Part shown: piece after piece, positions 1 through 64,000 of the stretch
How positions within the stretch are numbered: position 1 is the first letter of the stretch
How the letters are laid out: every line of letters starts with the position of its first letter
From: Bacteroidales bacterium
Lineage (GTDB): Bacteria; Bacteroidota; Bacteroidia; Bacteroidales; BM520
Assembly: GCA_016285515.1 (NCBI GenBank)
Contig: JAEEQW010000008.1
Coordinates: 1 to 64,000, forward strand
Length of the DNA: 64,000 nt
Direction: 5' to 3'
Notes under the pieces: generated by a model
What the model saw: only the letters and a program-made list of their open reading frames with translations
Database searches by the model: none
What the model was told of the DNA's origin: nothing
Position numbers and translations under genes: made by a program

Positions 1-1694
1 GCCGCGTAATGTTCGGCAGCACCCGTCCGCTTACGGCCAAGTTCTTTTTGCAAAGCGTTCACATTCTCTTTGCTCTGCCGTAAGCTTCGTTCCAATTCCT
101 CGCGTTCCTTCTGGTAGGCACTGCGTTCCGCCTCCAACTCTTCCTCATGCCGTTTCTTGGTCTTCTCTATCTCTTTTTCCGATTTGTCTTTCTGTAATTT
201 CAGTTCATCTTCATGCCTTTTCACTATTTCTTCCACCTTCTGCTGATGTTTTTGCTCGGCATCGGCTAACTGTTGTTCGGCTTCCGCCTGCAATCGCCTT
301 AACTCATTTTCGTGCTCTTGCTCTGTCTCACCAAGCATCCTGTCCGCTTCTTCTTGCTGCTCCTTCAATAGCTTCTTGCTCTTTAGCTTTGCTAAAATAA
401 TGATGGTTATTACAACCACAACGGCAACAGGCACGATTATTTTTATTGTTTTTTTTATAGACCTTTCTCTTTCTGCTTCCGCCTCTTTCTCTTGCTTTTG
501 ATTCTGGTAATTCTTGAACATGTCTTCAAGTTTCGAGACCAAAGCCTTGTTCTCTCCCTCAGGTTTCTTGTAATCAGCCAAGAAACGTGTACATTCATTC
601 GACTTGGCTTGGTCACCAATACTATCATAAATGAAACGCAAATAATTCGCTGATAGGATTTGAGAGATTTGGTCATCTTTATTCTCAAACACGGGTTCTA
701 AATATCTTAGCGCCGAATCATATATTCCTTCTTCATAATATATTCCACCTATAGTCAAATATCGAGTTAATAGCTCATTATTATTATCTGAAAGGACAAG
801 AAGCTGTTTTATCTCATTCAAAGTTTGCTCTGTTCCTAATCCAACTTGATAATCACATAGAGCTTTGGTAGATATAATGTTTCTATACACAACATTCTGA
901 GGATTGGAAATACCTTCTATAGCCTTAGAATAATAGTTTATTGCAACATCCTTGTCTCCCTTCTTGTCATATTGTTTCCCAATATGATAATAAATAATAG
1001 GTATGTTTTGGGATAGCATTGGCTCTTTTTGGCAGTAGGCCAAGGCCTGCTCACCGCAGGCAATAGCAGGATCCATCATAAACTGAATTGAAAAAAGCTC
1101 TAGTAAACGACTATAAACAATATTCATAAATACAGCCATTTCTCCTATCAGTTCTTTTTCCTCAAAATGTGCTTCCACCATTTCCAACGCATTCAGGTAT
1201 TCCTCACAAGCGTTCACCACATCGGCCCGCTCATAATACCCCACACCATTGATATAATGTGCCCGCGCATCCAAAAACGCAATGTTTTGGGCATTTTTGG
1301 CGGACGCACGCGGTGCGTCCCTACGGCTGTCCGTCTTATATTCATCCACTGCAACTATTGAATCAAAATAATCCACCGCCTTCAGCAACTCCTCACGGTT
1401 ACTCTGCTCATAATAGTTCTTATACAGCAATTCCGAAATCAGCATCTGGCAATAATACCCCTCAAACTCATCCAAGCTGTCCGCCTCGGGGCTTGCCGCA
1501 AACTTCAACATCACCGTCAAAGCACTGTCTGGCTGCTTCCACATCAGCGAGTCTATCTCCTTTAAAGCTTCAAGCGCGGCAGTCCCACTCTGAGAGGTGG
1601 TGCCCGTCAAGGCGGGGGAGTCAGGAGAACTTCCACATCTCACCATCACAGCAATCAGAAGTCCCAATACTAATATGTGATGCAAGCATTTCAT
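1..1694 (-). CDS. TPR / transmembrane / coiled-coil protein, partial at left edge
   Basis: An open frame runs on the minus strand from an ATG at 1694 to the window edge with no stop, about 564 codons, so the C-terminus is missing. The N-terminus (MKCLHHILVLGLLIAVMVRC) is a hydrophobic export signal with a Cys near its end, though Arg before the Cys is a poor lipobox. Residues about 40-400 are helical TPR-like repeats (for example around YYHIGKQYDKKGDKDVAINY). A single membrane segment, roughly residues 413-434 (IIVPVAVVVVITIIILAKL), is followed by a highly charged coiled coil of Glu, Lys and Gln. This periplasmic TPR, membrane helix and cytoplasmic coiled-coil layout is common in Bacteroidota regulatory or signalling proteins, some ending in a LuxR-type HTH; that end is outside the window. 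Residues about 125-135 are encoded by an inserted palindromic repeat. Function unknown. Confidence 0.8.
   Translation of the reverse strand, partial: MKCLHHILVLGLLIAVMVRCGSSPDSPALTGTTSQSGTAALEALKEIDSLMWKQPDSALTVMLKFAASPEADSLDEFEGYYCQMLISELLYKNYYEQSNREELLKAVDYFDSIVAVDEYKTDSRRDAPRASAKNAQNIAFLDARAHYINGVGYYERADVVNACEEYLNALEMVEAHFEEKELIGEMAVFMNIVYSRLLELFSIQFMMDPAIACGEQALAYCQKEPMLSQNIPIIYYHIGKQYDKKGDKDVAINYYSKAIEGISNPQNVVYRNIISTKALCDYQVGLGTEQTLNEIKQLLVLSDNNNELLTRYLTIGGIYYEEGIYDSALRYLEPVFENKDDQISQILSANYLRFIYDSIGDQAKSNECTRFLADYKKPEGENKALVSKLEDMFKNYQNQKQEKEAEAERERSIKKTIKIIVPVAVVVVITIIILAKLKSKKLLKEQQEEADRMLGETEQEHENELRRLQAEAEQQLADAEQKHQQKVEEIVKRHEDELKLQKDKSEKEIEKTKKRHEEELEAERSAYQKEREELERSLRQSKENVNALQKELGRKRTGAAEHYA
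1302..1320. repeat. Palindromic repeat inserted inside the TPR gene
   Basis: GGACGCAC at 1302-1309 and GTGCGTCC at 1313-1320 form an 8-bp stem around a GCG loop, followed by CTACGGCTGTCCG. The composition is far more GC-rich than the surrounding gene, and the wording (gtaggg..., gacgca...) matches the repeat family in the intergenic stretch at 1768-2018. The reading frame passes through it and gives the low-complexity string SRRDAPRASAKNAQ. I infer insertion of a dispersed repeat that kept the frame open. Confidence 0.7.
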
Positions 1695-1699
1695 GCCTG

Positions 1700-1707
1700 C
1701 AAAATTA
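1700..1707 (-). promoter_or_regulatory. Possible -7 element (TAATTTTG) at the start of the TPR gene
   Basis: The minus strand reads TAATTTTG, matching the Bacteroidota -7 consensus TAnnTTTG. It lies only five bases before the ATG at 1694, so transcription from it would start at or inside the start codon. Either the message is leaderless or the match is chance. No convincing -33 TTTG was seen. Confidence 0.3.
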
Positions 1708-1767
1708 GTGAAAATCTGTCAAACTCAATCAAAAATCTCTTCCTTTCAGTAGTGGATGCCGACATTT

Positions 1768-1925
1768 GTAGGGCTGTCGTACCACGGCAGCCGCATTGTT
1801 TGTACCACGGCAGCCACCTTGTAATGGCTGCCACAATGTGACAGCCCTACAATATGCCACAATGTGACAGCCCTACAATATGCCACAATGCTTCGATATG
1901 CTCAGCAACCATGTGACAGCCTTAC
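1768..1925. repeat. Nested direct and inverted repeats in a gene-free stretch
   Basis: The stretch 1695-2031 holds no credible gene. A 26-bp unit beginning gccacaatgtgacagccct occurs in tandem at 1830-1855 and 1856-1881, with a third partial copy at 1882-1890. GTAGGGCTGTC at 1768-1778 is the exact reverse complement of GACAGCCCTAC at 1840-1850 and 1866-1876, with a one-mismatch copy at 1915-1925. GTACCACGGCAGCC occurs at 1779-1792 and 1802-1815, and GGCTGCC at 1826-1832 is complementary to part of it. Hairpins could form between several pairs. There are no regular spacers, so this is not a CRISPR array. Confidence 0.85.
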
Positions 1926-1992
1926 AATGGACGCAATTATTCCACCGCGATTTCATTGGCGGACGCATGCTTTTTGAGACAACGCACGCTTT

Positions 1993-2018
1993 TAGAGACA
2001 ACGCATGCGTTGTCTCTA
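1993..2018. repeat. Perfect 26-bp palindrome downstream of lnt
   Basis: TAGAGACAACGCA at 1993-2005 is followed directly by its exact reverse complement TGCGTTGTCTCTA at 2006-2018. A partial copy of the left arm (gagacaacgcacgc) lies just before it at about 1976-1989. It ends 14 bases from the lnt stop codon, so the transcript of lnt could fold there. No T-run follows on either strand, so a classical terminator is not clear. It resembles dispersed palindromic repeats more than a regulator site. Confidence 0.85.
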
Positions 2019-2031
2019 CTAATGTGTACAT

Positions 2032-3642
2032 TTATATGCGGTTACGCCTATTGGCGATACTGTTGATGATGGAAATCACAACCAATGCCAATATCATGGA
2101 GACTGCTATGTCAGCAAGCCAGTCACCGAAACGGGAATAAAACGTCACCTTGTCGTTGAGGTTTATTGTGGCTTTGAAGACATCTGGCTTCCAATATGGA
2201 GTTTGATGGGTGATAACACCGCGCTGGTCAACGATGCAGGAAATACCCGTATTAGCTGAACGCGCTATGCTGCGCCTGTGCTCTATCGCGAGAATGCTTG
2301 CATAAGCGCAGTGCTGACGATAACCTTGAGTATCCCTCCACCATCCGTCATTTGTAGAGATGAACAGAACGTTGGCATTGTTTCTAACGTATTGGGCTAC
2401 GTGTGCACCGAAAACGGATTCATAGCAGATTACGGAACCGATTACAGCCCTGCTGTTCATACTCCAGAACGGTATTATTTCCTTGTCTGTGCCGAGCGTG
2501 CCTACCGTGCCACCCAAGTCCAATGCCAAATTCTCGATGAATGGCATATATCTGATATACGGCATTATCTCTACTCCCGGGGTCAGTTTCGACTTATGAT
2601 GCAATTGCAGCGTTTCGGTAGTGTCAATGAACATATTGGTGTTGTAGGCATCATAAAATGTGCCATTGCCTCTGTCGCGGGCTGAAGCTGGATGCTCCTC
2701 GCCTTTGTCGTAAAGCCTGTACGTGGAAGTCCCTACTATTACTGCTGCACCAGGCGCATTTTCACGCAGATATTCTCTGTAATAATTAATGTAATTGCAC
2801 TGGCTCAAGTCGTTTTCCCATGTCCTGGTCTGCATCATTGATTCAGGACACACTATGAAATCTGTGTTGCTGTCGACGAAAGGTTTTGTCATAGCAGTGA
2901 ATCTTCCAAGGACTTCAGCCTCTGTAAGGGTGTATTGTTCGTGATAGGGATCACTGTTCGGCTGATATACAACGACATCTATAGGTCTGCTCTCCTCTTT
3001 GTATGAGTTGAACATTATTACTGAAATAACAATAGGTATGATAATAAAACATACTGGAGCAATCAGCTTGCGGAGAAGCTCTTTAGTGTCATGTTCATTG
3101 AAAAAATTATCAATTGCTTTGAATATCAATATATTAGTAAGTAACACCCATAGTGTTCCTCCTTCGACTCCTGTGATGGAATACCACTGAATCAGTGACG
3201 GACTGGTGGCAAAAACATTTCCAAGATTGAGCCAGGGCCAGTTGATTTCCCAAGTGTAATGCAGCTTTTCAAAGCCGATCCAGAAAGGAATAAGCGCCAG
3301 CTGACCTTTGTTTTTGTCGAAAGCATTGAATCTCACAAAATGATAAATCTGGAATGTCAATGTCATGAGAAATGCATTCAGTACGCATGCTAAAATGCCG
3401 CCAACTCCCGATGCATAGCAAATCCACCAGGTTGTGATGCTGTTGAATATAAGAAATGCTATGAATGAATACACCATGATTATCCATGAACCATGTTTTG
3501 TATTGGCTCCGAGGTCTTTTTCAATTATCAGAAGCGGAACGAATGCCACAAAGATAATTGGAGCAAAACCGTATGTGGGCCATGCGGCAGCAAGCAGCAG
3601 TCCGGAAAGAACTGACAGTAGCAGATTTCTATATTTTTTCAT
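2032..3642 (-). CDS. lnt: Apolipoprotein N-acyltransferase
   Basis: Lnt transfers an acyl chain from a phospholipid to the N-terminal Cys of apolipoproteins in the inner membrane, the last step of lipoprotein maturation. The 536-residue protein has several N-terminal membrane segments (residues about 7-210) and then a carbon-nitrogen hydrolase domain. The triad is visible: Glu267 in FIVCPESMM, Lys352 in HHKSKLTPGVE and Cys406 in GSVICYES. A final hydrophobic helix (WLADIAVSMILALVVISII) closes the protein. The ATG overlaps the rnr stop codon by one base (TAATG on the minus strand), which suggests translational coupling. The palindrome at 1993-2018 lies just past its stop. Confidence 0.95.
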   Translation of the reverse strand: MKKYRNLLLSVLSGLLLAAAWPTYGFAPIIFVAFVPLLIIEKDLGANTKHGSWIIMVYSFIAFLIFNSITTWWICYASGVGGILACVLNAFLMTLTFQIYHFVRFNAFDKNKGQLALIPFWIGFEKLHYTWEINWPWLNLGNVFATSPSLIQWYSITGVEGGTLWVLLTNILIFKAIDNFFNEHDTKELLRKLIAPVCFIIIPIVISVIMFNSYKEESRPIDVVVYQPNSDPYHEQYTLTEAEVLGRFTAMTKPFVDSNTDFIVCPESMMQTRTWENDLSQCNYINYYREYLRENAPGAAVIVGTSTYRLYDKGEEHPASARDRGNGTFYDAYNTNMFIDTTETLQLHHKSKLTPGVEIMPYIRYMPFIENLALDLGGTVGTLGTDKEIIPFWSMNSRAVIGSVICYESVFGAHVAQYVRNNANVLFISTNDGWWRDTQGYRQHCAYASILAIEHRRSIARSANTGISCIVDQRGVITHQTPYWKPDVFKATINLNDKVTFYSRFGDWLADIAVSMILALVVISIINSIANRRNRI

Positions 3643-5867
3643 TATTCGTCAAATGCTAAATCCATTTGTTTCTGTTGAAGGTCCACTTTTTTGACAAGGA
3701 CTTTAACCGGGTCGCCGAGTTTGTAGGCTTTGCCGTGGTGGAAACCGAGAACCTGATAGTTGTCTTCATCAAGATAGTAGAAGTCATCCTTCATTTCCTC
3801 AAGACGGACCAGGCCTTCACCCTTGCAGATGTCAACGGCAACGAAAAGTCCCCATTTTGAAACACCGGAAATGACACCGGAGCAGACTTTTCCAATATAT
3901 CCGACCATGTATTCCATCTGTTTCAGTTTGGTGGAATCTCTTTCGGCATCGGCGGCACGTTTCTCCATTTCACTGCAGTGAACGCATTTTTCCTCAAGTT
4001 CGGACTTTGAAGGTATATCGGTCTCTTTGTTGAGATAAGCCGAAAGCAGACGGTGAACCATGAGGTCTGGATAACGGCGGATAGGAGAGGTGAAATGTGT
4101 ATAGTAATCGAAGGCAAGACCATAGTGACCGATGTTGATGGTGGAATAGACAGCTTTGGCCATTGTACGGACTGCAATTGCCGAAATCATGTTCTCCTCT
4201 GCCTTGCCTGATATGGCTTTAAACAATGAGTTGAGTGAATTGGAGATGGTTTTGTTATTTGTGAGGTTAATCTTGTAGCCTATCTTTGTGATGAAATCTG
4301 CAAATTGCTGCAGTTTGGCTTCATTAGGCTTGTCATGGACACGATAAACGAAAGGTTTGTATGAATCAGTGAGTTTGTCTTTGCCGAAGTGGATTATCTG
4401 TTCGGCAACGTTTCTGTTGGCAAGCAGCATGAACTCTTCAATGAGGTGGTTTGAATCTTTGCTTTCCTTGATATATACCTCGATAGGTTTGCCCTCTTCA
4501 TCAAGTTTGAACTTGACCTCTTCGGACCCGAAGTCTATTGCGCCTTTCTTGAACCTGTTGTCACGCAGCTTTTTGGCGATTCCGTTAAGAATGGTGAGGA
4601 TTTCGGAAAAATCATCTTTGGTTTTTCCTTCGATGATATCCTGCGCCTCATCGTAATTCATGCGCCGGTTGGAGTTGATGATTGTCCTTCCGAACCATGC
4701 ACTATGGACTTTGGCGTTTTTATCCATCTGAAATACGGCGGAGAAACAAAGTTTGTCAACGTTTGGCTGCAATGAACAGAGGTTGTTGCTGAGCGTTTCC
4801 GGCAGCATTGGGATAGTGCGGTCAACGAGATATACAGACGTTCCGCGGTCAAATGCCTCCTCATCAATGATTGAGCCCGGTTTCACATAATATGATACAT
4901 CGGCAATGTGAACACCGATTTCATAAATGCCACCGTTGAGAGCTTCTATTGATATTGCATCATCGAAATCTTTTGCATCGGCAGGGTCAATGGTGAATGT
5001 CGTGATTTTTCTGAAGTCTTTCCTGCGTTTATATTCCTCAGCCGGTATTGTTGTCGGTATTTTTTGAGCTTCACGTTCAACATGTTCTGGAAAATGTGTC
5101 GGAAATGCGTTGTTCACGAGGATTGACATCATCTCAACGTTGTTGTCACCAGGTTTTCCGAGGACTTCCACCACTTTTCCTATTGGGTTCTTGGAGTTTG
5201 CGGGCCATTCGACCAGTTCCACAACGACTTTCTCGCCCTCTTTTGCATTGTTTATGTCTTCGGCAGGGATGAAGAAATCCACAGGTGTGCAGTCGCCGTC
5301 AATTACAACAAAAGCATACTTTCTCGACAGTTGGATGACTCCGACAAATTGGTTTTTCTCACGTTTTACGACTTCTATGACCTTGCCTTCAAGCTTTCTG
5401 TCTTTGCGTTTAGGGAATAGCCTTACCTTTACGATATCTTTGTTGAAGGCAGTGCCGGTGTTGTTTGAAGCGATGAATACATCTTCATCTTCGCCGGGGA
5501 CTATCACATACCCTTTCCCTGTTGATTTGATTTCGATTTTGCCCTCAAGGATTGTACCCTGCGGCTCGTTCATTTCTGCGACTTCAGGATTCAGCTGGAA
5601 TTTGCCGCGGGAAACTTCAAGGATGGCCTCCACCGATTTCAGGTCATTAAGCATGTTTTTAACCAGGTCACGGCTCGCCTTGTCCTCAATTCCGAGCTGT
5701 GAGGCTATCTGTCGATAGTTGAATGTCTCTAATGGATTGGTTGTGAATATATCAAGGATTTTGGCCATGAAACTGTTCTTTTTCAGTCTGCTTATCTCCA
5801 GTGAAGTGTTTCTTCTGGCTTTGCCTTTCTTGGTGTTTTTACTTTTCTTGTTGTTCGATTTTTTCAT
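3642..5867 (-). CDS. rnr: Ribonuclease R (3'-5' exoribonuclease)
   Basis: RNase R degrades structured RNA in the 3' to 5' direction. The 741-residue protein starts with a Lys-rich basic tail (residues 1-30), then a winged-helix-like segment (about 31-95), cold-shock/OB domains (about 105-235), the RNB catalytic domain with the metal-binding motif TIDPADAKDFDD at residues 292-303, and a C-terminal S1 domain (SGVSKWGLFVAVDICKGEGL). Length and order fit the family. The start ATG lies just upstream of the basic tail. It precedes lnt with a one-base overlap, so the two are probably one transcript. Confidence 0.95.
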   Translation of the reverse strand: MKKSNNKKSKNTKKGKARRNTSLEISRLKKNSFMAKILDIFTTNPLETFNYRQIASQLGIEDKASRDLVKNMLNDLKSVEAILEVSRGKFQLNPEVAEMNEPQGTILEGKIEIKSTGKGYVIVPGEDEDVFIASNNTGTAFNKDIVKVRLFPKRKDRKLEGKVIEVVKREKNQFVGVIQLSRKYAFVVIDGDCTPVDFFIPAEDINNAKEGEKVVVELVEWPANSKNPIGKVVEVLGKPGDNNVEMMSILVNNAFPTHFPEHVEREAQKIPTTIPAEEYKRRKDFRKITTFTIDPADAKDFDDAISIEALNGGIYEIGVHIADVSYYVKPGSIIDEEAFDRGTSVYLVDRTIPMLPETLSNNLCSLQPNVDKLCFSAVFQMDKNAKVHSAWFGRTIINSNRRMNYDEAQDIIEGKTKDDFSEILTILNGIAKKLRDNRFKKGAIDFGSEEVKFKLDEEGKPIEVYIKESKDSNHLIEEFMLLANRNVAEQIIHFGKDKLTDSYKPFVYRVHDKPNEAKLQQFADFITKIGYKINLTNNKTISNSLNSLFKAISGKAEENMISAIAVRTMAKAVYSTINIGHYGLAFDYYTHFTSPIRRYPDLMVHRLLSAYLNKETDIPSKSELEEKCVHCSEMEKRAADAERDSTKLKQMEYMVGYIGKVCSGVISGVSKWGLFVAVDICKGEGLVRLEEMKDDFYYLDEDNYQVLGFHHGKAYKLGDPVKVLVKKVDLQQKQMDLAFDE

Positions 5868-5921
5868 ATTTTAATAACTATTACATTTCAAAATTCAAAC
5901 TGTCAACTTTATAATCTGTTT

Positions 5922-7640
5922 CTACAGAGTGGAGTTTATCAGATTTTGCGTGTATTCTTTCTTAGGGTTATTGATAATATCAAACGGTGTGCCTTTCTCA
6001 ATTATTGCACCGTCCTTCATAACTATCAGGTTGTCGGAAACATGGTTGACTACTGCTATGTCATGAGTGATGAACATCATGCTGAGGCCGAATTCGTTCA
6101 TAAGCTGCTGTAGCAGATTAAGCACCTTGGCCTGGACGGATACATCAAGTGACGACACCGGTTCATCGCAAATCAGAAGTTTCGGGTCGAGAGTCAATGC
6201 CCGGGCAATACATATCCTTTGTCGCTGTCCGCCGGAAAACTCGTGAGGATATTTGTAGAAATCTGATTGGCTAAGTCCCACTTTATCAAGCAGGTATTTT
6301 ATCTTTTCCATGCGTTGGCTGTTGGTGTCGAGGATGTTGTGGACAATAAGCGGTTCCATCAGAATTGAACCAACTGACAGTTTGGGGTTCAGAGATGAAT
6401 ACGGGTCCTGGAAAACCATCTGGATTTCGCGGCAGATTTGTTTTTTCTCTTTCCGTTTTATCGACAGGATGTCGGTGCCTTTGAAGATTATTTTGCCCGA
6501 CGTCGGCTTTAGAAGTCCTGCAACTGCATTGGCCGTAGTGGATTTTCCGCATCCCGATTCACCGAGTATTCCAAGTGTCTCCCCTTCGTGGATAATGAAG
6601 GATATGTCGTTCACGGCATTGACATAGCTTGTTGTTTTTCCGAAAAAATTGTGTGACTTGGGGTATCTGATTATTAGATTTTCGACTGTGAGCAGAGGCT
6701 TGTCGAACTTTTTCGGCTCGGTTTCTTTAATTGTAAGGGAATCAATGTATTGCTTAACGTTGAAGTTTTTGTCTTTTGATGAACAGGCTTCGATGTCTTC
6801 AATGGTTGGGAGATGGCGGAGACGGCTGCGAAGAGGCGGACGGCAGGCGAGAAGTCCCATTGTATATGGACATTGTGGCCGATTGAAGATATCGTCGGCA
6901 GTACCTGTTTCCACCACCTTCCCTTTGTTCATAACTACAACGTAATCAGCTATTTCATGAATTATTCCGAGATTATGGGATATCATGATGACAGCTATGT
7001 TGTGCTTTTGTTGGAGTGATTTGAGCAAATTGATGATACGTTTCTGGACGCTGACATCCAAGGCTGTTGTGGGTTCATCAGCTATGATGATGTCGGGGTG
7101 GCAGGCGATAGCAATGGCTATCATTACACGCTGGCGCTGACCTCCGGAAATCTCATGGGGATATGACTTGAAGATGTGTTCGGGTCGTGGAAGCCCCACT
7201 TCCTTAAAGAGTTCGATGGTTTCATTGTAGGCCTCTTCCTTAGTCTTATGCAGGTGTATCCGCAAAGCTTCAGTGACCTGTTTACCGCATCTTATCGAGG
7301 GATTGAGCGATGTCATCGGAGTCTGGAAGATGCAACTGATTCTGTGTCCCCTGAAATTAATGAGGCTCTTTTCGGAAGCATCCAACAGGTTGGTCTCGTT
7401 TCCGTTTTTATCTGTAAACACTGCTTCTCCGCTGTCGATTCGTGCAGGAGGGTAATCGAGAAGTTTTATCAGTGATAATGTTGTGACCGTTTTGCCTGAC
7501 CCCGATTCTCCGACTATGCCGAGTATTTTTCCACGGTTGACGGTAAAGGACACATTCTCAACAACCTTCTTGTAAACTGCATCTGAAAGGAAGGAAAGAG
7601 AGAAATCCTTAAGAGTCAATATGGTATCATTTTGTTGCAT
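5922..7640 (-). CDS. Peptide-type ABC transporter, two fused ATPase domains
   Basis: This 572-residue protein is a tandem of two nucleotide-binding domains of the dipeptide/oligopeptide (Opp/Dpp, YejF-like) importer class. Domain 1 has Walker A GESGSGKT, signature ISGGQRQRV and Walker B IIIADEPTTALD. Domain 2 has GESGCGKS, FSGGQRQRI and LLICDEPVSSLD. Between them is the Opp-type C-terminal extension (CPYTMGLLACRPPLRSR), normally found at the end of OppD-like subunits and close to substrate delivery. No permease or binding-protein gene lies nearby, so its partners must be encoded elsewhere. The substrate cannot be told from sequence. Confidence 0.93.
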   Translation of the reverse strand: MQQNDTILTLKDFSLSFLSDAVYKKVVENVSFTVNRGKILGIVGESGSGKTVTTLSLIKLLDYPPARIDSGEAVFTDKNGNETNLLDASEKSLINFRGHRISCIFQTPMTSLNPSIRCGKQVTEALRIHLHKTKEEAYNETIELFKEVGLPRPEHIFKSYPHEISGGQRQRVMIAIAIACHPDIIIADEPTTALDVSVQKRIINLLKSLQQKHNIAVIMISHNLGIIHEIADYVVVMNKGKVVETGTADDIFNRPQCPYTMGLLACRPPLRSRLRHLPTIEDIEACSSKDKNFNVKQYIDSLTIKETEPKKFDKPLLTVENLIIRYPKSHNFFGKTTSYVNAVNDISFIIHEGETLGILGESGCGKSTTANAVAGLLKPTSGKIIFKGTDILSIKRKEKKQICREIQMVFQDPYSSLNPKLSVGSILMEPLIVHNILDTNSQRMEKIKYLLDKVGLSQSDFYKYPHEFSGGQRQRICIARALTLDPKLLICDEPVSSLDVSVQAKVLNLLQQLMNEFGLSMMFITHDIAVVNHVSDNLIVMKDGAIIEKGTPFDIINNPKKEYTQNLINSTL

Positions 7641-7660
7641 AGATAAAAATCAATCACATA

Positions 7661-7692
7661 TTTGCAAAGGTATAAAAAAAAAATTACTTTTG
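7661..7692 (+). promoter_or_regulatory. Bacteroidota-type promoter for efp
   Basis: TTTG at 7661-7664 and TACTTTTG at 7685-7692 match the -33 TTTG and -7 TAnnTTTG boxes with a 20-base spacer. The -7 box ends 29 bases before the efp ATG. Confidence 0.7.
7665..7672 (-). promoter_or_regulatory. -7 element TACCTTTG for the ABC ATPase gene
   Basis: The minus strand reads TACCTTTG, a match to TAnnTTTG, 25 bases upstream of the ATG at 7640. It lies back-to-back with the efp promoter. No -33 TTTG was found at the expected distance. Confidence 0.5.
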
Positions 7693-7721
7693 CGGCCGAA
7701 TTAAATTAATAGTAAAAATTT

Positions 7722-8288
7722 ATGGCAACAACGGCAGATATTAGAAACGGATTGTGCATCGAATTCAATGGTGACCTTTGGACAGTAGTTGAATTTCAGC
7801 ACGTAAAACCAGGCAAGGGTCCTGCTTTCGTTAGAACAAAACTGAAAAATTTAAGAACAGGCAGAGTGCTTGACAACACATTCACATCAGGTGTAAAAAT
7901 CGAAGTTGCACGTGTTGAAAGACGTCAATATCAGTTTTCATACAAAGATGATTTGGGCTATCATTTTATGAATCAGGAAACATGGGAAGAGGTTCAGATT
8001 GATGAATCTTTAATCAATGCTCCTCAGTTCCTTCTTGAAGGACAGACTGTTGAAATAGTCTTCCATGCTGATACAGAAACTCCGCTTTCATGTGAGCTTC
8101 CTCCATTTGTTGACTTGACGGTTACATATACTGAACCGGGCGTAAAGGGCAATACGGCCACAAACACTCTCAAGGATGGTACCGTCGAAACTGGTGCGAA
8201 TGTTCGTATCCCTCTGTTTATCAATGAAGGAGAGAGAATCAGAGTCGATACTCGTACGGGTGAATATTCTGAAAGAATCAAAGATTAA
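7722..8288 (+). CDS. efp: Translation elongation factor P
   Basis: EF-P binds between the P and E sites of the ribosome and relieves stalling at polyproline. The 188-residue length is standard. The N-terminal KOW-like domain carries the tip loop [12 protein letters not shown] with Lys32 at the usually modified position; the central and C-terminal OB domains follow, ending in the expected [15 protein letters not shown]. No EpmA/EpmB modification genes are in the window. It has a clear promoter and is followed six bases later by the lpxD-like gene. Confidence 0.97.
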
Positions 8289-8294
8289 ATTTCG

Positions 8295-9230
8295 ATGAAA
8301 TTTAAAGACAAAGTTTCCCTTGATCTGATACTCCAGATTACAGGAGCTAAACCGCTTGGCAATCTGGAGGTCAGCATTACGGGAATCAATGAGATTCATA
8401 CAGTTGAGAATGGTGACATCTCTTTTGTCGATAGCCCAAAGTATTACGACAGGATGCTCAAATCAAAGGCAAGCGTAATACTTATAAACAGCGATAAAGT
8501 CAACATTCCTGAGGGAAAACTGTTGCTGGTGACGGACGACCCCTTTGACGCTTATATGCGTATAGTGGAAAGATTCAAACCTTTTGTCCCATGTTCATCA
8601 TCAATAAGTCCAACCGCTAAAATAGGTGAGGGTACTGTAATTCAGCCAAACGCATTTGTCGGGAACAATGTGGTGATAGGCAAAAATTGCCTTATCCATT
8701 CAAATGTGTCAATATATGACAACTGCATTATAGGTGACAATGTAATCATTCATGCGGGATGTGTATTAGGGGCTGATGCATATTATTTCCAGAAACATAA
8801 CGGCACTTATCGTAAGTTTCTGTCAAGCGGTAATGTCGTTATCGGCAATAACGTGGAAATTGGGGCGTTATGTACAATCGACAAAGGTGTCAGCAATGAT
8901 ACAACAGTCGGTGACGGTACAAAGTTCGACAATCACGTGCAGGTTGGTCATGACACGAGGATAGGCAAGAACTGTCTTATCGGCTGCCATTGTTCGATAG
9001 CAGGTGTCACTGTAATTGAAGACGATGTGCTTATATGGGCTGATGCTTCAATCAATAAGGATTTGGTTATAGGCAAGGGTACCGTTGTGCTTGCAACATC
9101 GGCCGTTGACAAGTCATTGGAACCGGGCAGCGTTGTCTTTGGCATACCTGCCGACAACGCGTGGAAGCGATGGAGGGAACTTGCTGCATTGAGAAGGCTT
9201 CCTGCCTTAATGAGGAAATTGGATGTCTAA
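8295..9230 (+). CDS. lpxD: UDP-3-O-acylglucosamine N-acyltransferase (LpxD-like)
   Basis: LpxD adds the N-linked hydroxyacyl chain from acyl-ACP to UDP-3-O-acylglucosamine, the third step of lipid A synthesis in the cytosol. The 311-residue protein has an N-terminal uridine-binding-like domain (residues about 1-100) and a left-handed beta-helix of hexapeptide repeats (about 105-270). LpxD landmarks include IDKGVSNDTTVGDGTKFDNH, the GHDTRIG segment with the likely catalytic His, and FGIPADNAWKRWRE near the end. It is about 30 residues shorter than E. coli LpxD. Bacteroidota often carry a second, divergent LpxD homologue, so this may be either copy; the acyl donor is undetermined. It overlaps the next gene by eight bases. 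Confidence 0.8.
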   Translation: MKFKDKVSLDLILQITGAKPLGNLEVSITGINEIHTVENGDISFVDSPKYYDRMLKSKASVILINSDKVNIPEGKLLLVTDDPFDAYMRIVERFKPFVPCSSSISPTAKIGEGTVIQPNAFVGNNVVIGKNCLIHSNVSIYDNCIIGDNVIIHAGCVLGADAYYFQKHNGTYRKFLSSGNVVIGNNVEIGALCTIDKGVSNDTTVGDGTKFDNHVQVGHDTRIGKNCLIGCHCSIAGVTVIEDDVLIWADASINKDLVIGKGTVVLATSAVDKSLEPGSVVFGIPADNAWKRWRELAALRRLPALMRKLDV

Positions 9231-9783
9231 GTTCGGAGCCAAACTTGCAGGTTTCACATTAAAGCTTTTCGGCTGGGACACCATGCAGCTTAACAACTTT
9301 TACAAAGTTCCCAAGGCTGTAGTAATCATGGCGCCGCATACGAGCATGAATGATTTCACCATAGGGAGACTTGTTGCTTGGGCATACGAGAAACCAACGG
9401 GATTCTTTATGAAAAAGGAGGCACTCGACTGGCCTATAGCGGGAAAGTTGCTGGCTAAAATGGGAGCTATCGGTATTGATCGCGGGAATGTGGCCAATCA
9501 CAATGTTGAACTCGCTGCAGAACGCCTGAAAAATAGCGATGAATTGTGGATAGTGATTACACCAGAAGGCACACGCAAGAAAGTCAAACGTTGGAAATCC
9601 GGTTTCTATAGAATCGCACAAATGGCGGAAGTGCCAATACTTATAACTATTATGGACTATAAGAGGAAAATAGTCACTATTGTTGATGAATTTCATCCGA
9701 CAGGTGACTATGAGGCTGACCTCACAATTATAAAAAAATATTTTGAAGGAGTTACACCGAAACATCCTGAATTTAAAATGTAA
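9223..9783 (+). CDS. Lysophospholipid acyltransferase family protein (PlsC-like)
   Basis: This short protein (186 residues) has the core of the AGPAT/PlsC acyltransferase fold. The HxxxxD catalytic motif is in MAPHTSMND, and the substrate-binding block appears as TPEGTRKKVKRWKSGF. There is no clear membrane helix. Short homologues are common in Bacteroidota and their acceptors are mostly unknown. The start lies within the last codons of the lpxD-like gene, so the two are probably translationally coupled, pointing to a role in envelope lipids. Confidence 0.85.
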   Translation: MSKFGAKLAGFTLKLFGWDTMQLNNFYKVPKAVVIMAPHTSMNDFTIGRLVAWAYEKPTGFFMKKEALDWPIAGKLLAKMGAIGIDRGNVANHNVELAAERLKNSDELWIVITPEGTRKKVKRWKSGFYRIAQMAEVPILITIMDYKRKIVTIVDEFHPTGDYEADLTIIKKYFEGVTPKHPEFKM

Positions 9784-9897
9784 TTAATAATTTAAATGGT
9801 ATGTCTGAATTGTCGCAATGGACTTCCTGCAATAAGAAATGCCGTTTAACAACAAATACTTAAAAATTATTTCAGAAGTCCACAAAAATTAAAAACT

Positions 9898-10440
9898 ATG
9901 GAACTTAAAGGATCAATCACGGAACAGAATCTGAAAACCGCTTTTGCAGGCGAATCACAGGCAAGAAACAAGTATTCCTACTATGCATCAAAAGCAAGAA
10001 AGGAAGGATATGTGCAGATAGCAAATCTTTTTGAAGAGACTGCAGCCAACGAAAAGGAACATGCTAAAATATGGTTCAAATTATTACAGAAGGATGGTGA
10101 AATTCCAGACACTATGACCAATCTGTTAGATGCAGCTGATGGCGAAAATTACGAATGGACAGATATGTATGCAGGTTTTGCAAAGACTGCTAAGGAAGAA
10201 GGTTTCACCAAGATAGCCAAACTTTTCGAGATGGTTGGTGAAATCGAGAAACATCACGAGGAACGTTATCGCAAATTGCTGTCGAACATCAAAGACGGCA
10301 TCGTTTTTTCACGTGACAACGATATGATATGGCAGTGCTCCAACTGCGGACATATTGTCATCGGAAAGAAAGCTCCTGAAATGTGCCCTGTATGCGCACA
10401 TCCGAAGGCTTATTTCCAGATTGTTGCTGAGAACTACTAA
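9898..10440 (+). CDS. rbr: Rubrerythrin
   Basis: Rubrerythrin is a cytosolic peroxide-reducing diiron protein of anaerobes. The 180-residue protein has the ferritin-like four-helix domain with iron-ligand Glu/His motifs ([14 protein letters not shown] and [13 protein letters not shown]), then a C-terminal rubredoxin-like domain with CSNCG and [11 protein letters not shown]. All four rubredoxin Cys are present. The 114-base upstream gap holds an 8-bp inverted repeat, TGGACTTC at 9819-9826 and GAAGTCCA at 9875-9882, of unknown meaning. A strong terminator follows the gene. It fits an oxygen-sensitive gut-type lifestyle. Confidence 0.97.
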
Positions 10441-10482
10441 TATCGAAATGGCGGAAAGTTTTCCGTCACTGCATATCATCGC

Positions 10483-10517
10483 AAAAAAAAACGGGAGCAT
10501 CACTCCCGTTTTTTTTA
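10483..10517. terminator. Bidirectional intrinsic terminator between rbr and pepP
   Basis: ACGGGAG (10491-10497) and CTCCCGT (10503-10509) form a 7-bp GC-rich stem around CATCA. An A-run precedes it and a T-run follows it, so each strand has a hairpin plus U-tract. It sits between the convergent rubrerythrin and aminopeptidase genes. Confidence 0.9.
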
Positions 10518-10535
10518 TCTGTTTGTCGGATTATA

Positions 10536-11924
10536 TTATCCTCTGCAAATGGCCTCGACATCGGCAACGGTCTTAGGAATCTTACTGCTTAACACACGGT
10601 AGCCGTCTTTCGTGACAAGAATGTTGTCTTCAATTCTTATTCCGCCGAAATCAAGATATTTTGCGACCTTGTCGTAATTGATGAAGTCCTTTGCTCTCTT
10701 CTCGCCTTTCCACAAGTCGTACCATGCAGGTATGAAATAGCATCCGGGTTCAACTGTAAACACATGACCTGGACGGAGTTCCTTACCCATTCTGAGGGAA
10801 CCGATGCCAGGTATTTTACTGCGCTTGGTCTTCTCGTCATAACCGACATAGTCTTCGCCGAGACCTTCCATGTCGTGAACGTCCATGCCCATCTGATGGC
10901 CGAGTCCGTGAGGCATGAAAAATGCACCTACACCATTCATCACTGCATCGTGGGTGTTGCCCTTGACAAGTCCGAGTTCTTTCAGTCCGTCAAGCAATGT
11001 GGTGACTGCTGCTATATGGTTGTTAACGTTGATTTCGCCTGGCTTTACGCCTTCGATACCTTTCATGTTGGCTGCGAGTACAGCCTCGTAGATGTCTTTC
11101 TGCCGTGAGTCGAATTTGCCATCGACAGGGGTGGTACGCGTAATATCGCTGTCATAGAGTGATTCTATTTCTGCACCTGCATCAACAACAAGCATTCTGC
11201 CCTTTGTCAGCATGTTGTTGTGAGTGTGGTTGTGCATGATATGACCGTTTATGGTTATAATGGAAGGGAATGAATTGTGACCGTTGTGCTGCAATGTTAT
11301 ACCATCGACCACGCCGGCGACTTGGTATTCATATACTCCCGACTTTGCCATTTTCATGGCTGCTGTATGCATTTCGTATGCAACGTCAACAGCCTTTTCG
11401 ATTTCTTTTATTTCAACAGCCGATTTAATTTCTCTCAGAGAAACAATGGCTTTTATCAGTTCAACGGACACATAGTGTTCGATGGCGCATGGCTTCAGTC
11501 CGACAAGCTTTGACAGTTCGAGAGTCTGCTCACCCCTGTAAGGTTTTACGAAATGTATTTTGCGGCCTTTGCTGATGGCATCATTGAGGTAGTCGTGCAG
11601 TGTGGAGTAGTCTCTGACTGTACTTATGCCGGCTTTTGCAGCATTTTCGGTAAGTTTGGGCTGCGGCCCCATCCAGATGATGTCATCCATGGTAAGCTCT
11701 GTGCCGAAAATGATGTCTTCACCTGATTCAATGTCTATTACACCTGCAAGTCCCGGCAGGTCAAGTCCGAAGAAATATGAGAAATTGCTGTCCTGACGGA
11801 AATAGTAGGTATTGTCAGGATAGTTTGCAGGTGCCTCCACATTTCCGAGGAAAAGTATCACACCTGAGCTGATTTTTTTGCGAAGTTTCTTCCTTCTTTC
11901 AATATAAATTTTATCTGCAAACAT
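10536..11924 (-). CDS. pepP: Xaa-Pro aminopeptidase (M24B)
   Basis: This enzyme removes the N-terminal residue preceding proline. The 462-residue protein has the N-terminal creatinase-like domain (residues about 1-170) and the pita-bread M24 domain. The metal ligands are visible: Asp in VVDAGAEIES, Asp in YDSDITRTTPV, His in HGLGHQMGMDVHD, Glu in VFTVEPGCYF and Glu in GGIRIEDNI. No signal peptide is seen, so it is cytosolic. It lies 29 bases downstream of the rprY-like gene in the same direction and may be read from the same transcript. Confidence 0.95.
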   Translation of the reverse strand: MFADKIYIERRKKLRKKISSGVILFLGNVEAPANYPDNTYYFRQDSNFSYFFGLDLPGLAGVIDIESGEDIIFGTELTMDDIIWMGPQPKLTENAAKAGISTVRDYSTLHDYLNDAISKGRKIHFVKPYRGEQTLELSKLVGLKPCAIEHYVSVELIKAIVSLREIKSAVEIKEIEKAVDVAYEMHTAAMKMAKSGVYEYQVAGVVDGITLQHNGHNSFPSIITINGHIMHNHTHNNMLTKGRMLVVDAGAEIESLYDSDITRTTPVDGKFDSRQKDIYEAVLAANMKGIEGVKPGEINVNNHIAAVTTLLDGLKELGLVKGNTHDAVMNGVGAFFMPHGLGHQMGMDVHDMEGLGEDYVGYDEKTKRSKIPGIGSLRMGKELRPGHVFTVEPGCYFIPAWYDLWKGEKRAKDFINYDKVAKYLDFGGIRIEDNILVTKDGYRVLSSKIPKTVADVEAICRG

Positions 11925-11953
11925 GATTAGTTAATTGATTTATAGATTATTGC

Positions 11954-12649
11954 TTATTTTGTGTCAACGAGTTTGAAACCGACACCATGTACATTCATGA
12001 TGCTGATGGTCGGATCCTTTGTGAGATATTTGCGCAATTTTGCCACATACACGTCCATGCAGCGAGCATTGAAATAACTGTCATCAAGCCAGATTTTCTT
12101 CAACGCGAAACTTCTGTCCAAAACGTCATTTTTGTTGATGCACAGCAGCTTCAGCAGGTCGGCTTCACGTGATGTGAGTCTTTGTACGTCATCGTCAATG
12201 GTAAGAGTCTGTTTTGTGTAGTTGAAGACATATTTGCCGATGGTGAACGAGTTTTCACTGCCAGAACCGTAAGGGTTGCAACGTCTGATGATGGCTTCGA
12301 TTTTCATGATGAGCTCTTCGAGACTGAATGGTTTGGTCATGTAATCGTCAGCCCCAAGGTCATAGCCCTTTTTCTTGTCTTCGTCAAGTGACTTTGCAGT
12401 GAGGAATAAGATTGGAATCTTGTGGTCTATTTCACGGATTTCCTTGGCGAGAGTGAAACCGTCTTTAATGGGCATCATAACGTCCAGGATACAGAAATCA
12501 AAACTTTCGCTTTTGTAAGCCTGTATTGCTTCTTCACCATTAACGTAAAGTTTTGTCGGATATCCTTTTGCATCCAAATAGGTTTTTAGAGTCAATCCAA
12601 GATTTGGATCATCTTCTGCCAATAAAATTGAGATTTGATTTTCGTTCAT
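11954..12649 (-). CDS. rprY: OmpR-family response regulator, RprY-like
   Basis: The 231-residue protein has a receiver domain with the acidic pocket AEDD (residues 11-14), phospho-acceptor Asp56 in CILDVMMP and the conserved Lys106 in MTKPF. A C-terminal winged-helix DNA-binding domain follows (LTSREADLLKLLCINKNDVL, then YVAKLRKYLTKDPTISI). Sequence and pairing resemble RprY of Bacteroides, though I judge this from memory of the family and not from an alignment. It follows the sensor kinase gene by two bases. Confidence 0.85.
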   Translation of the reverse strand: MNENQISILLAEDDPNLGLTLKTYLDAKGYPTKLYVNGEEAIQAYKSESFDFCILDVMMPIKDGFTLAKEIREIDHKIPILFLTAKSLDEDKKKGYDLGADDYMTKPFSLEELIMKIEAIIRRCNPYGSGSENSFTIGKYVFNYTKQTLTIDDDVQRLTSREADLLKLLCINKNDVLDRSFALKKIWLDDSYFNARCMDVYVAKLRKYLTKDPTISIMNVHGVGFKLVDTK

Positions 12650-12651
12650 GA

Positions 12652-14100
12652 TTATTTTTTATTGTTTCTGATTATTTTCCCTGTTGTTTTTTCCTGATAT
12701 AGCGGAAGGTAAACGGAAAAAACTGAGCCTTTGCCGAGTTCGCTTTCCACTTCAATATGTCCATGGTGAGCTTCCACTATCGATTTGGTATAACTTAATC
12801 CGAGACCGTAGCCTTTGACATTGTGAATGTCACCTGTTGGTACACGATAAAGTTTGTAGAATATCTTTTTCAATTCTGATTTTGCAATTCCTATGCCATT
12901 ATCTATAATGCTGATAACTACAAAATTATTGTGTGATTCGGTCGAAATTTTAATTATAGGTTTCTTGGGTGAATATTTGTTGGCATTGTCGAGAAGATTT
13001 GAGATGACATTGGTGATATGTACCCTGTCACCGTAAATGTCTGTGTCCGTAGCATTCAAATCTAATATTAATTCACCGTCCTTGATTTCCACTTTCATCT
13101 TGAACTGTTCGGCAATTTCCACTATAATTTCATGAATGTCAAGTTTTTCCATTAGGAAGTTCATCTTGCCGTTACTTATTTTCGCTGTGGTCAGAATCTT
13201 ATCGGCCATTTCGCCGAGTCGTTTGTTCTCGTCACGGATAGTCTTAAGATATTTGTCAATCAGCTTCTGGTCTTTGCTTATAGTCGGGTCGCTGAGCATT
13301 TCGCTGGCGAGGGCAATTGTGGAGATTGGCGTCTTGAATTCATGCGTCATATTGTTGAGAAAGTCATTCTCTTCCTCAACCAACCGTTTCTGCTTGATGA
13401 TGTTTTTAAGCGCCACAAAATAAGTGCAGGCAAGCAGAATCACAATCAGAGACGTGGCTATCAGAAGAGGGGTCAGACCTTTCAGGAGACTTTGGGTGTT
13501 GTCGGGAAAGTATATCAGAAGATAAGACGGATGTTTCATTTTGTCAGAAGGGAATAGTACAAAGGATGAGGCATTTTTGAAAAATTCCTCCCTGTTCTGA
13601 AAATGCTTCCAAAACAACGTATCCCTGACCTGATGATATACAGCATATTCATATTCTGAAGTTATGTTCCTTTTCTTAAGGTTCACATCAATGAGTGAGT
13701 CAAGGACATTCGGATTAATCCGCTCTTCTATAAGTCGGTTTTTGTTCTTGTTGCTGAGGTGTTTGATGAATTCGTTGGTGAGAATTATCTTGTTTGCATA
13801 TTTGTCCTCGCTTTCCGCAAGCTGGTCGTGACTGTATTCGTATGCGTCAAGCTCTTCTTTTGACGGAATGTGATTGTCGATTTCGTTTTCATAATAATAC
13901 AAGATGGTCTCTTCTGCCAACTCATTGCGTTCCAAAGTCCTGACAACTTCGAGCATTGCACCTGTAACCTGATAGTTGAAGCTTTCCTTTTCTGAACGAA
14001 CAGTCTTGACTATCCAATAAAACTGAATGCCGATGATGCCAACAAATGCAAGCCCCATCAAAATCGCTATTAAAATCGCTATATTCTTAGTGGCTTTCAT
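12652..14100 (-). CDS. rprX: Membrane sensor histidine kinase, RprX-like
   Basis: The 482-residue protein has one membrane helix near the N-terminus (residues about 7-31), a periplasmic sensor region of about 175 residues, and a second helix (about 211-230). Then comes the dimerisation domain with phospho-acceptor His253 in MTHEFKTPIS, and a HATPase domain with N-box LLDNANKYS, G1 IIDNGIGI and G2 GYGLGLSY. The layout matches class I orthodox kinases such as RprX. The periplasmic domain gives no recognised ligand fold. It is the first gene of a minus-strand unit with rprY and perhaps pepP. Confidence 0.88.
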   Translation of the reverse strand: MKATKNIAILIAILMGLAFVGIIGIQFYWIVKTVRSEKESFNYQVTGAMLEVVRTLERNELAEETILYYYENEIDNHIPSKEELDAYEYSHDQLAESEDKYANKIILTNEFIKHLSNKNKNRLIEERINPNVLDSLIDVNLKKRNITSEYEYAVYHQVRDTLFWKHFQNREEFFKNASSFVLFPSDKMKHPSYLLIYFPDNTQSLLKGLTPLLIATSLIVILLACTYFVALKNIIKQKRLVEEENDFLNNMTHEFKTPISTIALASEMLSDPTISKDQKLIDKYLKTIRDENKRLGEMADKILTTAKISNGKMNFLMEKLDIHEIIVEIAEQFKMKVEIKDGELILDLNATDTDIYGDRVHITNVISNLLDNANKYSPKKPIIKISTESHNNFVVISIIDNGIGIAKSELKKIFYKLYRVPTGDIHNVKGYGLGLSYTKSIVEAHHGHIEVESELGKGSVFSVYLPLYQEKTTGKIIRNNKK

Positions 14101-14129
14101 TTTTTTATGCTTTTTTGTCTATTTATTCG

Positions 14130-14137
14130 CAAAGATA
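14130..14137 (-). promoter_or_regulatory. -7 element TATCTTTG for the rprX-like gene
   Basis: The minus strand reads TATCTTTG, matching TAnnTTTG, 29 bases upstream of the start at 14100. A -33 TTTG at the usual distance was not found. The 180-base gap also holds the opposite promoter of the cyclophilin gene. Confidence 0.55.
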
Positions 14138-14231
14138 AATAAATTTTATGTAAATGAATGTTAAAATGCAAAGATATGTTTTTAAAAAACAGATATGATG
14201 TTTTTTTCAGCATTGATAGTCAAAAATCAAT

Positions 14232-14239
14232 TATCTTTG
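14232..14239 (+). promoter_or_regulatory. -7 element TATCTTTG for the cyclophilin gene
   Basis: TATCTTTG matches TAnnTTTG, 41 bases before the ATG at 14281. Upstream is a T-rich run at 14201-14207 near the -33 position but without an exact TTTG. Confidence 0.55.
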
Positions 14240-14280
14240 CAAGTTAGTGTTTAAAATAAAATGTTTAAATTAAAAATAGA

Positions 14281-15105
14281 ATGAAGAAATTATTTTTGGT
14301 TATGGTTACAGCTTTTTGTTTGGCATCCTGTTATAGTCAGGGCAAGCAGGGTGACGTTATTATCCATACGGATTTGGGTGATATGGTTGTTGTATTATAT
14401 GATGAGACTCCAAAACACAAGGAAAACTTCTTGAAGCTCGCAGGTGAAGGATATTACGACAGTCTTCTGTTTCATAGGGTTATAAAGGATTTTATGGTTC
14501 AGGGCGGCGACCCTAACTCCAAGAATGCCAAACCGGGTGTCCAGCTTGGCAACGGTGGCCCTAATTACACTATAGAGGCTGAATTTGTCCCTAAGTATAT
14601 CCATAAAAAAGGAGCTCTTGCGGCTGCTCGACAGGGCGACAATGTGAATCCTCAGAAACGTTCCTCCGGCTCCCAGTTCTATATTGTACAGGGCAAGACC
14701 TACAATGATGCTCAGCTTCAACAGATGAACAATAGCAGAGAACAGGCAAGAGTCCAGGATATTTTCAGCCAATTTATCAATAGGCCGGAAAACTCCCAAT
14801 ACTTGCAGCAACTTATTGATGCCCAGCATGCTAATGACCAGAAGGCTTACAGTGATGTCATCAGTGAAATCGAACCGATTATCATGAAGGAACATAAAAA
14901 TGATTCCTCGTGGATGCTTACTCCAGAACAGATTGAGATATATAAGACCGTTGGCGGTACTCCGTTCCTTGACACACAATATACTGTGTTCGGAGAGGTT
15001 ATCGAAGGCTTTGATGTCATTGACAAAATAGCTGCAGTACAGACAGACAGAAGTGACAGACCGGTCAAGGATATTAAGATGTGGATGGAAATAGTTAAGA
15101 AGTAG
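14281..15105 (+). CDS. Cyclophilin-type peptidyl-prolyl isomerase, lipoprotein
   Basis: The protein (274 residues) starts with a lipoprotein signal ending in the lipobox LASC (Cys17), so it is probably anchored in the envelope, where it would help fold secreted proteins. The cyclophilin fold is clear: VVLYDETPKHKENFLKLAGE, YYDSLLFHRVIKDFMVQGGD and SSGSQFYIVQGK, including the catalytic Arg in FHRVI. An insert of about 70 residues, rich in Gln and Glu, follows the QFYIVQGK block before the last strand (TQYTVFGEVIEGFDVIDKI). It is the first gene of a long plus-strand run. Confidence 0.95.
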   Translation: MKKLFLVMVTAFCLASCYSQGKQGDVIIHTDLGDMVVVLYDETPKHKENFLKLAGEGYYDSLLFHRVIKDFMVQGGDPNSKNAKPGVQLGNGGPNYTIEAEFVPKYIHKKGALAAARQGDNVNPQKRSSGSQFYIVQGKTYNDAQLQQMNNSREQARVQDIFSQFINRPENSQYLQQLIDAQHANDQKAYSDVISEIEPIIMKEHKNDSSWMLTPEQIEIYKTVGGTPFLDTQYTVFGEVIEGFDVIDKIAAVQTDRSDRPVKDIKMWMEIVKK

Positions 15106-15131
15106 ATAATACGTAAAGAAATTTAGAAAAT

Positions 15132-16133
15132 ATGATTACTGATATTGAACAGATTATCAAAGAGATGCAGGATTTTGCATCCGATAAGTCCGAAGAATTC
15201 AAACTTAGGTTTTTAAGTAAAAAAGGCAAAATCCAGGAACTTTTCGATGAATTCCGTAATGTGAGACCGGAAGAAAAAAAGGAGTTGGGACAACGTCTTA
15301 ATGCTCTCAAAAACATGGCACAGGCTCGTTTTGCCGAGCTTCAAGCTAAAGAACAGCAGACTTTTACCGCTTCAAGAATTGAAGATATGACGAGAGATGT
15401 TGCAAGTGAAAGCATAGGCTCCATACATCCTCTCACACTTGTCAGACGTGAGATTTGTGACATTTTTTCAAGGATTGGTTTTACAGTTGCCGAAGGTCCT
15501 GAGATAGAAGATGACTGGCATCTGTTCAGCGCATTGAATTTCCCTCCTGAACATCCTGCCCGCGATATGCAGGACACTTTCTTTGTGGAAAAGGACGTGG
15601 CTTTGCGTACACATACGTCTTCTGTTCAGATACGTTGCCTCGAAAAGGAAACTGTCCCTGTGAGAAAGATTTTCCCCGGACGCGTCTTCCGTAATGAAGC
15701 AATATCAGCCCGTGCCCATTGCATGTTCCATCAGGTGGAAGGCCTTTACGTGGATAAAAATGTGTCATTCAAGGATTTGAAACAGGTACTTCTGTATTTT
15801 GCAGAAGAAATGTTCGGCCCTGACACAAAAATCAGACTGAGACCGTCATATTTTCCGTTTACCGAACCTTCAGCCGAAATGGACGTGACATGCTCTATCT
15901 GCGGTGGCAAAGGCTGTAATATCTGCAAAAACAGCGGTTGGGTTGAAATCCTCGGCTGCGGTATGGTTGACCCTAATGTGCTGAAAAACTGCAATATAGA
16001 CCCTTCTGTCTATTCCGGATACGCATTCGGCATGGGTATCGAAAGAATCTCCATGCTTAAATACAACACCAACGATATACGCCTTTACTTCGATAATGAC
16101 GTCAGGTTCCTGAGTCAGTTTAAGAATGCCTGA
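15132..16133 (+). CDS. pheS: Phenylalanyl-tRNA synthetase alpha subunit
   Basis: PheS is the catalytic subunit of the (alpha-beta)2 enzyme that charges tRNA-Phe. The 333-residue length is typical. An N-terminal coiled coil (residues 1-90) is followed by the class II core: motif 2 in [19 protein letters not shown] and motif 3 in [15 protein letters not shown] Cys-rich insert ([17 protein letters not shown]) common to many bacterial PheS proteins is present. No pheT is in the window. The stop overlaps the next start by one base (TGATG). Confidence 0.97.
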
Positions 16134-18697
16134 TGAAACGTGTTGGTAAATTCATAGTGTTGGCGATTTGCCTGCTGGTTGCTGTTGCTGCTGCATTGTA
16201 CTGCGGCGGTTTCATCAACTGCATGAAACAGACTGCCAAAACAGTGGAACTCAATGGCAACTGGTCATTTTCATTCGATGACAGGTGGCTTGATGCCCAT
16301 GTCCCTGGCTGTATCCACTTGGATTTGCTTGACAACAAACTCATTCCTAACCCATTCTGGGGAACTAATGAGGATTCAGTGGCTTGGGTCGCTGAAAAGG
16401 AATGGACTTACAGAACTAACTTTAACAAGTCGCAACTGAAAGGTTATGACAATGTTTCCCTCATGTTCTACGGCCTTGACACATATTCACAGGTGTTTCT
16501 GAACGGCAGTCTGCTTGGTGAAACCGACAATATGTACATAAGATGGGAATTCCCAATCGAGACGGAGTCATTGAAAGATGGTGAAAATGAACTTATTGTG
16601 AAGTTTTTCCCGTCGAGGAAAATAGAACAGCTTAAAGCAGCTGAAAACGGTTATCCTCTTCCGGAACTTTATGCTTTTTCCCGTAAGGCACCATACCAGT
16701 ATGGCTGGGACTGGGGACCTAAACTCACCACTTGTGGAATCTGGCAGCCTGTTTGCTTTGAATTGTGGAATGACTTCAAAATAAGTGATTTGCAAATTTT
16801 CCAAAACAGTTTGTCCGATAGTCTCGCAAATGTGACATTTCAGGTCAGAATACTTTCCGATTGTAACACTACAGCTGATGTCGTATGCAAAATCAACGGA
16901 AAGAAGGTTAATACCGGTAAGATTAATCTCTCATCCGGCATAAACAATTTCATTGTGAAATGCGATATCGAAAATCCTATCCGCTGGTGGCCTAATGGAC
17001 TTGGCAAACAGACAATGTATGATGCGGAAGTTGTGGTCAGTGACAAAAAACATAAGGACAAAGGTGTTTCCCGTTTCGGATTGAGAACGATTGAGCTCAG
17101 CAGGGAAAAGGATTCTGTAGGTTCGGAATTCAAGTTCATCGTCAATGGTGTTCCGGTCTTTATGAAAGGCGCCAATTACATTCCACCTGAGAGTTTCATT
17201 ACGAGGATGACTGACGAAAGATATCGCGAATTGATACAAGACTGCAAGGATGCCAATATGAATATGCTGAGGATGTGGGGTGGCGGACAGTATGAAAATG
17301 ATTTCTTTTATCGTTGCTGCGATGAGGCGGGAATACTTGTATGGCAGGATTTTATGTTTTGCGGTTCTTTGTATCCTACTGACTCTGCGATGCTTAAATC
17401 TGTCAAGGAAGAGGCTGTATATCAAATATGCAGGTTGAGAAATCATCCATGTATTGCCTTGTGGTGTGGTAACAATGAGGTGAAAAACGGTTGGGAAGAC
17501 TGGGGTTGGAAAAATTCTTATACTGATACTCAATGTGACAGTCTTTCAGCAGGTTATGATATTATTTTCAAACAGATTCTGCCAAATATGGTGAATTTGT
17601 TTGACAAAGGGCGTCCTTACGTTCACACATCTCCCGAATGGGGTTGGGGGCATCCTGAGTGTGTCACGGACGGCGACTCGCATTACTGGGGCGTATGGTG
17701 GGGTGAACAGCCTTTTGAAGTTTGGAGTGAGAAAACCGGCAGATTTATGTCGGAATATGGCTTCCAGTCCTATCCACAGTTGTCAACAATCCAGTCGTTC
17801 ACCAATGTGGAAGACAGATATGTAGGTTCGGCAACGATGAACAAACATCAGAAACATGTTCGCGGTACAAAAATTATCAACGACATGATGGACATGTATT
17901 TCGGTATTCCTGATGGTTTTGACAACTACTTATATGTCAGTCAGTTGACTCAGGCATACGGTATCGGGAATGCTCTTGAAATCCATAGAATGAAGATGCC
18001 TTATTGCATGGGTACTCTTTTTTGGCAGTTAAACGACTGTTGGCCTGTGGTCTCGTGGAGCAGTGTGGATTATTATGGCAACTGGAAGGCTTTACAATAC
18101 AAGGCAAAGAAAGTTTTCGAACCTCTGATTATTGCCACTGAAATGCACCACGATAGCGTATATATCTATCTCGTTTCCGATTTGCTTGAGGATACAATCG
18201 GTACGGTTGACATAAACATCTGCAATTTCAGTGGTGAAGTTCTTCGCCATGACATGGTTGGAAATCGTGTGGCTCAAGCAAACACCTCTTCTTTGGTTGT
18301 GATTTATCCAATAAGAACTGACTTGATGGCACATAAGGACGATATTTATGTGCATATATCGTATCTTAATGACAATAAGACTATTACAGACAAAATATTA
18401 TATCTTGACTACCCGAAAAATCTTTCTCTGCCTCAGCCACATGTCAATATTGAAATAATGCCTGACGGGGAAATCTGCAATATCGACATAACTGCAAGGA
18501 CATTCGTAAAAGATTTGTATATCTATACTGACCCATACGTAAAAGGAAGATTTTCAGATAACTACTTTGATATGGAGCCGGATGCAAAGAAAAAAATAGT
18601 TTTCATACCATCGGAAGGACAGCATTTCGACAAGGTTTCATTCAAAGTAAAGGCCTATAACAGCATTAACAACGATTCAGGGGAAGGAGTAAAGTGA
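16133..18697 (+). CDS. Beta-mannosidase, glycoside hydrolase family 2
   Basis: The 854-residue protein removes terminal beta-mannose, probably from mannan or N-glycan fragments. A hydrophobic N-terminus (residues about 6-25) indicates export or membrane anchoring, placing it in the periplasm. Domains are a sugar-binding jelly roll (about 36-215; typical VPGCIHLDLLDN and NPFWGTNEDSVAW), an Ig-like domain, and a TIM barrel with GANYIPPESFITRM. The acid/base Glu is in WCGNNEV (about residue 448) and the nucleophile Glu in FMSEYGFQSYP (about residue 540). It overlaps pheS by one base and holB by four, so a catabolic enzyme is coupled to housekeeping genes. Confidence 0.93.
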   Translation: MKRVGKFIVLAICLLVAVAAALYCGGFINCMKQTAKTVELNGNWSFSFDDRWLDAHVPGCIHLDLLDNKLIPNPFWGTNEDSVAWVAEKEWTYRTNFNKSQLKGYDNVSLMFYGLDTYSQVFLNGSLLGETDNMYIRWEFPIETESLKDGENELIVKFFPSRKIEQLKAAENGYPLPELYAFSRKAPYQYGWDWGPKLTTCGIWQPVCFELWNDFKISDLQIFQNSLSDSLANVTFQVRILSDCNTTADVVCKINGKKVNTGKINLSSGINNFIVKCDIENPIRWWPNGLGKQTMYDAEVVVSDKKHKDKGVSRFGLRTIELSREKDSVGSEFKFIVNGVPVFMKGANYIPPESFITRMTDERYRELIQDCKDANMNMLRMWGGGQYENDFFYRCCDEAGILVWQDFMFCGSLYPTDSAMLKSVKEEAVYQICRLRNHPCIALWCGNNEVKNGWEDWGWKNSYTDTQCDSLSAGYDIIFKQILPNMVNLFDKGRPYVHTSPEWGWGHPECVTDGDSHYWGVWWGEQPFEVWSEKTGRFMSEYGFQSYPQLSTIQSFTNVEDRYVGSATMNKHQKHVRGTKIINDMMDMYFGIPDGFDNYLYVSQLTQAYGIGNALEIHRMKMPYCMGTLFWQLNDCWPVVSWSSVDYYGNWKALQYKAKKVFEPLIIATEMHHDSVYIYLVSDLLEDTIGTVDINICNFSGEVLRHDMVGNRVAQANTSSLVVIYPIRTDLMAHKDDIYVHISYLNDNKTITDKILYLDYPKNLSLPQPHVNIEIMPDGEICNIDITARTFVKDLYIYTDPYVKGRFSDNYFDMEPDAKKKIVFIPSEGQHFDKVSFKVKAYNSINNDSGEGVK

Positions 18698-19830
18698 TGT
18701 TCTTCAAGGATATATATGGAAATACGGCTGTTAAGCATCATTTGGTCAGGATGGTGGAAGACAACAGGTTAAGTCATGCCATTTTGTTTTCCGGTCAGGA
18801 AGGAGATGCCAAACTGCAGCTTGCGATTGCATTTGCGGCTTACCTTAACTGTGAAAACCCTCATGACGGTGATGCCTGTGGCAAATGTCCGTCCTGTATT
18901 CAAATGGAAAAACTATCTCATCCCGAACTGCATTTTATCTTTCCTATTGCGGGTTCCGTAAAGAAATCATCGGAACCGTCCAGCAGTGACTATATTGAGG
19001 AATGGCGGGATTTCATCACCAAAACTGATGGTCTCGGGACCCTCAGCGACTGGTATGACTCCATTGGGGTTACTACAGGTCAGGGTATAATCAATGCCAA
19101 TGATTGCAATAACATTATCAGAACTTTGAGTTATACATCTTATCAGTCGAAATATAAAGTGGTGATTATGTGGATGATAGAGCGCTTGTTCCATGCTGCG
19201 GCACCAAAATTGCTGAAGATACTGGAAGAACCGCCTGAGGATACTTTGTTTATATTGATCTCTGAAGATAGAAGTGCAATACTCGACACGATTCTGTCGA
19301 GAACGCAGACTCTTAGCATTCCTGCATTTACTGCGAATGATGTCAGCAGTTATCTGCAGGCAAGATTTAACATTCCTGCTGAAGAAGCCGCCAAGTTTGC
19401 AGAGTTTTCAGACGGAAATGCTGCTATGGCAGTCAACATGGTGCTGTCACCTGAGTCCAACAGCAATTTCTTCGATGAATTTATCCAATGGATGAGAATA
19501 TGTCTTCAGGCCGACATGCTGAAGATTCTTCCGTTCGTGGATGATTTTTCTAAAAATAATCGTGAAAAAGTGTTGATGTTTCTGAGAAGTTCACTTTCAC
19601 TGCTGAGACAAGCTCTTTATCTGAACACAACAGGTAAGATGTCAATTCCTATACCTGAAAGTCAGATGGCGACTTTTACAAAGTTCGCGCAGTTTGTATC
19701 GCCCTCAAACATAACAATCTTTAATACTGCTATTAACCAGACAATCTACAGAATAGAACGCAATGGCTTGATACCTCTGCTGATGACTAATTTAACCATA
19801 AATCTTTGCAGGGCTTTTAAGAAAAAATAA
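18694..19830 (+). CDS. holB: DNA polymerase III delta' subunit
   Basis: Delta' is part of the clamp loader. The 378-residue protein has the AAA-like clamp-loader fold with a degenerate Walker A (FSGQEGDAKLQ has no GKT), as expected for delta'. A zinc module is visible in CENPHDGDACGKCPSC, and the sensor region in KLLKILEEPPEDTLFILISE with SRTQTLSIP, which carries an SRC-like motif as SRT. The start ATG sits within the beta-mannosidase stop region (4-base overlap). Downstream genes match the order holB, PSP1, gldH that I recall from other Bacteroidales. Confidence 0.93.
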   Translation: MMFFKDIYGNTAVKHHLVRMVEDNRLSHAILFSGQEGDAKLQLAIAFAAYLNCENPHDGDACGKCPSCIQMEKLSHPELHFIFPIAGSVKKSSEPSSSDYIEEWRDFITKTDGLGTLSDWYDSIGVTTGQGIINANDCNNIIRTLSYTSYQSKYKVVIMWMIERLFHAAAPKLLKILEEPPEDTLFILISEDRSAILDTILSRTQTLSIPAFTANDVSSYLQARFNIPAEEAAKFAEFSDGNAAMAVNMVLSPESNSNFFDEFIQWMRICLQADMLKILPFVDDFSKNNREKVLMFLRSSLSLLRQALYLNTTGKMSIPIPESQMATFTKFAQFVSPSNITIFNTAINQTIYRIERNGLIPLLMTNLTINLCRAFKKK

Positions 19831-19841
19831 ATACAAAACAA

Positions 19842-20954
19842 ATGGATGAAAATAAAGTTGACAGACAAGGAAACGCATTTCTAAGCCGCGGGTTTATAAG
19901 AGAACCTGAGGAGATGCAGAACAATTCGCTGTGTTACAGAAGCAGTTGTTCCAAACTTGATGTCTTTGACCTTAACTATGATATTTCAGACCCTATAGGG
20001 GTTAAACAGTATCCGATTTGCGAGGTGAGATTTAAAAATTCCACTAAGAATTATTATCATGTCCCTGATGACCTTCATTTGAAAAAAGGTGATATTGTGG
20101 CTGTAGAGTCCAATCCAGGACATGACATCGGAGTGGTTTCGGCAGTCGGAAACATAGCTATGATGCTCCTTAAAAAGAGAGGTTTGAATGTTGATTCAGA
20201 ACAAGTTAGAAAAGTTTATCGTAAAATCAGGAATAATGATATAGAGAAATGGGTCAATGCCGTTCATAAAGAACAGTCAACCCTTGAAGAAACAAAAAAG
20301 ATTATTGCCGAACTCGGGCTTGAAATGAAACTCAATGATGTTGAGTATCAGGGAGATGGCAATAAAGCTATTTTCTATTATTCAGCTGATGATCGTGTGG
20401 ATTTCCGTGAGTTGATAAAGATTCTTGCTGATCGTTTCAGAATCAGGGTTGAGATGAAACAGATAGGTATCCGTCAGGAGGCAAGCCGAATTGGTGGTAT
20501 AGGTTCCTGTGGAAGAGAACTTTGCTGTGCAACGTGGATAACAAAATTCACGTCAGTAACAACGGTATGCGCAAAGGTTCAGCAATTGTCGTTAAATCCT
20601 ACGAAGCTCGCTGGTCAGTGTGGCAAACTGAAATGTTGCATGAATTTCGAATATGACATGTATGTCGATGCCCTGAAGGAATTCCCTGACAGCAATATAG
20701 TCCTGAAAACTCAAGTCGGAGATGCCGCTTTCGTAAAAAGCGATGTCTTCAAAAAATTGATGTGGTATTCATACACCAACTCAAACGACAATTCCATCAT
20801 GTCAATTCCTATTGATAAGGTAAGGGAAATCATTGAAATGAACAAAAAAGGCAAACTTCCTCCTAACATTGAGGATTATGCTGAGGAAAAAGAGGAGAGA
20901 GTTGAAGATGATGGAGTTGTCACCGCTGATGACCTTACTCGTTTTGATGACTGA
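19842..20954 (+). CDS. PSP1-domain protein, RicT/YaaT-like
   Basis: The 370-residue protein has a PSP1 domain (residues about 60-250) with the family's conserved block IGGIGSCGRELCCATW and a second Cys group CGKLKCCMNFEY. In Bacillus, RicT (YaaT) with RicA and RicF holds Fe-S clusters and promotes RNase Y-dependent RNA processing; RNase Y is encoded at the right end of this window, but RicA and RicF were not seen. In other bacteria the family is studied less. The C-terminus is acidic. It sits 11 bases after holB, an arrangement that is common. Confidence 0.9.
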   Translation: MDENKVDRQGNAFLSRGFIREPEEMQNNSLCYRSSCSKLDVFDLNYDISDPIGVKQYPICEVRFKNSTKNYYHVPDDLHLKKGDIVAVESNPGHDIGVVSAVGNIAMMLLKKRGLNVDSEQVRKVYRKIRNNDIEKWVNAVHKEQSTLEETKKIIAELGLEMKLNDVEYQGDGNKAIFYYSADDRVDFRELIKILADRFRIRVEMKQIGIRQEASRIGGIGSCGRELCCATWITKFTSVTTVCAKVQQLSLNPTKLAGQCGKLKCCMNFEYDMYVDALKEFPDSNIVLKTQVGDAAFVKSDVFKKLMWYSYTNSNDNSIMSIPIDKVREIIEMNKKGKLPPNIEDYAEEKEERVEDDGVVTADDLTRFDD

Positions 20955-20973
20955 TATTCTGATAGTTGGACTT

Positions 20974-21441
20974 ATGAAAATAAAGAAGCTGATACTTTCA
21001 TCCGTGGTCATGATGACCGTTATGCTGTTTACTTCCTGCAAACATTATGTATGTGACAAGTATTACTATTTTGAGGAAGGCTGGCCTATTGAAGACACTT
21101 TGTGGTACAATTTTAATATTGATGACACGGATGCTCGCTATAAGGTCAAATTCAACCTGCGGGTCAGTGATGAATATAAATACAGAAACATGTTCCTTTT
21201 TACTAAGACGATATTTCCTGATAATGTACAAAAGATTGATACTCTGCAATTTATTTTAAGTGATGAGGAGGGCAATTCTTATGGGAAAGGTATGTCGGCG
21301 AATAAGGAACTGGAATTTGTCATAGATGAGGCTGCTCAGTTTGTCCAGCATGGCCATTACTCTTTAGAAGTACTTCAGGGGATGCGTGATAATCCGCTTG
21401 AGGGTGTAAACAGTCTCGGATTTGTGATTACACAGAATTAA
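20974..21441 (+). CDS. gldH: Gliding motility/T9SS-associated lipoprotein GldH
   Basis: The start at 20974 gives a proper lipoprotein signal (MKIKKLILSSVVMMTVMLFTSC, lipobox FTSC); an upstream ATG in the same frame at 20869 lies inside the PSP1 gene and would bury the signal. The 155-residue mature region (YYYFEEGWPIEDTLWYNFNI, then SLEVLQGMRDNPLEGVNSLG) fits GldH. GldH is needed for gliding in Flavobacterium but is also conserved in non-gliding Bacteroidales, where its role is unclear. Two T9SS-sorted proteins in this window make a link to secretion plausible here. Confidence 0.85.
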   Translation: MKIKKLILSSVVMMTVMLFTSCKHYVCDKYYYFEEGWPIEDTLWYNFNIDDTDARYKVKFNLRVSDEYKYRNMFLFTKTIFPDNVQKIDTLQFILSDEEGNSYGKGMSANKELEFVIDEAAQFVQHGHYSLEVLQGMRDNPLEGVNSLGFVITQN

Positions 21442-21460
21442 TATTAAAATACATTTAATT

Positions 21461-24376
21461 ATGAAAAATTATTTACTCGCAGTTTTGATTGCCATGGCAA
21501 CATTAACTGTCAATGCACAGGGAGTCAGGACAGTCAGTGACCCTGATAAGGGCCAGTTTATGGAATATGGTCAGACGACCGTTTCCCCTTCCAAGTTTAT
21601 AGCTGATGATCCAAGTGTCATGTGGGTCAACAATCAACAATATTCAATTGGTGGACAAGTGTTTATGCCAAATAACCACAACGTACTTACTTGTTGGGCT
21701 ACCAATTCGTCAAGGTTGTCATATTATCATGGCATATCTGGCACTATCTTTTGGGAAATGACTTCCGAAGCCAATACTATGAATGGTATCTGCAGTACCA
21801 ACAAGGCAGGTACTGCTATGATTGTTCCTGATGGTTCAACACTTTATGTGGTTGACCCTTCGACTGGAATGTCAACCAATGAAATCGCTTTTCCTGGAAG
21901 CATCAACAGATGTCTTGTTGACGAGGCCGGAACCTGTTTGTTCGTTGCATATACCAGTGGGTCATCATATTTTATTACGAGATATGAACTGAATGCCAGT
22001 CAGCCAACATGGACGATAGAGACCACCTGCAACGTTGTGGGATTGTCGATACCTGCTGACGGATGCCGTCTTGCAATCAGCTTTGCACAGGGTTATAGGA
22101 CCATCTGGATTGTCGATCCTGAAACTGGTGATGTAATCCAGGACAACATCGGCTATTATGACAATTCTCCCACACAGTATCCTGCGATGAGTGCCGACGG
22201 TGAATTTCTGACATTTGGCGATTTTACAGGTAAAGCATATCTGTACAGATGGAACGGGGAACAATATTATATGGTATGGAAGGCAAACATAGCAGGTGAA
22301 AGTGCAAGCTCAACATGGGGTTGTGCAAACGCTATTTCTGATGATGGCAGCACTATTGCAATAGGGACTCTCGACTTTGTGCCATCTGGCTACAATGGCT
22401 GCATCTATGTATTCAACAATTATTCTCCTGAACCGGTATGGGTTTATACCAATGTGGGCGATGAGGTGGAACAGATAGCCATAAGTGACAACGGTGATGT
22501 CATCGCTTGTGCTTCTGCGGGTCCTTTGAATCATTCATCTGCCGATTTGTTCGTTTTCCGTAAACAATCGAATGTGCCTCTTGCTGCCATCAACACTCCG
22601 GGTTCATTTGAGTATGTAGCAATTTCCGGTGACGGCAATTTTTGTGTTGCCACAGGCAAGGCCGTTCACATTCGTGAAATGGGCTACGGCGGCATGATTT
22701 ATTATCTGAACTGTGTCCCTCAAAATACCGGAACACTTGCCGGTACAGTAACCCTTGAAGGTGAAGAAGAGTACAGTGATGTCAAAGTCATGATAGCAGA
22801 TGATGATTCATATTATACAAGCACATTAGCAGACGGCAGTTTCAGCATCCGTTTCATTCCTGCTGGCACATATACCGTTACATTCAGCAAGCCTGGTTTC
22901 TTTTCACAGACTCTCACCAATGTCCAGATTGCAAGTGGTGAGACAACATCCTGCAATGTTGAGCTCGAGCCTGCCGGTCAGCCTATAGAAGACCTGCTGG
23001 CATCAAAGGGCGCATACTCTTATGTCAATCTCCTATGGAGTGGGCAATCCAATGCAGTTGCCTATAATGTCTATCGTAAGAGCGTGGATTTTGCTCCGTT
23101 TACTGAACTGATTGCAACCGTTGAAAATGCTTATGAATACATTGATGACACTGCAGAGCCTAAAAAGATTTATTATTATGCGGTTACGGCAGTTCTGTCC
23201 GATGGCTCTGAAACAGCTTTTTCAAACGTTTGTGAAGGATATGTTGCCACTACAAAAATAACTGCCGAGATAGATGTTTATCGTGGCACAGCTCCTACAA
23301 TCGACGGTATCATGTCTGATGGTGAATGGGATGATGCCTATACGGTTGATGTGTCAAATTATGTTGGCATAACCACTTTGGGCAACGTTATACTTCATTT
23401 CAAGATGGATTCCGATTATCTCTACGTTTGCAGTGAAAACCATTGCGATATCGAACTCAATAACAATGATGGGGTTGCATTCTACATAGATGATAACAAT
23501 GATGGTGTTTTTGCTGATGATGACAGTGAAGGCAACTATTGGATGTATTACGGCACTCCTTGTACAGTGCGCTATCGTCCAATCCATTCCAACGGAGGTG
23601 TCGGAACTACTATCAATCTTCCAGAAGAAATCATTGCCACGTCGTTGTCAACCGGATATGAGATTATCGAATTCGCCCTGCCTTTCGGTGATTCTGAAAC
23701 ATGGATGATAAATCCTGGTGAAAACAACAATAGCGGAATGTATCTTTTCGTCCGTGATGCTGCAACTTCAACAATGTTCGGGAAATGGCCTGCAGAAAAT
23801 GACAACACATTCTCTCCTGTCGATTACGGTGTAATCAATTATGACGTTGATAATACAGTCCCTGCTCCACCGACAAATCTTACCGTTGACAGGGAAGTCC
23901 TCAGAAGACTCGTATATGCTCCAGTTTCATGGGATATGCCGGCGATACACGATTTCGGTCATTTCAACGTATATGTAAATTCCGATGAGCCTACTGCCCA
24001 GGTTGAGGGAACTGAAATAATCCTTGATATTGAACAGTATAATGACTACAGTATTTACGTTACCACAGTGGATGCTTCGGGTCAGGAATCGGAACATTCC
24101 GAAACTTTGACATTCAATACCGATGGTATTAATGAAATCACAAGCTGTTTTACTGTTTATCCAAACCCTGCAAGTACCGACATTACCGTTTCTTCCGATA
24201 TTACAACTGGTGGAGCAATAAAAATAGTTGATATGTCGGGAAGAATAGTCAAATCATTGAATAGCAGTGATTTGAGTCTGGTAAGGATTTCGGTTGACGA
24301 TTTAAGCCGCGGTGTTTATCTTACAGTTATAAGTTATGATAATACTGTCGTAGTAAGGAAATTTATTGTAAAATAA
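21461..24376 (+). CDS. Large secreted multidomain protein with T9SS sorting domain
   Basis: The protein (971 residues) has a signal peptide (MKNYLLAVLIAMATLTVNAQG), a beta-propeller-like N-terminal half of repeated strand motifs ending in Asp/Gly (about 40-420), and a CarboxypepD_reg-like domain (about 425-510). Then come a fibronectin-III-like domain (about 515-600), a CBM9/DUF1083-like domain beginning TPTIDGIMSDGEWDDAYTV (about 605-790) and another FnIII. A type A T9SS C-terminal domain (FTVYPNPASTDITVSS ... SRGVYLTVI) follows. It should be exported across the outer membrane and perhaps surface-attached. No catalytic domain is recognised, so glycan binding is a guess. It lies between gldH and the PBP gene. 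Confidence 0.88.
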   Translation: MKNYLLAVLIAMATLTVNAQGVRTVSDPDKGQFMEYGQTTVSPSKFIADDPSVMWVNNQQYSIGGQVFMPNNHNVLTCWATNSSRLSYYHGISGTIFWEMTSEANTMNGICSTNKAGTAMIVPDGSTLYVVDPSTGMSTNEIAFPGSINRCLVDEAGTCLFVAYTSGSSYFITRYELNASQPTWTIETTCNVVGLSIPADGCRLAISFAQGYRTIWIVDPETGDVIQDNIGYYDNSPTQYPAMSADGEFLTFGDFTGKAYLYRWNGEQYYMVWKANIAGESASSTWGCANAISDDGSTIAIGTLDFVPSGYNGCIYVFNNYSPEPVWVYTNVGDEVEQIAISDNGDVIACASAGPLNHSSADLFVFRKQSNVPLAAINTPGSFEYVAISGDGNFCVATGKAVHIREMGYGGMIYYLNCVPQNTGTLAGTVTLEGEEEYSDVKVMIADDDSYYTSTLADGSFSIRFIPAGTYTVTFSKPGFFSQTLTNVQIASGETTSCNVELEPAGQPIEDLLASKGAYSYVNLLWSGQSNAVAYNVYRKSVDFAPFTELIATVENAYEYIDDTAEPKKIYYYAVTAVLSDGSETAFSNVCEGYVATTKITAEIDVYRGTAPTIDGIMSDGEWDDAYTVDVSNYVGITTLGNVILHFKMDSDYLYVCSENHCDIELNNNDGVAFYIDDNNDGVFADDDSEGNYWMYYGTPCTVRYRPIHSNGGVGTTINLPEEIIATSLSTGYEIIEFALPFGDSETWMINPGENNNSGMYLFVRDAATSTMFGKWPAENDNTFSPVDYGVINYDVDNTVPAPPTNLTVDREVLRRLVYAPVSWDMPAIHDFGHFNVYVNSDEPTAQVEGTEIILDIEQYNDYSIYVTTVDASGQESEHSETLTFNTDGINEITSCFTVYPNPASTDITVSSDITTGGAIKIVDMSGRIVKSLNSSDLSLVRISVDDLSRGVYLTVISYDNTVVVRKFIVK

Positions 24377-24425
24377 TTTGAATAATATCTCGTTAACTAC
24401 TTGTCAAGCAATTTAAAAGGGATAA

Positions 24426-26675
24426 ATGAGTAAATCAGGAAGAAGCCCGTTAAGAACTTTTACAATCTGGTTCTGGGGAATAATATTAGTAGGGATACTA
24501 TTGGTATCCCTGCTATTTATGTTGATTTCAAAAGGCAAGCTCGGTTTTATGCCTTCGTTCGATGAATTGGAAAACAAGAAATCGAGCCTTGCAACTGAAA
24601 TTATTTCAGCGGATAATGTCGTCATAGGGAAGTTTTATTATGAGAACAGGTCCAATGTGACTTATTCGGAGATTTCGCCTAATCTTGTCAATGCACTGAT
24701 TTCCACCGAAGATGTACGTTACCGCGAGCATTGCGGCATTGATTTCAAGTCGTTGGGGCGTGTTATCTTTGGTATAGTTACGGGCAACAGCAAAGGTGGC
24801 GGCAGTACAATTACCCAGCAGCTTGCAAAGAACTTGTTTCCGCGTGAAAATAACAACAAACTTCAGCTTGTTCTTGTGAAATTCAAGGAATGGGTTGTTG
24901 CCGTGAAACTTGAGCACAATTACAGTAAAGATGAAATCATTGCCATGTATTTCAATACTATGTTTTTCGGTAACAATGCATACGGAATCAAGGCTGCTTC
25001 CAATATCTATTTCGATAAGGAACCGATTGACTTGAATGTTGAGGAATCGGCGCTTCTTGTCGGAATGCTCAAAGCTCCGTCATCGTATAATCCTCGAACT
25101 AACAGCGAAAGGGCAACTGCGCGTCGAAATACTGTTCTGAAGCAGATGCAGAAAAATTATCACCTCTCTGCTATGGAATACGATTCAATATCGCAGATTC
25201 CTATTGACCTGACTCATTTCAGACGTCAGGATCATACTACTGGTATTGCCAAACATTTCCGCGAAATGATACGCAGAAAGATGACCGAATGGTGCAAGAC
25301 TCATTACAAGTCTGACGGAAGCAATTATAATCTTTATTCCGACGGACTTAAGATTTATGTCACCATTGATTCAAGATACCAGAAATATGCCGAGGAGGCT
25401 ATTGAGGAATATATCAATGGCACGTTGCAGCCTGCATTCGACAAACAGTGGAAAGATGACAAGAACGCTCCGTTTGTGTTTCCTGCTTCCGAGGCTGAGA
25501 AAGGCATATCAAAGCTGATGACTGCTGCCATGAAACGCAGTGACAGGTACAGGTCCATGCGTGATGGCGGCTGCAGCAATGATTCAATTGAAAAGGCATT
25601 TCATACGGAAGTCCCAATGACCGTTTACTCCTTGCACGGAGATATAGATACGGTCATGACACCATGGGATTCCATACGATATTTCAAGATGTTTCTGCGG
25701 ACAGGCCTTGTATCGGTCGAACCTGGTACAGGATATGTGAAGGCGTATGCCTGCGGGCCTGATTATAACTATTTCCAGTATGACAATGTTACGCAGATGC
25801 AGCGTCAGGTCGGTTCCACATTCAAACCCATTCTATATACCCTTGCCATGCAGGAAGGTGAATTTACTCCATGCAGCACGTTGCCAAATATTCAGGTCAG
25901 CATTGACGTACCCGGAAGCAAGACATGGGAGCCACGTAATGACAGCAAGTCAAGAATAGGCGAGGAAGTGACCCTTAAATGGGCACTTGCACAGTCAAAC
26001 AACTGGATTTCTGCGGCTCTCATAAAACGCTACGGACCAGAACCGGTTATAGCTATGGCGCGTAAAATGGGCATTACGGCCGATATTCCGCCTGTTTATT
26101 CCATCGCACTCGGGACTGCAGACATATCTTTGATGGAAATGGTAGGAGCCATGAACACTTTCGCAAGCAAAGGGGTTTACATCGAACCTGTCTTCATCAC
26201 AAAGATTTGTGACATGGATGACAATCTGATTGAAAGTTTTGTGGCACGTCAGGAAGAGGCTATTGATGAGCAGACTGCCTATCTTATGATTGAACTCATG
26301 AAAGGCGTGGTGCAGTCTGGTACCGGTGTTCGTCTGCGTTCCCAGTATGGGCTGACCAACCCAATCGCCGGAAAGACCGGGACTACACAGAACAATTCCG
26401 ACGGATGGTTTATGGGACTTACCCCTGACCTTGTCTCAGGTGTTTGGACCGGCTGCGAAGACCGTGCCTGCCATTTCAAGTCCATGGCTATGGGACAAGG
26501 AGCAAGAATGGCTATGCCTATCTGGGCCATCTATATGAAAAAATTATATGGCGACCCGTCCATCAAATTGTCACGCGGCGATTTCGACAAACCTAACCAA
26601 CCACTGTCAGTCGAGTTTGATTGTGACAAGTATGACAGTAAAAACGAAGATGAAGATTTCAATGAAAACTTTTGA
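24426..26675 (+). CDS. mrcA: Penicillin-binding protein 1A (bifunctional)
   Basis: This class A PBP polymerises and crosslinks peptidoglycan in the periplasm. The 749-residue protein has one N-terminal membrane helix (residues about 10-35), a GT51 domain with STEDVRYREHCGIDFKSLGR and GGSTITQQLAKNLF, and a transpeptidase domain. All three penicillin-binding motifs are present: SxxK as STFK in RQVGSTFKPILYT, SxN as SNN in AQSNNWIS, and KTGT in AGKTGTTQNNSDGW. The C-terminus is acidic. Its end overlaps the glgB start by 14 bases. Confidence 0.96.
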   Translation: MSKSGRSPLRTFTIWFWGIILVGILLVSLLFMLISKGKLGFMPSFDELENKKSSLATEIISADNVVIGKFYYENRSNVTYSEISPNLVNALISTEDVRYREHCGIDFKSLGRVIFGIVTGNSKGGGSTITQQLAKNLFPRENNNKLQLVLVKFKEWVVAVKLEHNYSKDEIIAMYFNTMFFGNNAYGIKAASNIYFDKEPIDLNVEESALLVGMLKAPSSYNPRTNSERATARRNTVLKQMQKNYHLSAMEYDSISQIPIDLTHFRRQDHTTGIAKHFREMIRRKMTEWCKTHYKSDGSNYNLYSDGLKIYVTIDSRYQKYAEEAIEEYINGTLQPAFDKQWKDDKNAPFVFPASEAEKGISKLMTAAMKRSDRYRSMRDGGCSNDSIEKAFHTEVPMTVYSLHGDIDTVMTPWDSIRYFKMFLRTGLVSVEPGTGYVKAYACGPDYNYFQYDNVTQMQRQVGSTFKPILYTLAMQEGEFTPCSTLPNIQVSIDVPGSKTWEPRNDSKSRIGEEVTLKWALAQSNNWISAALIKRYGPEPVIAMARKMGITADIPPVYSIALGTADISLMEMVGAMNTFASKGVYIEPVFITKICDMDDNLIESFVARQEEAIDEQTAYLMIELMKGVVQSGTGVRLRSQYGLTNPIAGKTGTTQNNSDGWFMGLTPDLVSGVWTGCEDRACHFKSMAMGQGARMAMPIWAIYMKKLYGDPSIKLSRGDFDKPNQPLSVEFDCDKYDSKNEDEDFNENF

Positions 26676-28644
26676 TATTATTGAACACGATCCGTATCTT
26701 AAGGATTTTGAAGATGAGTTCAATGATCGTTTCAATGCATACTATAATACGAGAAATGCTATAGCCCCGGATGGCAATATAGCGAATTTTGCCAACGGTT
26801 ATAATTTTTTCGGCTGTCATAAATCGCTTGCAGGTTGGATTTTCAGGGAGTGGGCTCCCAATGCTACAGAGATTTTCCTTATCGGCGAACATTCTGACTG
26901 GAAGCCTAAGGAAGAATTTGCATTTAAGAATTTTGGTGATTATTGGGAACTCCATGTCGCTGAAAAAGTCCTTCATAAGGGAAGTCTTTATCGTCTTCTG
27001 ATGCGGTGGAATGGCGGCGAAGGCGAACGAATTCCCGCATACGCTACACGTACCGTCCAGGATGATGTCACCAAAATATTCAGCGCTCAGATTTGGAATG
27101 AGGTGACTACATACGAGTGGAAATATCCGGCACCAAGCAAACGCAATGACCATCCGATAATCTATGAGGCCCATATAGGCATGGCTCAAGAGTCTCCACG
27201 TGTCAGCACTTACAGGGAATTCAAAGTCAATGTTCTGCCCAGAATCGTGGCTGGTGGCTATAACACTCTTCAACTGATGGCTGTTCAGGAGCATCCTTAT
27301 TACGGCTCCTTCGGATATCATGTCTCCAGTTTTTTTGCTGCTTCCTCACGTTTTGGAACCCCTGAAGAATTGAAGGAAATTATCGATGAGGCTCATAAGA
27401 ATAACTTGTATGTTGTTATGGATATTGTTCATTCTCATGCAGTTAAGAATGAAATTGAGGGCTTGGCCAAATATGACGGTACATCCTACCAGTTCTTCCA
27501 TGAAGGGGAAAAAGGCAATCATCCGGCATGGGATTCGAAATGCTTCAATTACGGCAAACACGATGTTCTGAATTTCCTGCTTTCCAACTGCAAATATTGG
27601 CTTATGGAGTATCATTTCGACGGATTCCGTTTCGATGGTGTGACAAGTATGCTGTATTGGAATCATGGATTGAATCGTAATTTCACTTCGTATAATTTGT
27701 ATTTTGAAGAATTGGACCTCGATGCAAGTGTCTATATGATGCTTGCCAACAGTCTGATACACAGCATAAATCCAAATGCTATCACCATTGCTGAGGATAT
27801 GAGCGGCATGCCAGGAATCGCTGTCCCGTTGAAAAAAGGCGGTTTTGGATTTGATTTCCGTCTCGCTATGGGGGTCCCTGATTTCTGGATAAAAACTATA
27901 AAGGAAGTTCAAGATGAGGACTGGGACGTCGGTACAATTTATTATGAACTGAATAACAGACGAAGTGATGAGGATTCCATTTCTTATGTGGAATCGCATG
28001 ACCAGGCTCTTGTAGGAGATAAAACGTTGTCTTTCAGACTGATGGATAGCAATATGTACACCTCCATGTCACTTGATAGCAAAGACCTTGTAATAGACAG
28101 AGGTGTGGCTTTGCATAAGATGATTCGACTCTTTACTCTGGCCACCGCCGGTTCGGGATACCTTAATTTTATGGGCAATGAGTTCGGTCATCCGGAATGG
28201 ATTGACTTTCCGCGTGAAGGCAATAACTGGTCGTATAAGTATTGCCGTCGTCAGTGGTCACTCGTTGACAATCATTCACTCAGATATTATAAATTGGCGG
28301 AGTTCGACAAGGCTATGATTAGGACGGTTGTAGGGTATGACTGTTTTTCCGAGAAGTTCCCTTGTAAAGTTTATGAACACAGTCAGAATCATGTGGTCGC
28401 ATTCCTGAGAAACAAGTTGCTGTTTGTTTTCAACTTCCATCCGACCAATTCATACAGCGATTATTGTGTGGATGCGCCTGCCGGCGAGTATGTGACTGTT
28501 CTTGACACCGACAGTTTGGATTTCGACGGATTCGGTCGCAATGATCCTGCCCTCCATCATTTTACAATTTACGACGGTTCCCGTAATTATCTGAAACTGT
28601 ATCTTCCTGCCCGTACCGCCTTATGCTTGGCGACTATTCAGTAA
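26662..28644 (+). CDS. glgB: 1,4-alpha-glucan branching enzyme (GH13)
   Basis: The enzyme adds alpha-1,6 branches to glycogen. I chose ATG 26662 (MKTFDIIEHDPYLKDFEDEF) because the longer open frame starts deep in the PBP gene; this gives 660 residues. A CBM48 domain (about 50-150; FREWAPNATEIFLIGEHSDW) precedes the GH13 barrel with MDIVHSHA, FDGFRFDGVTSM (nucleophile Asp), TIAEDMSG (acid/base Glu) and YVESHDQ. The sequence looks like the eukaryote-like GlgB type found in Bacteroidales. No other glycogen genes are in the window. Its 3' end overlaps the convergent amidase gene by 11 bases. Confidence 0.95.
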   Translation: MKTFDIIEHDPYLKDFEDEFNDRFNAYYNTRNAIAPDGNIANFANGYNFFGCHKSLAGWIFREWAPNATEIFLIGEHSDWKPKEEFAFKNFGDYWELHVAEKVLHKGSLYRLLMRWNGGEGERIPAYATRTVQDDVTKIFSAQIWNEVTTYEWKYPAPSKRNDHPIIYEAHIGMAQESPRVSTYREFKVNVLPRIVAGGYNTLQLMAVQEHPYYGSFGYHVSSFFAASSRFGTPEELKEIIDEAHKNNLYVVMDIVHSHAVKNEIEGLAKYDGTSYQFFHEGEKGNHPAWDSKCFNYGKHDVLNFLLSNCKYWLMEYHFDGFRFDGVTSMLYWNHGLNRNFTSYNLYFEELDLDASVYMMLANSLIHSINPNAITIAEDMSGMPGIAVPLKKGGFGFDFRLAMGVPDFWIKTIKEVQDEDWDVGTIYYELNNRRSDEDSISYVESHDQALVGDKTLSFRLMDSNMYTSMSLDSKDLVIDRGVALHKMIRLFTLATAGSGYLNFMGNEFGHPEWIDFPREGNNWSYKYCRRQWSLVDNHSLRYYKLAEFDKAMIRTVVGYDCFSEKFPCKVYEHSQNHVVAFLRNKLLFVFNFHPTNSYSDYCVDAPAGEYVTVLDTDSLDFDGFGRNDPALHHFTIYDGSRNYLKLYLPARTALCLATIQ

Positions 28645-29767
28645 CTTCGACGATAAAAGCATCCTTATAGCCCATCTTTTTAACGGATTTCAGATATTCC
28701 TGGGCCTCAGACTTGCTCTTGAATTTGCCGGTAGTGTATTTGTATTTGTTGTCAACTTTCGTATATGAAATGGTTTTCATCTTTGAAAACTTCTTTTCTT
28801 TAGTGTTGATTTTGCTTGAAGTTGTCATGAACTGTATCTTGTAGTAAGTTGCAGGTTTGGCTTCTTTTTTCTTTTCTGTTGCAACTTTCTTTTCTGTTGT
28901 AACTTGCTTTTCGACAGCTACTTGCTTTGTCTTGACTTCAGCAGGGGCAGTGTATGTCTTTCCGTAGCTTTGAGTGTCATCGGGAAGTCCTTCCACGTTA
29001 CGCTTGTATTGTCTGAATGCCTCAAAGATGTTTTGAGCAATCTCATCTTGTCCGCTTGAGCTAATCAAATATGCCCGCTCCTCTGCGTTGCTGATGAATC
29101 CGACTTCTGTCAGAATACTCGGCATTGATGCTGTGTAAAGTACAAGGAATCCTGCTTGCTTGACACCGCGGTTATGCCTCCCTCTTGCCTCGTACCTGTC
29201 TTGTATGTTCTTCGCAAGTGTCAGACTTTGATCGAGATGCACGTTCTGAAGAAGTGTGAATATTATGTTGCTTTCATCGGAATTTGGATCGTAGCCGTCA
29301 TAATTTTCCTGATAATTGTCCTCTAAAAGAATTGAAGCATTCTCACGCTTTGACACTTCAAAATTTTCCTTTGACTTGTGAAGTCCCATGACGAATGTCT
29401 CGGAGCCGTATGGTGCCGTCTTTTTGTTGGCATTGCAGTGAACTGAAATGAATAGGTCTGCGTGGTTCCTGTTGGCTATGGCGGTACGTTCCCTAAGTTC
29501 AAGGAAAACATCGGAGTCACGTGTGTATATGACATTGACATCTGGAAATTCTTTCTTTATTTTGGCTCCTAAGAGCTTAACAATCTTAAGGGTCACATCT
29601 TTTTCATTATAACCATTTGACTGTGCCCCCGGGTCCTTACCTCCGTGTCCTGCATCCAAGACTACAGTTTTGATTTCGTATCCGTTTCCTTCGGTAGCAA
29701 TGGAATCCTGCGCCCAGACATTAAAAAAAGACGTTAGTGTAATAATAATAACTAAAAAACGTTTCAT
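28634..29767 (-). CDS. N-acetylmuramoyl-L-alanine amidase with SPOR-like tail
   Basis: The 377-residue periplasmic protein has a signal peptide (MKRFLVIIITLTSFFNVWAQ) and an Amidase_3 domain (residues about 32-255). Zinc ligands appear in VVLDAGHGGKDPGA, in a Glu before VTLKIVK, and in SVHCNANK, with the catalytic Glu in SILTEVGFISN. A Lys/Glu/Val-rich linker with short near-repeats (KQVAVEKQVTTEKKVATEKK) leads to a C-terminal SPOR-like domain (YYKIQFMTTSSKI ... KSKSEAQEYLKSVKKMGYKD), which in other proteins binds denuded septal glycan. Function is probably daughter-cell separation. It ends inside the glgB 3' end. Confidence 0.94.
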   Translation of the reverse strand: MKRFLVIIITLTSFFNVWAQDSIATEGNGYEIKTVVLDAGHGGKDPGAQSNGYNEKDVTLKIVKLLGAKIKKEFPDVNVIYTRDSDVFLELRERTAIANRNHADLFISVHCNANKKTAPYGSETFVMGLHKSKENFEVSKRENASILLEDNYQENYDGYDPNSDESNIIFTLLQNVHLDQSLTLAKNIQDRYEARGRHNRGVKQAGFLVLYTASMPSILTEVGFISNAEERAYLISSSGQDEIAQNIFEAFRQYKRNVEGLPDDTQSYGKTYTAPAEVKTKQVAVEKQVTTEKKVATEKKKEAKPATYYKIQFMTTSSKINTKEKKFSKMKTISYTKVDNKYKYTTGKFKSKSEAQEYLKSVKKMGYKDAFIVEVTE

Positions 29768-29796
29768 ATTTAATCCTAAGTTTAGCTTTAAATTTT

Positions 29797-29804
29797 TACC
29801 TTTG
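29797..29804 (+). promoter_or_regulatory. -7 element TACCTTTG upstream of the lptD-like gene
   Basis: TACCTTTG matches TAnnTTTG, 38 bases before the start at 29843. On the opposite strand a weaker TAAAATTG overlaps it, facing the amidase gene, so the 75-base gap probably holds divergent overlapping promoters. Confidence 0.5.
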
Positions 29805-29842
29805 CAATTTTAGCATTTAACGGCGATAAAATTAGTTTTATT

Positions 29843-32485
29843 TTGACGAGCCAGGGAAAACATATATTTTTTTTTATTATCAACATGATGTTGATAACTT
29901 TCTGTATGTTTGAAAGTGGAAAAATATATGCACAAGCTCCGGATTCTGACTCCCTGCCTGCTATTACAATCACTTCCACTGACACAATCAGTCTCAGGAA
30001 AAGCCCTCAGAAAAAAACTGTCCTTGATGAGATTATTAAAACCACTTCGTCAGACAGTGTCGTTTATGACCTCACCAACAAGAAAATTATTATGCTCAAC
30101 AAATGTGTAATAGATTATGGGACAATACATCTCGAAACAGGATATGCTGAAATGGATTTGACTACCAATATGCTGATTGCCAAAGGATTGCCTGATTCGG
30201 TGGGGAATATCACACAAAAACCCGTATATAAGGATGGTGACCAGCAATATAACTGTGAAACTATCAAATATAATTTCAATACAGGCAAAGGCTACATTAC
30301 CAATGTCATAACCCAGCAGGATGGCGGCTATTACCTTCATGGCGAGAAAATAAAGAAGTTTGAAAACAATATCACCAATCTGAAAAATGGTTCATTTACC
30401 ACCTGTGACTTGGAACATCCGCATTTCCAGTTCAGGTTCACGAAAGGCAAACTTATTCCTAATGATAAGATAGTCACTGGGCTTACTTATTTGGAGATTC
30501 AGGATATTCCTCTGCCTGTCGGCATACCTTTCGGGATATTTCCACTCATCAAAGGTGGAACTTCCGGCATTGTAATTCCAGGTTACGGCAGTTCCAATGA
30601 ACGTGGGTTCTTCCTCGAAAATGGCGGTTATTATTGGCATATAAATGACAAATATACTCTGAAGGTGCTCGGTGATATTTATTCGCGTGGCAGTTGGGCC
30701 ATAAAACCTACTCTTCAGTATAAAGTCAGATACAAATTCAGCGGTTCGTTCAGTTTCAGTTTTGCACAGAACAAATCCGGAATAAGAGGCTCTTCCAATT
30801 ATACATCACGCAACGACTTCAAAATCAGCTGGCAGCATACTCAGGACCCAAAAGCCAACCCGAACCATTCCTTTAGTGCCAACGTCAATTTTGTGACAAG
30901 CAAATACAATAGGCTGAATCCTTCAACCACAACTGACTACCTTTCCAACACTTTCAATTCGAGTATAGCCTATCAGACTTCCTTTTTTAAAAAGAAGATG
31001 AATTTTTCCATCAATGCCGGCCATACCCAGAACACTCTTGACGGCTCAATGACTTTTACCTTGCCTGACTTTTCGCTGTCAACTACAAAGCTCTATCCTT
31101 TCAAACGAAGGGTTGTGGTAGGGAAAGAAAGATGGTATGAAAAAATTTTCTTCTCGTACTCAATGGTAGGTAAGAATGAGTTGACTTCCATAGATTCGCT
31201 TCTCTTTACTGAACCTATTCTCGACAAGCTGAAAAATGGTATTAAACATACTATTCCAATCGGATTTACATCCAAGGTTTTCAATGTGATGCAACTTAAT
31301 ATCAGTGCAAATTATACCGAACGCTGGTACTCGAAATATTACGATATCTACTACGAAGGAGATACCACATACGTTGACGGTGAGCCAGTGGCACCGCACC
31401 TCGTAGAAAATCCAATATATGCTTTCAAGACTGCCCGCGACTTTAATTTCAATGCATCCTTGAATACCACACTTTATGGCCTGGTACAGTTCAGGAAATT
31501 TTTCATAAGGGCTATACGCCATGTTTTCACCCCTGCATTATCATTCAATTATACTCCTGATTTTGGCACGAGCTTCTGGAAATACTACGATACTTATACG
31601 GATGCCAGCGGCAACGAAGTGAAATATTCCATCTTCAAGGCAAGTGACTATACGCCCCTGTATGGGTATCCGAGTGACGGGGAATCGGGAAGGGTAAGTT
31701 TCTCTTTAGGCAACTCTTTGGAAATAAAAGTCAGAAACAAACATGACACAATAACTGGCACAAAGAAGATAAAGTTGATAGAAAGTTTAACATTGTCAGG
31801 CGGTTACGATTTTGCAAAGGATTCTTTGAATTGGAGCAATCTGAGCATAAGCGGTCGTACACAATTGATAAAAGGACTGGCGCTTGAATATTCCACTTCC
31901 TTGTGTCCTTATAAAGTGACTTCCGATGGCGTGATGATAAATCAGTTTCTGTGGAAGACTGACGGACGCTTGTTCGCACCACCTTCGCAGGTGTGGCGTC
32001 TCGGCTTCACTTATACTTTGAATCAGGATACTTTCAAGGGACAGAACGGGAAAAAACTTGCTTCGTATATTCCTCAGGGGTTGGTGCCTTTGTCTGATGC
32101 ACTGTCAACCCGCGACATTTATATTGACTGGGACAACACTTGGAATGTGAATATTTCCTATAACTTTAATTATCAGATAATCCAGTCGATGGGCAAAGAC
32201 GGTGAATATGTCAAGACTACCAGTATTGTGAATGCTGCATCGTTTTCCGGAGATGTCAATATTACAAAAAAATGGAAGATAGGCTATAATCTGAAATTCG
32301 ACCTTACCACGATGGATTTGACATACGCCAATTTATCGGTTTACAGGGACTTGCACTGTTGGGAAATGCGTTTCAACTGGGTGCCTTTCGGCAGTGCCAA
32401 GAGCTGGATGTTCACCATAAACATCAAGTCTGCCGCCCTAAGTTCAATAAAATACGAAAAACAGAAATATGATTATTCATATTAG
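29843..32485 (+). CDS. lptD: LPS-assembly outer membrane protein, LptD-like
   Basis: LptD forms the outer-membrane barrel that inserts LPS. The 880-residue protein has an N-terminal export signal (hydrophobic FFFIINMMLITFCMF; MMLITF could be a later start), an OstA-like periplasmic domain (about residues 70-200; KGYITNVITQQDGGYYLHGE), the LptD landmark IPLPVGIPFGIFPLIKGGTSG, and a long C-terminal beta-barrel of alternating aromatic strands ending near SSIKYEKQKYDYSY. The Cys residues that form disulfides in E. coli LptD are not obviously conserved. No other lpt gene is nearby. Confidence 0.88.
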   Translation: MTSQGKHIFFFIINMMLITFCMFESGKIYAQAPDSDSLPAITITSTDTISLRKSPQKKTVLDEIIKTTSSDSVVYDLTNKKIIMLNKCVIDYGTIHLETGYAEMDLTTNMLIAKGLPDSVGNITQKPVYKDGDQQYNCETIKYNFNTGKGYITNVITQQDGGYYLHGEKIKKFENNITNLKNGSFTTCDLEHPHFQFRFTKGKLIPNDKIVTGLTYLEIQDIPLPVGIPFGIFPLIKGGTSGIVIPGYGSSNERGFFLENGGYYWHINDKYTLKVLGDIYSRGSWAIKPTLQYKVRYKFSGSFSFSFAQNKSGIRGSSNYTSRNDFKISWQHTQDPKANPNHSFSANVNFVTSKYNRLNPSTTTDYLSNTFNSSIAYQTSFFKKKMNFSINAGHTQNTLDGSMTFTLPDFSLSTTKLYPFKRRVVVGKERWYEKIFFSYSMVGKNELTSIDSLLFTEPILDKLKNGIKHTIPIGFTSKVFNVMQLNISANYTERWYSKYYDIYYEGDTTYVDGEPVAPHLVENPIYAFKTARDFNFNASLNTTLYGLVQFRKFFIRAIRHVFTPALSFNYTPDFGTSFWKYYDTYTDASGNEVKYSIFKASDYTPLYGYPSDGESGRVSFSLGNSLEIKVRNKHDTITGTKKIKLIESLTLSGGYDFAKDSLNWSNLSISGRTQLIKGLALEYSTSLCPYKVTSDGVMINQFLWKTDGRLFAPPSQVWRLGFTYTLNQDTFKGQNGKKLASYIPQGLVPLSDALSTRDIYIDWDNTWNVNISYNFNYQIIQSMGKDGEYVKTTSIVNAASFSGDVNITKKWKIGYNLKFDLTTMDLTYANLSVYRDLHCWEMRFNWVPFGSAKSWMFTINIKSAALSSIKYEKQKYDYSY

Positions 32486-32529
32486 GTAACAAAACAGGTC
32501 TTTTTGCAATATTAAAAAAAGGCGTGATT

Positions 32530-33204
32530 ATGTTACATGAGATTTATAATCTGTTTTTTCCGCGGCTGTGTCTCGGTTGCGGATGTCCGCTTAATGAGTG
32601 TGAAGAGTTTCTGTGTGAGCATTGCAAGTTTGATTTGCCGTTTACCAACTATCATAGTGTCAGGGACAATCCCGTTGAGCAGTGCTTTTGGGGCAAAGTG
32701 CCTGTTGAGCGTGCAACATCTATGCTTTACTATCACAAAAAGGGGATAGTGCAGTCGGTAATTCATTCCTTAAAATACCGGCAGTGTCCCGAAGTCGGTA
32801 ATTATCTTGGAGTCATGGCAGCACATTGTTGTGGTGATTTCTTCTGTGGTATGGATTATCTGATGCCGGTTCCGCTTCATAAGAAAAAAATCAGGCAGCG
32901 CGGTTATAATCAGAGCCATAGAATTGCTGAAGGCATTGCTTCGGTGGCGGGAATTGCCATTTCCGAAGATTTGAAAAGGGTTGTATATACTGCCACCCAG
33001 ACCCATAAGGACAAGTTTGAGAGGTATGAAAACACACTTCACAGTTTCTGTTTGGAAAATCCGCAGATATATGATGGGAAGCATATCCTTCTCATCGATG
33101 ATGTGCTGACCACAGGTTCCACGTTGGAATCGTGTGTCAGGGCGGTGTTGCAGGTGCAACCGAATGTCAGAATCAGTGTGTTTACATTGGGATATGCAAA
33201 ATAA
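32530..33204 (+). CDS. comF: ComF family phosphoribosyltransferase-like protein
   Basis: The protein (224 residues from ATG 32530; a GTG six bases upstream is possible) has an N-terminal zinc-finger-like double CxxC (CLGCGCPLNECEEFLCEHC) and a PRTase domain with HKKKIRQRGYNQS and the PRPP loop HILLIDDVLTTGSTLE. In naturally competent bacteria ComF helps take up DNA; in Bacteroidales its role is untested. No other competence genes are here. The 125 bases between it and the next gene (33205-33329) hold no gene or clear terminator. Confidence 0.93.
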   Translation: MLHEIYNLFFPRLCLGCGCPLNECEEFLCEHCKFDLPFTNYHSVRDNPVEQCFWGKVPVERATSMLYYHKKGIVQSVIHSLKYRQCPEVGNYLGVMAAHCCGDFFCGMDYLMPVPLHKKKIRQRGYNQSHRIAEGIASVAGIAISEDLKRVVYTATQTHKDKFERYENTLHSFCLENPQIYDGKHILLIDDVLTTGSTLESCVRAVLQVQPNVRISVFTLGYAK

Positions 33205-33329
33205 CCGATAGACAATGCAGAATCACTTTTCTGTAAATAATAATTGAAAAGTTTACCACTTTAGACTGAGATCGCTTGAGAAGGTTTCAGTAGAAATCGG
33301 ACTGGTCCCCTCTTTTTGATGTCCTAAAG

Positions 33330-34502
33330 TTAGTAAGTCAAGCCAAAATGCCAAAGCGGGATGGTAATGCTGTGGCCAAATTCAATTTCATCCTTTACAA
33401 CAATGCCATTGGGGATGTCCTGGATTTGCTTCTTCCCTTTCTTGCGCCCACCGAGTTCAAAAGTGTAATCGCCGATAATAAAATCCGACTCCCTTGATGC
33501 AAGCACCTTGTGCATCACTCGCATCTGATTGTAGAAAAAGGTCTCACGCAGATTGCCTATTTCGGGTTTCCCATTGGCTAAAACCGTCATCAAACTCGGA
33601 TTGTCGACATACACCTTTTCCACTTTTCCCAAACCGCGCAAGCCACCGGTATTGTCACGCAACATACCAATCATTCCCGCCTTTTCGAGATAAGTTAAAT
33701 AATTGGGCACATTGTTCTTGCTAACATGCAACTCTGTTGCAAGACTGTCAACATTTGGCTTGTAGGGTGCCAATTCAGCAATCACCGCCAGCATTTGTTT
33801 CAGTTTTCGCGCTGTGGAAGCCAGCATGTCGGCATATTGCGGAATATCAGAGTCAATCGTTTGCGAAATAATCTGTTCCATCTTGATTGCAAATCCGCTT
33901 TCCTTTGCGAAAGGATAGTATCCAAAAGCCAGATAGTCGCGGAACAAGGGCAAAGGATGTGGAATAGGCAGTTCAACTTCGTGCGAAAGTATTTCCTTCA
34001 AGGAATATGTTTTTGTCTTCACACCATGGAACAACTCAAGATACTCCCGAAACGACAACCCCTGCATGGAATACATTAAAGCACGACGGCTCAAGTCAGC
34101 TTCGCCTTTGGTAATATCGAGTACGGAAGAGCCTGTGAAGACGACATGCAAATCAGGATGCACATCGTAAATCTGTTTCAACTCTCGCGACCAGTTGTGG
34201 TATTTATGCGCTTCGTCAATAAATAAATGAGTGCCGCCCTCTTTTACGAAATCGTCAGCCAAATCAACCAGACTATGGTTGGCGAAATAAGTATGGTCAG
34301 CCGAAACATAGAGCCAAAAACCATCGTTCCGATTCGTCTTGATGCGTTGCAGCAGCATGGTCGATTTACCCACGCCACGTTGTCCAACAATACCAATCAA
34401 GCGGCTGTCCCAATCGATACTGTCAGCCATATAGCGCACAAAGTCAATTGGAGTTTGGCGCAGCATTTCCTCCATATAGGCGATTAAGGTGTTATCAATC
34501 AT
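33330..34502 (-). CDS. AAA ATPase with DUF4143 domain
   Basis: The 390-residue protein has Walker A GQRGVGKS (residues 40-47), Walker B HLFIDEAHKYHNW and a sensor-like FTGSSVLDI in the AAA_14 style. A winged-helix-like segment and a C-terminal DUF4143 nuclease-like region (TFFYNQMRV ... DFIIGDYTFELGGRKKGKKQ) follow, though the usual D-ExK set is only partly convincing. I chose ATG 34502 because the longer frame's TTG overlaps a -7 element. These ATPases occur in many copies in Bacteroidota and their function is not established. The upstream repeat array suggests a dedicated control. Possibly recently acquired. Confidence 0.88.
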   Translation of the reverse strand: MIDNTLIAYMEEMLRQTPIDFVRYMADSIDWDSRLIGIVGQRGVGKSTMLLQRIKTNRNDGFWLYVSADHTYFANHSLVDLADDFVKEGGTHLFIDEAHKYHNWSRELKQIYDVHPDLHVVFTGSSVLDITKGEADLSRRALMYSMQGLSFREYLELFHGVKTKTYSLKEILSHEVELPIPHPLPLFRDYLAFGYYPFAKESGFAIKMEQIISQTIDSDIPQYADMLASTARKLKQMLAVIAELAPYKPNVDSLATELHVSKNNVPNYLTYLEKAGMIGMLRDNTGGLRGLGKVEKVYVDNPSLMTVLANGKPEIGNLRETFFYNQMRVMHKVLASRESDFIIGDYTFELGGRKKGKKQIQDIPNGIVVKDEIEFGHSITIPLWHFGLTY

Positions 34503-34523
34503 ATCTTTCTCTTTATTTTTCGG

Positions 34524-34623
34524 CAAAAATAGTAAAAATCCCTCATATAGGGATAAATTTTATAAAAAAAGCACTGTTATAGGGATAATTAGTGATGTTT
34601 TTAGCACTTATTGAGGGATTTTT
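34524..34623 (-). promoter_or_regulatory. Promoter with operator-like inverted repeats for the AAA/DUF4143 gene
   Basis: The minus strand carries TATTTTTG (34524-34531), a -7 match, 22 bases from the start. Just upstream, AAAAATCCCTCA (34534-34545) and its exact reverse complement TGAGGGATTTTT (34612-34623) flank the region. Inside are two direct copies of ATAGGGATAA with flanking A/T, at about 34547-34556 and 34580-34589. One repeat arm falls in the promoter spacer, so a bound protein would block polymerase. The rest of the 251-base gap (34503-34753) is AT-rich with no gene seen. Confidence 0.6.
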
Positions 34624-34753
34624 CCGAAAACACTAACTTTCCACTGAAAAATATATGTGGACAACAGCATTATAAAAGCAGCTTAAAAAATGATGAGTAA
34701 CCTAACTATTCTTCTTCGGGCTATCATGCTTGAAACCGCAGGCTTTATAAATC

Positions 34754-36985
34754 TTAATGGTTCCTTTCGATAATCAAATCATGGTATTTGTCTGCAATGT
34801 TAGAAGCGATGGCAATAGGATCGCCTGAAGCTACAGGGTTGAACTGGCCGATGCGGTTCTTATACCATTGAGTTTCAAATCCATACTTTGGAATAGTGTC
34901 AAGTCCGGTCATAATTTGACGGAAATAATGCTCGTCGAAATCCTTTCCTTCATTAAAACAATAATTTGCATAATCAAAAAATTTCAGCCAACGTCCTTTG
35001 TAGTAGGAATCGACAAGTCCGGCCCAGGTCCGGCTTCCGTAGTCGTTGAGAAGATTGTCGCGTCCTGCCCACATTGTGATAAGGTCACGGGCATTGCTTT
35101 CGTAATAATTTTTCTCGGCATCATCCTTGCCGAAAGCACGCGAGTCATCAATCCATTTCCCGAGGAGAAATGCACTCTGAGTGTTCAATATGTCATCCAA
35201 GTCAGTGAGAACATCAATCATAATCTTCTCGGTTTCAGCACATTTTGCAATATCTTTAGCCTCATGGAATTTGCAGTAGTCTTTATACAAATCGGTAAAG
35301 AAATTGCTGAGCAACTGACGTGTGACATTTGCCACATCAAAGCCATGAGCGCGTGTGTTGCTTTCAGCTTTAAGCAGCAGCTCAAGGGCATTGAGCAGGT
35401 TAATGTTGTTATATTTTATTGTTGTGCCGATGTAATATTGATAAGGTTTGAGAGTGGGACGTCCATTGAGCATTGAGGCCTGACCTGGGGATGCAGGGGA
35501 CTGATAAACCGTGTCTGCAAGCAGTTTCCAGGCTGCACGGTTGTTTTCATCCACTTTGCCTGCATGCCTGTCGGCAAGACTTTCAATCCATTGCCCAACG
35601 TTTTTATGCAAATCGAAGTCCCATGCCTTTTCGAAAATATATTCATACATGAACGGATTACAATCGAGCCCTTCGAGAGTTGAACCTAAACCGACAAAAT
35701 TGTAACCGCCGTTTCTGACAGTGTTTTCGATTCTGGCGTTGACAGTGTCGATATTGCCTGCCAGACGAGAGTTCCCACCGAAATTGCCAAGGTAGCACCA
35801 GATATATGGCACACCGAAATATTTGTTTGTACGCTGCCAAACTTCCGTTCTTTCGCAGTAATAGTCAAGGAGAATCTGTTTGTCTTTCGGGAAGGAGGTG
35901 ATATAAGGTTCAACACGTTCATTGGTCCAGAAATAGCGTTCGTTCCAGAAGAGCCACGTCATCTGAAGCCATATTGCGTCAGGGTCAGCAGCTGCAAGCG
36001 ACTCATAAACCTGACGGCTTACGCGCCCCAGATACAGTGGGTCATCGGAAGGAGGTGTCATTTCATTGAAAAGGTCAATGCCGTAAATATGGTCGGTACC
36101 ATAAAGATTCGTTTCTTCAGTGATGAATTTCTGCTGAATGAAAGTGAACAATGTGTCCATCGGGTCAAGGAAGCTGCACCAGCAAGCGGTGTCAAAATCA
36201 CACCAGTTGCCGAGTGAAGACAGTGGTGCATTCGGAAATATTCTTTTGATTTCAGGAGGGACATGACCGGCGAAACCTGGCAATACGGGCCGCATGTTGA
36301 GTTCACGTTCACGAGTGACTATCTGTTTCTGAAGAGCTTCCTGGTCTTCGAGCCATGACATTGGGAGCGGTCCGTCATGACGGTCTATATTCTGCATCCT
36401 GTGCCAAGGAAGATGAGCAGGTCCGGTAAAATAGCTTCTGATCTCTTCATCAGTCAGGCCTAAATCAGTCCACACCCTGTACCATATAGCTTCCTGACCT
36501 GTAATTGCAAGAGGAAGGTTGACACCGTTGAGAGCCATCCAGTCGATGAAATGCTCCCAGTCGTCCCATCTCCACCATGGCATAGTGTAGCCGAAAGTGC
36601 AATAATTGAGGAAAAACCTGTTTTTTACGCGGGCGTCAATGCTGATTTTTTCCGGCACTTCTGGCAGGTGGGACGGCATGTCCGTCTTGTCATTGGCAAA
36701 CCATGAAACCTCTGTTTTGCAATAATATTTCAGATAATGGTTGAGGCCGACGGCCATACTGTTGGCATTATTGCCGCTAATGATTATTTTACCGTTTTTC
36801 GACTCAATCTCGAAACGGTCAACTGAGTCGGCATCCAATTTCTTGAATGAAAATGATTTGGCGTGTTCAGGAATGATTCGTGACGTAAGATTTTTTGCGG
36901 CAGTGATATCTTTGTCGGTTTTGCCGCAACTACTTGACATAACTGCTATCAAAGGCAATAGCAGGACAAAAAAGTATTTTTTCAT
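34754..36985 (-). CDS. Alpha-N-acetylglucosaminidase (GH89), lipoprotein
   Basis: GH89 enzymes release terminal alpha-GlcNAc, for example from gastric-type mucin or heparan fragments. The 743-residue protein has a lipoprotein signal (lipobox SSSC, Cys20), a short N-terminal domain (about 30-110) with GNNANSMAVGLNHYLKYY, and the NAGLU barrel starting RFFLNYCTFGYTMPWW. The likely catalytic Glu residues lie in GIDLFNEMTPP (about residue 308) and GSTLEGLDCNP (about 437), matching Glu316 and Glu446 of human NAGLU. A helical C-terminal domain completes it. No SusC/SusD pair is adjacent. It has its own divergent promoter facing cysS. Confidence 0.95.
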   Translation of the reverse strand: MKKYFFVLLLPLIAVMSSSCGKTDKDITAAKNLTSRIIPEHAKSFSFKKLDADSVDRFEIESKNGKIIISGNNANSMAVGLNHYLKYYCKTEVSWFANDKTDMPSHLPEVPEKISIDARVKNRFFLNYCTFGYTMPWWRWDDWEHFIDWMALNGVNLPLAITGQEAIWYRVWTDLGLTDEEIRSYFTGPAHLPWHRMQNIDRHDGPLPMSWLEDQEALQKQIVTRERELNMRPVLPGFAGHVPPEIKRIFPNAPLSSLGNWCDFDTACWCSFLDPMDTLFTFIQQKFITEETNLYGTDHIYGIDLFNEMTPPSDDPLYLGRVSRQVYESLAAADPDAIWLQMTWLFWNERYFWTNERVEPYITSFPKDKQILLDYYCERTEVWQRTNKYFGVPYIWCYLGNFGGNSRLAGNIDTVNARIENTVRNGGYNFVGLGSTLEGLDCNPFMYEYIFEKAWDFDLHKNVGQWIESLADRHAGKVDENNRAAWKLLADTVYQSPASPGQASMLNGRPTLKPYQYYIGTTIKYNNINLLNALELLLKAESNTRAHGFDVANVTRQLLSNFFTDLYKDYCKFHEAKDIAKCAETEKIMIDVLTDLDDILNTQSAFLLGKWIDDSRAFGKDDAEKNYYESNARDLITMWAGRDNLLNDYGSRTWAGLVDSYYKGRWLKFFDYANYCFNEGKDFDEHYFRQIMTGLDTIPKYGFETQWYKNRIGQFNPVASGDPIAIASNIADKYHDLIIERNH

Positions 36986-37004
36986 TTTTTAGGATTGAAA
37001 TAAC

Positions 37005-37036
37005 GTTGCAAAGGTATTGAATTTTATATACCTTTG
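37005..37036. promoter_or_regulatory. Divergent promoters between the GH89 gene and cysS
   Basis: On the plus strand GTTG (37005-37008) and TACCTTTG (37029-37036) form a -33/-7 pair with a 20-base spacer toward cysS. On the minus strand TACCTTTG (37016-37009) faces the GH89 gene. The two -7 boxes form an inverted repeat GCAAAGGTAT/ATACCTTTGC, so the promoters overlap and polymerases would compete. Confidence 0.65.
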
Positions 37037-37058
37037 CATTTTTATTGAAAATTAAAAA

Positions 37059-38522
37059 ATGGAACATAATCTTTATATCACAAATTCCTTGTCAGGAAAG
37101 AAGGAAAAATTCGAACCTGTCGCTCCGCCTCATGTCGGAATGTATGTCTGCGGACCTACCGTTTATGGCGACGCCCATCTCGGTCATGCCCGTCCGGCAA
37201 TCACTTTTGACCTGTTGTATAGATACTTGATTCATTTAGGCTATAAAGTGCGTTATGTCAGGAACATAACTGATGTCGGCCATCTTGAACATGATATGGA
37301 CGAGGGCGAAGACAAGATTGCCAAGAAGGCCCGTCTCGAACAGCTTGAACCAATGGAAGTTGCACAGCATTATTCCAATTCGTACCATCGCGATATGCAT
37401 CGTCTGAATGTGCTGGACCCATCCATAGAACCGTTGGCATCAGGACATATTTCAGACCAGATTGACATGATCCAGAAGATAATCGACAACGGTTACGCTT
37501 ACGTTTCCAACGGCTCAGTCTATTTTGACGTTCCCAAATATTCGAAGGACAATCCATACGGCATTCTTTCAGGACGTAAATATGAGGATATGATAAACAA
37601 TACCCGTGAGCTTGCCGGTCAGGATGAAAAACATAATCCGGTTGACTTTGCTCTCTGGAAAAAGGCTGCTCCGGAGCATATCATGAAATGGAACTCCCCA
37701 TGGAGCGTCGGATTCCCTGGATGGCATGCCGAATGCTCGGCCATGAGTGCCAAATATCTTGGTATGCCTTTTGATATCCACGGCGGCGGCATGGACCTCA
37801 AATTCCCTCATCATGAGTCGGAAATTGCGCAGTCGGTAGCAGCTTATGGAGTGATGCCAGTCAAATATTGGATGCACAACAACATGATTACCATCAACGG
37901 GCAGAAAATGGGCAAGTCACTTGGTAATTTCATCATCCTCGATGACTTCTTCAAAGGTAACAGCACGCTTCTTGCACAGCCGTATTCCCCGATGACAATC
38001 CGTTTCTTCATCCTCCAGGCCCATTATCGTTCCGAACTCGACTTCTCCAACGATGCATTGCAGGCTGCTGAAAAAGGCATGAAACGTCTGCTCGTGGCAA
38101 TAAAAACCCTCAGCCGCCTGAAACCCGGTAAGACGTCCGACTTCAACGTTGGCGAATTTGAAAAGAAATGCTTCGAAGCCCTCGATGATGACCTGAATAC
38201 TCCAATCCTGATTGCTTATCTGTTTGATGCTGTGAAAGCAATCAACTCCGTTGCCGACAACAAGATGTCGATTACTGCGGATGATTTGGAAAAGCTCAAA
38301 TCGTTGATGCATACCATCGTATTCGACATCCTCGGATTGATTGACGAGGTGGAAGGCAACAACAACAAGCTGATTGATGACTTGATGAGCCTGATTCTCG
38401 ATTTGCGCGCCAAATCACGCCAGAATAAAGATTGGGCTACATCCGACCAAATACGTGATGCCTTAAAGGCGGCTAATGTGATTGTCAAAGACGGTAAGGA
38501 CGGTACAACTTGGGAAATATAA
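37059..38522 (+). CDS. cysS: Cysteinyl-tRNA synthetase
   Basis: This class I synthetase charges tRNA-Cys. The 487-residue protein has the zinc/active-site Cys in [19 protein letters not shown] with the HIGH-type [13 protein letters not shown] and HHESEIAQS zinc ligands, and the KMSKS-type loop [10 protein letters not shown]. The C-terminal helical domain is complete. The ispG start follows the stop codon directly, so the two are coupled. Confidence 0.97.
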
Positions 38523-40097
38523 ATGAGCAAAGAAATAGTCATAGGAAATTTGCGTCTTGGTGGCAGTAACCCTGTGAGGATCCAGTCAATGACTAATACT
38601 CCGACTGATGATGTGAAGGCTACTGTCAATCAGACTATTGAGTTATGCGACAATGGTTGCGAACTTGTCAGGATAACCACACGCAATATCCGTGATGTCA
38701 ATTGCCTTTCTGAAATCAAGGAAGAACTTGTCAGAAGAAACTGTTTGGTGCCTGTCATCGCTGATGTGCACTTCAATCCCAAGGTGGCAGAGCTATCTGC
38801 ATCTGTTGTCGAAAAGGTAAGGATAAATCCTGGAAACTATATTGACAAGAAGGCAGGAAAAACAACATTTACTGACGAAGATACTGTCAATGCAATCAAT
38901 GCGGCTAAAGGCAACCTCATACCTTTAATCAATATCTGCAAGAAACACGACACTGCAATCCGTATCGGAAGCAACCAGGGCTCATTGTCCGATAGAATTG
39001 TTTTCAAATATGGAGATACAGCAAAAGGTATGGTGGAGGCTGTCATGGAATTTCTCCAGATATTCGAAGAGCTTGATTTTCATAACATTGTAATTTCATT
39101 GAAATCAAGCAATCCTATGGTTATGATTGAAGCCAACCGTCTCATGGTTGAACGCATGAATCAGATTGGCGTTGACTATCCGTTACATCTTGGAGTAACC
39201 GAAGCCGGCAACGGCCAGGAGGCGCGAATCAAATCCGCAATAGGCATTGGCACTCTTCTCTGCGAAGGTATTGGCGATACTATCAGAGTGTCACTGTCGG
39301 AGCCGCCTGTGGAGGAAATCCAACCTGCCAAGGAGATTGCCCGATATAAGAATAATATTCATGTAAAGAAATTTGATGTGGGCAAACGTCCGATTTTGCA
39401 GGATTCACAACATCCTTTGTCTGTCATTGTTTCGGATAATATCGCAAGGTTAAGTAATGACGGATATAAACTTGCCGATTTCATAATCAAGGATGTTGGC
39501 AGTCATAATGATTTCATACTCTTCAATGACAATGATTTCCCTAATGCCAAAGTTATGGAAGTTACAGGAGCGTCTTTGAAGGATATTTGCGAACACCTTG
39601 ACTGCTATTTCTCTGAAGAGCCTTACAGACCGTTGGTTGTCAAAAAATATTATAACAGGGACATTCCTTATGAGCGTCTGATGATAGAGGCTGCAATAGA
39701 AATTGGCTTTATCATCACTAATTATCCTGTCTCGGGAATATGGACCAATGTCAGGGAATCCATATTGGCTGACATATTGCAGGCCACACGTAACAGACTT
39801 TCAAAACCTGAGTTTATTAGTTGCCCTACTTGTGGCCGTACTGAATATGATCTGATTTCAGTAGCTGATGAAGTTAAACGTAAAACCTCTCACCTTAAGG
39901 ACATTACGATTGGCGTGATGGGATGTGTTGTCAATGGCCCCGGTGAAATGCGTGGCGCGGACTATGGTGTGGTGGGTTTTGGTAAAAACAAAGTCATTCT
40001 TTACAGAGGCTGTGAGGCTGTTGGCCAGCCATTTCCTGCTTCTGAAGCTGCCGACCGTCTTCTTGAACTTATAAATAATGATAAACATATTAAATAA
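38523..40097 (+). CDS. ispG: 4-hydroxy-3-methylbut-2-enyl diphosphate synthase
   Basis: IspG performs the penultimate step of the MEP isoprenoid pathway with a [4Fe-4S] cluster. The 524-residue protein has a TIM barrel (residues about 1-260; VRIQSMTNTPTDDVKAT, RINPGNYIDKKAG, GVTEAGNGQEARIKSAIGIG), a middle insert (about 270-410) and the C-terminal cluster domain with CPTCGRTEYDL and GVMGCVVNGPGE, which supply the three Cys and one Glu ligand. E. coli IspG is about 370 residues and the insert-bearing Bacteroidota/plant type about 600 or more, so this insert is short. Confidence 0.95.
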   Translation: MSKEIVIGNLRLGGSNPVRIQSMTNTPTDDVKATVNQTIELCDNGCELVRITTRNIRDVNCLSEIKEELVRRNCLVPVIADVHFNPKVAELSASVVEKVRINPGNYIDKKAGKTTFTDEDTVNAINAAKGNLIPLINICKKHDTAIRIGSNQGSLSDRIVFKYGDTAKGMVEAVMEFLQIFEELDFHNIVISLKSSNPMVMIEANRLMVERMNQIGVDYPLHLGVTEAGNGQEARIKSAIGIGTLLCEGIGDTIRVSLSEPPVEEIQPAKEIARYKNNIHVKKFDVGKRPILQDSQHPLSVIVSDNIARLSNDGYKLADFIIKDVGSHNDFILFNDNDFPNAKVMEVTGASLKDICEHLDCYFSEEPYRPLVVKKYYNRDIPYERLMIEAAIEIGFIITNYPVSGIWTNVRESILADILQATRNRLSKPEFISCPTCGRTEYDLISVADEVKRKTSHLKDITIGVMGCVVNGPGEMRGADYGVVGFGKNKVILYRGCEAVGQPFPASEAADRLLELINNDKHIK

Positions 40098-40104
40098 TCA
40101 TATT

Positions 40105-42999
40105 ATGAAAAAATTATTACTCATGGTATTGCTGTCATTATGTTGGATATTCCTTCCGGCAGCGTATATTGTTGACTATCCAGTGACTCTTCATCAGCCT
40201 GACGGCACTGAAATTCACTGCTTTGCATCAGGTGATGAATATTACAACTGGTATCATGATGCAAACCATTTCACCATTATTGCCAACAGCGAAGGCTATT
40301 ATTGCTACGCTGTGCTGTCGGGTGACAAGGTTGTTGCATCACAGTATGTGGTCGGTTCCGTTGACCCTGCGTCAGTCGGCATCAAACCGGGAGTTAGTAT
40401 CTCCGCCGAGGCCAAGAACGCCATCAGAGATTCCTTCGTGAAAAACACCCCTCCGAAAACTCCGATTCCGGGGTATGATGTGAGCAAGGGCAAACTTGAC
40501 AATTTCGGAGAGATGAATAATCTTGTGGTATATATCTATTTCAAGGATCAGACCCCATTCCCTGAAGACACTGCTTATTATTGGGGTATGTTCAATGGTA
40601 GCGGAGATGTGTCGAATCAGACTTTGCAGAATTATTTTGAGACCGTGTCTTATAATCAGTTCTCAATCCAGTCATATTTTTTCCCTCTAACGGAAACAAC
40701 TGAGATTCTTGCTTATCAGGACAGTCATATCAGGGAATATTATATGCCTTATGACCCTGTGACAGCTCCGTCCGGATATCAAGAAAACGAAAGGGCTGAC
40801 AGGGAATTCCAGCTGCTGCACGATGCAATAGAATTTATTGCCGATGAGGTTCCGGAAAACATTAACCTTGACCATAACCACGATGGCTATGTTGACAATG
40901 TGGTGTTTATTGTCAGAGGCGATGTAACCGCATGGTCAACACTTCTGTGGCCTCATCGCTGGTCATTGTATTCGCATTATGCCTATATTCACGGCCTGAG
41001 AGTTTATGACTTCAATTTCCAGATTGAAACCCACCTCAACAGCTCTGAAGCCAGTGTGCTCTGTCATGAAATGTTCCATTCGCTTGGCGCTCCGGACCTG
41101 TACAGATATTCCGACAATACCATCGCTCCGATAGGTAATTGGGATGTCATGTCGGGCAATCTGCATCCGGCACAATCAATGTCTGCCTATATGAAATACA
41201 AATATGGAGGCTGGATTGATGAAATTCCTGAAATTACCGAAGGTGGTGTGTATTATCTTAATACACCTTATTCTTCTGAAAACTGTGTTTATAAGATTGC
41301 TTCACCGAATTCTTCCGCCGAATATTTTGTGTTGGAATATAGAAACAAAACTCATCCGTTTGAAACTAAAATGCCGGGAGAGGGATTGCTTATTTTCAGA
41401 GCATATCCAAGCATAAACGGCAATGCAGGCGGACCACCGGATGAACTCTACGTGTTTCGCTATGGTGGAACCAACACTTTGACCAACGGCAATATCAATA
41501 ATGCCAATTTCAATTCTGCTGTCGGCAGAACGGAATTCGATGACAATACTAATCCGCCATGTTTCCTGAAAGACAATACCCCAGGTGGCATATTCATCAA
41601 AAATGTCGGCTCTGTTAGTACCCAGATATCATTTGAAGTCTGGTTCGATGTAGTACCGACTGCTGAATTTGAAGCTTCATCAACTGAGGTAACAGTTGGC
41701 TGTCCTGTTGATTTTAGCGCCACTTCATATAATTTCGTTGACAATTGGTTTTGGGATTTCGAGGATGCTACTCCGAGTTCTTCAGAAGAACAGAATCCAA
41801 CCGGAATTGTCTTTAATTCCCCCGGATATAAGACTGTAACGCTGACAGTTATGAACGAACATGGTGACGGTACCATTACAAAGGAAGGATATATCTATGT
41901 CAATGACACAGACGGACCTTCTGTAAGTTTCAGTTCTGACAGACAAACTGTGTGCCTCGATGGTCAGGCTATTCATTTTTATGGTGATGGCGATTTGTGC
42001 CCTACTTCGTGGCAATGGTCTTTCTCACCAAATACTGTCACTTTCATTGAAGGTACTGATGCAAATTCGCAGAATCCCGTGGTTTCATTCGATGTCGCTG
42101 GCGACTATGATGTGACTCTCTCAGTATCAAATGCCAACAAAACCAATACATTGACAGTTGAGAACTATGTTTCAATGTCCGGAATCAGTATCCATGATTA
42201 TCATGAGGATTTTGAAAACATCAACAATATTCAGGAAGCAGGCTGGTTGGTTGAGAATCCTGACAATAAGCTTACATGGGAGCTTGCTGAAACTCTTGAA
42301 AACAACGGTGTCAATCATGCCCCATACGTCAATTTCTTCAAATATAACGGTGTCGATAAAAAAGATTATCTGATTTCTCCATATTTCAAACTTGATGGAA
42401 GATATCAGCTTCATTTCAGACATGCATACAGAATGAAGAATAGTGCTGTTTCTGATACTTTAAATGTGAGCATATCAACTGATTGCGGGGACACATGGCA
42501 ACTTTTGGAATCTTTCTATGAGGATGGTTCAAACAACTTTGTAACTGGACCGGCAGTCAATTATGATTTCATTCCGCAGGATGTTACCGATTGGTGCGGC
42601 AACATGTCCGACTATGCAGATTGTCTGACTGTGGATTTGAGCGATTATGCTGGTTATGAAAACGTTATGATTAGATTTGAAGCCGTGAAATTGGTCGGAA
42701 ATAATCTGTTTATCGACGATATTTATTTCGAATCTCTTGACGGAATCAACGATTATGCAGATATGGAATCGTTTACTCTGTTCCCTAACCCGAATAATGG
42801 TATTTTCACTCTCCGTTGTGACGGAAATTATAGTAATGTTAAGGTTGATGTGTTCAATATTACCGGAACAAGAGTACTGTCGAAGAATTTTATTGGCTCC
42901 AACTCTGTAATTGACCTTTCAGACTGTCCCGACGGATTGTATATTGTCAATATAACCACAAACAATTACTCTCAAAAGCTGAAGTTAATCAAACAATAG
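40105..42999 (+). CDS. Secreted M6-family metalloprotease with PKD domains and T9SS signal
   Basis: The start at 40105 gives a signal peptide (MKKLLLMVLLSLCWIFLPAA) and 964 residues; the longer frame begins inside ispG. A propeptide-like N-terminus (about 25-130) is followed by the M6 domain with zinc motif HEMFHSLGAPD (His321, Glu322, His325). Two PKD domains (about 515-690), a jelly-roll/MAM-like domain (about 690-890; FENINNIQEAGW, NLFIDDIYFE) and a type A T9SS sorting domain (FTLFPNPNNGIFTL ... CPDGLYIVNI) follow. It is probably an extracellular or surface protease. It lies one base before the next gene, suggesting an operon with the two TPR proteins. Confidence 0.93.
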   Translation: MKKLLLMVLLSLCWIFLPAAYIVDYPVTLHQPDGTEIHCFASGDEYYNWYHDANHFTIIANSEGYYCYAVLSGDKVVASQYVVGSVDPASVGIKPGVSISAEAKNAIRDSFVKNTPPKTPIPGYDVSKGKLDNFGEMNNLVVYIYFKDQTPFPEDTAYYWGMFNGSGDVSNQTLQNYFETVSYNQFSIQSYFFPLTETTEILAYQDSHIREYYMPYDPVTAPSGYQENERADREFQLLHDAIEFIADEVPENINLDHNHDGYVDNVVFIVRGDVTAWSTLLWPHRWSLYSHYAYIHGLRVYDFNFQIETHLNSSEASVLCHEMFHSLGAPDLYRYSDNTIAPIGNWDVMSGNLHPAQSMSAYMKYKYGGWIDEIPEITEGGVYYLNTPYSSENCVYKIASPNSSAEYFVLEYRNKTHPFETKMPGEGLLIFRAYPSINGNAGGPPDELYVFRYGGTNTLTNGNINNANFNSAVGRTEFDDNTNPPCFLKDNTPGGIFIKNVGSVSTQISFEVWFDVVPTAEFEASSTEVTVGCPVDFSATSYNFVDNWFWDFEDATPSSSEEQNPTGIVFNSPGYKTVTLTVMNEHGDGTITKEGYIYVNDTDGPSVSFSSDRQTVCLDGQAIHFYGDGDLCPTSWQWSFSPNTVTFIEGTDANSQNPVVSFDVAGDYDVTLSVSNANKTNTLTVENYVSMSGISIHDYHEDFENINNIQEAGWLVENPDNKLTWELAETLENNGVNHAPYVNFFKYNGVDKKDYLISPYFKLDGRYQLHFRHAYRMKNSAVSDTLNVSISTDCGDTWQLLESFYEDGSNNFVTGPAVNYDFIPQDVTDWCGNMSDYADCLTVDLSDYAGYENVMIRFEAVKLVGNNLFIDDIYFESLDGINDYADMESFTLFPNPNNGIFTLRCDGNYSNVKVDVFNITGTRVLSKNFIGSNSVIDLSDCPDGLYIVNITTNNYSQKLKLIKQ

Positions 43000-43000
43000 C

Positions 43001-44020
43001 ATGAAACGATTCTGTTCATCTTTTTGTCTGATATTCTGTATTTTATCGCTCTCTGCTCAAAATGACATGCTGTCGTTCAACATGTACAATACAGGTGTGT
43101 CGTATCTGAAAAACAATAATGTTGACTCCGCTTTGTACTATTTTTCGATGTCTCTTTCCGTTAATCCAGAACTGAGCAAAGCTTATTATAATTCGGCATA
43201 TTGCTATTATATTCTCAGGGATTATGGCAATTGTCTGAGGAATATAGACATGTTCATGAAAAATAATATCACAGCCGACTGCGTCTATTTACGCGGACGC
43301 TGTAATCATCACCTTGGCAATCTTGAAAGTGCTACGGCTGATTATTACAATGCGACTATTATAGATGGCAATATGGATATGGCTTATTATTATAGTGGTG
43401 TCATCAATTTTGAAAGCGGTGATTATGCAAAGGCGATATCCAACTTTTCCAAAGCATTGAATATCAATGGCAAAAAGAATGTTTACTATTATAATCGTGG
43501 CTGTTGTTATAAGCGTATGGGCGAATATGAACTTGCAATTAACGATTTCATCAAGGCGCTGAGTCTTGGCGATAACAGTTCCCGACTGAAGAATAATCTT
43601 GCCTTCTGTTATATGAAAACCAGAAATGTCCGCAATGCGGTTAAAAATGTCAATGAGGCTCTGGCTGCTGATTCGGCATTTATTGAAACATATAACACCA
43701 ATGGGCTTGTTTCATATTTGATGAGTAATATGAAACAGATGATTATCCAACTTACTGACGGATTGGCTCGTAATCCTAATGATATCGTGTTGCTGAACAA
43801 TAGGGGGGTGGCTTATTTTGAACTTGGTAATTATGAGTCTGCTCTTGCCGATTTTGATAAAGTGCTTCGTCTTAATCCTGATGATGCAGAAGCATATTTC
43901 AATAGAGGCAACACCAAGATGATGCTGCGGGATGTGTATGGCGCCTGTAGTGACTGGCATCAGGCTCAAAGCCGTGGAATTGAACTGCAGGAATGGATAA
44001 TAGAGGAGTGTGAACCATGA
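43001..44020 (+). CDS. Periplasmic TPR protein
   Basis: The 339-residue protein has a signal peptide (MKRFCSSFCLIFCILSLSAQ) and about eight TPR units through to the end, for example YYYNRGCCYKRMGEYELAIN and LLNNRGVAYFELGNYESALA. It contains no catalytic domain. It overlaps the next gene by four bases (ATGA) and follows the M6 protease by one base. A scaffold role linked to the protease or to the PD40 protein is inference from gene order. Confidence 0.88.
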   Translation: MKRFCSSFCLIFCILSLSAQNDMLSFNMYNTGVSYLKNNNVDSALYYFSMSLSVNPELSKAYYNSAYCYYILRDYGNCLRNIDMFMKNNITADCVYLRGRCNHHLGNLESATADYYNATIIDGNMDMAYYYSGVINFESGDYAKAISNFSKALNINGKKNVYYYNRGCCYKRMGEYELAINDFIKALSLGDNSSRLKNNLAFCYMKTRNVRNAVKNVNEALAADSAFIETYNTNGLVSYLMSNMKQMIIQLTDGLARNPNDIVLLNNRGVAYFELGNYESALADFDKVLRLNPDDAEAYFNRGNTKMMLRDVYGACSDWHQAQSRGIELQEWIIEECEP

Positions 44021-46056
44021 GGAAGTTGCTGATAATATTATTGTTAAGCGTTTGTGGATCAACAGTTGCGGTTGGCCAGAACTTGGAATTTGTGAAATAC
44101 AATTTCCATAATAAGAAGGCATTCAAAGAAGCCATGAAAAACCTTAAACAGGGTGATAAGCTGTTCTTTGCGAAAAATCCTGAGTACAGTCAGGCTTTGA
44201 ATTATTATTATGTCGCACAGAATATTAACCCGTATAATGCGAAACTCAACTACAAAATTGGCAAATGTCTTTATTATGTGAACAAAGACAAGGCAAAACC
44301 TTATCTTTTCGCTGCTGACGGCCTGTGGAATGACCTTACACACGATTCACTTATGGTTTCTGAAAGCAGTTATATGCTCGCAGATGTCTATAAATCGGAA
44401 CTCATTTTCGATTCTGCTGTCTATTACTTCAGAAAAGCTGCCGCATATGATTATACTCATAGTATCAATACATTGATTGACAAGGAAATACGGCAATGTT
44501 TGAATAACGATACCATTATCCGCCACCCTGAAAAGGTGTTTGTGGATTTGCTCCCTGTTGCCATAAATTCCGATGACAATGATTATTTGCCTGTATTGAT
44601 AAATTATTACAGAGGTTTTGTGTTCAATTCCGACAGGAAGAATGATGCTCCGAAAAAATCGAAACTTTTCAACTTCAATAAAAACAAAAAGCCAGTAAAC
44701 AAGTTTTATTACTGTGATATTATCAGTAAAAATGATTATGGTACTGTTAACGAGTATGCTTTATTGGGGTCATTAAAGGATGAAGATATTGTCACGGATA
44801 TATCAGCTGACGGCAAATTCTGCCTTATCATCCGTAATGGTGACATCTATGTTTCATCAATTAACGGGACGGAACTGTCAAGACCCAAAAAACTGCCTCA
44901 GCCGGTCAATAGCAAAGATGAGGAATCGTTTGCCTGCTTTAATAAAAATATGCATTACATATATTTTGTAAGCGACCGTTCAGGTGGCAAGGGTGGCAAG
45001 GATATTTATCGTGTCAGCTTCATTATCTATAAGGAAGACAATTTCCGTTTCTCGGATAAAGTCGAGAATTTGGGAGAAAATGTCAATACCGAATATGATG
45101 AAATATCTGTGTCACTTCTGCCTTTCGACAATGCAATGTATTTCTGTTCAAACAGAATGGATGCTCTCGGCGGATTTGATGTGTTTGTCTCATTGCCTGA
45201 CGAATATGGTTGGCTGCCGGCTAAAAATCTGGGGTATCCTCTCAATACTCCTGACGATGAATTGTATTACTATCCCGTAAGAGACTCCCGTCATGGCTAT
45301 CTGACAAGAAGGGTCGATTATAATGATGCGAATATCTATCGTGCTGAATTTGTTGATTTTGATAATAAAATGCTGATAAAGAGCTATGATGACAAATTAT
45401 TTGCCCTTTCAGATGAAGATGACTTGAAAACAGTTTCATACGAACCTGAGCTTGTTGTAAGTGAGAATGTTATAGTTTCAGTATCCGGTCGTTTTATCGA
45501 CAAGGATACACATGAACCTGTCGGTGTCAGTGTCAGAGTCTATGATCTCAATACGATGAGAATTAAAGCGTCTTTTGTTACACATGCGCAATCCGGTCGC
45601 TACCGTATTCCGCTGCCTTCAGGTGCTGATTATCTGCTTGCCCTTTCCGGCAATGATGATTATCTCTTTTGTCAAAAAATACTGCATGTTGAAGGTACTA
45701 CCACACCACAGAGTTATGAACTGGACATCGAACTGCAGAAAACATCCGATGAAGCGCTTATTAATCTCGAAAACCTTGCTTTTGTCCCAGGTACAGTCGA
45801 AGGAGAAGTTGTCATTGATGAAGAAGCATCTTTTCCGACTATAGCCCTGATAGTAATGATGCTACAAGGAAACAATAATGTTTCATTGGTGATTGTCGGT
45901 AATGAGAGTAAAGCTGTACAGTTTGGTAAACAGTTGGTAATTAATGGAATCAGCATCGACAAACTTTCATATCAGTTTGTCGATGAGCTTGATTCCAATG
46001 TTTCGATAAAAATAATAAAAGAGGAAATATTGAAAGAAAATGTTGGCGGTGAATGA
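44017..46056 (+). CDS. TPR / PD40 envelope protein with degenerate OmpA-like C-terminus
   Basis: The protein (679 residues) has a signal peptide (MRKLLIILLLSVCGSTVAVG), TPR helices (about 25-170) and PD40/WD40-like strands (about 250-460; FVSDRSGGKGGKDIYRVS, FCSNRMDALGGFDVFVS). A carboxypeptidase-regulatory-like domain (about 485-570) precedes a last segment (about 580-679) that follows the OmpA-like pattern: hydrophobic strand, VMMLQGNNNVSLVIVGN, then KQLVINGISIDKLSYQFV. This layout is that of PorE-type T9SS/OmpA proteins. The peptidoglycan-binding TD...N..LS..RA residues are missing, so it probably does not bind peptidoglycan in the usual way. Confidence 0.82.
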   Translation: MRKLLIILLLSVCGSTVAVGQNLEFVKYNFHNKKAFKEAMKNLKQGDKLFFAKNPEYSQALNYYYVAQNINPYNAKLNYKIGKCLYYVNKDKAKPYLFAADGLWNDLTHDSLMVSESSYMLADVYKSELIFDSAVYYFRKAAAYDYTHSINTLIDKEIRQCLNNDTIIRHPEKVFVDLLPVAINSDDNDYLPVLINYYRGFVFNSDRKNDAPKKSKLFNFNKNKKPVNKFYYCDIISKNDYGTVNEYALLGSLKDEDIVTDISADGKFCLIIRNGDIYVSSINGTELSRPKKLPQPVNSKDEESFACFNKNMHYIYFVSDRSGGKGGKDIYRVSFIIYKEDNFRFSDKVENLGENVNTEYDEISVSLLPFDNAMYFCSNRMDALGGFDVFVSLPDEYGWLPAKNLGYPLNTPDDELYYYPVRDSRHGYLTRRVDYNDANIYRAEFVDFDNKMLIKSYDDKLFALSDEDDLKTVSYEPELVVSENVIVSVSGRFIDKDTHEPVGVSVRVYDLNTMRIKASFVTHAQSGRYRIPLPSGADYLLALSGNDDYLFCQKILHVEGTTTPQSYELDIELQKTSDEALINLENLAFVPGTVEGEVVIDEEASFPTIALIVMMLQGNNNVSLVIVGNESKAVQFGKQLVINGISIDKLSYQFVDELDSNVSIKIIKEEILKENVGGE

Positions 46057-46603
46057 TTGCCTTGTATCCGATAAGGTTGGGGAGGTGTGTTTCTGCTGCA
46101 ATCTTGAAAATTGCAAAGGATGCTGCTGTGTGGAGGGGGACCTTGGTGCCCCGCTTGAACCTGATGAAATATCACTCATCGAGGATTACAAGGAGGAGAT
46201 ATATGAATATATGACAGATGCCGGAATTGAAGTTGTCAGGAATAATGGGGTCTTTGCCCCTGGTTTGGGCAATGATTTTGTCACGCCATTGATTGATGAC
46301 CGAGACTGTGCATTTCTCTATTATGATGAAAAAAAAATAGCCAGATGTGCGATTGAGACCGCATATCGTGACGGAAAAATTCCTTTTAACAAGCCGATTT
46401 CGTGTCATTTGTATCCCATAAGACTGAATATATATGGAGATGTTACTGCCGTAAATTATGATTATTGGGATATCTGTGACGATGCCCTGAAACTTGGTAA
46501 GGAAAGGAACATCAGACTTTATCAGTTTCTAAAGGAACCCCTCATCCGCCGTTTCGGAGAGGAGTGGTATTCAAAATTATGCGATGAAATTGAAAGACAT
46601 TAG
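46040..46603 (+). CDS. DUF3109 family Cys-rich protein
   Basis: The 187-residue protein starts with a Cys cluster (CFCCNLENCKGCCC) followed by EGDLGAPLEPDEISLIED, the hallmark of DUF3109 (YkgJ/zinc-or-iron-cluster-like). Further Cys occur at DRDCAFLY, ARCAIE and SCHLYPIR, which suggests a metal or Fe-S cluster. The family is common in Bacteroidota and its role is unknown. The start lies 17 bases inside the end of the PD40 gene. The tRNA-Ser promoter overlaps its stop. Confidence 0.88.
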   Translation: MLAVNDCLVSDKVGEVCFCCNLENCKGCCCVEGDLGAPLEPDEISLIEDYKEEIYEYMTDAGIEVVRNNGVFAPGLGNDFVTPLIDDRDCAFLYYDEKKIARCAIETAYRDGKIPFNKPISCHLYPIRLNIYGDVTAVNYDYWDICDDALKLGKERNIRLYQFLKEPLIRRFGEEWYSKLCDEIERH

Positions 46604-46621
46604 AATTATTTTGTATTTTTG
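46590..46621 (+). promoter_or_regulatory. Promoter for tRNA-Ser
   Basis: TTG at 46590-46592 and TATTTTTG at 46614-46621 fit the -33 and -7 boxes with a 21-base spacer. The -7 box ends 36 bases before the tRNA. The -33 box lies inside the last codons of the DUF3109 gene. Confidence 0.6.
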
Positions 46622-46657
46622 CAACTTCAATAAAATGAAAGGACAATAACAGTCAAC

Positions 46658-46745
46658 GGAAAGCTGCCGGAGTGGTCGAACGGGGCAGACTCGAAATCTG
46701 TTATACCCTTTATGGGTATCGGGGGTTCGAATCCCTCGCTTTCCG
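46658..46745 (+). tRNA. tRNA-Ser (anticodon CGA)
   Basis: GGAAAGC at 46658-46664 pairs with GCTTTCC at 46738-46744, giving a 7-bp acceptor stem with discriminator G46745. The anticodon stem CAGA/TCTG encloses the loop CTCGAAA with anticodon CGA at 46692-46694. A long variable arm (TACCC ... GGGTA) is typical of class II tRNA-Ser, and GGTTCGAATCC is the T loop. The 3' CCA is not encoded. It reads UCG codons. Confidence 0.97.
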
Positions 46746-46767
46746 CATTCTTTAAATTCCGTTTGTT

Positions 46768-47196
46768 ATGAAAAGATTGTTTGTGATTTGCGCAATACTC
46801 CTTGCAAGTGTTTCATTACATGCACAGGTTAACGATATGTTAGGCGATTGGTACACGGTTGATGACAAATCCGGTGAGAAATTGTCTGTCGTAAATATTT
46901 ATAAAGGCGACAACGGCCTGTATTATGGAAAAATCGAGAAATTACTCAAACCTGATGCTAAAACTGTCTGCACCGAATGTCCAGGTGAAGACAAGGGCAA
47001 AAGTAAAATAGGATTGGTAATAATCAGAGATATGAAAGCCGATAAGGACAAACTTACTGGCGGTCGTGTCCTTGATCCTGATACCGGTAAATTCTATTAT
47101 GCAAAGATCTCCCTTAAGGACGGTCAACTTGTACTTCGCGGTTCTCTTGATAAAAAAGGTCTTCTCGGACGAAGTCAGACTTGGGTAAGGAAATAG
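46768..47196 (+). CDS. DUF2147 secreted protein
   Basis: The 142-residue protein has a signal peptide (MKRLFVICAILLASVSLHAQ) and the DUF2147 pattern: LGDWYTVDDKSGEKLSVVNI, YYGKIEKLLKPD, GLVIIRDMK, GGRVLDPDTGKFYYAKISL and LVLRGSLDKKGLLGRSQTW. The family is predicted as a small periplasmic beta-barrel of unknown role. It starts 22 bases after the tRNA and may share its transcript. Confidence 0.92.
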   Translation: MKRLFVICAILLASVSLHAQVNDMLGDWYTVDDKSGEKLSVVNIYKGDNGLYYGKIEKLLKPDAKTVCTECPGEDKGKSKIGLVIIRDMKADKDKLTGGRVLDPDTGKFYYAKISLKDGQLVLRGSLDKKGLLGRSQTWVRK

Positions 47197-47280
47197 TACT
47201 GGGTTCTTGGCATTGTCTGCTACAAATAAATCTTTTGTTGACGAATCTGTGTGCAGTGTGAATATTAATTGATTAGAAAT

Positions 47281-48810
47281 ATGGAAAAATTTTTACTTTC
47301 TTTGAATGAAGTAGAGAATATCTTATACGAAAATCATAAGCTCAGTGTCTCAGATGGGGTGTTGCAAAAGGTGGATGAATGCTACAACTTCTTAAATGAT
47401 TTTTGTAGGGGGAAGGTGATTTACGGCATCAATACTGGCTTTGGCCCTATGGCTCAGTGGCGTGTTGATGATGAGTATCTTACAAATCTGCAATATAATA
47501 TAATCCGCAGCCATTCCACCGGAGTGGGTGAACCTCTGTCCGATATTTATGTCAAATCGGCAATGATTGCCCGTCTTGGCACCTTTTTGCAGGCGCATTC
47601 AGGTGTGCATGTCGATGTCATCAAACTTCTCATCGAATTTATTAATCGTGATATTATTCCTTTCATTCCACGGCATGGCAGTGTTGGCGCCAGCGGTGAC
47701 CTCGTACAACTAGCACATCTGGCTCTCACGCTTATCGGTGAAGGGAAAGTCCATTATAAAGGCGAATGGCGTAATGCGTCAGACGTATTGGATGAAAACC
47801 ATCTTAAACCGTTTGAAATCCATATACGCGAAGGCCTCTCTATAACTAACGGAACCTCTGTGATGACAGGCATAGGAATTGTCAACCAGTTCAATGCTGA
47901 ATATCTGCTCGATTGGGCTACACTTGCAGCAGTCTGGGTTAATGAAATAGCTTCCTCATTCGATGACCTGATGTCAAAGGAACTCAATGAATGTCGTCAC
48001 CATGAGGGACAGCAGATAATTGCCCGCCGTATGCGTAATCTTGCTGAAGGCAGTAAATGTCTGCAACAGCGTGAACACGAACTTTATGATGGAAACAATA
48101 CTGACAAGATTTTCGAACATAAAGTTCAGGCATATTATTCTTTGCGCTGTGTACCTCAAGTCTTAGGCCCTGTGTATGAGACGCTTGCAAATAGCAGACG
48201 CATCCTCGAAGAAGAAATTAATTCTGCATGCGATAATCCTATCGTTGATCCGGCTTCCAATAATGTTTATCATGGCGGCAATTTCCATGGTGACTATGTC
48301 TCTCTTGAAGAAGACAAAGTGAAGATTGCAATGACAAGGGTGGCCATGACTGCTGAGCGTCAGCTCAACTATCTGTTCCATGACCGCATTAACGGTATCC
48401 TCCCTCCATTCCTGAATATGGGTACTCTCGGACTCAATTATGGTATGCAGGCGTGCCAGTTTACGGCAACATCCACTACAGCCGAATGCCAGACCCTTTC
48501 AATGCCCAACTATGTCCATAGTATCCCTAATAACAACGATAATCAAGATATTGTGAGCATGGGTACAAATTCTGCCCTGCTGTGCTCAAATGTCATCGAA
48601 AATGTTTATCAGGTGATGGCTGTTCACTATATTGCCCTCGCACAGGCAGTTGACTGCCTGAATATCCAGGACAAATTGTCTTTTTCTTCCCGACGTGTCT
48701 ATGACGATATCAGAAAACTGGTGGCTGCAAGAATTGAAGATCAGCCTTTTTATGAGGATATTGCTAAAGTTGAAACTTACCTTAAGAATAATCCTCTTAG
48801 ACTGAAATAA
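47281..48810 (+). CDS. MIO-dependent aromatic amino acid ammonia-lyase (HAL/TAL family)
   Basis: The enzyme would deaminate an aromatic amino acid to an unsaturated acid. The start at 47281 gives 509 residues; a TTG 12 bases upstream is less likely. The MIO prosthetic group should form from Ala137-Ser138-Gly139 in GSVGASGDLVQ. Catalytic Tyr48 (VIYGINTGFG) and Asn190 (SITNGTS) are present. The substrate pair in RSHSTGVGEP is Ser77-His78, as in histidine lyases (classical TAL has His-Leu, PAL has Phe-Leu), but Asn421-Gln422-Asp423 (NQDIVSMG) looks like TAL/PAL, not the HAL form QE. No hut genes are nearby. Its place at the head of a KS/ACP locus argues for biosynthesis. Confidence 0.9.
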   Translation: MEKFLLSLNEVENILYENHKLSVSDGVLQKVDECYNFLNDFCRGKVIYGINTGFGPMAQWRVDDEYLTNLQYNIIRSHSTGVGEPLSDIYVKSAMIARLGTFLQAHSGVHVDVIKLLIEFINRDIIPFIPRHGSVGASGDLVQLAHLALTLIGEGKVHYKGEWRNASDVLDENHLKPFEIHIREGLSITNGTSVMTGIGIVNQFNAEYLLDWATLAAVWVNEIASSFDDLMSKELNECRHHEGQQIIARRMRNLAEGSKCLQQREHELYDGNNTDKIFEHKVQAYYSLRCVPQVLGPVYETLANSRRILEEEINSACDNPIVDPASNNVYHGGNFHGDYVSLEEDKVKIAMTRVAMTAERQLNYLFHDRINGILPPFLNMGTLGLNYGMQACQFTATSTTAECQTLSMPNYVHSIPNNNDNQDIVSMGTNSALLCSNVIENVYQVMAVHYIALAQAVDCLNIQDKLSFSSRRVYDDIRKLVAARIEDQPFYEDIAKVETYLKNNPLRLK

Positions 48811-49704
48811 ATGCCTGAAATCAAACATAACCTTTGGAAAGGAAAAACTGATGGAACCCCATGGATGCACAAGACGTTGATTTGGCTTATGCGTTGGATA
48901 AACCTGAATGTTTTCTACGGCATTATGGCTTTAGTTGTTCCTTTTTACATGATTTTCAATAGGCAAGGTTATCGTTCAACATACAACTTCTTTCGTAACA
49001 GAATAGGATATCCGCCTCTGAAAAGCTTTTTCAGCGTCTATGCCAACCATTTCAGGTTCGGACAGGTAATTCTTGATAGATTTGCTGTCTTTGCAGGCAA
49101 ATCTTTTCATTTTGATATAGAAAATTTTAACCTTTATGAAAGTCTTTCCAATTCAGACAAAGGGTTTATCATGCTCGGCTCCCATGTCGGAAATTATGAG
49201 ATGGCGGGCTATTCATTGGTTGCAGAAAAAACCATCAATGCACTGCATTTCGATGGTGAAGCAAAGTCGATTATGGAAAACAGAAGTCATCAGCTTGGCG
49301 GGAATAATATAAAATTGATTCCAGTGCTGGATGACATGTCACATATCTTCTTGTTAAACAACGCTTTAAGCGATGGGCAGATAGTCAGCATCCCAAACGA
49401 CAGAATGTTGGGTTCGTCAAAACATGTTGATTGTGTGTTCTTTGGTGAAAAAGCAAAATTTCCAACCGGTGCATATATTATGTCAATCAATCGCGAAGTT
49501 CCGATGATTGCGGTATTTGTAATGAAACTTTCGGGTAGAAAATATAAAATCCTGGTTCGTAAAATTGAGGCTCAGCAGGAACAGATTATTTCCAAACAGG
49601 AAAAGATTTACATGCTCGCCTCATGTTTTGCATCGAATCTTGAGGATGTGGTCAGGGAATATCCTACCCAGTGGTTTAACTATTTTGATTTTTGGAAACA
49701 ATAA
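48811..49704 (+). CDS. LpxL/HtrB-like lipid acyltransferase
   Basis: The 297-residue protein has the lipid A late acyltransferase fold: one membrane-associated N-terminal segment (about residues 35-50), the HxxxxE motif as His125-Glu130 in GSHVGNYEM, and VSIPNDRMLGSSKHV, a diverged form of the second motif. It begins directly at the lyase stop codon, so it is almost certainly co-translated with it. Related acyltransferases occur in aryl polyene and flexirubin loci, where they are thought to esterify the chain to a lipid anchor. Its acceptor here is unknown. Confidence 0.88.
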   Translation: MPEIKHNLWKGKTDGTPWMHKTLIWLMRWINLNVFYGIMALVVPFYMIFNRQGYRSTYNFFRNRIGYPPLKSFFSVYANHFRFGQVILDRFAVFAGKSFHFDIENFNLYESLSNSDKGFIMLGSHVGNYEMAGYSLVAEKTINALHFDGEAKSIMENRSHQLGGNNIKLIPVLDDMSHIFLLNNALSDGQIVSIPNDRMLGSSKHVDCVFFGEKAKFPTGAYIMSINREVPMIAVFVMKLSGRKYKILVRKIEAQQEQIISKQEKIYMLASCFASNLEDVVREYPTQWFNYFDFWKQ

Positions 49705-49716
49705 AATCTGTAGGTC

Positions 49717-50871
49717 ATGAAAGTGATATTCAAAATAGCTGATAACATTGTCTCACCGCTTGGTTTTACTACTGCTGAGAACTTCAATGCAGTGAGGACG
49801 GGCAGGTCTGCCATCAGACGTTATGAAGATAAATGGGAAATCCCTGACCCTTTCATGGCTTCACTTATTGACAGAGATGCTCTTGACCATGAATGCGGTT
49901 CGTTACCATTGAAGCAGCATTATACCTGCTTCGAAAAGATGGTTCTGTTGTCTGTTTCCAAAGCTTTGGAAAACAGTGGGGTGCAGCCTGATTCCGATAG
50001 AGTTCTGTTTGTGGTTTCCACCACAAAAGGAAATGTTGATTTACTCTATGAAAACAAATACAACCTTCCGTCCGACAGAATCCTTTGTGGAGTAACTGCA
50101 AGAGTTATCTGTGATTATTTTCATAATCCAAATCCGCCAATTGTTGTGTCGAATGCTTGTATATCAGGGGTGTGTGCCCAAATTGCTGCTATGAGGAACC
50201 TCTTTGGCGGCAAATATGATTACGTGATTGTCACTGGTGCTGACTGCCAGTCAAGATTTATAGTTACAGGTTTCCAGTCGCTGAAGGCTTTGTCGCCTGA
50301 TTTGTGCCGCCCTTTCGACAAAGACAGAAAGGGTTTGAACCTCGGTGATGCCGCTGCGACCATTATCTATTCCGTAAAGGATGAATGTGACACGGAGCCG
50401 GATGACTGGATAGCCGTTGACGGCTCCATCAGAAACGACGCAAACCACATTTCCGGACCGTCACGTACAGGTGAAGGCAGTTACAGAACTCTTGTCAATG
50501 TGCTTCATGATACTAATCCTGACGATATTGCCTTCGTTAATGTTCATGGCACTGCAACGGTTTACAATGATGAAATGGAATCAATAGCCTTGTATCGTGC
50601 CGGATTGCAGGCAGTTCCGGTAAACGGACTTAAGGGCTATTATGGTCATACAATGGGTGCCGCAGGTGTTATTGAAACGATACTTTCAATGTGTGCCGTT
50701 GACAACAATGTCATCCTTGCCACTCGCGGCTATGAAACTTGCGGAGTGTCATATCCTTTGTCATTGTCAAATGAAATTCGTCATACCGACAAACGGTCCT
50801 TTATAAAACTTCTTTCCGGTTTTGGAGGCTGTAATGCGGCAATTCTTTTTAAGAAAGGAGGTGCGTTATGA
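49717..50871 (+). CDS. Beta-ketoacyl synthase (KS), Cys-His-His intact
   Basis: The 384-residue protein has the thiolase fold of KAS enzymes. The triad is Cys148 in VSNACISG, His277 in VNVHGTATVYND and His311 in KGYYGHTMGAAG, with GFGGCNA near the C-terminus. It should be able to condense an acyl chain with a malonyl-ACP extender. It is more diverged than FabF at 51741. It ends with a four-base overlap (ATGA) with the next gene, a KS-like fragment. Confidence 0.9.
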   Translation: MKVIFKIADNIVSPLGFTTAENFNAVRTGRSAIRRYEDKWEIPDPFMASLIDRDALDHECGSLPLKQHYTCFEKMVLLSVSKALENSGVQPDSDRVLFVVSTTKGNVDLLYENKYNLPSDRILCGVTARVICDYFHNPNPPIVVSNACISGVCAQIAAMRNLFGGKYDYVIVTGADCQSRFIVTGFQSLKALSPDLCRPFDKDRKGLNLGDAAATIIYSVKDECDTEPDDWIAVDGSIRNDANHISGPSRTGEGSYRTLVNVLHDTNPDDIAFVNVHGTATVYNDEMESIALYRAGLQAVPVNGLKGYYGHTMGAAGVIETILSMCAVDNNVILATRGYETCGVSYPLSLSNEIRHTDKRSFIKLLSGFGGCNAAILFKKGGAL

Positions 50872-51464
50872 TAAAGTCATGGATTAAAATTACTGACAGG
50901 TCCGTGTCGCTCAATGGGCAAATAATGGATTTCCCTTCATACGGAAATGCTTTGCTTACCGAAATATACAGAAGCAAAGTTAAGGATTATCCCAAGTTCT
51001 TCAAAATGGATGCCTTGTGCAAGTTGGGATTTCTCGGTTCTGAACTTGTTATTCAGGATGAAAACACCAACCGCTTTGTCCCTCGTGAAGACAGAGCTGT
51101 AATCTTGTTTAACAGAAGTGGATCGTTGAACGCTGATGTTAACTTTCAAGCAACTCTGCAACCTGATGATTTTTTCCCGAGTCCTGCTCTTTTTGTCTAT
51201 ACTCTTCCGAATATTATCACTGGTGAGATAGCAATCCGAAATAAGTATTTGGGCGAAACCTCTTTCTATGTTTTGGAGAAAAAAGACCCTGAAACCATTG
51301 CCTCTCAAATAGTTGAATCTTTTCAGGATAACATTACAAAATCGGTAATTGGTGGTTGGGTTGACTGTGTTGATGAAAACAACTTCGAGGCAGTCATGTT
51401 TCTGTGTTATAAGGATGAAAATGACAAATTACATGAGGAAATCAAAAATATTTTATCTAAATGA
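50868..51464 (+). CDS. Truncated ketosynthase-like protein without active-site Cys
   Basis: The 198-residue protein looks like only the N-terminal half of a KS fold: FKMDALCKLGFLGSELVIQD, AVILFNRSGSLNADVNF, SPALFVYTLPNIITGEIAIR and then a region where the catalytic Cys loop should be (ETSFYVLEKK) that has no Cys. The C-terminal His-bearing half is absent and no stop-codon scar or frameshift continues it downstream. It may be a structural partner of a KS (compare chain-length factors), or a shape-only subunit. The fold assignment is from pattern only. Confidence 0.65.
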   Translation: MIKSWIKITDRSVSLNGQIMDFPSYGNALLTEIYRSKVKDYPKFFKMDALCKLGFLGSELVIQDENTNRFVPREDRAVILFNRSGSLNADVNFQATLQPDDFFPSPALFVYTLPNIITGEIAIRNKYLGETSFYVLEKKDPETIASQIVESFQDNITKSVIGGWVDCVDENNFEAVMFLCYKDENDKLHEEIKNILSK

Positions 51465-51479
51465 TTAAAAACTAAAAAT

Positions 51480-51737
51480 ATGGATGAACTGATATTAGAA
51501 TTGAAAAATGAGATAATAGAAACTCTCAATCTTGAGGATATGCAACCGGAAGACATCGACACTGATGCTCCTCTTTTCGGTGAAGGCCTCGGTCTGGATT
51601 CGATTGATGCTTTGGAACTTATAGTTCTGATGGAAAAGAATTACGGTATTAAACTTAGAGATGCGTCCAAAGGCAAGGAGATTTTCAAATCAGTAAGGGT
51701 AATGGCTGATTATATCGAAAAGAACAGAACAAAATAA
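51480..51737 (+). CDS. Acyl carrier protein
   Basis: The 85-residue protein has the ACP helical pattern with the phosphopantetheine site Ser41 in GLGLDSIDALELIVLME. It is distinct in setting from a primary FabD-FabG-ACP-FabF cluster, so it is probably dedicated to this locus. Start ATG follows the KS-like fragment by 15 bases and the stop lies three bases before the next KS start. Confidence 0.95.
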   Translation: MDELILELKNEIIETLNLEDMQPEDIDTDAPLFGEGLGLDSIDALELIVLMEKNYGIKLRDASKGKEIFKSVRVMADYIEKNRTK

Positions 51738-51740
51738 CTG

Positions 51741-52952
51741 ATGGGGAAGCCGATTTTCATAACGGGAGCTGGCATAGTTTCAGCAATAGGACTCAACAAG
51801 CAGGAGGTGTTGTCTTCTCTGCTTGCTGGGAAATCCGGTATTGCTGATGTACGATACTTGGACACCGAGCATCGGGAATTTCCGGTCGGAGAAGTCAAGC
51901 TTACCAATGAACAGATGATTCAAATGCTTGACATTAAGCCTGATGCCGTTACTACAAGAACTTCCCTTATGGGTATGCTTGCAATGAAGGAGGCTTTGGA
52001 TGATGCCAATCTCACACGTGAGGATATTCATCGTGCAGCATTCGTTTCCGGTACTACTGTCGGCGGAATGGATAAAACCGAACATTATTATCTTGATTTT
52101 ATCAACAATGACAAAAAAAACAAATACATCGTTGTTCATGATTGCGGAACGTGTTCGGAAATGATTTGTGACTATTTCGGCGATTTCGCTTTCGTCACTT
52201 CAGTCTCTACAGCTTGTTCTTCGGCTGCAAATGCCATTATCAGAGGTGCTGCTATGATACGTGCCGGTTTGTTCGATATTGCAGTTGTCGGTGGTAGCGA
52301 GTGTCTTACGAAATTCCATCTCAACGGTTTCAACTCCTTGAAAATTCTTGACACTGAACTGTGCCGTCCTTTCGATGAAACCCGTTCAGGCTTGAATCTT
52401 GGTGAAGGTGCCGCATATCTTGTGCTTGAGTCTTATGATTCAATGAGAAGAAGAAATGTAAAGCCTTTGTCGGTACTTGCAGGGTATGGTAACGTTTGTG
52501 ATGCCTATCACCAGACCGCATCGTCTCCGGAAGGTGAAGGTCCGTACCTGGCAATGAAGGAAGCCTTGGAAGATGCCGGATTGAATGTTTCGGATATCGA
52601 CTACATCAACGCACACGGAACCGCAACCCCTAATAACGATCTTACGGAAAGTATGGCGTTGAAACGACTTTTCTCAGACAGAATCCCTCCTGTTTCCTCA
52701 ACTAAAGCCTTCACGGGACATACTACAAGCGCCACCGGCTCCATTGAAGCTGTAATCTGTATTCTTGCTATACGTAATCAATTTCTTCCTGTTAACCTGA
52801 ACTGGAAAAATCAAATGGAAAATGGCATAACTCCGGTGACCGATTTGCATCCTGACAAACCTGTGACCAATGTGTTGTGTAATTCGTTCGGATTCGGTGG
52901 CAATGATTCATCACTTCTTTTATGCTCTTCTGAAATTTATGACAAGGAATAG
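51741..52952 (+). CDS. FabF-like ketosynthase
   Basis: The 403-residue enzyme starts MGKPIFITGAGIVSAIGLN, a standard KAS II N-terminus. The triad is Cys159 in VSTACSSAAN, His292 in INAHGTATPNND and His327 in KAFTGHTTSATG, with NSFGFGGNDS at the end. It overlaps the next gene by 14 bases. The close coupling with a KS-like protein that has lost both His residues suggests a KS/CLF heterodimer, as in type II polyketide and aryl polyene systems (inference). Confidence 0.93.
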   Translation: MGKPIFITGAGIVSAIGLNKQEVLSSLLAGKSGIADVRYLDTEHREFPVGEVKLTNEQMIQMLDIKPDAVTTRTSLMGMLAMKEALDDANLTREDIHRAAFVSGTTVGGMDKTEHYYLDFINNDKKNKYIVVHDCGTCSEMICDYFGDFAFVTSVSTACSSAANAIIRGAAMIRAGLFDIAVVGGSECLTKFHLNGFNSLKILDTELCRPFDETRSGLNLGEGAAYLVLESYDSMRRRNVKPLSVLAGYGNVCDAYHQTASSPEGEGPYLAMKEALEDAGLNVSDIDYINAHGTATPNNDLTESMALKRLFSDRIPPVSSTKAFTGHTTSATGSIEAVICILAIRNQFLPVNLNWKNQMENGITPVTDLHPDKPVTNVLCNSFGFGGNDSSLLLCSSEIYDKE

Positions 52953-53970
52953 TTTTTACATAAAGTCAACTGCTCAGATTTCGATTCAACAGCCGTTGTG
53001 TGAGGACTGGATGGAAAATCCTATATGGTATGATTCCAATTATGTCCGCTCTTTGGAGCCCGACTACAAACAATATATTCCGCCTATGGAAGCTCGCAGA
53101 ATGACCAGAATCATGAAACGTTCCCTGACCACTTCCAATGTTGCTATTAAAAAGTCGGGACTTGTGCTTCCTGACGCCATCATTACTGGCACAGGATGGG
53201 GATGTATGGATAATACCGAACAGTTCTTGGAGATTTTGTGTAATGAAGGGGAACAACTGCTGAAACCCACTTTGTTTATACAGTCAACGCATAATACCAT
53301 CAGTTCACATATAGCCATCAATACCTGTAACAACGGTTACAACATCACTTATTCGCACAGATGCGTCTCTTTTGATATGGCATTGTTCGATGCGTATTTG
53401 CAGTATAAGTTCGGTAAGATTGATTCAGCTCTTGTAGGAAGCCATGACGAAGTGACACCGACATCTTTCGTTTTGCTTAAAAAAATGGGACTCGTTGGCT
53501 GTGATGACGAAATCTGCGGTGAGGCTTCAGTGTCAACTGTTTTGTCTTCCACTCCGTCTGACGCGCATAGTGCAGTTGCGGCAATAAGAATTATTTATAA
53601 ACCCTCTGTGTCTGAAATACATTCTACAGTAAACCAATTGCTTGCGGATGCTGAAATGTGTACGGAGGATATTTCTGCTGTAATGGTCGGAATAAGTGGC
53701 AACAAAACTACTGACAACCTTTACTATGATATTGTTGACAACTGTTTCAGAGATAAAACAATACTTCACTATAAACATGTTTTCGGTGAATGCTTTTCAG
53801 CATCCGCTTTCGGCTTCTACGCTGCTGACTGCTGTTTGAAACATGGATATATCCCTGACTTTCTGTATGTTGATAAATCACAGGGAATGATTGGAACTCC
53901 CAAAACCATTCTCCTAATTAACCATTCTGACGGCAAAACCTTTTCATTTATTCTTCTGAGATCAGTTTAA
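52939..53970 (+). CDS. Chain-length-factor-like ketosynthase homologue
   Basis: I chose ATG 52939 (MTRNSFYIKS), 343 residues; the longer frame starts far inside the KS gene. The fold follows KS: SVMVGISGN replaces the His1 motif, and FGECFSASAFG replaces GHTxGAAG, so both His are lost, while Cys142 (YSHRCVSF) is kept at the catalytic Cys position. Classic CLFs instead change the Cys to Gln, so this is an unusual combination. THNTISSHIAINT resembles the Ketoacyl-synt_2 family. It probably partners the FabF-like KS. Confidence 0.75.
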   Translation: MTRNSFYIKSTAQISIQQPLCEDWMENPIWYDSNYVRSLEPDYKQYIPPMEARRMTRIMKRSLTTSNVAIKKSGLVLPDAIITGTGWGCMDNTEQFLEILCNEGEQLLKPTLFIQSTHNTISSHIAINTCNNGYNITYSHRCVSFDMALFDAYLQYKFGKIDSALVGSHDEVTPTSFVLLKKMGLVGCDDEICGEASVSTVLSSTPSDAHSAVAAIRIIYKPSVSEIHSTVNQLLADAEMCTEDISAVMVGISGNKTTDNLYYDIVDNCFRDKTILHYKHVFGECFSASAFGFYAADCCLKHGYIPDFLYVDKSQGMIGTPKTILLINHSDGKTFSFILLRSV

Positions 53971-53979
53971 TCAAATAAA

Positions 53980-55623
53980 ATGAAACAGCCTGATAATCTT
54001 TGTGTTGTGATGCCAACATACAATAACGGCAACACCATAATCAACATTTTGGAGCGGGTGCTCCAATTTTGCGAAAATGTAATTGTGGTTGATGATGGCT
54101 GCACCGATGACACATATAAATTGTTGCAGCAGGCTGCTCTTCCGGTAACCATATTACGGCATGAAAGAAATAAAGGCAAAGGCGCGGCGTTAAAGACTGG
54201 TTTTAAAAAGGCTATTGATTTGGGATTCCTTTATGCAATAACAATTGATTCCGATGGCCAGCATTATCCGGAGGATATCCCATTGCTCGTTGAAGCTCAT
54301 CAGCAGAATAAAGATGCTATCATTGTTGGAAGTAGAAACCTTAGGAGTGACAATATGCCGTCAAGCAGTTCCTTTGCAAACAGGTTTTCAAATTTCTGGT
54401 TCCGCTTGCAAACAGCTCAGAATGTGCCGGATACGCAGACAGGATTTCGTCTTTATCCACTGAAGAAGATAAAAGGCCTAAATATACTCACCTCACGATA
54501 TGAGGCCGAATTGGAACTACTTGTCTTATCTGCCTGGAATAATGTTAAAATAATATCTGTTCCTATAAAAGTATATTATCCGCCTGAAAATGAACGCATT
54601 ACTCATTATAGGCCATTTATGGATTTTTTCAGGATATCTCTCGTGAACATTGTATTCTGTCTTGGTGCACTCTTCTATGCTTTGCCTCTTTCCATAATGC
54701 GTCATCTGCATATCGTTTCTATGTTTGTCTTGCTGTTGTTGCTGAGCAATAGCCTTATATCACAGGAAGTGATTAAAATATGGAAAGGGACTCAGATACA
54801 TGCCGATTATGTGAAGATGTCTGCTTATCAGCTGGAAAATGACGATAATGTTTCTGATGATTTGAAAGGGACTGCTGTTATAGTCTGTCCGGGAGGAAGT
54901 TATTTTTGGCATGATAAGAACAATGAAAACATTAAGGTTGCCAATTGGCTGAACGACAATGGAATAACGGCATTTGTTCTGAATTATACAACTGCCGGTT
55001 TTATTGCTTATGCAACGTATTACCGTTATCTGTTTCCTGTCCGCCAGTATCCTGATATGATTATGGACATACAGCGTGCGATTCAGCTCGTTAGAGAAAA
55101 CGCTGATTATTACCATATAAACCCCAATAAGATAGGAGTGATGGGCTTTTCGGCAGGCGGTCATCTCGTTATGCTGTCAGGTGTATTCTCAGAGCACGAC
55201 TTCTTGTCTGATATGGGCATCGGGGTGGATGTTTCGCTCGTCCCTGATTTTATTGCTTCTGTCTATCCTGTCGTCACTATGTCTAAGGAATGCACCCATC
55301 AGCGTTCAAGACGTGGCCTCCTTGGGGAAAGGAATAAATCTGACATCACAATGAGAGATTCGTTGTCGCTTGAGGAACATATTCCTCGGAATTGTCCTCC
55401 GGTGTTCCTTGTAAATTGTACCGATGACCCTGTTGTGGACTATCATAACTCCATTCTTCTTGACTCGGCGTTGATAGCACAAAACATTGAACATAGATAT
55501 ATCAGATATGATACTGGTGGCCATGGCTTCGGAGCAAGCGATACAAGCGGTTCCGAGGAATGTCATGCCTGGAAAGGTGAATTTGTCAAATGGCTGAAAA
55601 GTGTAATTAAAAATAATTCATGA
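53980..55623 (+). CDS. Fusion of GT2 glycosyltransferase and serine esterase
   Basis: Residues 1-210 are a DPM1-like family 2 glycosyltransferase (VVMPTYNNGN, VVDDGCTDDTY, DSD at 90-92 in ITIDSDGQHYPEDI, DTQTGFRLYP). Two hydrophobic stretches follow (about 217-238 and 244-260). Residues about 265-547 are an alpha/beta hydrolase with nucleophile Ser391 in GFSAGGH, an acidic residue in CTDDPVVD and His515 in TGGHGFG, and an oxyanion-type PGGSY. Met240 (ATG 54697) begins MRHLHIVSMFVLLLLLSNSL then ISQEV, which reads like a complete signal peptide, so the esterase may be a recently fused secreted protein. No frameshift is seen. Start follows the CLF-like gene by nine bases. Confidence 0.85.
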   Translation: MKQPDNLCVVMPTYNNGNTIINILERVLQFCENVIVVDDGCTDDTYKLLQQAALPVTILRHERNKGKGAALKTGFKKAIDLGFLYAITIDSDGQHYPEDIPLLVEAHQQNKDAIIVGSRNLRSDNMPSSSSFANRFSNFWFRLQTAQNVPDTQTGFRLYPLKKIKGLNILTSRYEAELELLVLSAWNNVKIISVPIKVYYPPENERITHYRPFMDFFRISLVNIVFCLGALFYALPLSIMRHLHIVSMFVLLLLLSNSLISQEVIKIWKGTQIHADYVKMSAYQLENDDNVSDDLKGTAVIVCPGGSYFWHDKNNENIKVANWLNDNGITAFVLNYTTAGFIAYATYYRYLFPVRQYPDMIMDIQRAIQLVRENADYYHINPNKIGVMGFSAGGHLVMLSGVFSEHDFLSDMGIGVDVSLVPDFIASVYPVVTMSKECTHQRSRRGLLGERNKSDITMRDSLSLEEHIPRNCPPVFLVNCTDDPVVDYHNSILLDSALIAQNIEHRYIRYDTGGHGFGASDTSGSEECHAWKGEFVKWLKSVIKNNS

Positions 55624-56927
55624 TGAAAAATAATATAACGGACATTGAATACAAATCTCCAGAGGAGATAAAATCATTTCAGGAGAAGCTCCTTAATAAG
55701 GCTCTTGTCTATCTTAATGAGCATTCCCGCTATTATCAGCGGCTTTTTGCCAAATATGAAATCGACATCAATAAAATAGTTTCTTTGGAAGATCTCATAA
55801 GAATCCCTTTTACTGAAAAGAAAGATTTGCAGCTTTTCAATGATGATTTCCTCTGCTGTCCCAAGGATAAGATTATAGATTATATAACCACATCAGGAAC
55901 ATTGGGGGATCCTGTCACTTTCGGCTGTACGGAGAAGGATTTGCAGCGTCTTGCCTACAACGAAAAGAAATCTTTTGAATGTGCTGGTATCCGCCCAGGC
56001 AATATAGTCCAACTGATGACTACTCTTGATAAAAGATTTATGGCTGGAATGGCTTATTTCTTGGGCCTTCGTGAGCTTGGTGCCGGAATAGTGAGAGTTG
56101 GAAACGGAATACCTGAACTTCAGTGGGATACTATAAAACGTATTAAACCTGACACTATCATGTGCGTCCCTTCCTTTATTCTCAGACTTATCCAGTATGC
56201 AGAGGAACACAATATTGATTATAAAAACAGCAGTATCAGACGCATTATAGGCATTGGTGAGGGACTTAGGGAACAGGATTTTTCTCTTAATCTGCTCGGC
56301 CAGCGAATCAGGGAAAAATGGGATGTGCAACTTTTTGCAACTTATTCATCTACCGAAATGTCTGCCACTTTCTCGGAATGTGAATATGGACTTGGAGGTC
56401 ATTGCCATCCGGAACTCATAATTGTGGAAATCATTGGTGATGATGATTTGCCTGTCCCTGACGGTGAGGTCGGCGAAGTTGTAGTAACAACTCTTGGTGT
56501 TGAGGCTATGCCTTTACTGAGATTCCGTACCGGTGACATGGCCGCAAAGCATGTCGAACAGTGCAAGTGTGGCAGAAATTCCTACAGGCTCTCTCCTTTG
56601 GTGGGTCGTAAAAACAATATGATTAAACTCAAAGGAACAACTCTTTATCCGCCTGCAATCAATGATGTCCTTGATGATACAAACTATGTCGAAAATTATG
56701 TTATCATCGTTGATAACAGTGATGCCGGTACTGATGATGTGAAAGTTTATGTCGGTCTTAAATATATGCCTGATTTTGACCCTGTTAAAGACCTCAAAGA
56801 TCATTTCAGGTCAAGAATCAGAGTCGCTCCCACTGTCGAAATCCATACAGTTGAAGAGATTTATTCAATTAACTATCCTGCAAAAAGCAGAAAACCTATC
56901 AAGTTTATAGATAATAGAAAAAAATGA
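55620..56927 (+). CDS. PaaK-like AMP-forming acid-CoA/ACP ligase
   Basis: The 435-residue adenylate-forming enzyme has the PaaK-type P-loop ITTSGTLGDPVTF, YSSTEMSATFSE and LRFRTGDMA, then a small C-terminal domain (RDHFRSRIRVAP-like end KSRKPIKFID). Phenylacetate-CoA ligase relatives activate aromatic acids; in aryl polyene loci a ligase loads a hydroxybenzoate-type starter onto ACP. It overlaps the fusion gene by four bases (ATGA); ATG 55623 is an alternative start. Substrate is not determined, but the lyase upstream offers an aromatic acid. Confidence 0.88.
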   Translation: MMKNNITDIEYKSPEEIKSFQEKLLNKALVYLNEHSRYYQRLFAKYEIDINKIVSLEDLIRIPFTEKKDLQLFNDDFLCCPKDKIIDYITTSGTLGDPVTFGCTEKDLQRLAYNEKKSFECAGIRPGNIVQLMTTLDKRFMAGMAYFLGLRELGAGIVRVGNGIPELQWDTIKRIKPDTIMCVPSFILRLIQYAEEHNIDYKNSSIRRIIGIGEGLREQDFSLNLLGQRIREKWDVQLFATYSSTEMSATFSECEYGLGGHCHPELIIVEIIGDDDLPVPDGEVGEVVVTTLGVEAMPLLRFRTGDMAAKHVEQCKCGRNSYRLSPLVGRKNNMIKLKGTTLYPPAINDVLDDTNYVENYVIIVDNSDAGTDDVKVYVGLKYMPDFDPVKDLKDHFRSRIRVAPTVEIHTVEEIYSINYPAKSRKPIKFIDNRKK

Positions 56928-56928
56928 A

Positions 56929-58050
56929 ATGATAGACCCTCGATTTGATGACATAAGACCTTATTACGACAGCGAAATTCCTGCTTCCATGCAGCGAATT
57001 GCCACATGTCCTTATTTCGATAAGATTGCATCGTTCGTTTTTCCTGATGAAGATACGGAAACAGTCAGAAAAAAAATTATTAATATCAGTACTGTAAACG
57101 AATTTCAGAAAAAGGTCATGAGCCCGATGAATGAACAGGTTATCAAACGTACTATGACAGACCTCACTTATGTAGGTATTGGGAATATTTCCAAGGACAA
57201 AAGTTATATGTATGTTTCCAACCATCGTGACATCGTACTGGATGCCAGTCTGTTGCAGCAGATATTGTTTTATAACGGCTTTGAAACAACTCAAATTACC
57301 CTTGGGGCAAATTTAATGGAAAACCCGGTTGTCACCGATGTTTTCAAATCTAATAAGATGTTTGTGATTGAACGTGGTGGCAGCTTGAAAGAGTTCTATT
57401 TCAGCTCTTATCATGTTTCCGATTATATGAGATATATGATAACCCAACGTCATGAATCCGTTTGGATTGCACAACGCAACGGCCGTACCAAGGACGGTAA
57501 GGATGTTACTGATAGGGGAGTTATCAAGATGTTTGGCATGAGCAGTTCTGAAAATAAGGTTGATGCTCTTGCCGAGCTTAACATCCTGCCAGTCTCTGTC
57601 TCATACGAATGGGAGCCATGCGATGTGCTCAAGGCTGTTGAACTTTACCATCGCCGACGCGGAAAATATGTGAAAAAACATGGTGAAGATGTCAACAGCA
57701 TTCTAACCGGTATTCTGCAACCCAAAGGCAGGGTTAATTTTCATTTCTGTGATGTTGTTAGCTATGATGACCTTATGAGATACAATGACTGCAACAAAAA
57801 TGAATTTGAACATAAGGTCGCTGAACTCATTACTAATCGCATTTGTCGGAATTATATGCTGTTCCCGAATAATTATATTGCTCACGACCTTCAACATAAC
57901 AATCAGCAGTTTGCCGATCGTTATACTGAAGAACAGAAACAAACATTTGTTAAGCATCTGGATGTCCTTAAGGAATATACTGAATATAATCAGGATGAAC
58001 TTCTGGAGATATTCCTCGGCATATATGCATCACCAGTTGATAATTTATAA
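56929..58050 (+). CDS. Glycerol-3-phosphate/1-acylglycerol acyltransferase-like protein
   Basis: The 373-residue protein has a PlsC/GPAT-like core with YVSNHRDIVLDASLL (family motif as His-x5-Asp, a variant frequent in Bacteroidota), MFVIERGGSLKEF and WIAQRNGRTKDGKD in place of the usual EGTR. It starts one base after the ligase stop codon, so it completes the locus. With the LpxL-like protein upstream, the locus has two distinct acyltransferases, which would fit double acylation of the product, but that is inference. Intergenic gap to ettA is 21 bases. Confidence 0.85.
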   Translation: MIDPRFDDIRPYYDSEIPASMQRIATCPYFDKIASFVFPDEDTETVRKKIINISTVNEFQKKVMSPMNEQVIKRTMTDLTYVGIGNISKDKSYMYVSNHRDIVLDASLLQQILFYNGFETTQITLGANLMENPVVTDVFKSNKMFVIERGGSLKEFYFSSYHVSDYMRYMITQRHESVWIAQRNGRTKDGKDVTDRGVIKMFGMSSSENKVDALAELNILPVSVSYEWEPCDVLKAVELYHRRRGKYVKKHGEDVNSILTGILQPKGRVNFHFCDVVSYDDLMRYNDCNKNEFEHKVAELITNRICRNYMLFPNNYIAHDLQHNNQQFADRYTEEQKQTFVKHLDVLKEYTEYNQDELLEIFLGIYASPVDNL

Positions 58051-58071
58051 ACATCTATAATTCATTGCATT

Positions 58072-59745
58072 ATGGACGACAAGAAAATTATTTTCTCAAT
58101 GATTGGCGTGGGTAAAGTCTATCCGCCGTCTCATCAGGTTTTACAGGATATTTACCTGTCATTTTACTATGGTGCTAAAATAGGCATTATTGGTTTGAAT
58201 GGTTCAGGTAAATCCACATTGCTGAAAATCATTGCCGGTCGTGATACTTCTTTTAACGGAGAGGTGGTGTTTTCCGGCAAATATTCAATCGGTTACCTTG
58301 AGCAGGAGCCGCAACTGGATGATAATAAGACAGTTAAAGAGGTTGTCCAAGAGGCCGTCCAGCCGGTTGTGGATTTGCTCGCTGAATATGAAGAGGTCAA
58401 CAATAGATTTGCAGAGCCTATGTCCGATGATGAAATGAATGCCCTCATCGAACGTCAGGGGGAACTGACCGAAAAACTTGACCAGTGTGATGCATGGGAT
58501 CTTGACAATAAACTTGAACGTGCTATGGACGCTCTTCGCTGTCCTGATGACGATGCGCCTGTTAAAAACCTTTCCGTTGGTGAACGCCGAAGGGTGGCTC
58601 TCTGCCGCCTGTTATTGCAGGAACCTGATATCCTTCTGCTTGATGAACCCACCAACCATCTTGACGCCGAGTCTATAGAATGGCTTGAACTCCATCTTCA
58701 GCAATTTAAAGGCACTGTAATTGCAGTAACTCATGACCGTTACTTCCTTGACCATGTGGCAGGTTGGATTCTTGAACTTGACCGCGGACATGGCATACCA
58801 TGGCAAGGCAATTATTCTTCGTGGCTTGAACAGAAGAAGAGGCGTCTTGAAATGGAAGAGAAACAGGAATCACGCCGGCAGAAGACACTCCAGCATGAAC
58901 TCGAATGGATACACATGGCTCCCAAGGCACGACAGGCAAAAGGCAAGGCACGTCTCAATGCTTATGAGAAATTGGCGAAAGAGGATGTCGTTCAGAAAGA
59001 ACAGAAACTCGAAATATTTATCCCTAACGGCCCGCGTCTTGGCTCCGAAGTTATCGAAGCTGTCAATGTCTCCAAAAGCTTCGGTGATAGAATCTTGTTC
59101 GAGAACCTCAATTTCAGACTTCCGCCTGCTGGCATTGTCGGTATAATCGGTCCAAACGGTTGCGGTAAAACAACTCTTTTCAGAATGATAATGGGACTTG
59201 AACAGCCTTCTTCTGGAAGTTTCAGAATCGGCTCTACTGTTAAACTCGGCTATGTTGACCAACGGCATGAGTTTATCAATCCCGAAGATACGGTATGGGA
59301 GGCGATTTCAGAAGGCAATGAGCAGATTTTGCTCGGAGGACGTATGATAAATTCGAGAGCTTACGTAGCCCGTTTCAATTTTTCAGGCACCGACCAAAGC
59401 AAAAAGGTTCGTATGCTCTCCGGTGGTGAAAGAAACAGACTTCATCTTGCTTTGACTCTAAAAAGCGAAGCTAATGTCCTTCTTCTCGATGAACCTACTA
59501 ACGATATAGATATCAACACATTACGCGCATTGGAAGACGGTCTTGAAGATTTTGCCGGATGTGCTGTCGTAATATCCCATGACCGTTGGTTCCTCGACAG
59601 AATCGCCACACATATCCTCGCTTTTGAGGGTGATTCCAAGGTTGCTTTCTTTGAAGGAAGCTATTCCGATTATGAGGAAAACAGACGAAAACTCAACGGA
59701 GACGTTGCCCCACACAGACCCAAATACAGAAAATTAATCCTCTGA
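58072..59745 (+). CDS. ettA: ABC-F translation factor, EttA-type
   Basis: EttA is a cytosolic ABC-F ATPase that acts on the ribosomal E site; it is not a transporter. The 557-residue length matches. There are two ABC domains: LNGSGKSTLLK, LSVGERRRVAL, LLLDEPTNHLD; and GPNGCGKTTLFR, LSGGERNRLHL, LLLDEPTNDID. The arm and linker (about 240-320; Arg/Lys/Gln-rich) are of EttA type. It lies 21 bases after the acyltransferase gene, so it may share a transcript with the locus, though its function is housekeeping. Confidence 0.96.
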   Translation: MDDKKIIFSMIGVGKVYPPSHQVLQDIYLSFYYGAKIGIIGLNGSGKSTLLKIIAGRDTSFNGEVVFSGKYSIGYLEQEPQLDDNKTVKEVVQEAVQPVVDLLAEYEEVNNRFAEPMSDDEMNALIERQGELTEKLDQCDAWDLDNKLERAMDALRCPDDDAPVKNLSVGERRRVALCRLLLQEPDILLLDEPTNHLDAESIEWLELHLQQFKGTVIAVTHDRYFLDHVAGWILELDRGHGIPWQGNYSSWLEQKKRRLEMEEKQESRRQKTLQHELEWIHMAPKARQAKGKARLNAYEKLAKEDVVQKEQKLEIFIPNGPRLGSEVIEAVNVSKSFGDRILFENLNFRLPPAGIVGIIGPNGCGKTTLFRMIMGLEQPSSGSFRIGSTVKLGYVDQRHEFINPEDTVWEAISEGNEQILLGGRMINSRAYVARFNFSGTDQSKKVRMLSGGERNRLHLALTLKSEANVLLLDEPTNDIDINTLRALEDGLEDFAGCAVVISHDRWFLDRIATHILAFEGDSKVAFFEGSYSDYEENRRKLNGDVAPHRPKYRKLIL

Positions 59746-59816
59746 TTATTTTTTTCTTGACATTTTTTTATTTTTTTATTTTTTTTGCGAGTTCAAAAAA
59801 TTAAAATGTTCTTATT
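59746..59816. other. AT-rich leader before glmS, T-tract run
   Basis: The 71 bases between ettA and glmS are almost all T and A with several T-runs of six to eight bases, including TTGACA at 59757-59762. No TAnnTTTG match with proper spacing and no hairpin-plus-U-tract were seen. A glmS ribozyme of the Firmicutes type was not found. Confidence 0.5.
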
Positions 59817-61676
59817 ATGTGTGGAATTGTAGGTTATATAGGAGACCGTAAGGCATATCCTATTCTGATGAAAGGTCTGTATAGGCTTGAATATCGTGGT
59901 TATGACAGTGCTGGCATAGCCCTTGTTAACGACAATGGTAATCTTTCTGTCTATAAGGCGAAAGGTAAAGTTTCAGCGCTCGAAGCGACAGTTCAGGACA
60001 AGGATATCAGCGGTACTGTGGGAATAGCTCACACACGCTGGGCAACTCACGGTGAACCTAACGTGGTTAATGCCCATCCACACTATAGCAAAAGTAGAAA
60101 CCTTGCTTTAGTCCACAATGGCATAATAGAAAATTTCAAGATTCTTCGCAGCCAACTTGAAAAGAATGATTTTCATTGTATTAGTGAAACTGATACCGAG
60201 GTGCTGGTCCAGTTCATCGAATACATGCAGGATATTCATAAATGCTCCTTGTTCAAAGCCGTTCAACTTGCACTGAAAAACGTCACCGGCGCTTATGCAA
60301 TAGCTGTTATAGACAAACAAAACCCCGATCAAATGGTCGTTGCCCGTAAGGGAAGTCCGCTTGTAATTGGTGTGGGCAAAAGTGAAAATGGCAATCCTGA
60401 ATTTATAGTGGGCAGTGATGCAACCCCTATCGTTGAATTCACCCAGGAAGTGATTTATCTTAACGATGAGGAAATTGCTTATTTGGACCGTAGCGGCAAA
60501 ATAGATATCATTACGCTTTCAAATGTAAAGCAGACCCCACAGGTGCAACAAATTTCCATTGATATAAATGAATTGGAAAAGGGTGGCTATCCTCACTTCA
60601 TGCTTAAGGAGATATATGAACAGCCGGATGCTATACTCAACTGCATACGCGGCCGACTTGATACTGAAAACAAAGATGTTTTTCTCAGTGGTGTCATTGA
60701 CAATAAGAATGTTTTCAAAAACGCCCGTCGCATAATCATCTGCGCATGTGGTACTTCCTGGCACAGTGCCCTTATTGCAAAGTATTTCATAGAGGAATTG
60801 TGCAAGATTCCTGTCGAAGTCGAATATGCCAGTGAGTTCCGTTACCGTAATCCTGTTGTCTTCCCTGAAGACGTTGTCATTGCCGTAAGCCAGAGCGGTG
60901 AAACGGCTGACACTCTTGCAGCAATACAGCTGGCAAAAAGCAAAGGGGCTTTTCTTTATGGTATCTGTAATGTTATCGGCTCTTCAATTCCTCGTGCCAC
61001 CGACAGCGGTACGTATCTTCATGTCGGACCGGAGATAGGAGTTGCCTCCACAAAGGCTTTCACAGGTCAGGTCATTACTCTCATGATGCTGGGACTCAGC
61101 ATTGCCAAGGTAAAGAAGACTATTACTGATGAAAAACTGCATTTCCTTGTTGGAGAGTTGATCAACATACCCGATAAAATGCGCTGGACCCTTGAACACA
61201 ACAAGTCTATCCCTGAGTTCGCACAGATGTTCACATACGCCCGTAACTGCATATTTTTGGGTCGTGGCTATAATTATCCTGTCGCTCTTGAAGGTGCGTT
61301 GAAGTTGAAGGAGATATCTTATATTCATGCGGAAGGCTATCCGGCAGCAGAAATGAAACACGGCCCTATTGCCCTTATCGATGAGGAAATGCCTGTGTTT
61401 TTTATCGCTCCTAAGCATGGAATGTATGATAAGGTTATCAGCAATATCCAGGAAATCAAATCAAGAAATGGCCGTATCGTCAGTATTGTCACCGAAGGCG
61501 ATACAGTCGTCGGAAACATTAGCGACCGCATTTTTTCAATACCCGATACGCTTGATTGTTTCGTTCCGTTGTTGTCAGTTCTTCCTCTTCAGCTGTTGAG
61601 TTATTACGTTGCCTGTGCCAAAGGCCGTAATGTTGACCAGCCGCGTAATCTGGCCAAGAGTGTGACCGTGGAATAG
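59817..61676 (+). CDS. glmS: Glutamine-fructose-6-phosphate aminotransferase (isomerizing)
   Basis: GlmS makes glucosamine-6-phosphate for peptidoglycan and LPS. The 619-residue enzyme has catalytic Cys2 (MCGIVGYIGDRKAYP), the glutaminase domain (to about residue 240; GIAHTRWATHGEPN), and two SIS domains with CGTSWHSALI, SQSGETADTLAA and LGRGYNYPVALEGALKLKEI. The C-terminus ends LAKSVTVE as typical. Start ATG directly precedes the required Cys2. Confidence 0.97.
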   Translation: MCGIVGYIGDRKAYPILMKGLYRLEYRGYDSAGIALVNDNGNLSVYKAKGKVSALEATVQDKDISGTVGIAHTRWATHGEPNVVNAHPHYSKSRNLALVHNGIIENFKILRSQLEKNDFHCISETDTEVLVQFIEYMQDIHKCSLFKAVQLALKNVTGAYAIAVIDKQNPDQMVVARKGSPLVIGVGKSENGNPEFIVGSDATPIVEFTQEVIYLNDEEIAYLDRSGKIDIITLSNVKQTPQVQQISIDINELEKGGYPHFMLKEIYEQPDAILNCIRGRLDTENKDVFLSGVIDNKNVFKNARRIIICACGTSWHSALIAKYFIEELCKIPVEVEYASEFRYRNPVVFPEDVVIAVSQSGETADTLAAIQLAKSKGAFLYGICNVIGSSIPRATDSGTYLHVGPEIGVASTKAFTGQVITLMMLGLSIAKVKKTITDEKLHFLVGELINIPDKMRWTLEHNKSIPEFAQMFTYARNCIFLGRGYNYPVALEGALKLKEISYIHAEGYPAAEMKHGPIALIDEEMPVFFIAPKHGMYDKVISNIQEIKSRNGRIVSIVTEGDTVVGNISDRIFSIPDTLDCFVPLLSVLPLQLLSYYVACAKGRNVDQPRNLAKSVTVE

Positions 61677-61679
61677 CCA

Positions 61680-62630
61680 TTAGTTCTTGGCTCTTATCTC
61701 GGCGGCTGCGTAAATGCTTGCATTCAAATCAAAGCCTGTAAGCAGGAACAGCGAGTTGAGATATATGTAAAAGGTAAGTATCAGTATTGTTCCCAATGAC
61801 CCGTATAGGATATTGTATCGGGTAAAATTGTCAATGTATATTTGAAATAGTTTTGTGGTAAGCAATAGAAGCACTGTGGTGATGATTCCGCCTATTGAAA
61901 AAAACGGGAAACCCTTGCGTTGCTTTATCACAGCTCTGTAAAGCGTTGATATTGCTATGAGTACTATTAGAATCGGTATTAATTTACTGCCGATAGAGAT
62001 AAGAATCCTCAGAAATTTCGTGATGCCATGATGAACACTGATATATTTTATTATTCTCGCAGATCCTCCAAAAATCGTAATGGAAAGGATAAGAAGAAAT
62101 CCTATGTATAAAATATAGAATATTGATATCAGTCTTCGTTGAAATGGTGTGAACGGTACAAAACCTGATTGTAATGTCCTTGATGGTGTTTTTGTGAAGG
62201 CACGGAGGAGACAGTTTATTCCGTTGGAACCAAGGTATAATGTGATTATAATACTGATTGACAGAATATTGCCGTGTTTCTTGTCGACAATAAAATATAT
62301 GGTGTCTTTTATTATATCCCATATTGCCGGTGGAAGAACATTGATAAGCAGAGTGATTATTTTCTCCTGGAAGTTGGCAATGGGAATGTAAGGTATTATG
62401 GAGAAGGCAAAAAGCAATAAAGGAAATAAAGTGGTGAACAGGTTAAAAGACACTGCTGCCGCTCTATCCACAAGATCACCGTTTTGCAAACCCTTGAGAT
62501 ATATTTTGCCTACACTTAATATCGATTTGCCCTGTAATCCGGGTAAAGTGTGAGACTGTAAAAAAGTTTCTGCCTTATTGACTTGTTTTCTGATTTTATT
62601 AGAAAAAGGCAGAAAAAACTTACTTTGCAT
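61680..62630 (-). CDS. YihY/BrkB family inner membrane protein
   Basis: The 316-residue protein has six hydrophobic helices and family motifs ([20 protein letters not shown], then [20 protein letters not shown], and [16 protein letters not shown] near the end). The family was once called RNase BN but is a membrane protein of unknown function. It overlaps rny by 11 bases and is convergent to glmS with four bases between. Confidence 0.92.
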
Positions 62631-64000
62631 AGTTTACTGCTCGCGTTTCTCTGATTACCAATACTTTGACTTGACCTGGGTAAGTCATTTCACTTTGAAT
62701 TCTCTTTGACAGGTCAAGGGAAATCTGTTGTGCATCGTTATCAGATACCTTGTCAGCGTTTACTATGACTCTCAGTTCTCTGCCGGCTTGGATGGCATAG
62801 CAGTTGAGGACACCGGAATATGATGATGCCATGCTCTCAAGTTTGTTGAGACGTGCAATATAGTCTTCAACGATTTCGCGACGTGCACCGGGTCTTGCTC
62901 CGGAAATGCTGTCGCAAACCTGTACTATCGGTGAAATCATGGATGACATCTCAATTTCGTCATGGTGTGCTCCGATGGCATTGCAGATGTCTGGTTTTTC
63001 TTTGTATTTCTCGGCCAGTTTCATGCCATAAAGTGCGTGTGGAAGATCCGGCTCCTGATCTGGAACTTTGCCTATATCATGCAGTAATCCTGCTCTTTTG
63101 GCTTTCTTTGGATTCAGACCTAATTCAGCAGCCATGGTGGCACACAGATTTGCCACCTCTATTGAGTGTTGAAGAAGATTCTGCCCGTATGATGAACGGT
63201 ATCTCATCTTGCCGACCAGCCTGATAAGCTCAATGTTGATACCATGAATGCCGAGGTCAATACAAGTCCTTTTCCCTATTTCAAGTATCTCCTGCTCAAT
63301 CTGTTTCTCTGTCTTTGCCACCACTTCCTCAATTCTTGCAGGATGTATTCTGCCATCTGTGACCAATTTGTGAAGTGAAAGTCTTGCTATCTCTCTTCTG
63401 ACAGGATCAAAACCGGAAAGAATAATGGTTTCAGGGGAGTCGTCAATAATTATCTCAACGCCGGTCAATGACTCAAGAGCTTTGATGTTTCTGCCTTCAC
63501 GTCCGATGATACGTCCCTTGACCTCATCATTGTCTATGTGAAATACCGATACTGAATTTTCTATTGCATTTTCAGTTGCAGTCCTCTGGATGGTCTCTAT
63601 CACTATTTTCTTGGCTTCAGCATTTGCTGACAACTTTGCTTCGTCAATAATCTCTCTTGAAGTGACAGCTGCTTCTGCCATGGCTTCTTCTTTCATGCTG
63701 TCGATGAGTTGTTTTTTTGCCTGTTCGGCAGTCATGCCCGATATTTTTTCAAGTTGTTCGACAGATTTGCTGAGGTTGATTTCAACTTCTTTTCTTTTTT
63801 TGTCCAATGCTGACATCTGCCCCTTCAAGGTGTCATTGAGCTGATTGTTTTCATTCTCTTTCTTTGCAACTTCTTCAAGTCTCTGATTCAGAACCTGCTC
63901 TTTTTGCTTCAGGCGATTTTCGTTTTTAGCCACTACGCTGTTGCGTTCCTGGATGTTCTTTTCATATTCTGAATTTAACTGAAGAAATTTTTCCTTTGCC
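62620..64000 (-). CDS. rny: Ribonuclease Y, N-terminus cut by right edge
   Basis: RNase Y is a membrane-anchored endoribonuclease that initiates mRNA decay. The frame stays open to the window end; about 460 codons are visible and the N-terminal membrane helix and about 55 residues lie outside. A GTG at 63933 is not the start. Visible parts are a long coiled coil ([20 protein letters not shown]), the KH domain ([20 protein letters not shown], with GREG loop) and the HD domain ([30 protein letters not shown]). A RicT-like protein, which in Bacillus cooperates with RNase Y, is encoded at 19842-20954. Confidence 0.95.

Follow-up and report, generated by a model that had tools for sequence, protein, structure and literature searches.

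A half-size ketosynthase-fold protein as a proposed partner of a ketosynthase in an aryl-polyene/flexirubin-type cluster of a Bacteroidales bacterium

Genes of the cluster and the half-size reading frame

The window, i.e. the whole stretch of 64,000 nucleotides that was analysed, carries the following run of genes, of which the half-size gene is the subject of this study.

47269-48810, + strand: aromatic amino acid ammonia-lyase of the HAL/TAL type (PF00221, E = 1.3e-157)
48811-49704, + strand: lipid A-type acyltransferase (PF03279)
49717-50871, + strand: KSa, ketosynthase that retains Cys-His-His and is proposed as the catalytic partner of the half-size protein (PF00109/PF02801)
50868-51464, + strand: half-size ketosynthase-fold protein, 198 aa long, proposed to serve KSa as a mini chain-length factor
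51480-51737, + strand: acyl carrier protein (PF00550; NCBIfam PRK09184, 96 bits with a cut-off of 70)
51741-52952, + strand: KSb, second ketosynthase, motifs TACSS, HGTAT and GHTTSATG (best NCBIfam family PRK09185, below cut-off)
52870-53970, + strand: KSc, degenerate ketosynthase, ApeC-like chain-length factor by profile and proposed partner of KSb (PF13723)
53980-55623, + strand: glycosyltransferase family 2 fused with an esterase-like domain (PF00535, PF20434)
55620-56927, + strand: AMP-dependent acyl ligase (PF00501, PF14535)
56929-58050, + strand: phospholipid/glycerol acyltransferase (PF01553)

The best NCBIfam family of KSa is also PRK09185, again below the cut-off, and we take PRK09184 and PRK09185 to be the models for the acyl carrier protein (ACP) and the ketosynthase (KS) of APE-type clusters. 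As judged from its homologues, KSc probably starts at the Met at about position 52939. The lipid A-type acyltransferase has a conserved position just upstream of KSa in related loci, the acyl ligase probably activates the aryl starter, and the ammonia-lyase, which parallels FlxA of the flexirubin cluster (PMC3992019), probably supplies a cinnamate-type starter. The esterase part of the glycosyltransferase fusion is of the BD-FAE type; most relatives have a reading frame of glycosyltransferase size only, and in some it is about 470-502 aa long.

On its contig C6 the genome has a second operon (L094:4257-10924), which encodes a ketoreductase, a KS, an ACP, a FabA/ApeI-like dehydratase and a FAD oxidoreductase, and in many relatives a KS related to the one of this operon is found just upstream of the main cluster. 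Taken together, the two loci look like an aryl-polyene/flexirubin-type pathway that is divided between them in this genome and parallels flxA-flxY of Chitinophaga pinensis (PMC3992019). Elsewhere in the window, positions 40078-42999 encode a secreted-looking protein of 973 aa. Reading by eye suggests that it has a metalloprotease-like motif (HEMFHSLG), a PKD-like region and, at its C-terminus, a tail similar to the sorting signals of type IX secretion.

The ATG of the half-size gene and the stop codon of KSa share the four bases ATGA, and the stop of the half-size gene is separated from the ACP start at 51480 by a gap of 15 bp, with no remnant of a C-terminal KS half after it. A first-pass annotation of the sequence had described a protein lying between an intact KS and the ACP with a four-base overlap and with no second half following, and this description is borne out. 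When counted from a conserved Gly (G129), the catalytic Cys position falls at about K138. This column is occupied by E, S, K, D, H, R or N and never by Cys in 64 homologues, which agrees with the loss of the active-site Cys noted earlier, and a Cys in the adjacent column 139 is found in 7/64 homologues and is not conserved. Both catalytic His residues are absent, as the C-terminal half is missing. Given that the protein has neither a conserved Cys nor the C-terminal half that bears both His, it is unable to act as a ketosynthase by itself.

C148, H277 and H311 are invariant in the alignment of KSa. In the KSc family both catalytic His are lost and the Cys position is not conserved (mostly G, T, A, E or N in the relatives), with the copy in the window having a Cys at the old position. 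The four KS-fold proteins of three kinds that were originally counted are thus recovered: KSa and KSb with Cys-His-His, the half-size protein, and KSc without either His.

The half-size family and its fold

A scan of public genomes for the half-size protein gave 400 related stretches, and the best 80 of the 400, nearly all of them titled Bacteroidales or relatives, were kept. The protein is conserved in other loci: the half-size domain is present in about 90 homologous loci, and the family profile matched 27/296 sampled Bacteroidota genomes, 25 of them strongly and two with weak hits to ordinary KSs. Stand-alone homologues are mostly 183-232 aa long, i.e. they are half-size themselves and not full-length KSs from which the protein would have decayed. 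L120 and L121, two weak matches from another part of the phylum, were rejected as full-length ancestors, being ordinary FabF-type KSs with a Cys.

In a comparison with a congener that is 95% identical, dN was 0.023 and dS 0.234 for the half-size gene (dN/dS about 0.1), and 16 positions are invariant among 64 sequences of the family, including K43, K46, D48, D90 and E120. The widespread half-size homologues, the low dN/dS and the invariant positions indicate that the half-size protein is maintained by selection and is not a decayed KS. Conservation is concentrated in a central segment at about residues 82-134, which contains the motif N-x-x-x-S-L-x-A-D ... F-P-S-P-x-x-F-V-Y-T-L-P-N-I.

As a single sequence the half-size protein had no match of use in Pfam, NCBIfam or the PDB (phmmer), and neither PF13723 nor PF00109 was matched over the curated cut-off. 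The family scores of its homologues were marginal (best of 64 against PF00109, E = 0.026; best fabF score, E = 4.3e-6). The family profile gave a weak match to Iga12 (6kxd chain B) at positions 47-142 (hmmsearch, E = 0.0012) and matched FabF-type KSs with E = 1.4e-5 and 4.9e-5 in searches of single genomes. The top PDB profile match of the family, 8g8i, consisted of several weak repeated stretches, none of which passed alone, and was set aside. Comparisons of the half-size protein with KSc and with KSa by hhalign gave no match.

The AlphaFold2 model of the protein, obtained with 64 homologues in the alignment (pLDDT 88.6, pTM 0.85), was found by Foldseek to have a KS fold with the chain-length factor (CLF) Iga12 as top hit (6kxe_B, E = 3.8e-6). 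Chain B of 6kxe, 6kxd and 6kxf was followed by ApeC (6qsp_B), and the Acinetobacter ApeC chains 7f28_C and 7f28_A, which with 198-203 residues are of the same size as the half-size protein, ranked tenth and twelfth. With VIA-align the model was superposed on 6qsp_B over 174 residues (Z 14.0, rmsd 3.4), residues 1-198 aligning with 6-218 of ApeC, i.e. over the whole length. A KS/thiolase fold, as opposed to an unrelated one, is well supported by the predictions, with AlphaFold2, Foldseek and VIA-align in agreement. The initial view that only the N-terminal half of a KS is present therefore needs a correction: the half-size KS fold stands, whereas the last 40 residues add two strands and a helix in a manner similar to ApeC, where some second-domain strands are also kept. 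Given that Z was about 14 against CLFs and FabFs alike and that FabFs also had similar Foldseek scores, a CLF and a KS origin are not separable by the fold alone.

Pairing with KSa and alternative explanations

Nearly every locus that extends far enough has KSa directly upstream of the half-size gene, and in nine loci (L004, L073, L078, L079, L080, L083, L086, L090 and L117) the two form one reading frame. A 398-aa reading frame at L087 was also examined as a fusion and was rejected as a start-codon overcall in another frame. Fusions of the half-size protein with a KS always involve KSa; KSb is instead fused with KSc, and this fusion is found in the loci of many relatives.

The L078 fusion was folded with unpaired homologues of KSa and of the half-size protein, which fell cleanly into place in the alignment, and the model (pLDDT 94.9, pTM 0.95) describes a fused relative and not the two chains of the window. 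Its top Foldseek match was the KS-CLF didomain of PfaC (6riw, TM 0.79, query-normalised), and lone KS chains gave TM 0.56-0.60 with the KS part alone covered. Since a TM of 0.79 requires both domains to be superposed in the same relative placement, the model puts the half-size domain in the CLF position. The two-domain superposition comes from Foldseek, VIA-align having been confined largely to the KS part, and a domain of KS fold may be put at the well-known KS dimer interface by AlphaFold2 whatever its origin. The block pLDDT of residues 81-120 of the half-size protein was 59-77 in the isolated model and 74-97 beside KSa in the fusion model.

Judged from models, sequence comparisons and analogy, the half-size protein is most probably a mini-CLF, i.e. 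a non-catalytic heterodimer partner of KSa that shapes its pocket. As a single thiolase-fold domain without catalytic residues it would form a pseudo-twofold heterodimer with the adjacent KSa. In established KS-CLF structures the central segment of the partner seals the acyl pocket of the KS at its far end, and residues of about 82-134 may close the pocket of KSa in this way and influence which aryl-polyene intermediates KSa accepts. Structures of such pairs place the partner subunit on the other side of the dimer interface, next to the acyl tunnel of the KS (see also PMC8358021). The earlier suggestion was of a lid or dimer partner and not of an enzyme; of these a dimer partner is favoured by the KSa fusions, by the CLF placement in the L078 model and by the precedent of ApeC (PMC8358021). 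We infer that the two proteins of the window form a heterodimer of separate polypeptides in the cell, with shaping of the pocket, control of chain length and a division of labour with the proposed KSb/KSc pair.

The half-size protein could also bind KSa in a structural or ACP-docking role, in which it stabilises the KS and recruits the downstream ACP, leaving chain length unaffected. This would fit the place of the half-size gene, which in nearly every locus comes after KSa and before the ACP gene, and the in-frame fusions of the half-size protein with the ACP (L014-L019, L021, L026, L028 and L033). However, conservation peaks in the central segment that is better ordered beside KSa, which argues for a role at the interface, even if such a role might be purely structural, and we regard a docking subunit as unlikely. 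In the ACP fusions, the MDELI start of the ACP itself is recognisable within the fused reading frame.

It is improbable that KSb, or some other KS in the genome, is the partner of the mini-CLF candidate in place of KSa. KSb is nearby and a further KS is encoded in the contig C6 operon, but the KS fusions are always with KSa, and the partial correlation of distance matrices over 74 loci and the window was 0.46 for KSa and 0.09 for KSb, a difference with a bootstrap interval that just touches zero. In the same loci the partial correlations were 0.36 between the half-size protein and KSc, 0.33 between KSc and KSb and -0.07 between KSc and KSa. Gene adjacency accounts for part of the fusion signal as well as of the mirror-tree signal, and given that neighbouring genes share history, the correlations lend modest support to the pairing with KSa.

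If the half-size protein were an orthologue of ApeC, it would be the CLF of a standard ApeO-ApeC pair. Its size and fold are those of ApeC (204 aa in A. baumannii), but a profile made from eleven ApeC sequences (E. coli CFT073 and plasmid-collection records) picks KSc, with an hhalign probability of 98.4% (E = 4.9e-15), compared with 1.3% and no significant sequence relation for the half-size protein, and orthology is accordingly quite improbable. In the reverse direction the KSc profile matched the ApeC chains 7f28_A (E = 2.9e-8) and 6qsp_B (E = 7.6e-7). Within the window's genome the ApeC profile matched KSc only (52975-53466) and not the half-size gene. The ApeC and half-size profiles were both run on a set of relatives: six others had an ApeC-profile match and 6/6 also had the half-size protein; G004, a fragmented genome, was alone in having the half-size protein with the ApeC-profile match absent. 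By sequence KSc, and not the half-size protein, is the counterpart of ApeC, and because the profile comparison with ApeC fails, the half-size protein is likened to ApeC in structure only. PF13723 (Ketoacyl-synt_2), the KS N-terminal-like domain, is likewise matched by KSc and not by the half-size protein. The best PDB sequence match of the KSc profile was 9s5h/9s5i, an entry that contains two different 3-oxoacyl-ACP synthases and also scored high for KSa.

A new active site on a half KS fold, which would make the protein an enzyme in its own right, could be suspected from the 16 invariant residues, K43, K46, D48, D90 and E120 among them. We find this very improbable, since the K-M-D and P-N segments coincide with structural motifs that ordinary KSs and CLFs have, and no nucleophile is conserved in the vicinity of the former active site. 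Decay or splitting of a ketosynthase, or an error of assembly, which the missing half of the KS fold might bring to mind, can be dismissed for practical purposes in view of the about 90 loci with a half-size domain, the dN/dS of about 0.1, the 15 bp to the ACP gene and the lack of a C-terminal remnant.

With the half-size protein taken as the mini-CLF of KSa, KSa/half and KSb/KSc would be two KS-CLF pairs of one APE/flexirubin-type pathway, and the two pairs may divide aryl-polyene elongation between themselves. The KSc relatives include full-length, intermediate and about 200-aa members (around 200 residues in L073, L076, L078-L080, L082, L083, L085, L086 and L091). A wider reading, which we put forward tentatively and with less than even confidence, is that in the APE/flexirubin clusters of Bacteroidota two separate KS-CLF heterodimers divide the growing aryl polyene between them, one of KSa and a mini-CLF from a family not described before, the other of KSb and a CLF similar to ApeC, and that half-size CLFs arose at least twice, the KSc lineage having full, intermediate and half-size members.

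Comparison with known systems

Half-size CLFs (ApeC) and single-chain KS-CLF proteins (PfaC) are already known. In the open literature, with few subscription journals included, and in the family libraries, the CLF sequence family of the half-size protein and its use beside an ApeC-like CLF appear undescribed, as do, within the same scope, the fusion of family members to a KS or to an ACP and the stepwise shortening of KSc. No description of a CLF for Bacteroidota clusters was found in this open literature (few subscription journals), where the pairing of "flexirubin" with "chain length factor" was found for E. coli only. A widespread family that lacks a Pfam or NCBIfam model and occurs in a common type of bacterial pigment cluster is now named, and with the four KS-fold genes assigned to two proposed KS-CLF pairs there are specific partners to use in reconstitution. 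The natural single-chain KS-CLF fusions should be useful for structural studies and engineering, and the series of KSc proteins from full to half size provides a natural test of how small a part of the KS fold is enough for a chain-length factor.

The flexirubin cluster flxA-flxY of Chitinophaga pinensis contains an ammonia-lyase, an acyl ligase, several KSs, an acyltransferase and a glycosyltransferase, and the main text of its description has five putative KSs and names no CLF (PMC3992019). Compared on the basis of this published description, it is like the cluster of the window in gene content and phylum.

Among KS-fold chains Iga12 of the highly reducing type II PKS for ishigamide (chain B of 6KXD, 6KXE and 6KXF) is the best structural and profile match of the half-size protein. 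With about 360 aa, Iga12 has a full-length KS fold, which is missing in the 198-aa half-size protein, and in the solved structure it is a separate chain that is unfused to its KS, whereas the half-size protein is fused to KSa in some relatives. The latter arrangement resembles PfaC of the PUFA synthase (6RIW), in which KS and CLF are on one chain and have the same relative placement as in our model, although the CLF domain of PfaC is full-size and part of a multidomain synthase.

In the APE clusters of Proteobacteria the half-size CLF is ApeC, which consists of one thiolase fold and has ApeO as its partner (PMC8358021, PMC8253772). Like the half-size protein, it has one thiolase-fold domain of about 200-240 aa without catalytic residues (6QSP chain B; 7F28 chains A and C), and both are found in an APE-type cluster with a KS, an ACP, an acyltransferase and an acyl ligase. 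Their motifs differ, with SPT-x-F-x-x-S-V-H-N in ApeC and PSP-x-x-FVYTLPN in the half-size family, and so does the gene order, given that apeC of E. coli is far from apeO (PMC8253772) and the half-size gene overlaps the gene of its proposed KS partner.
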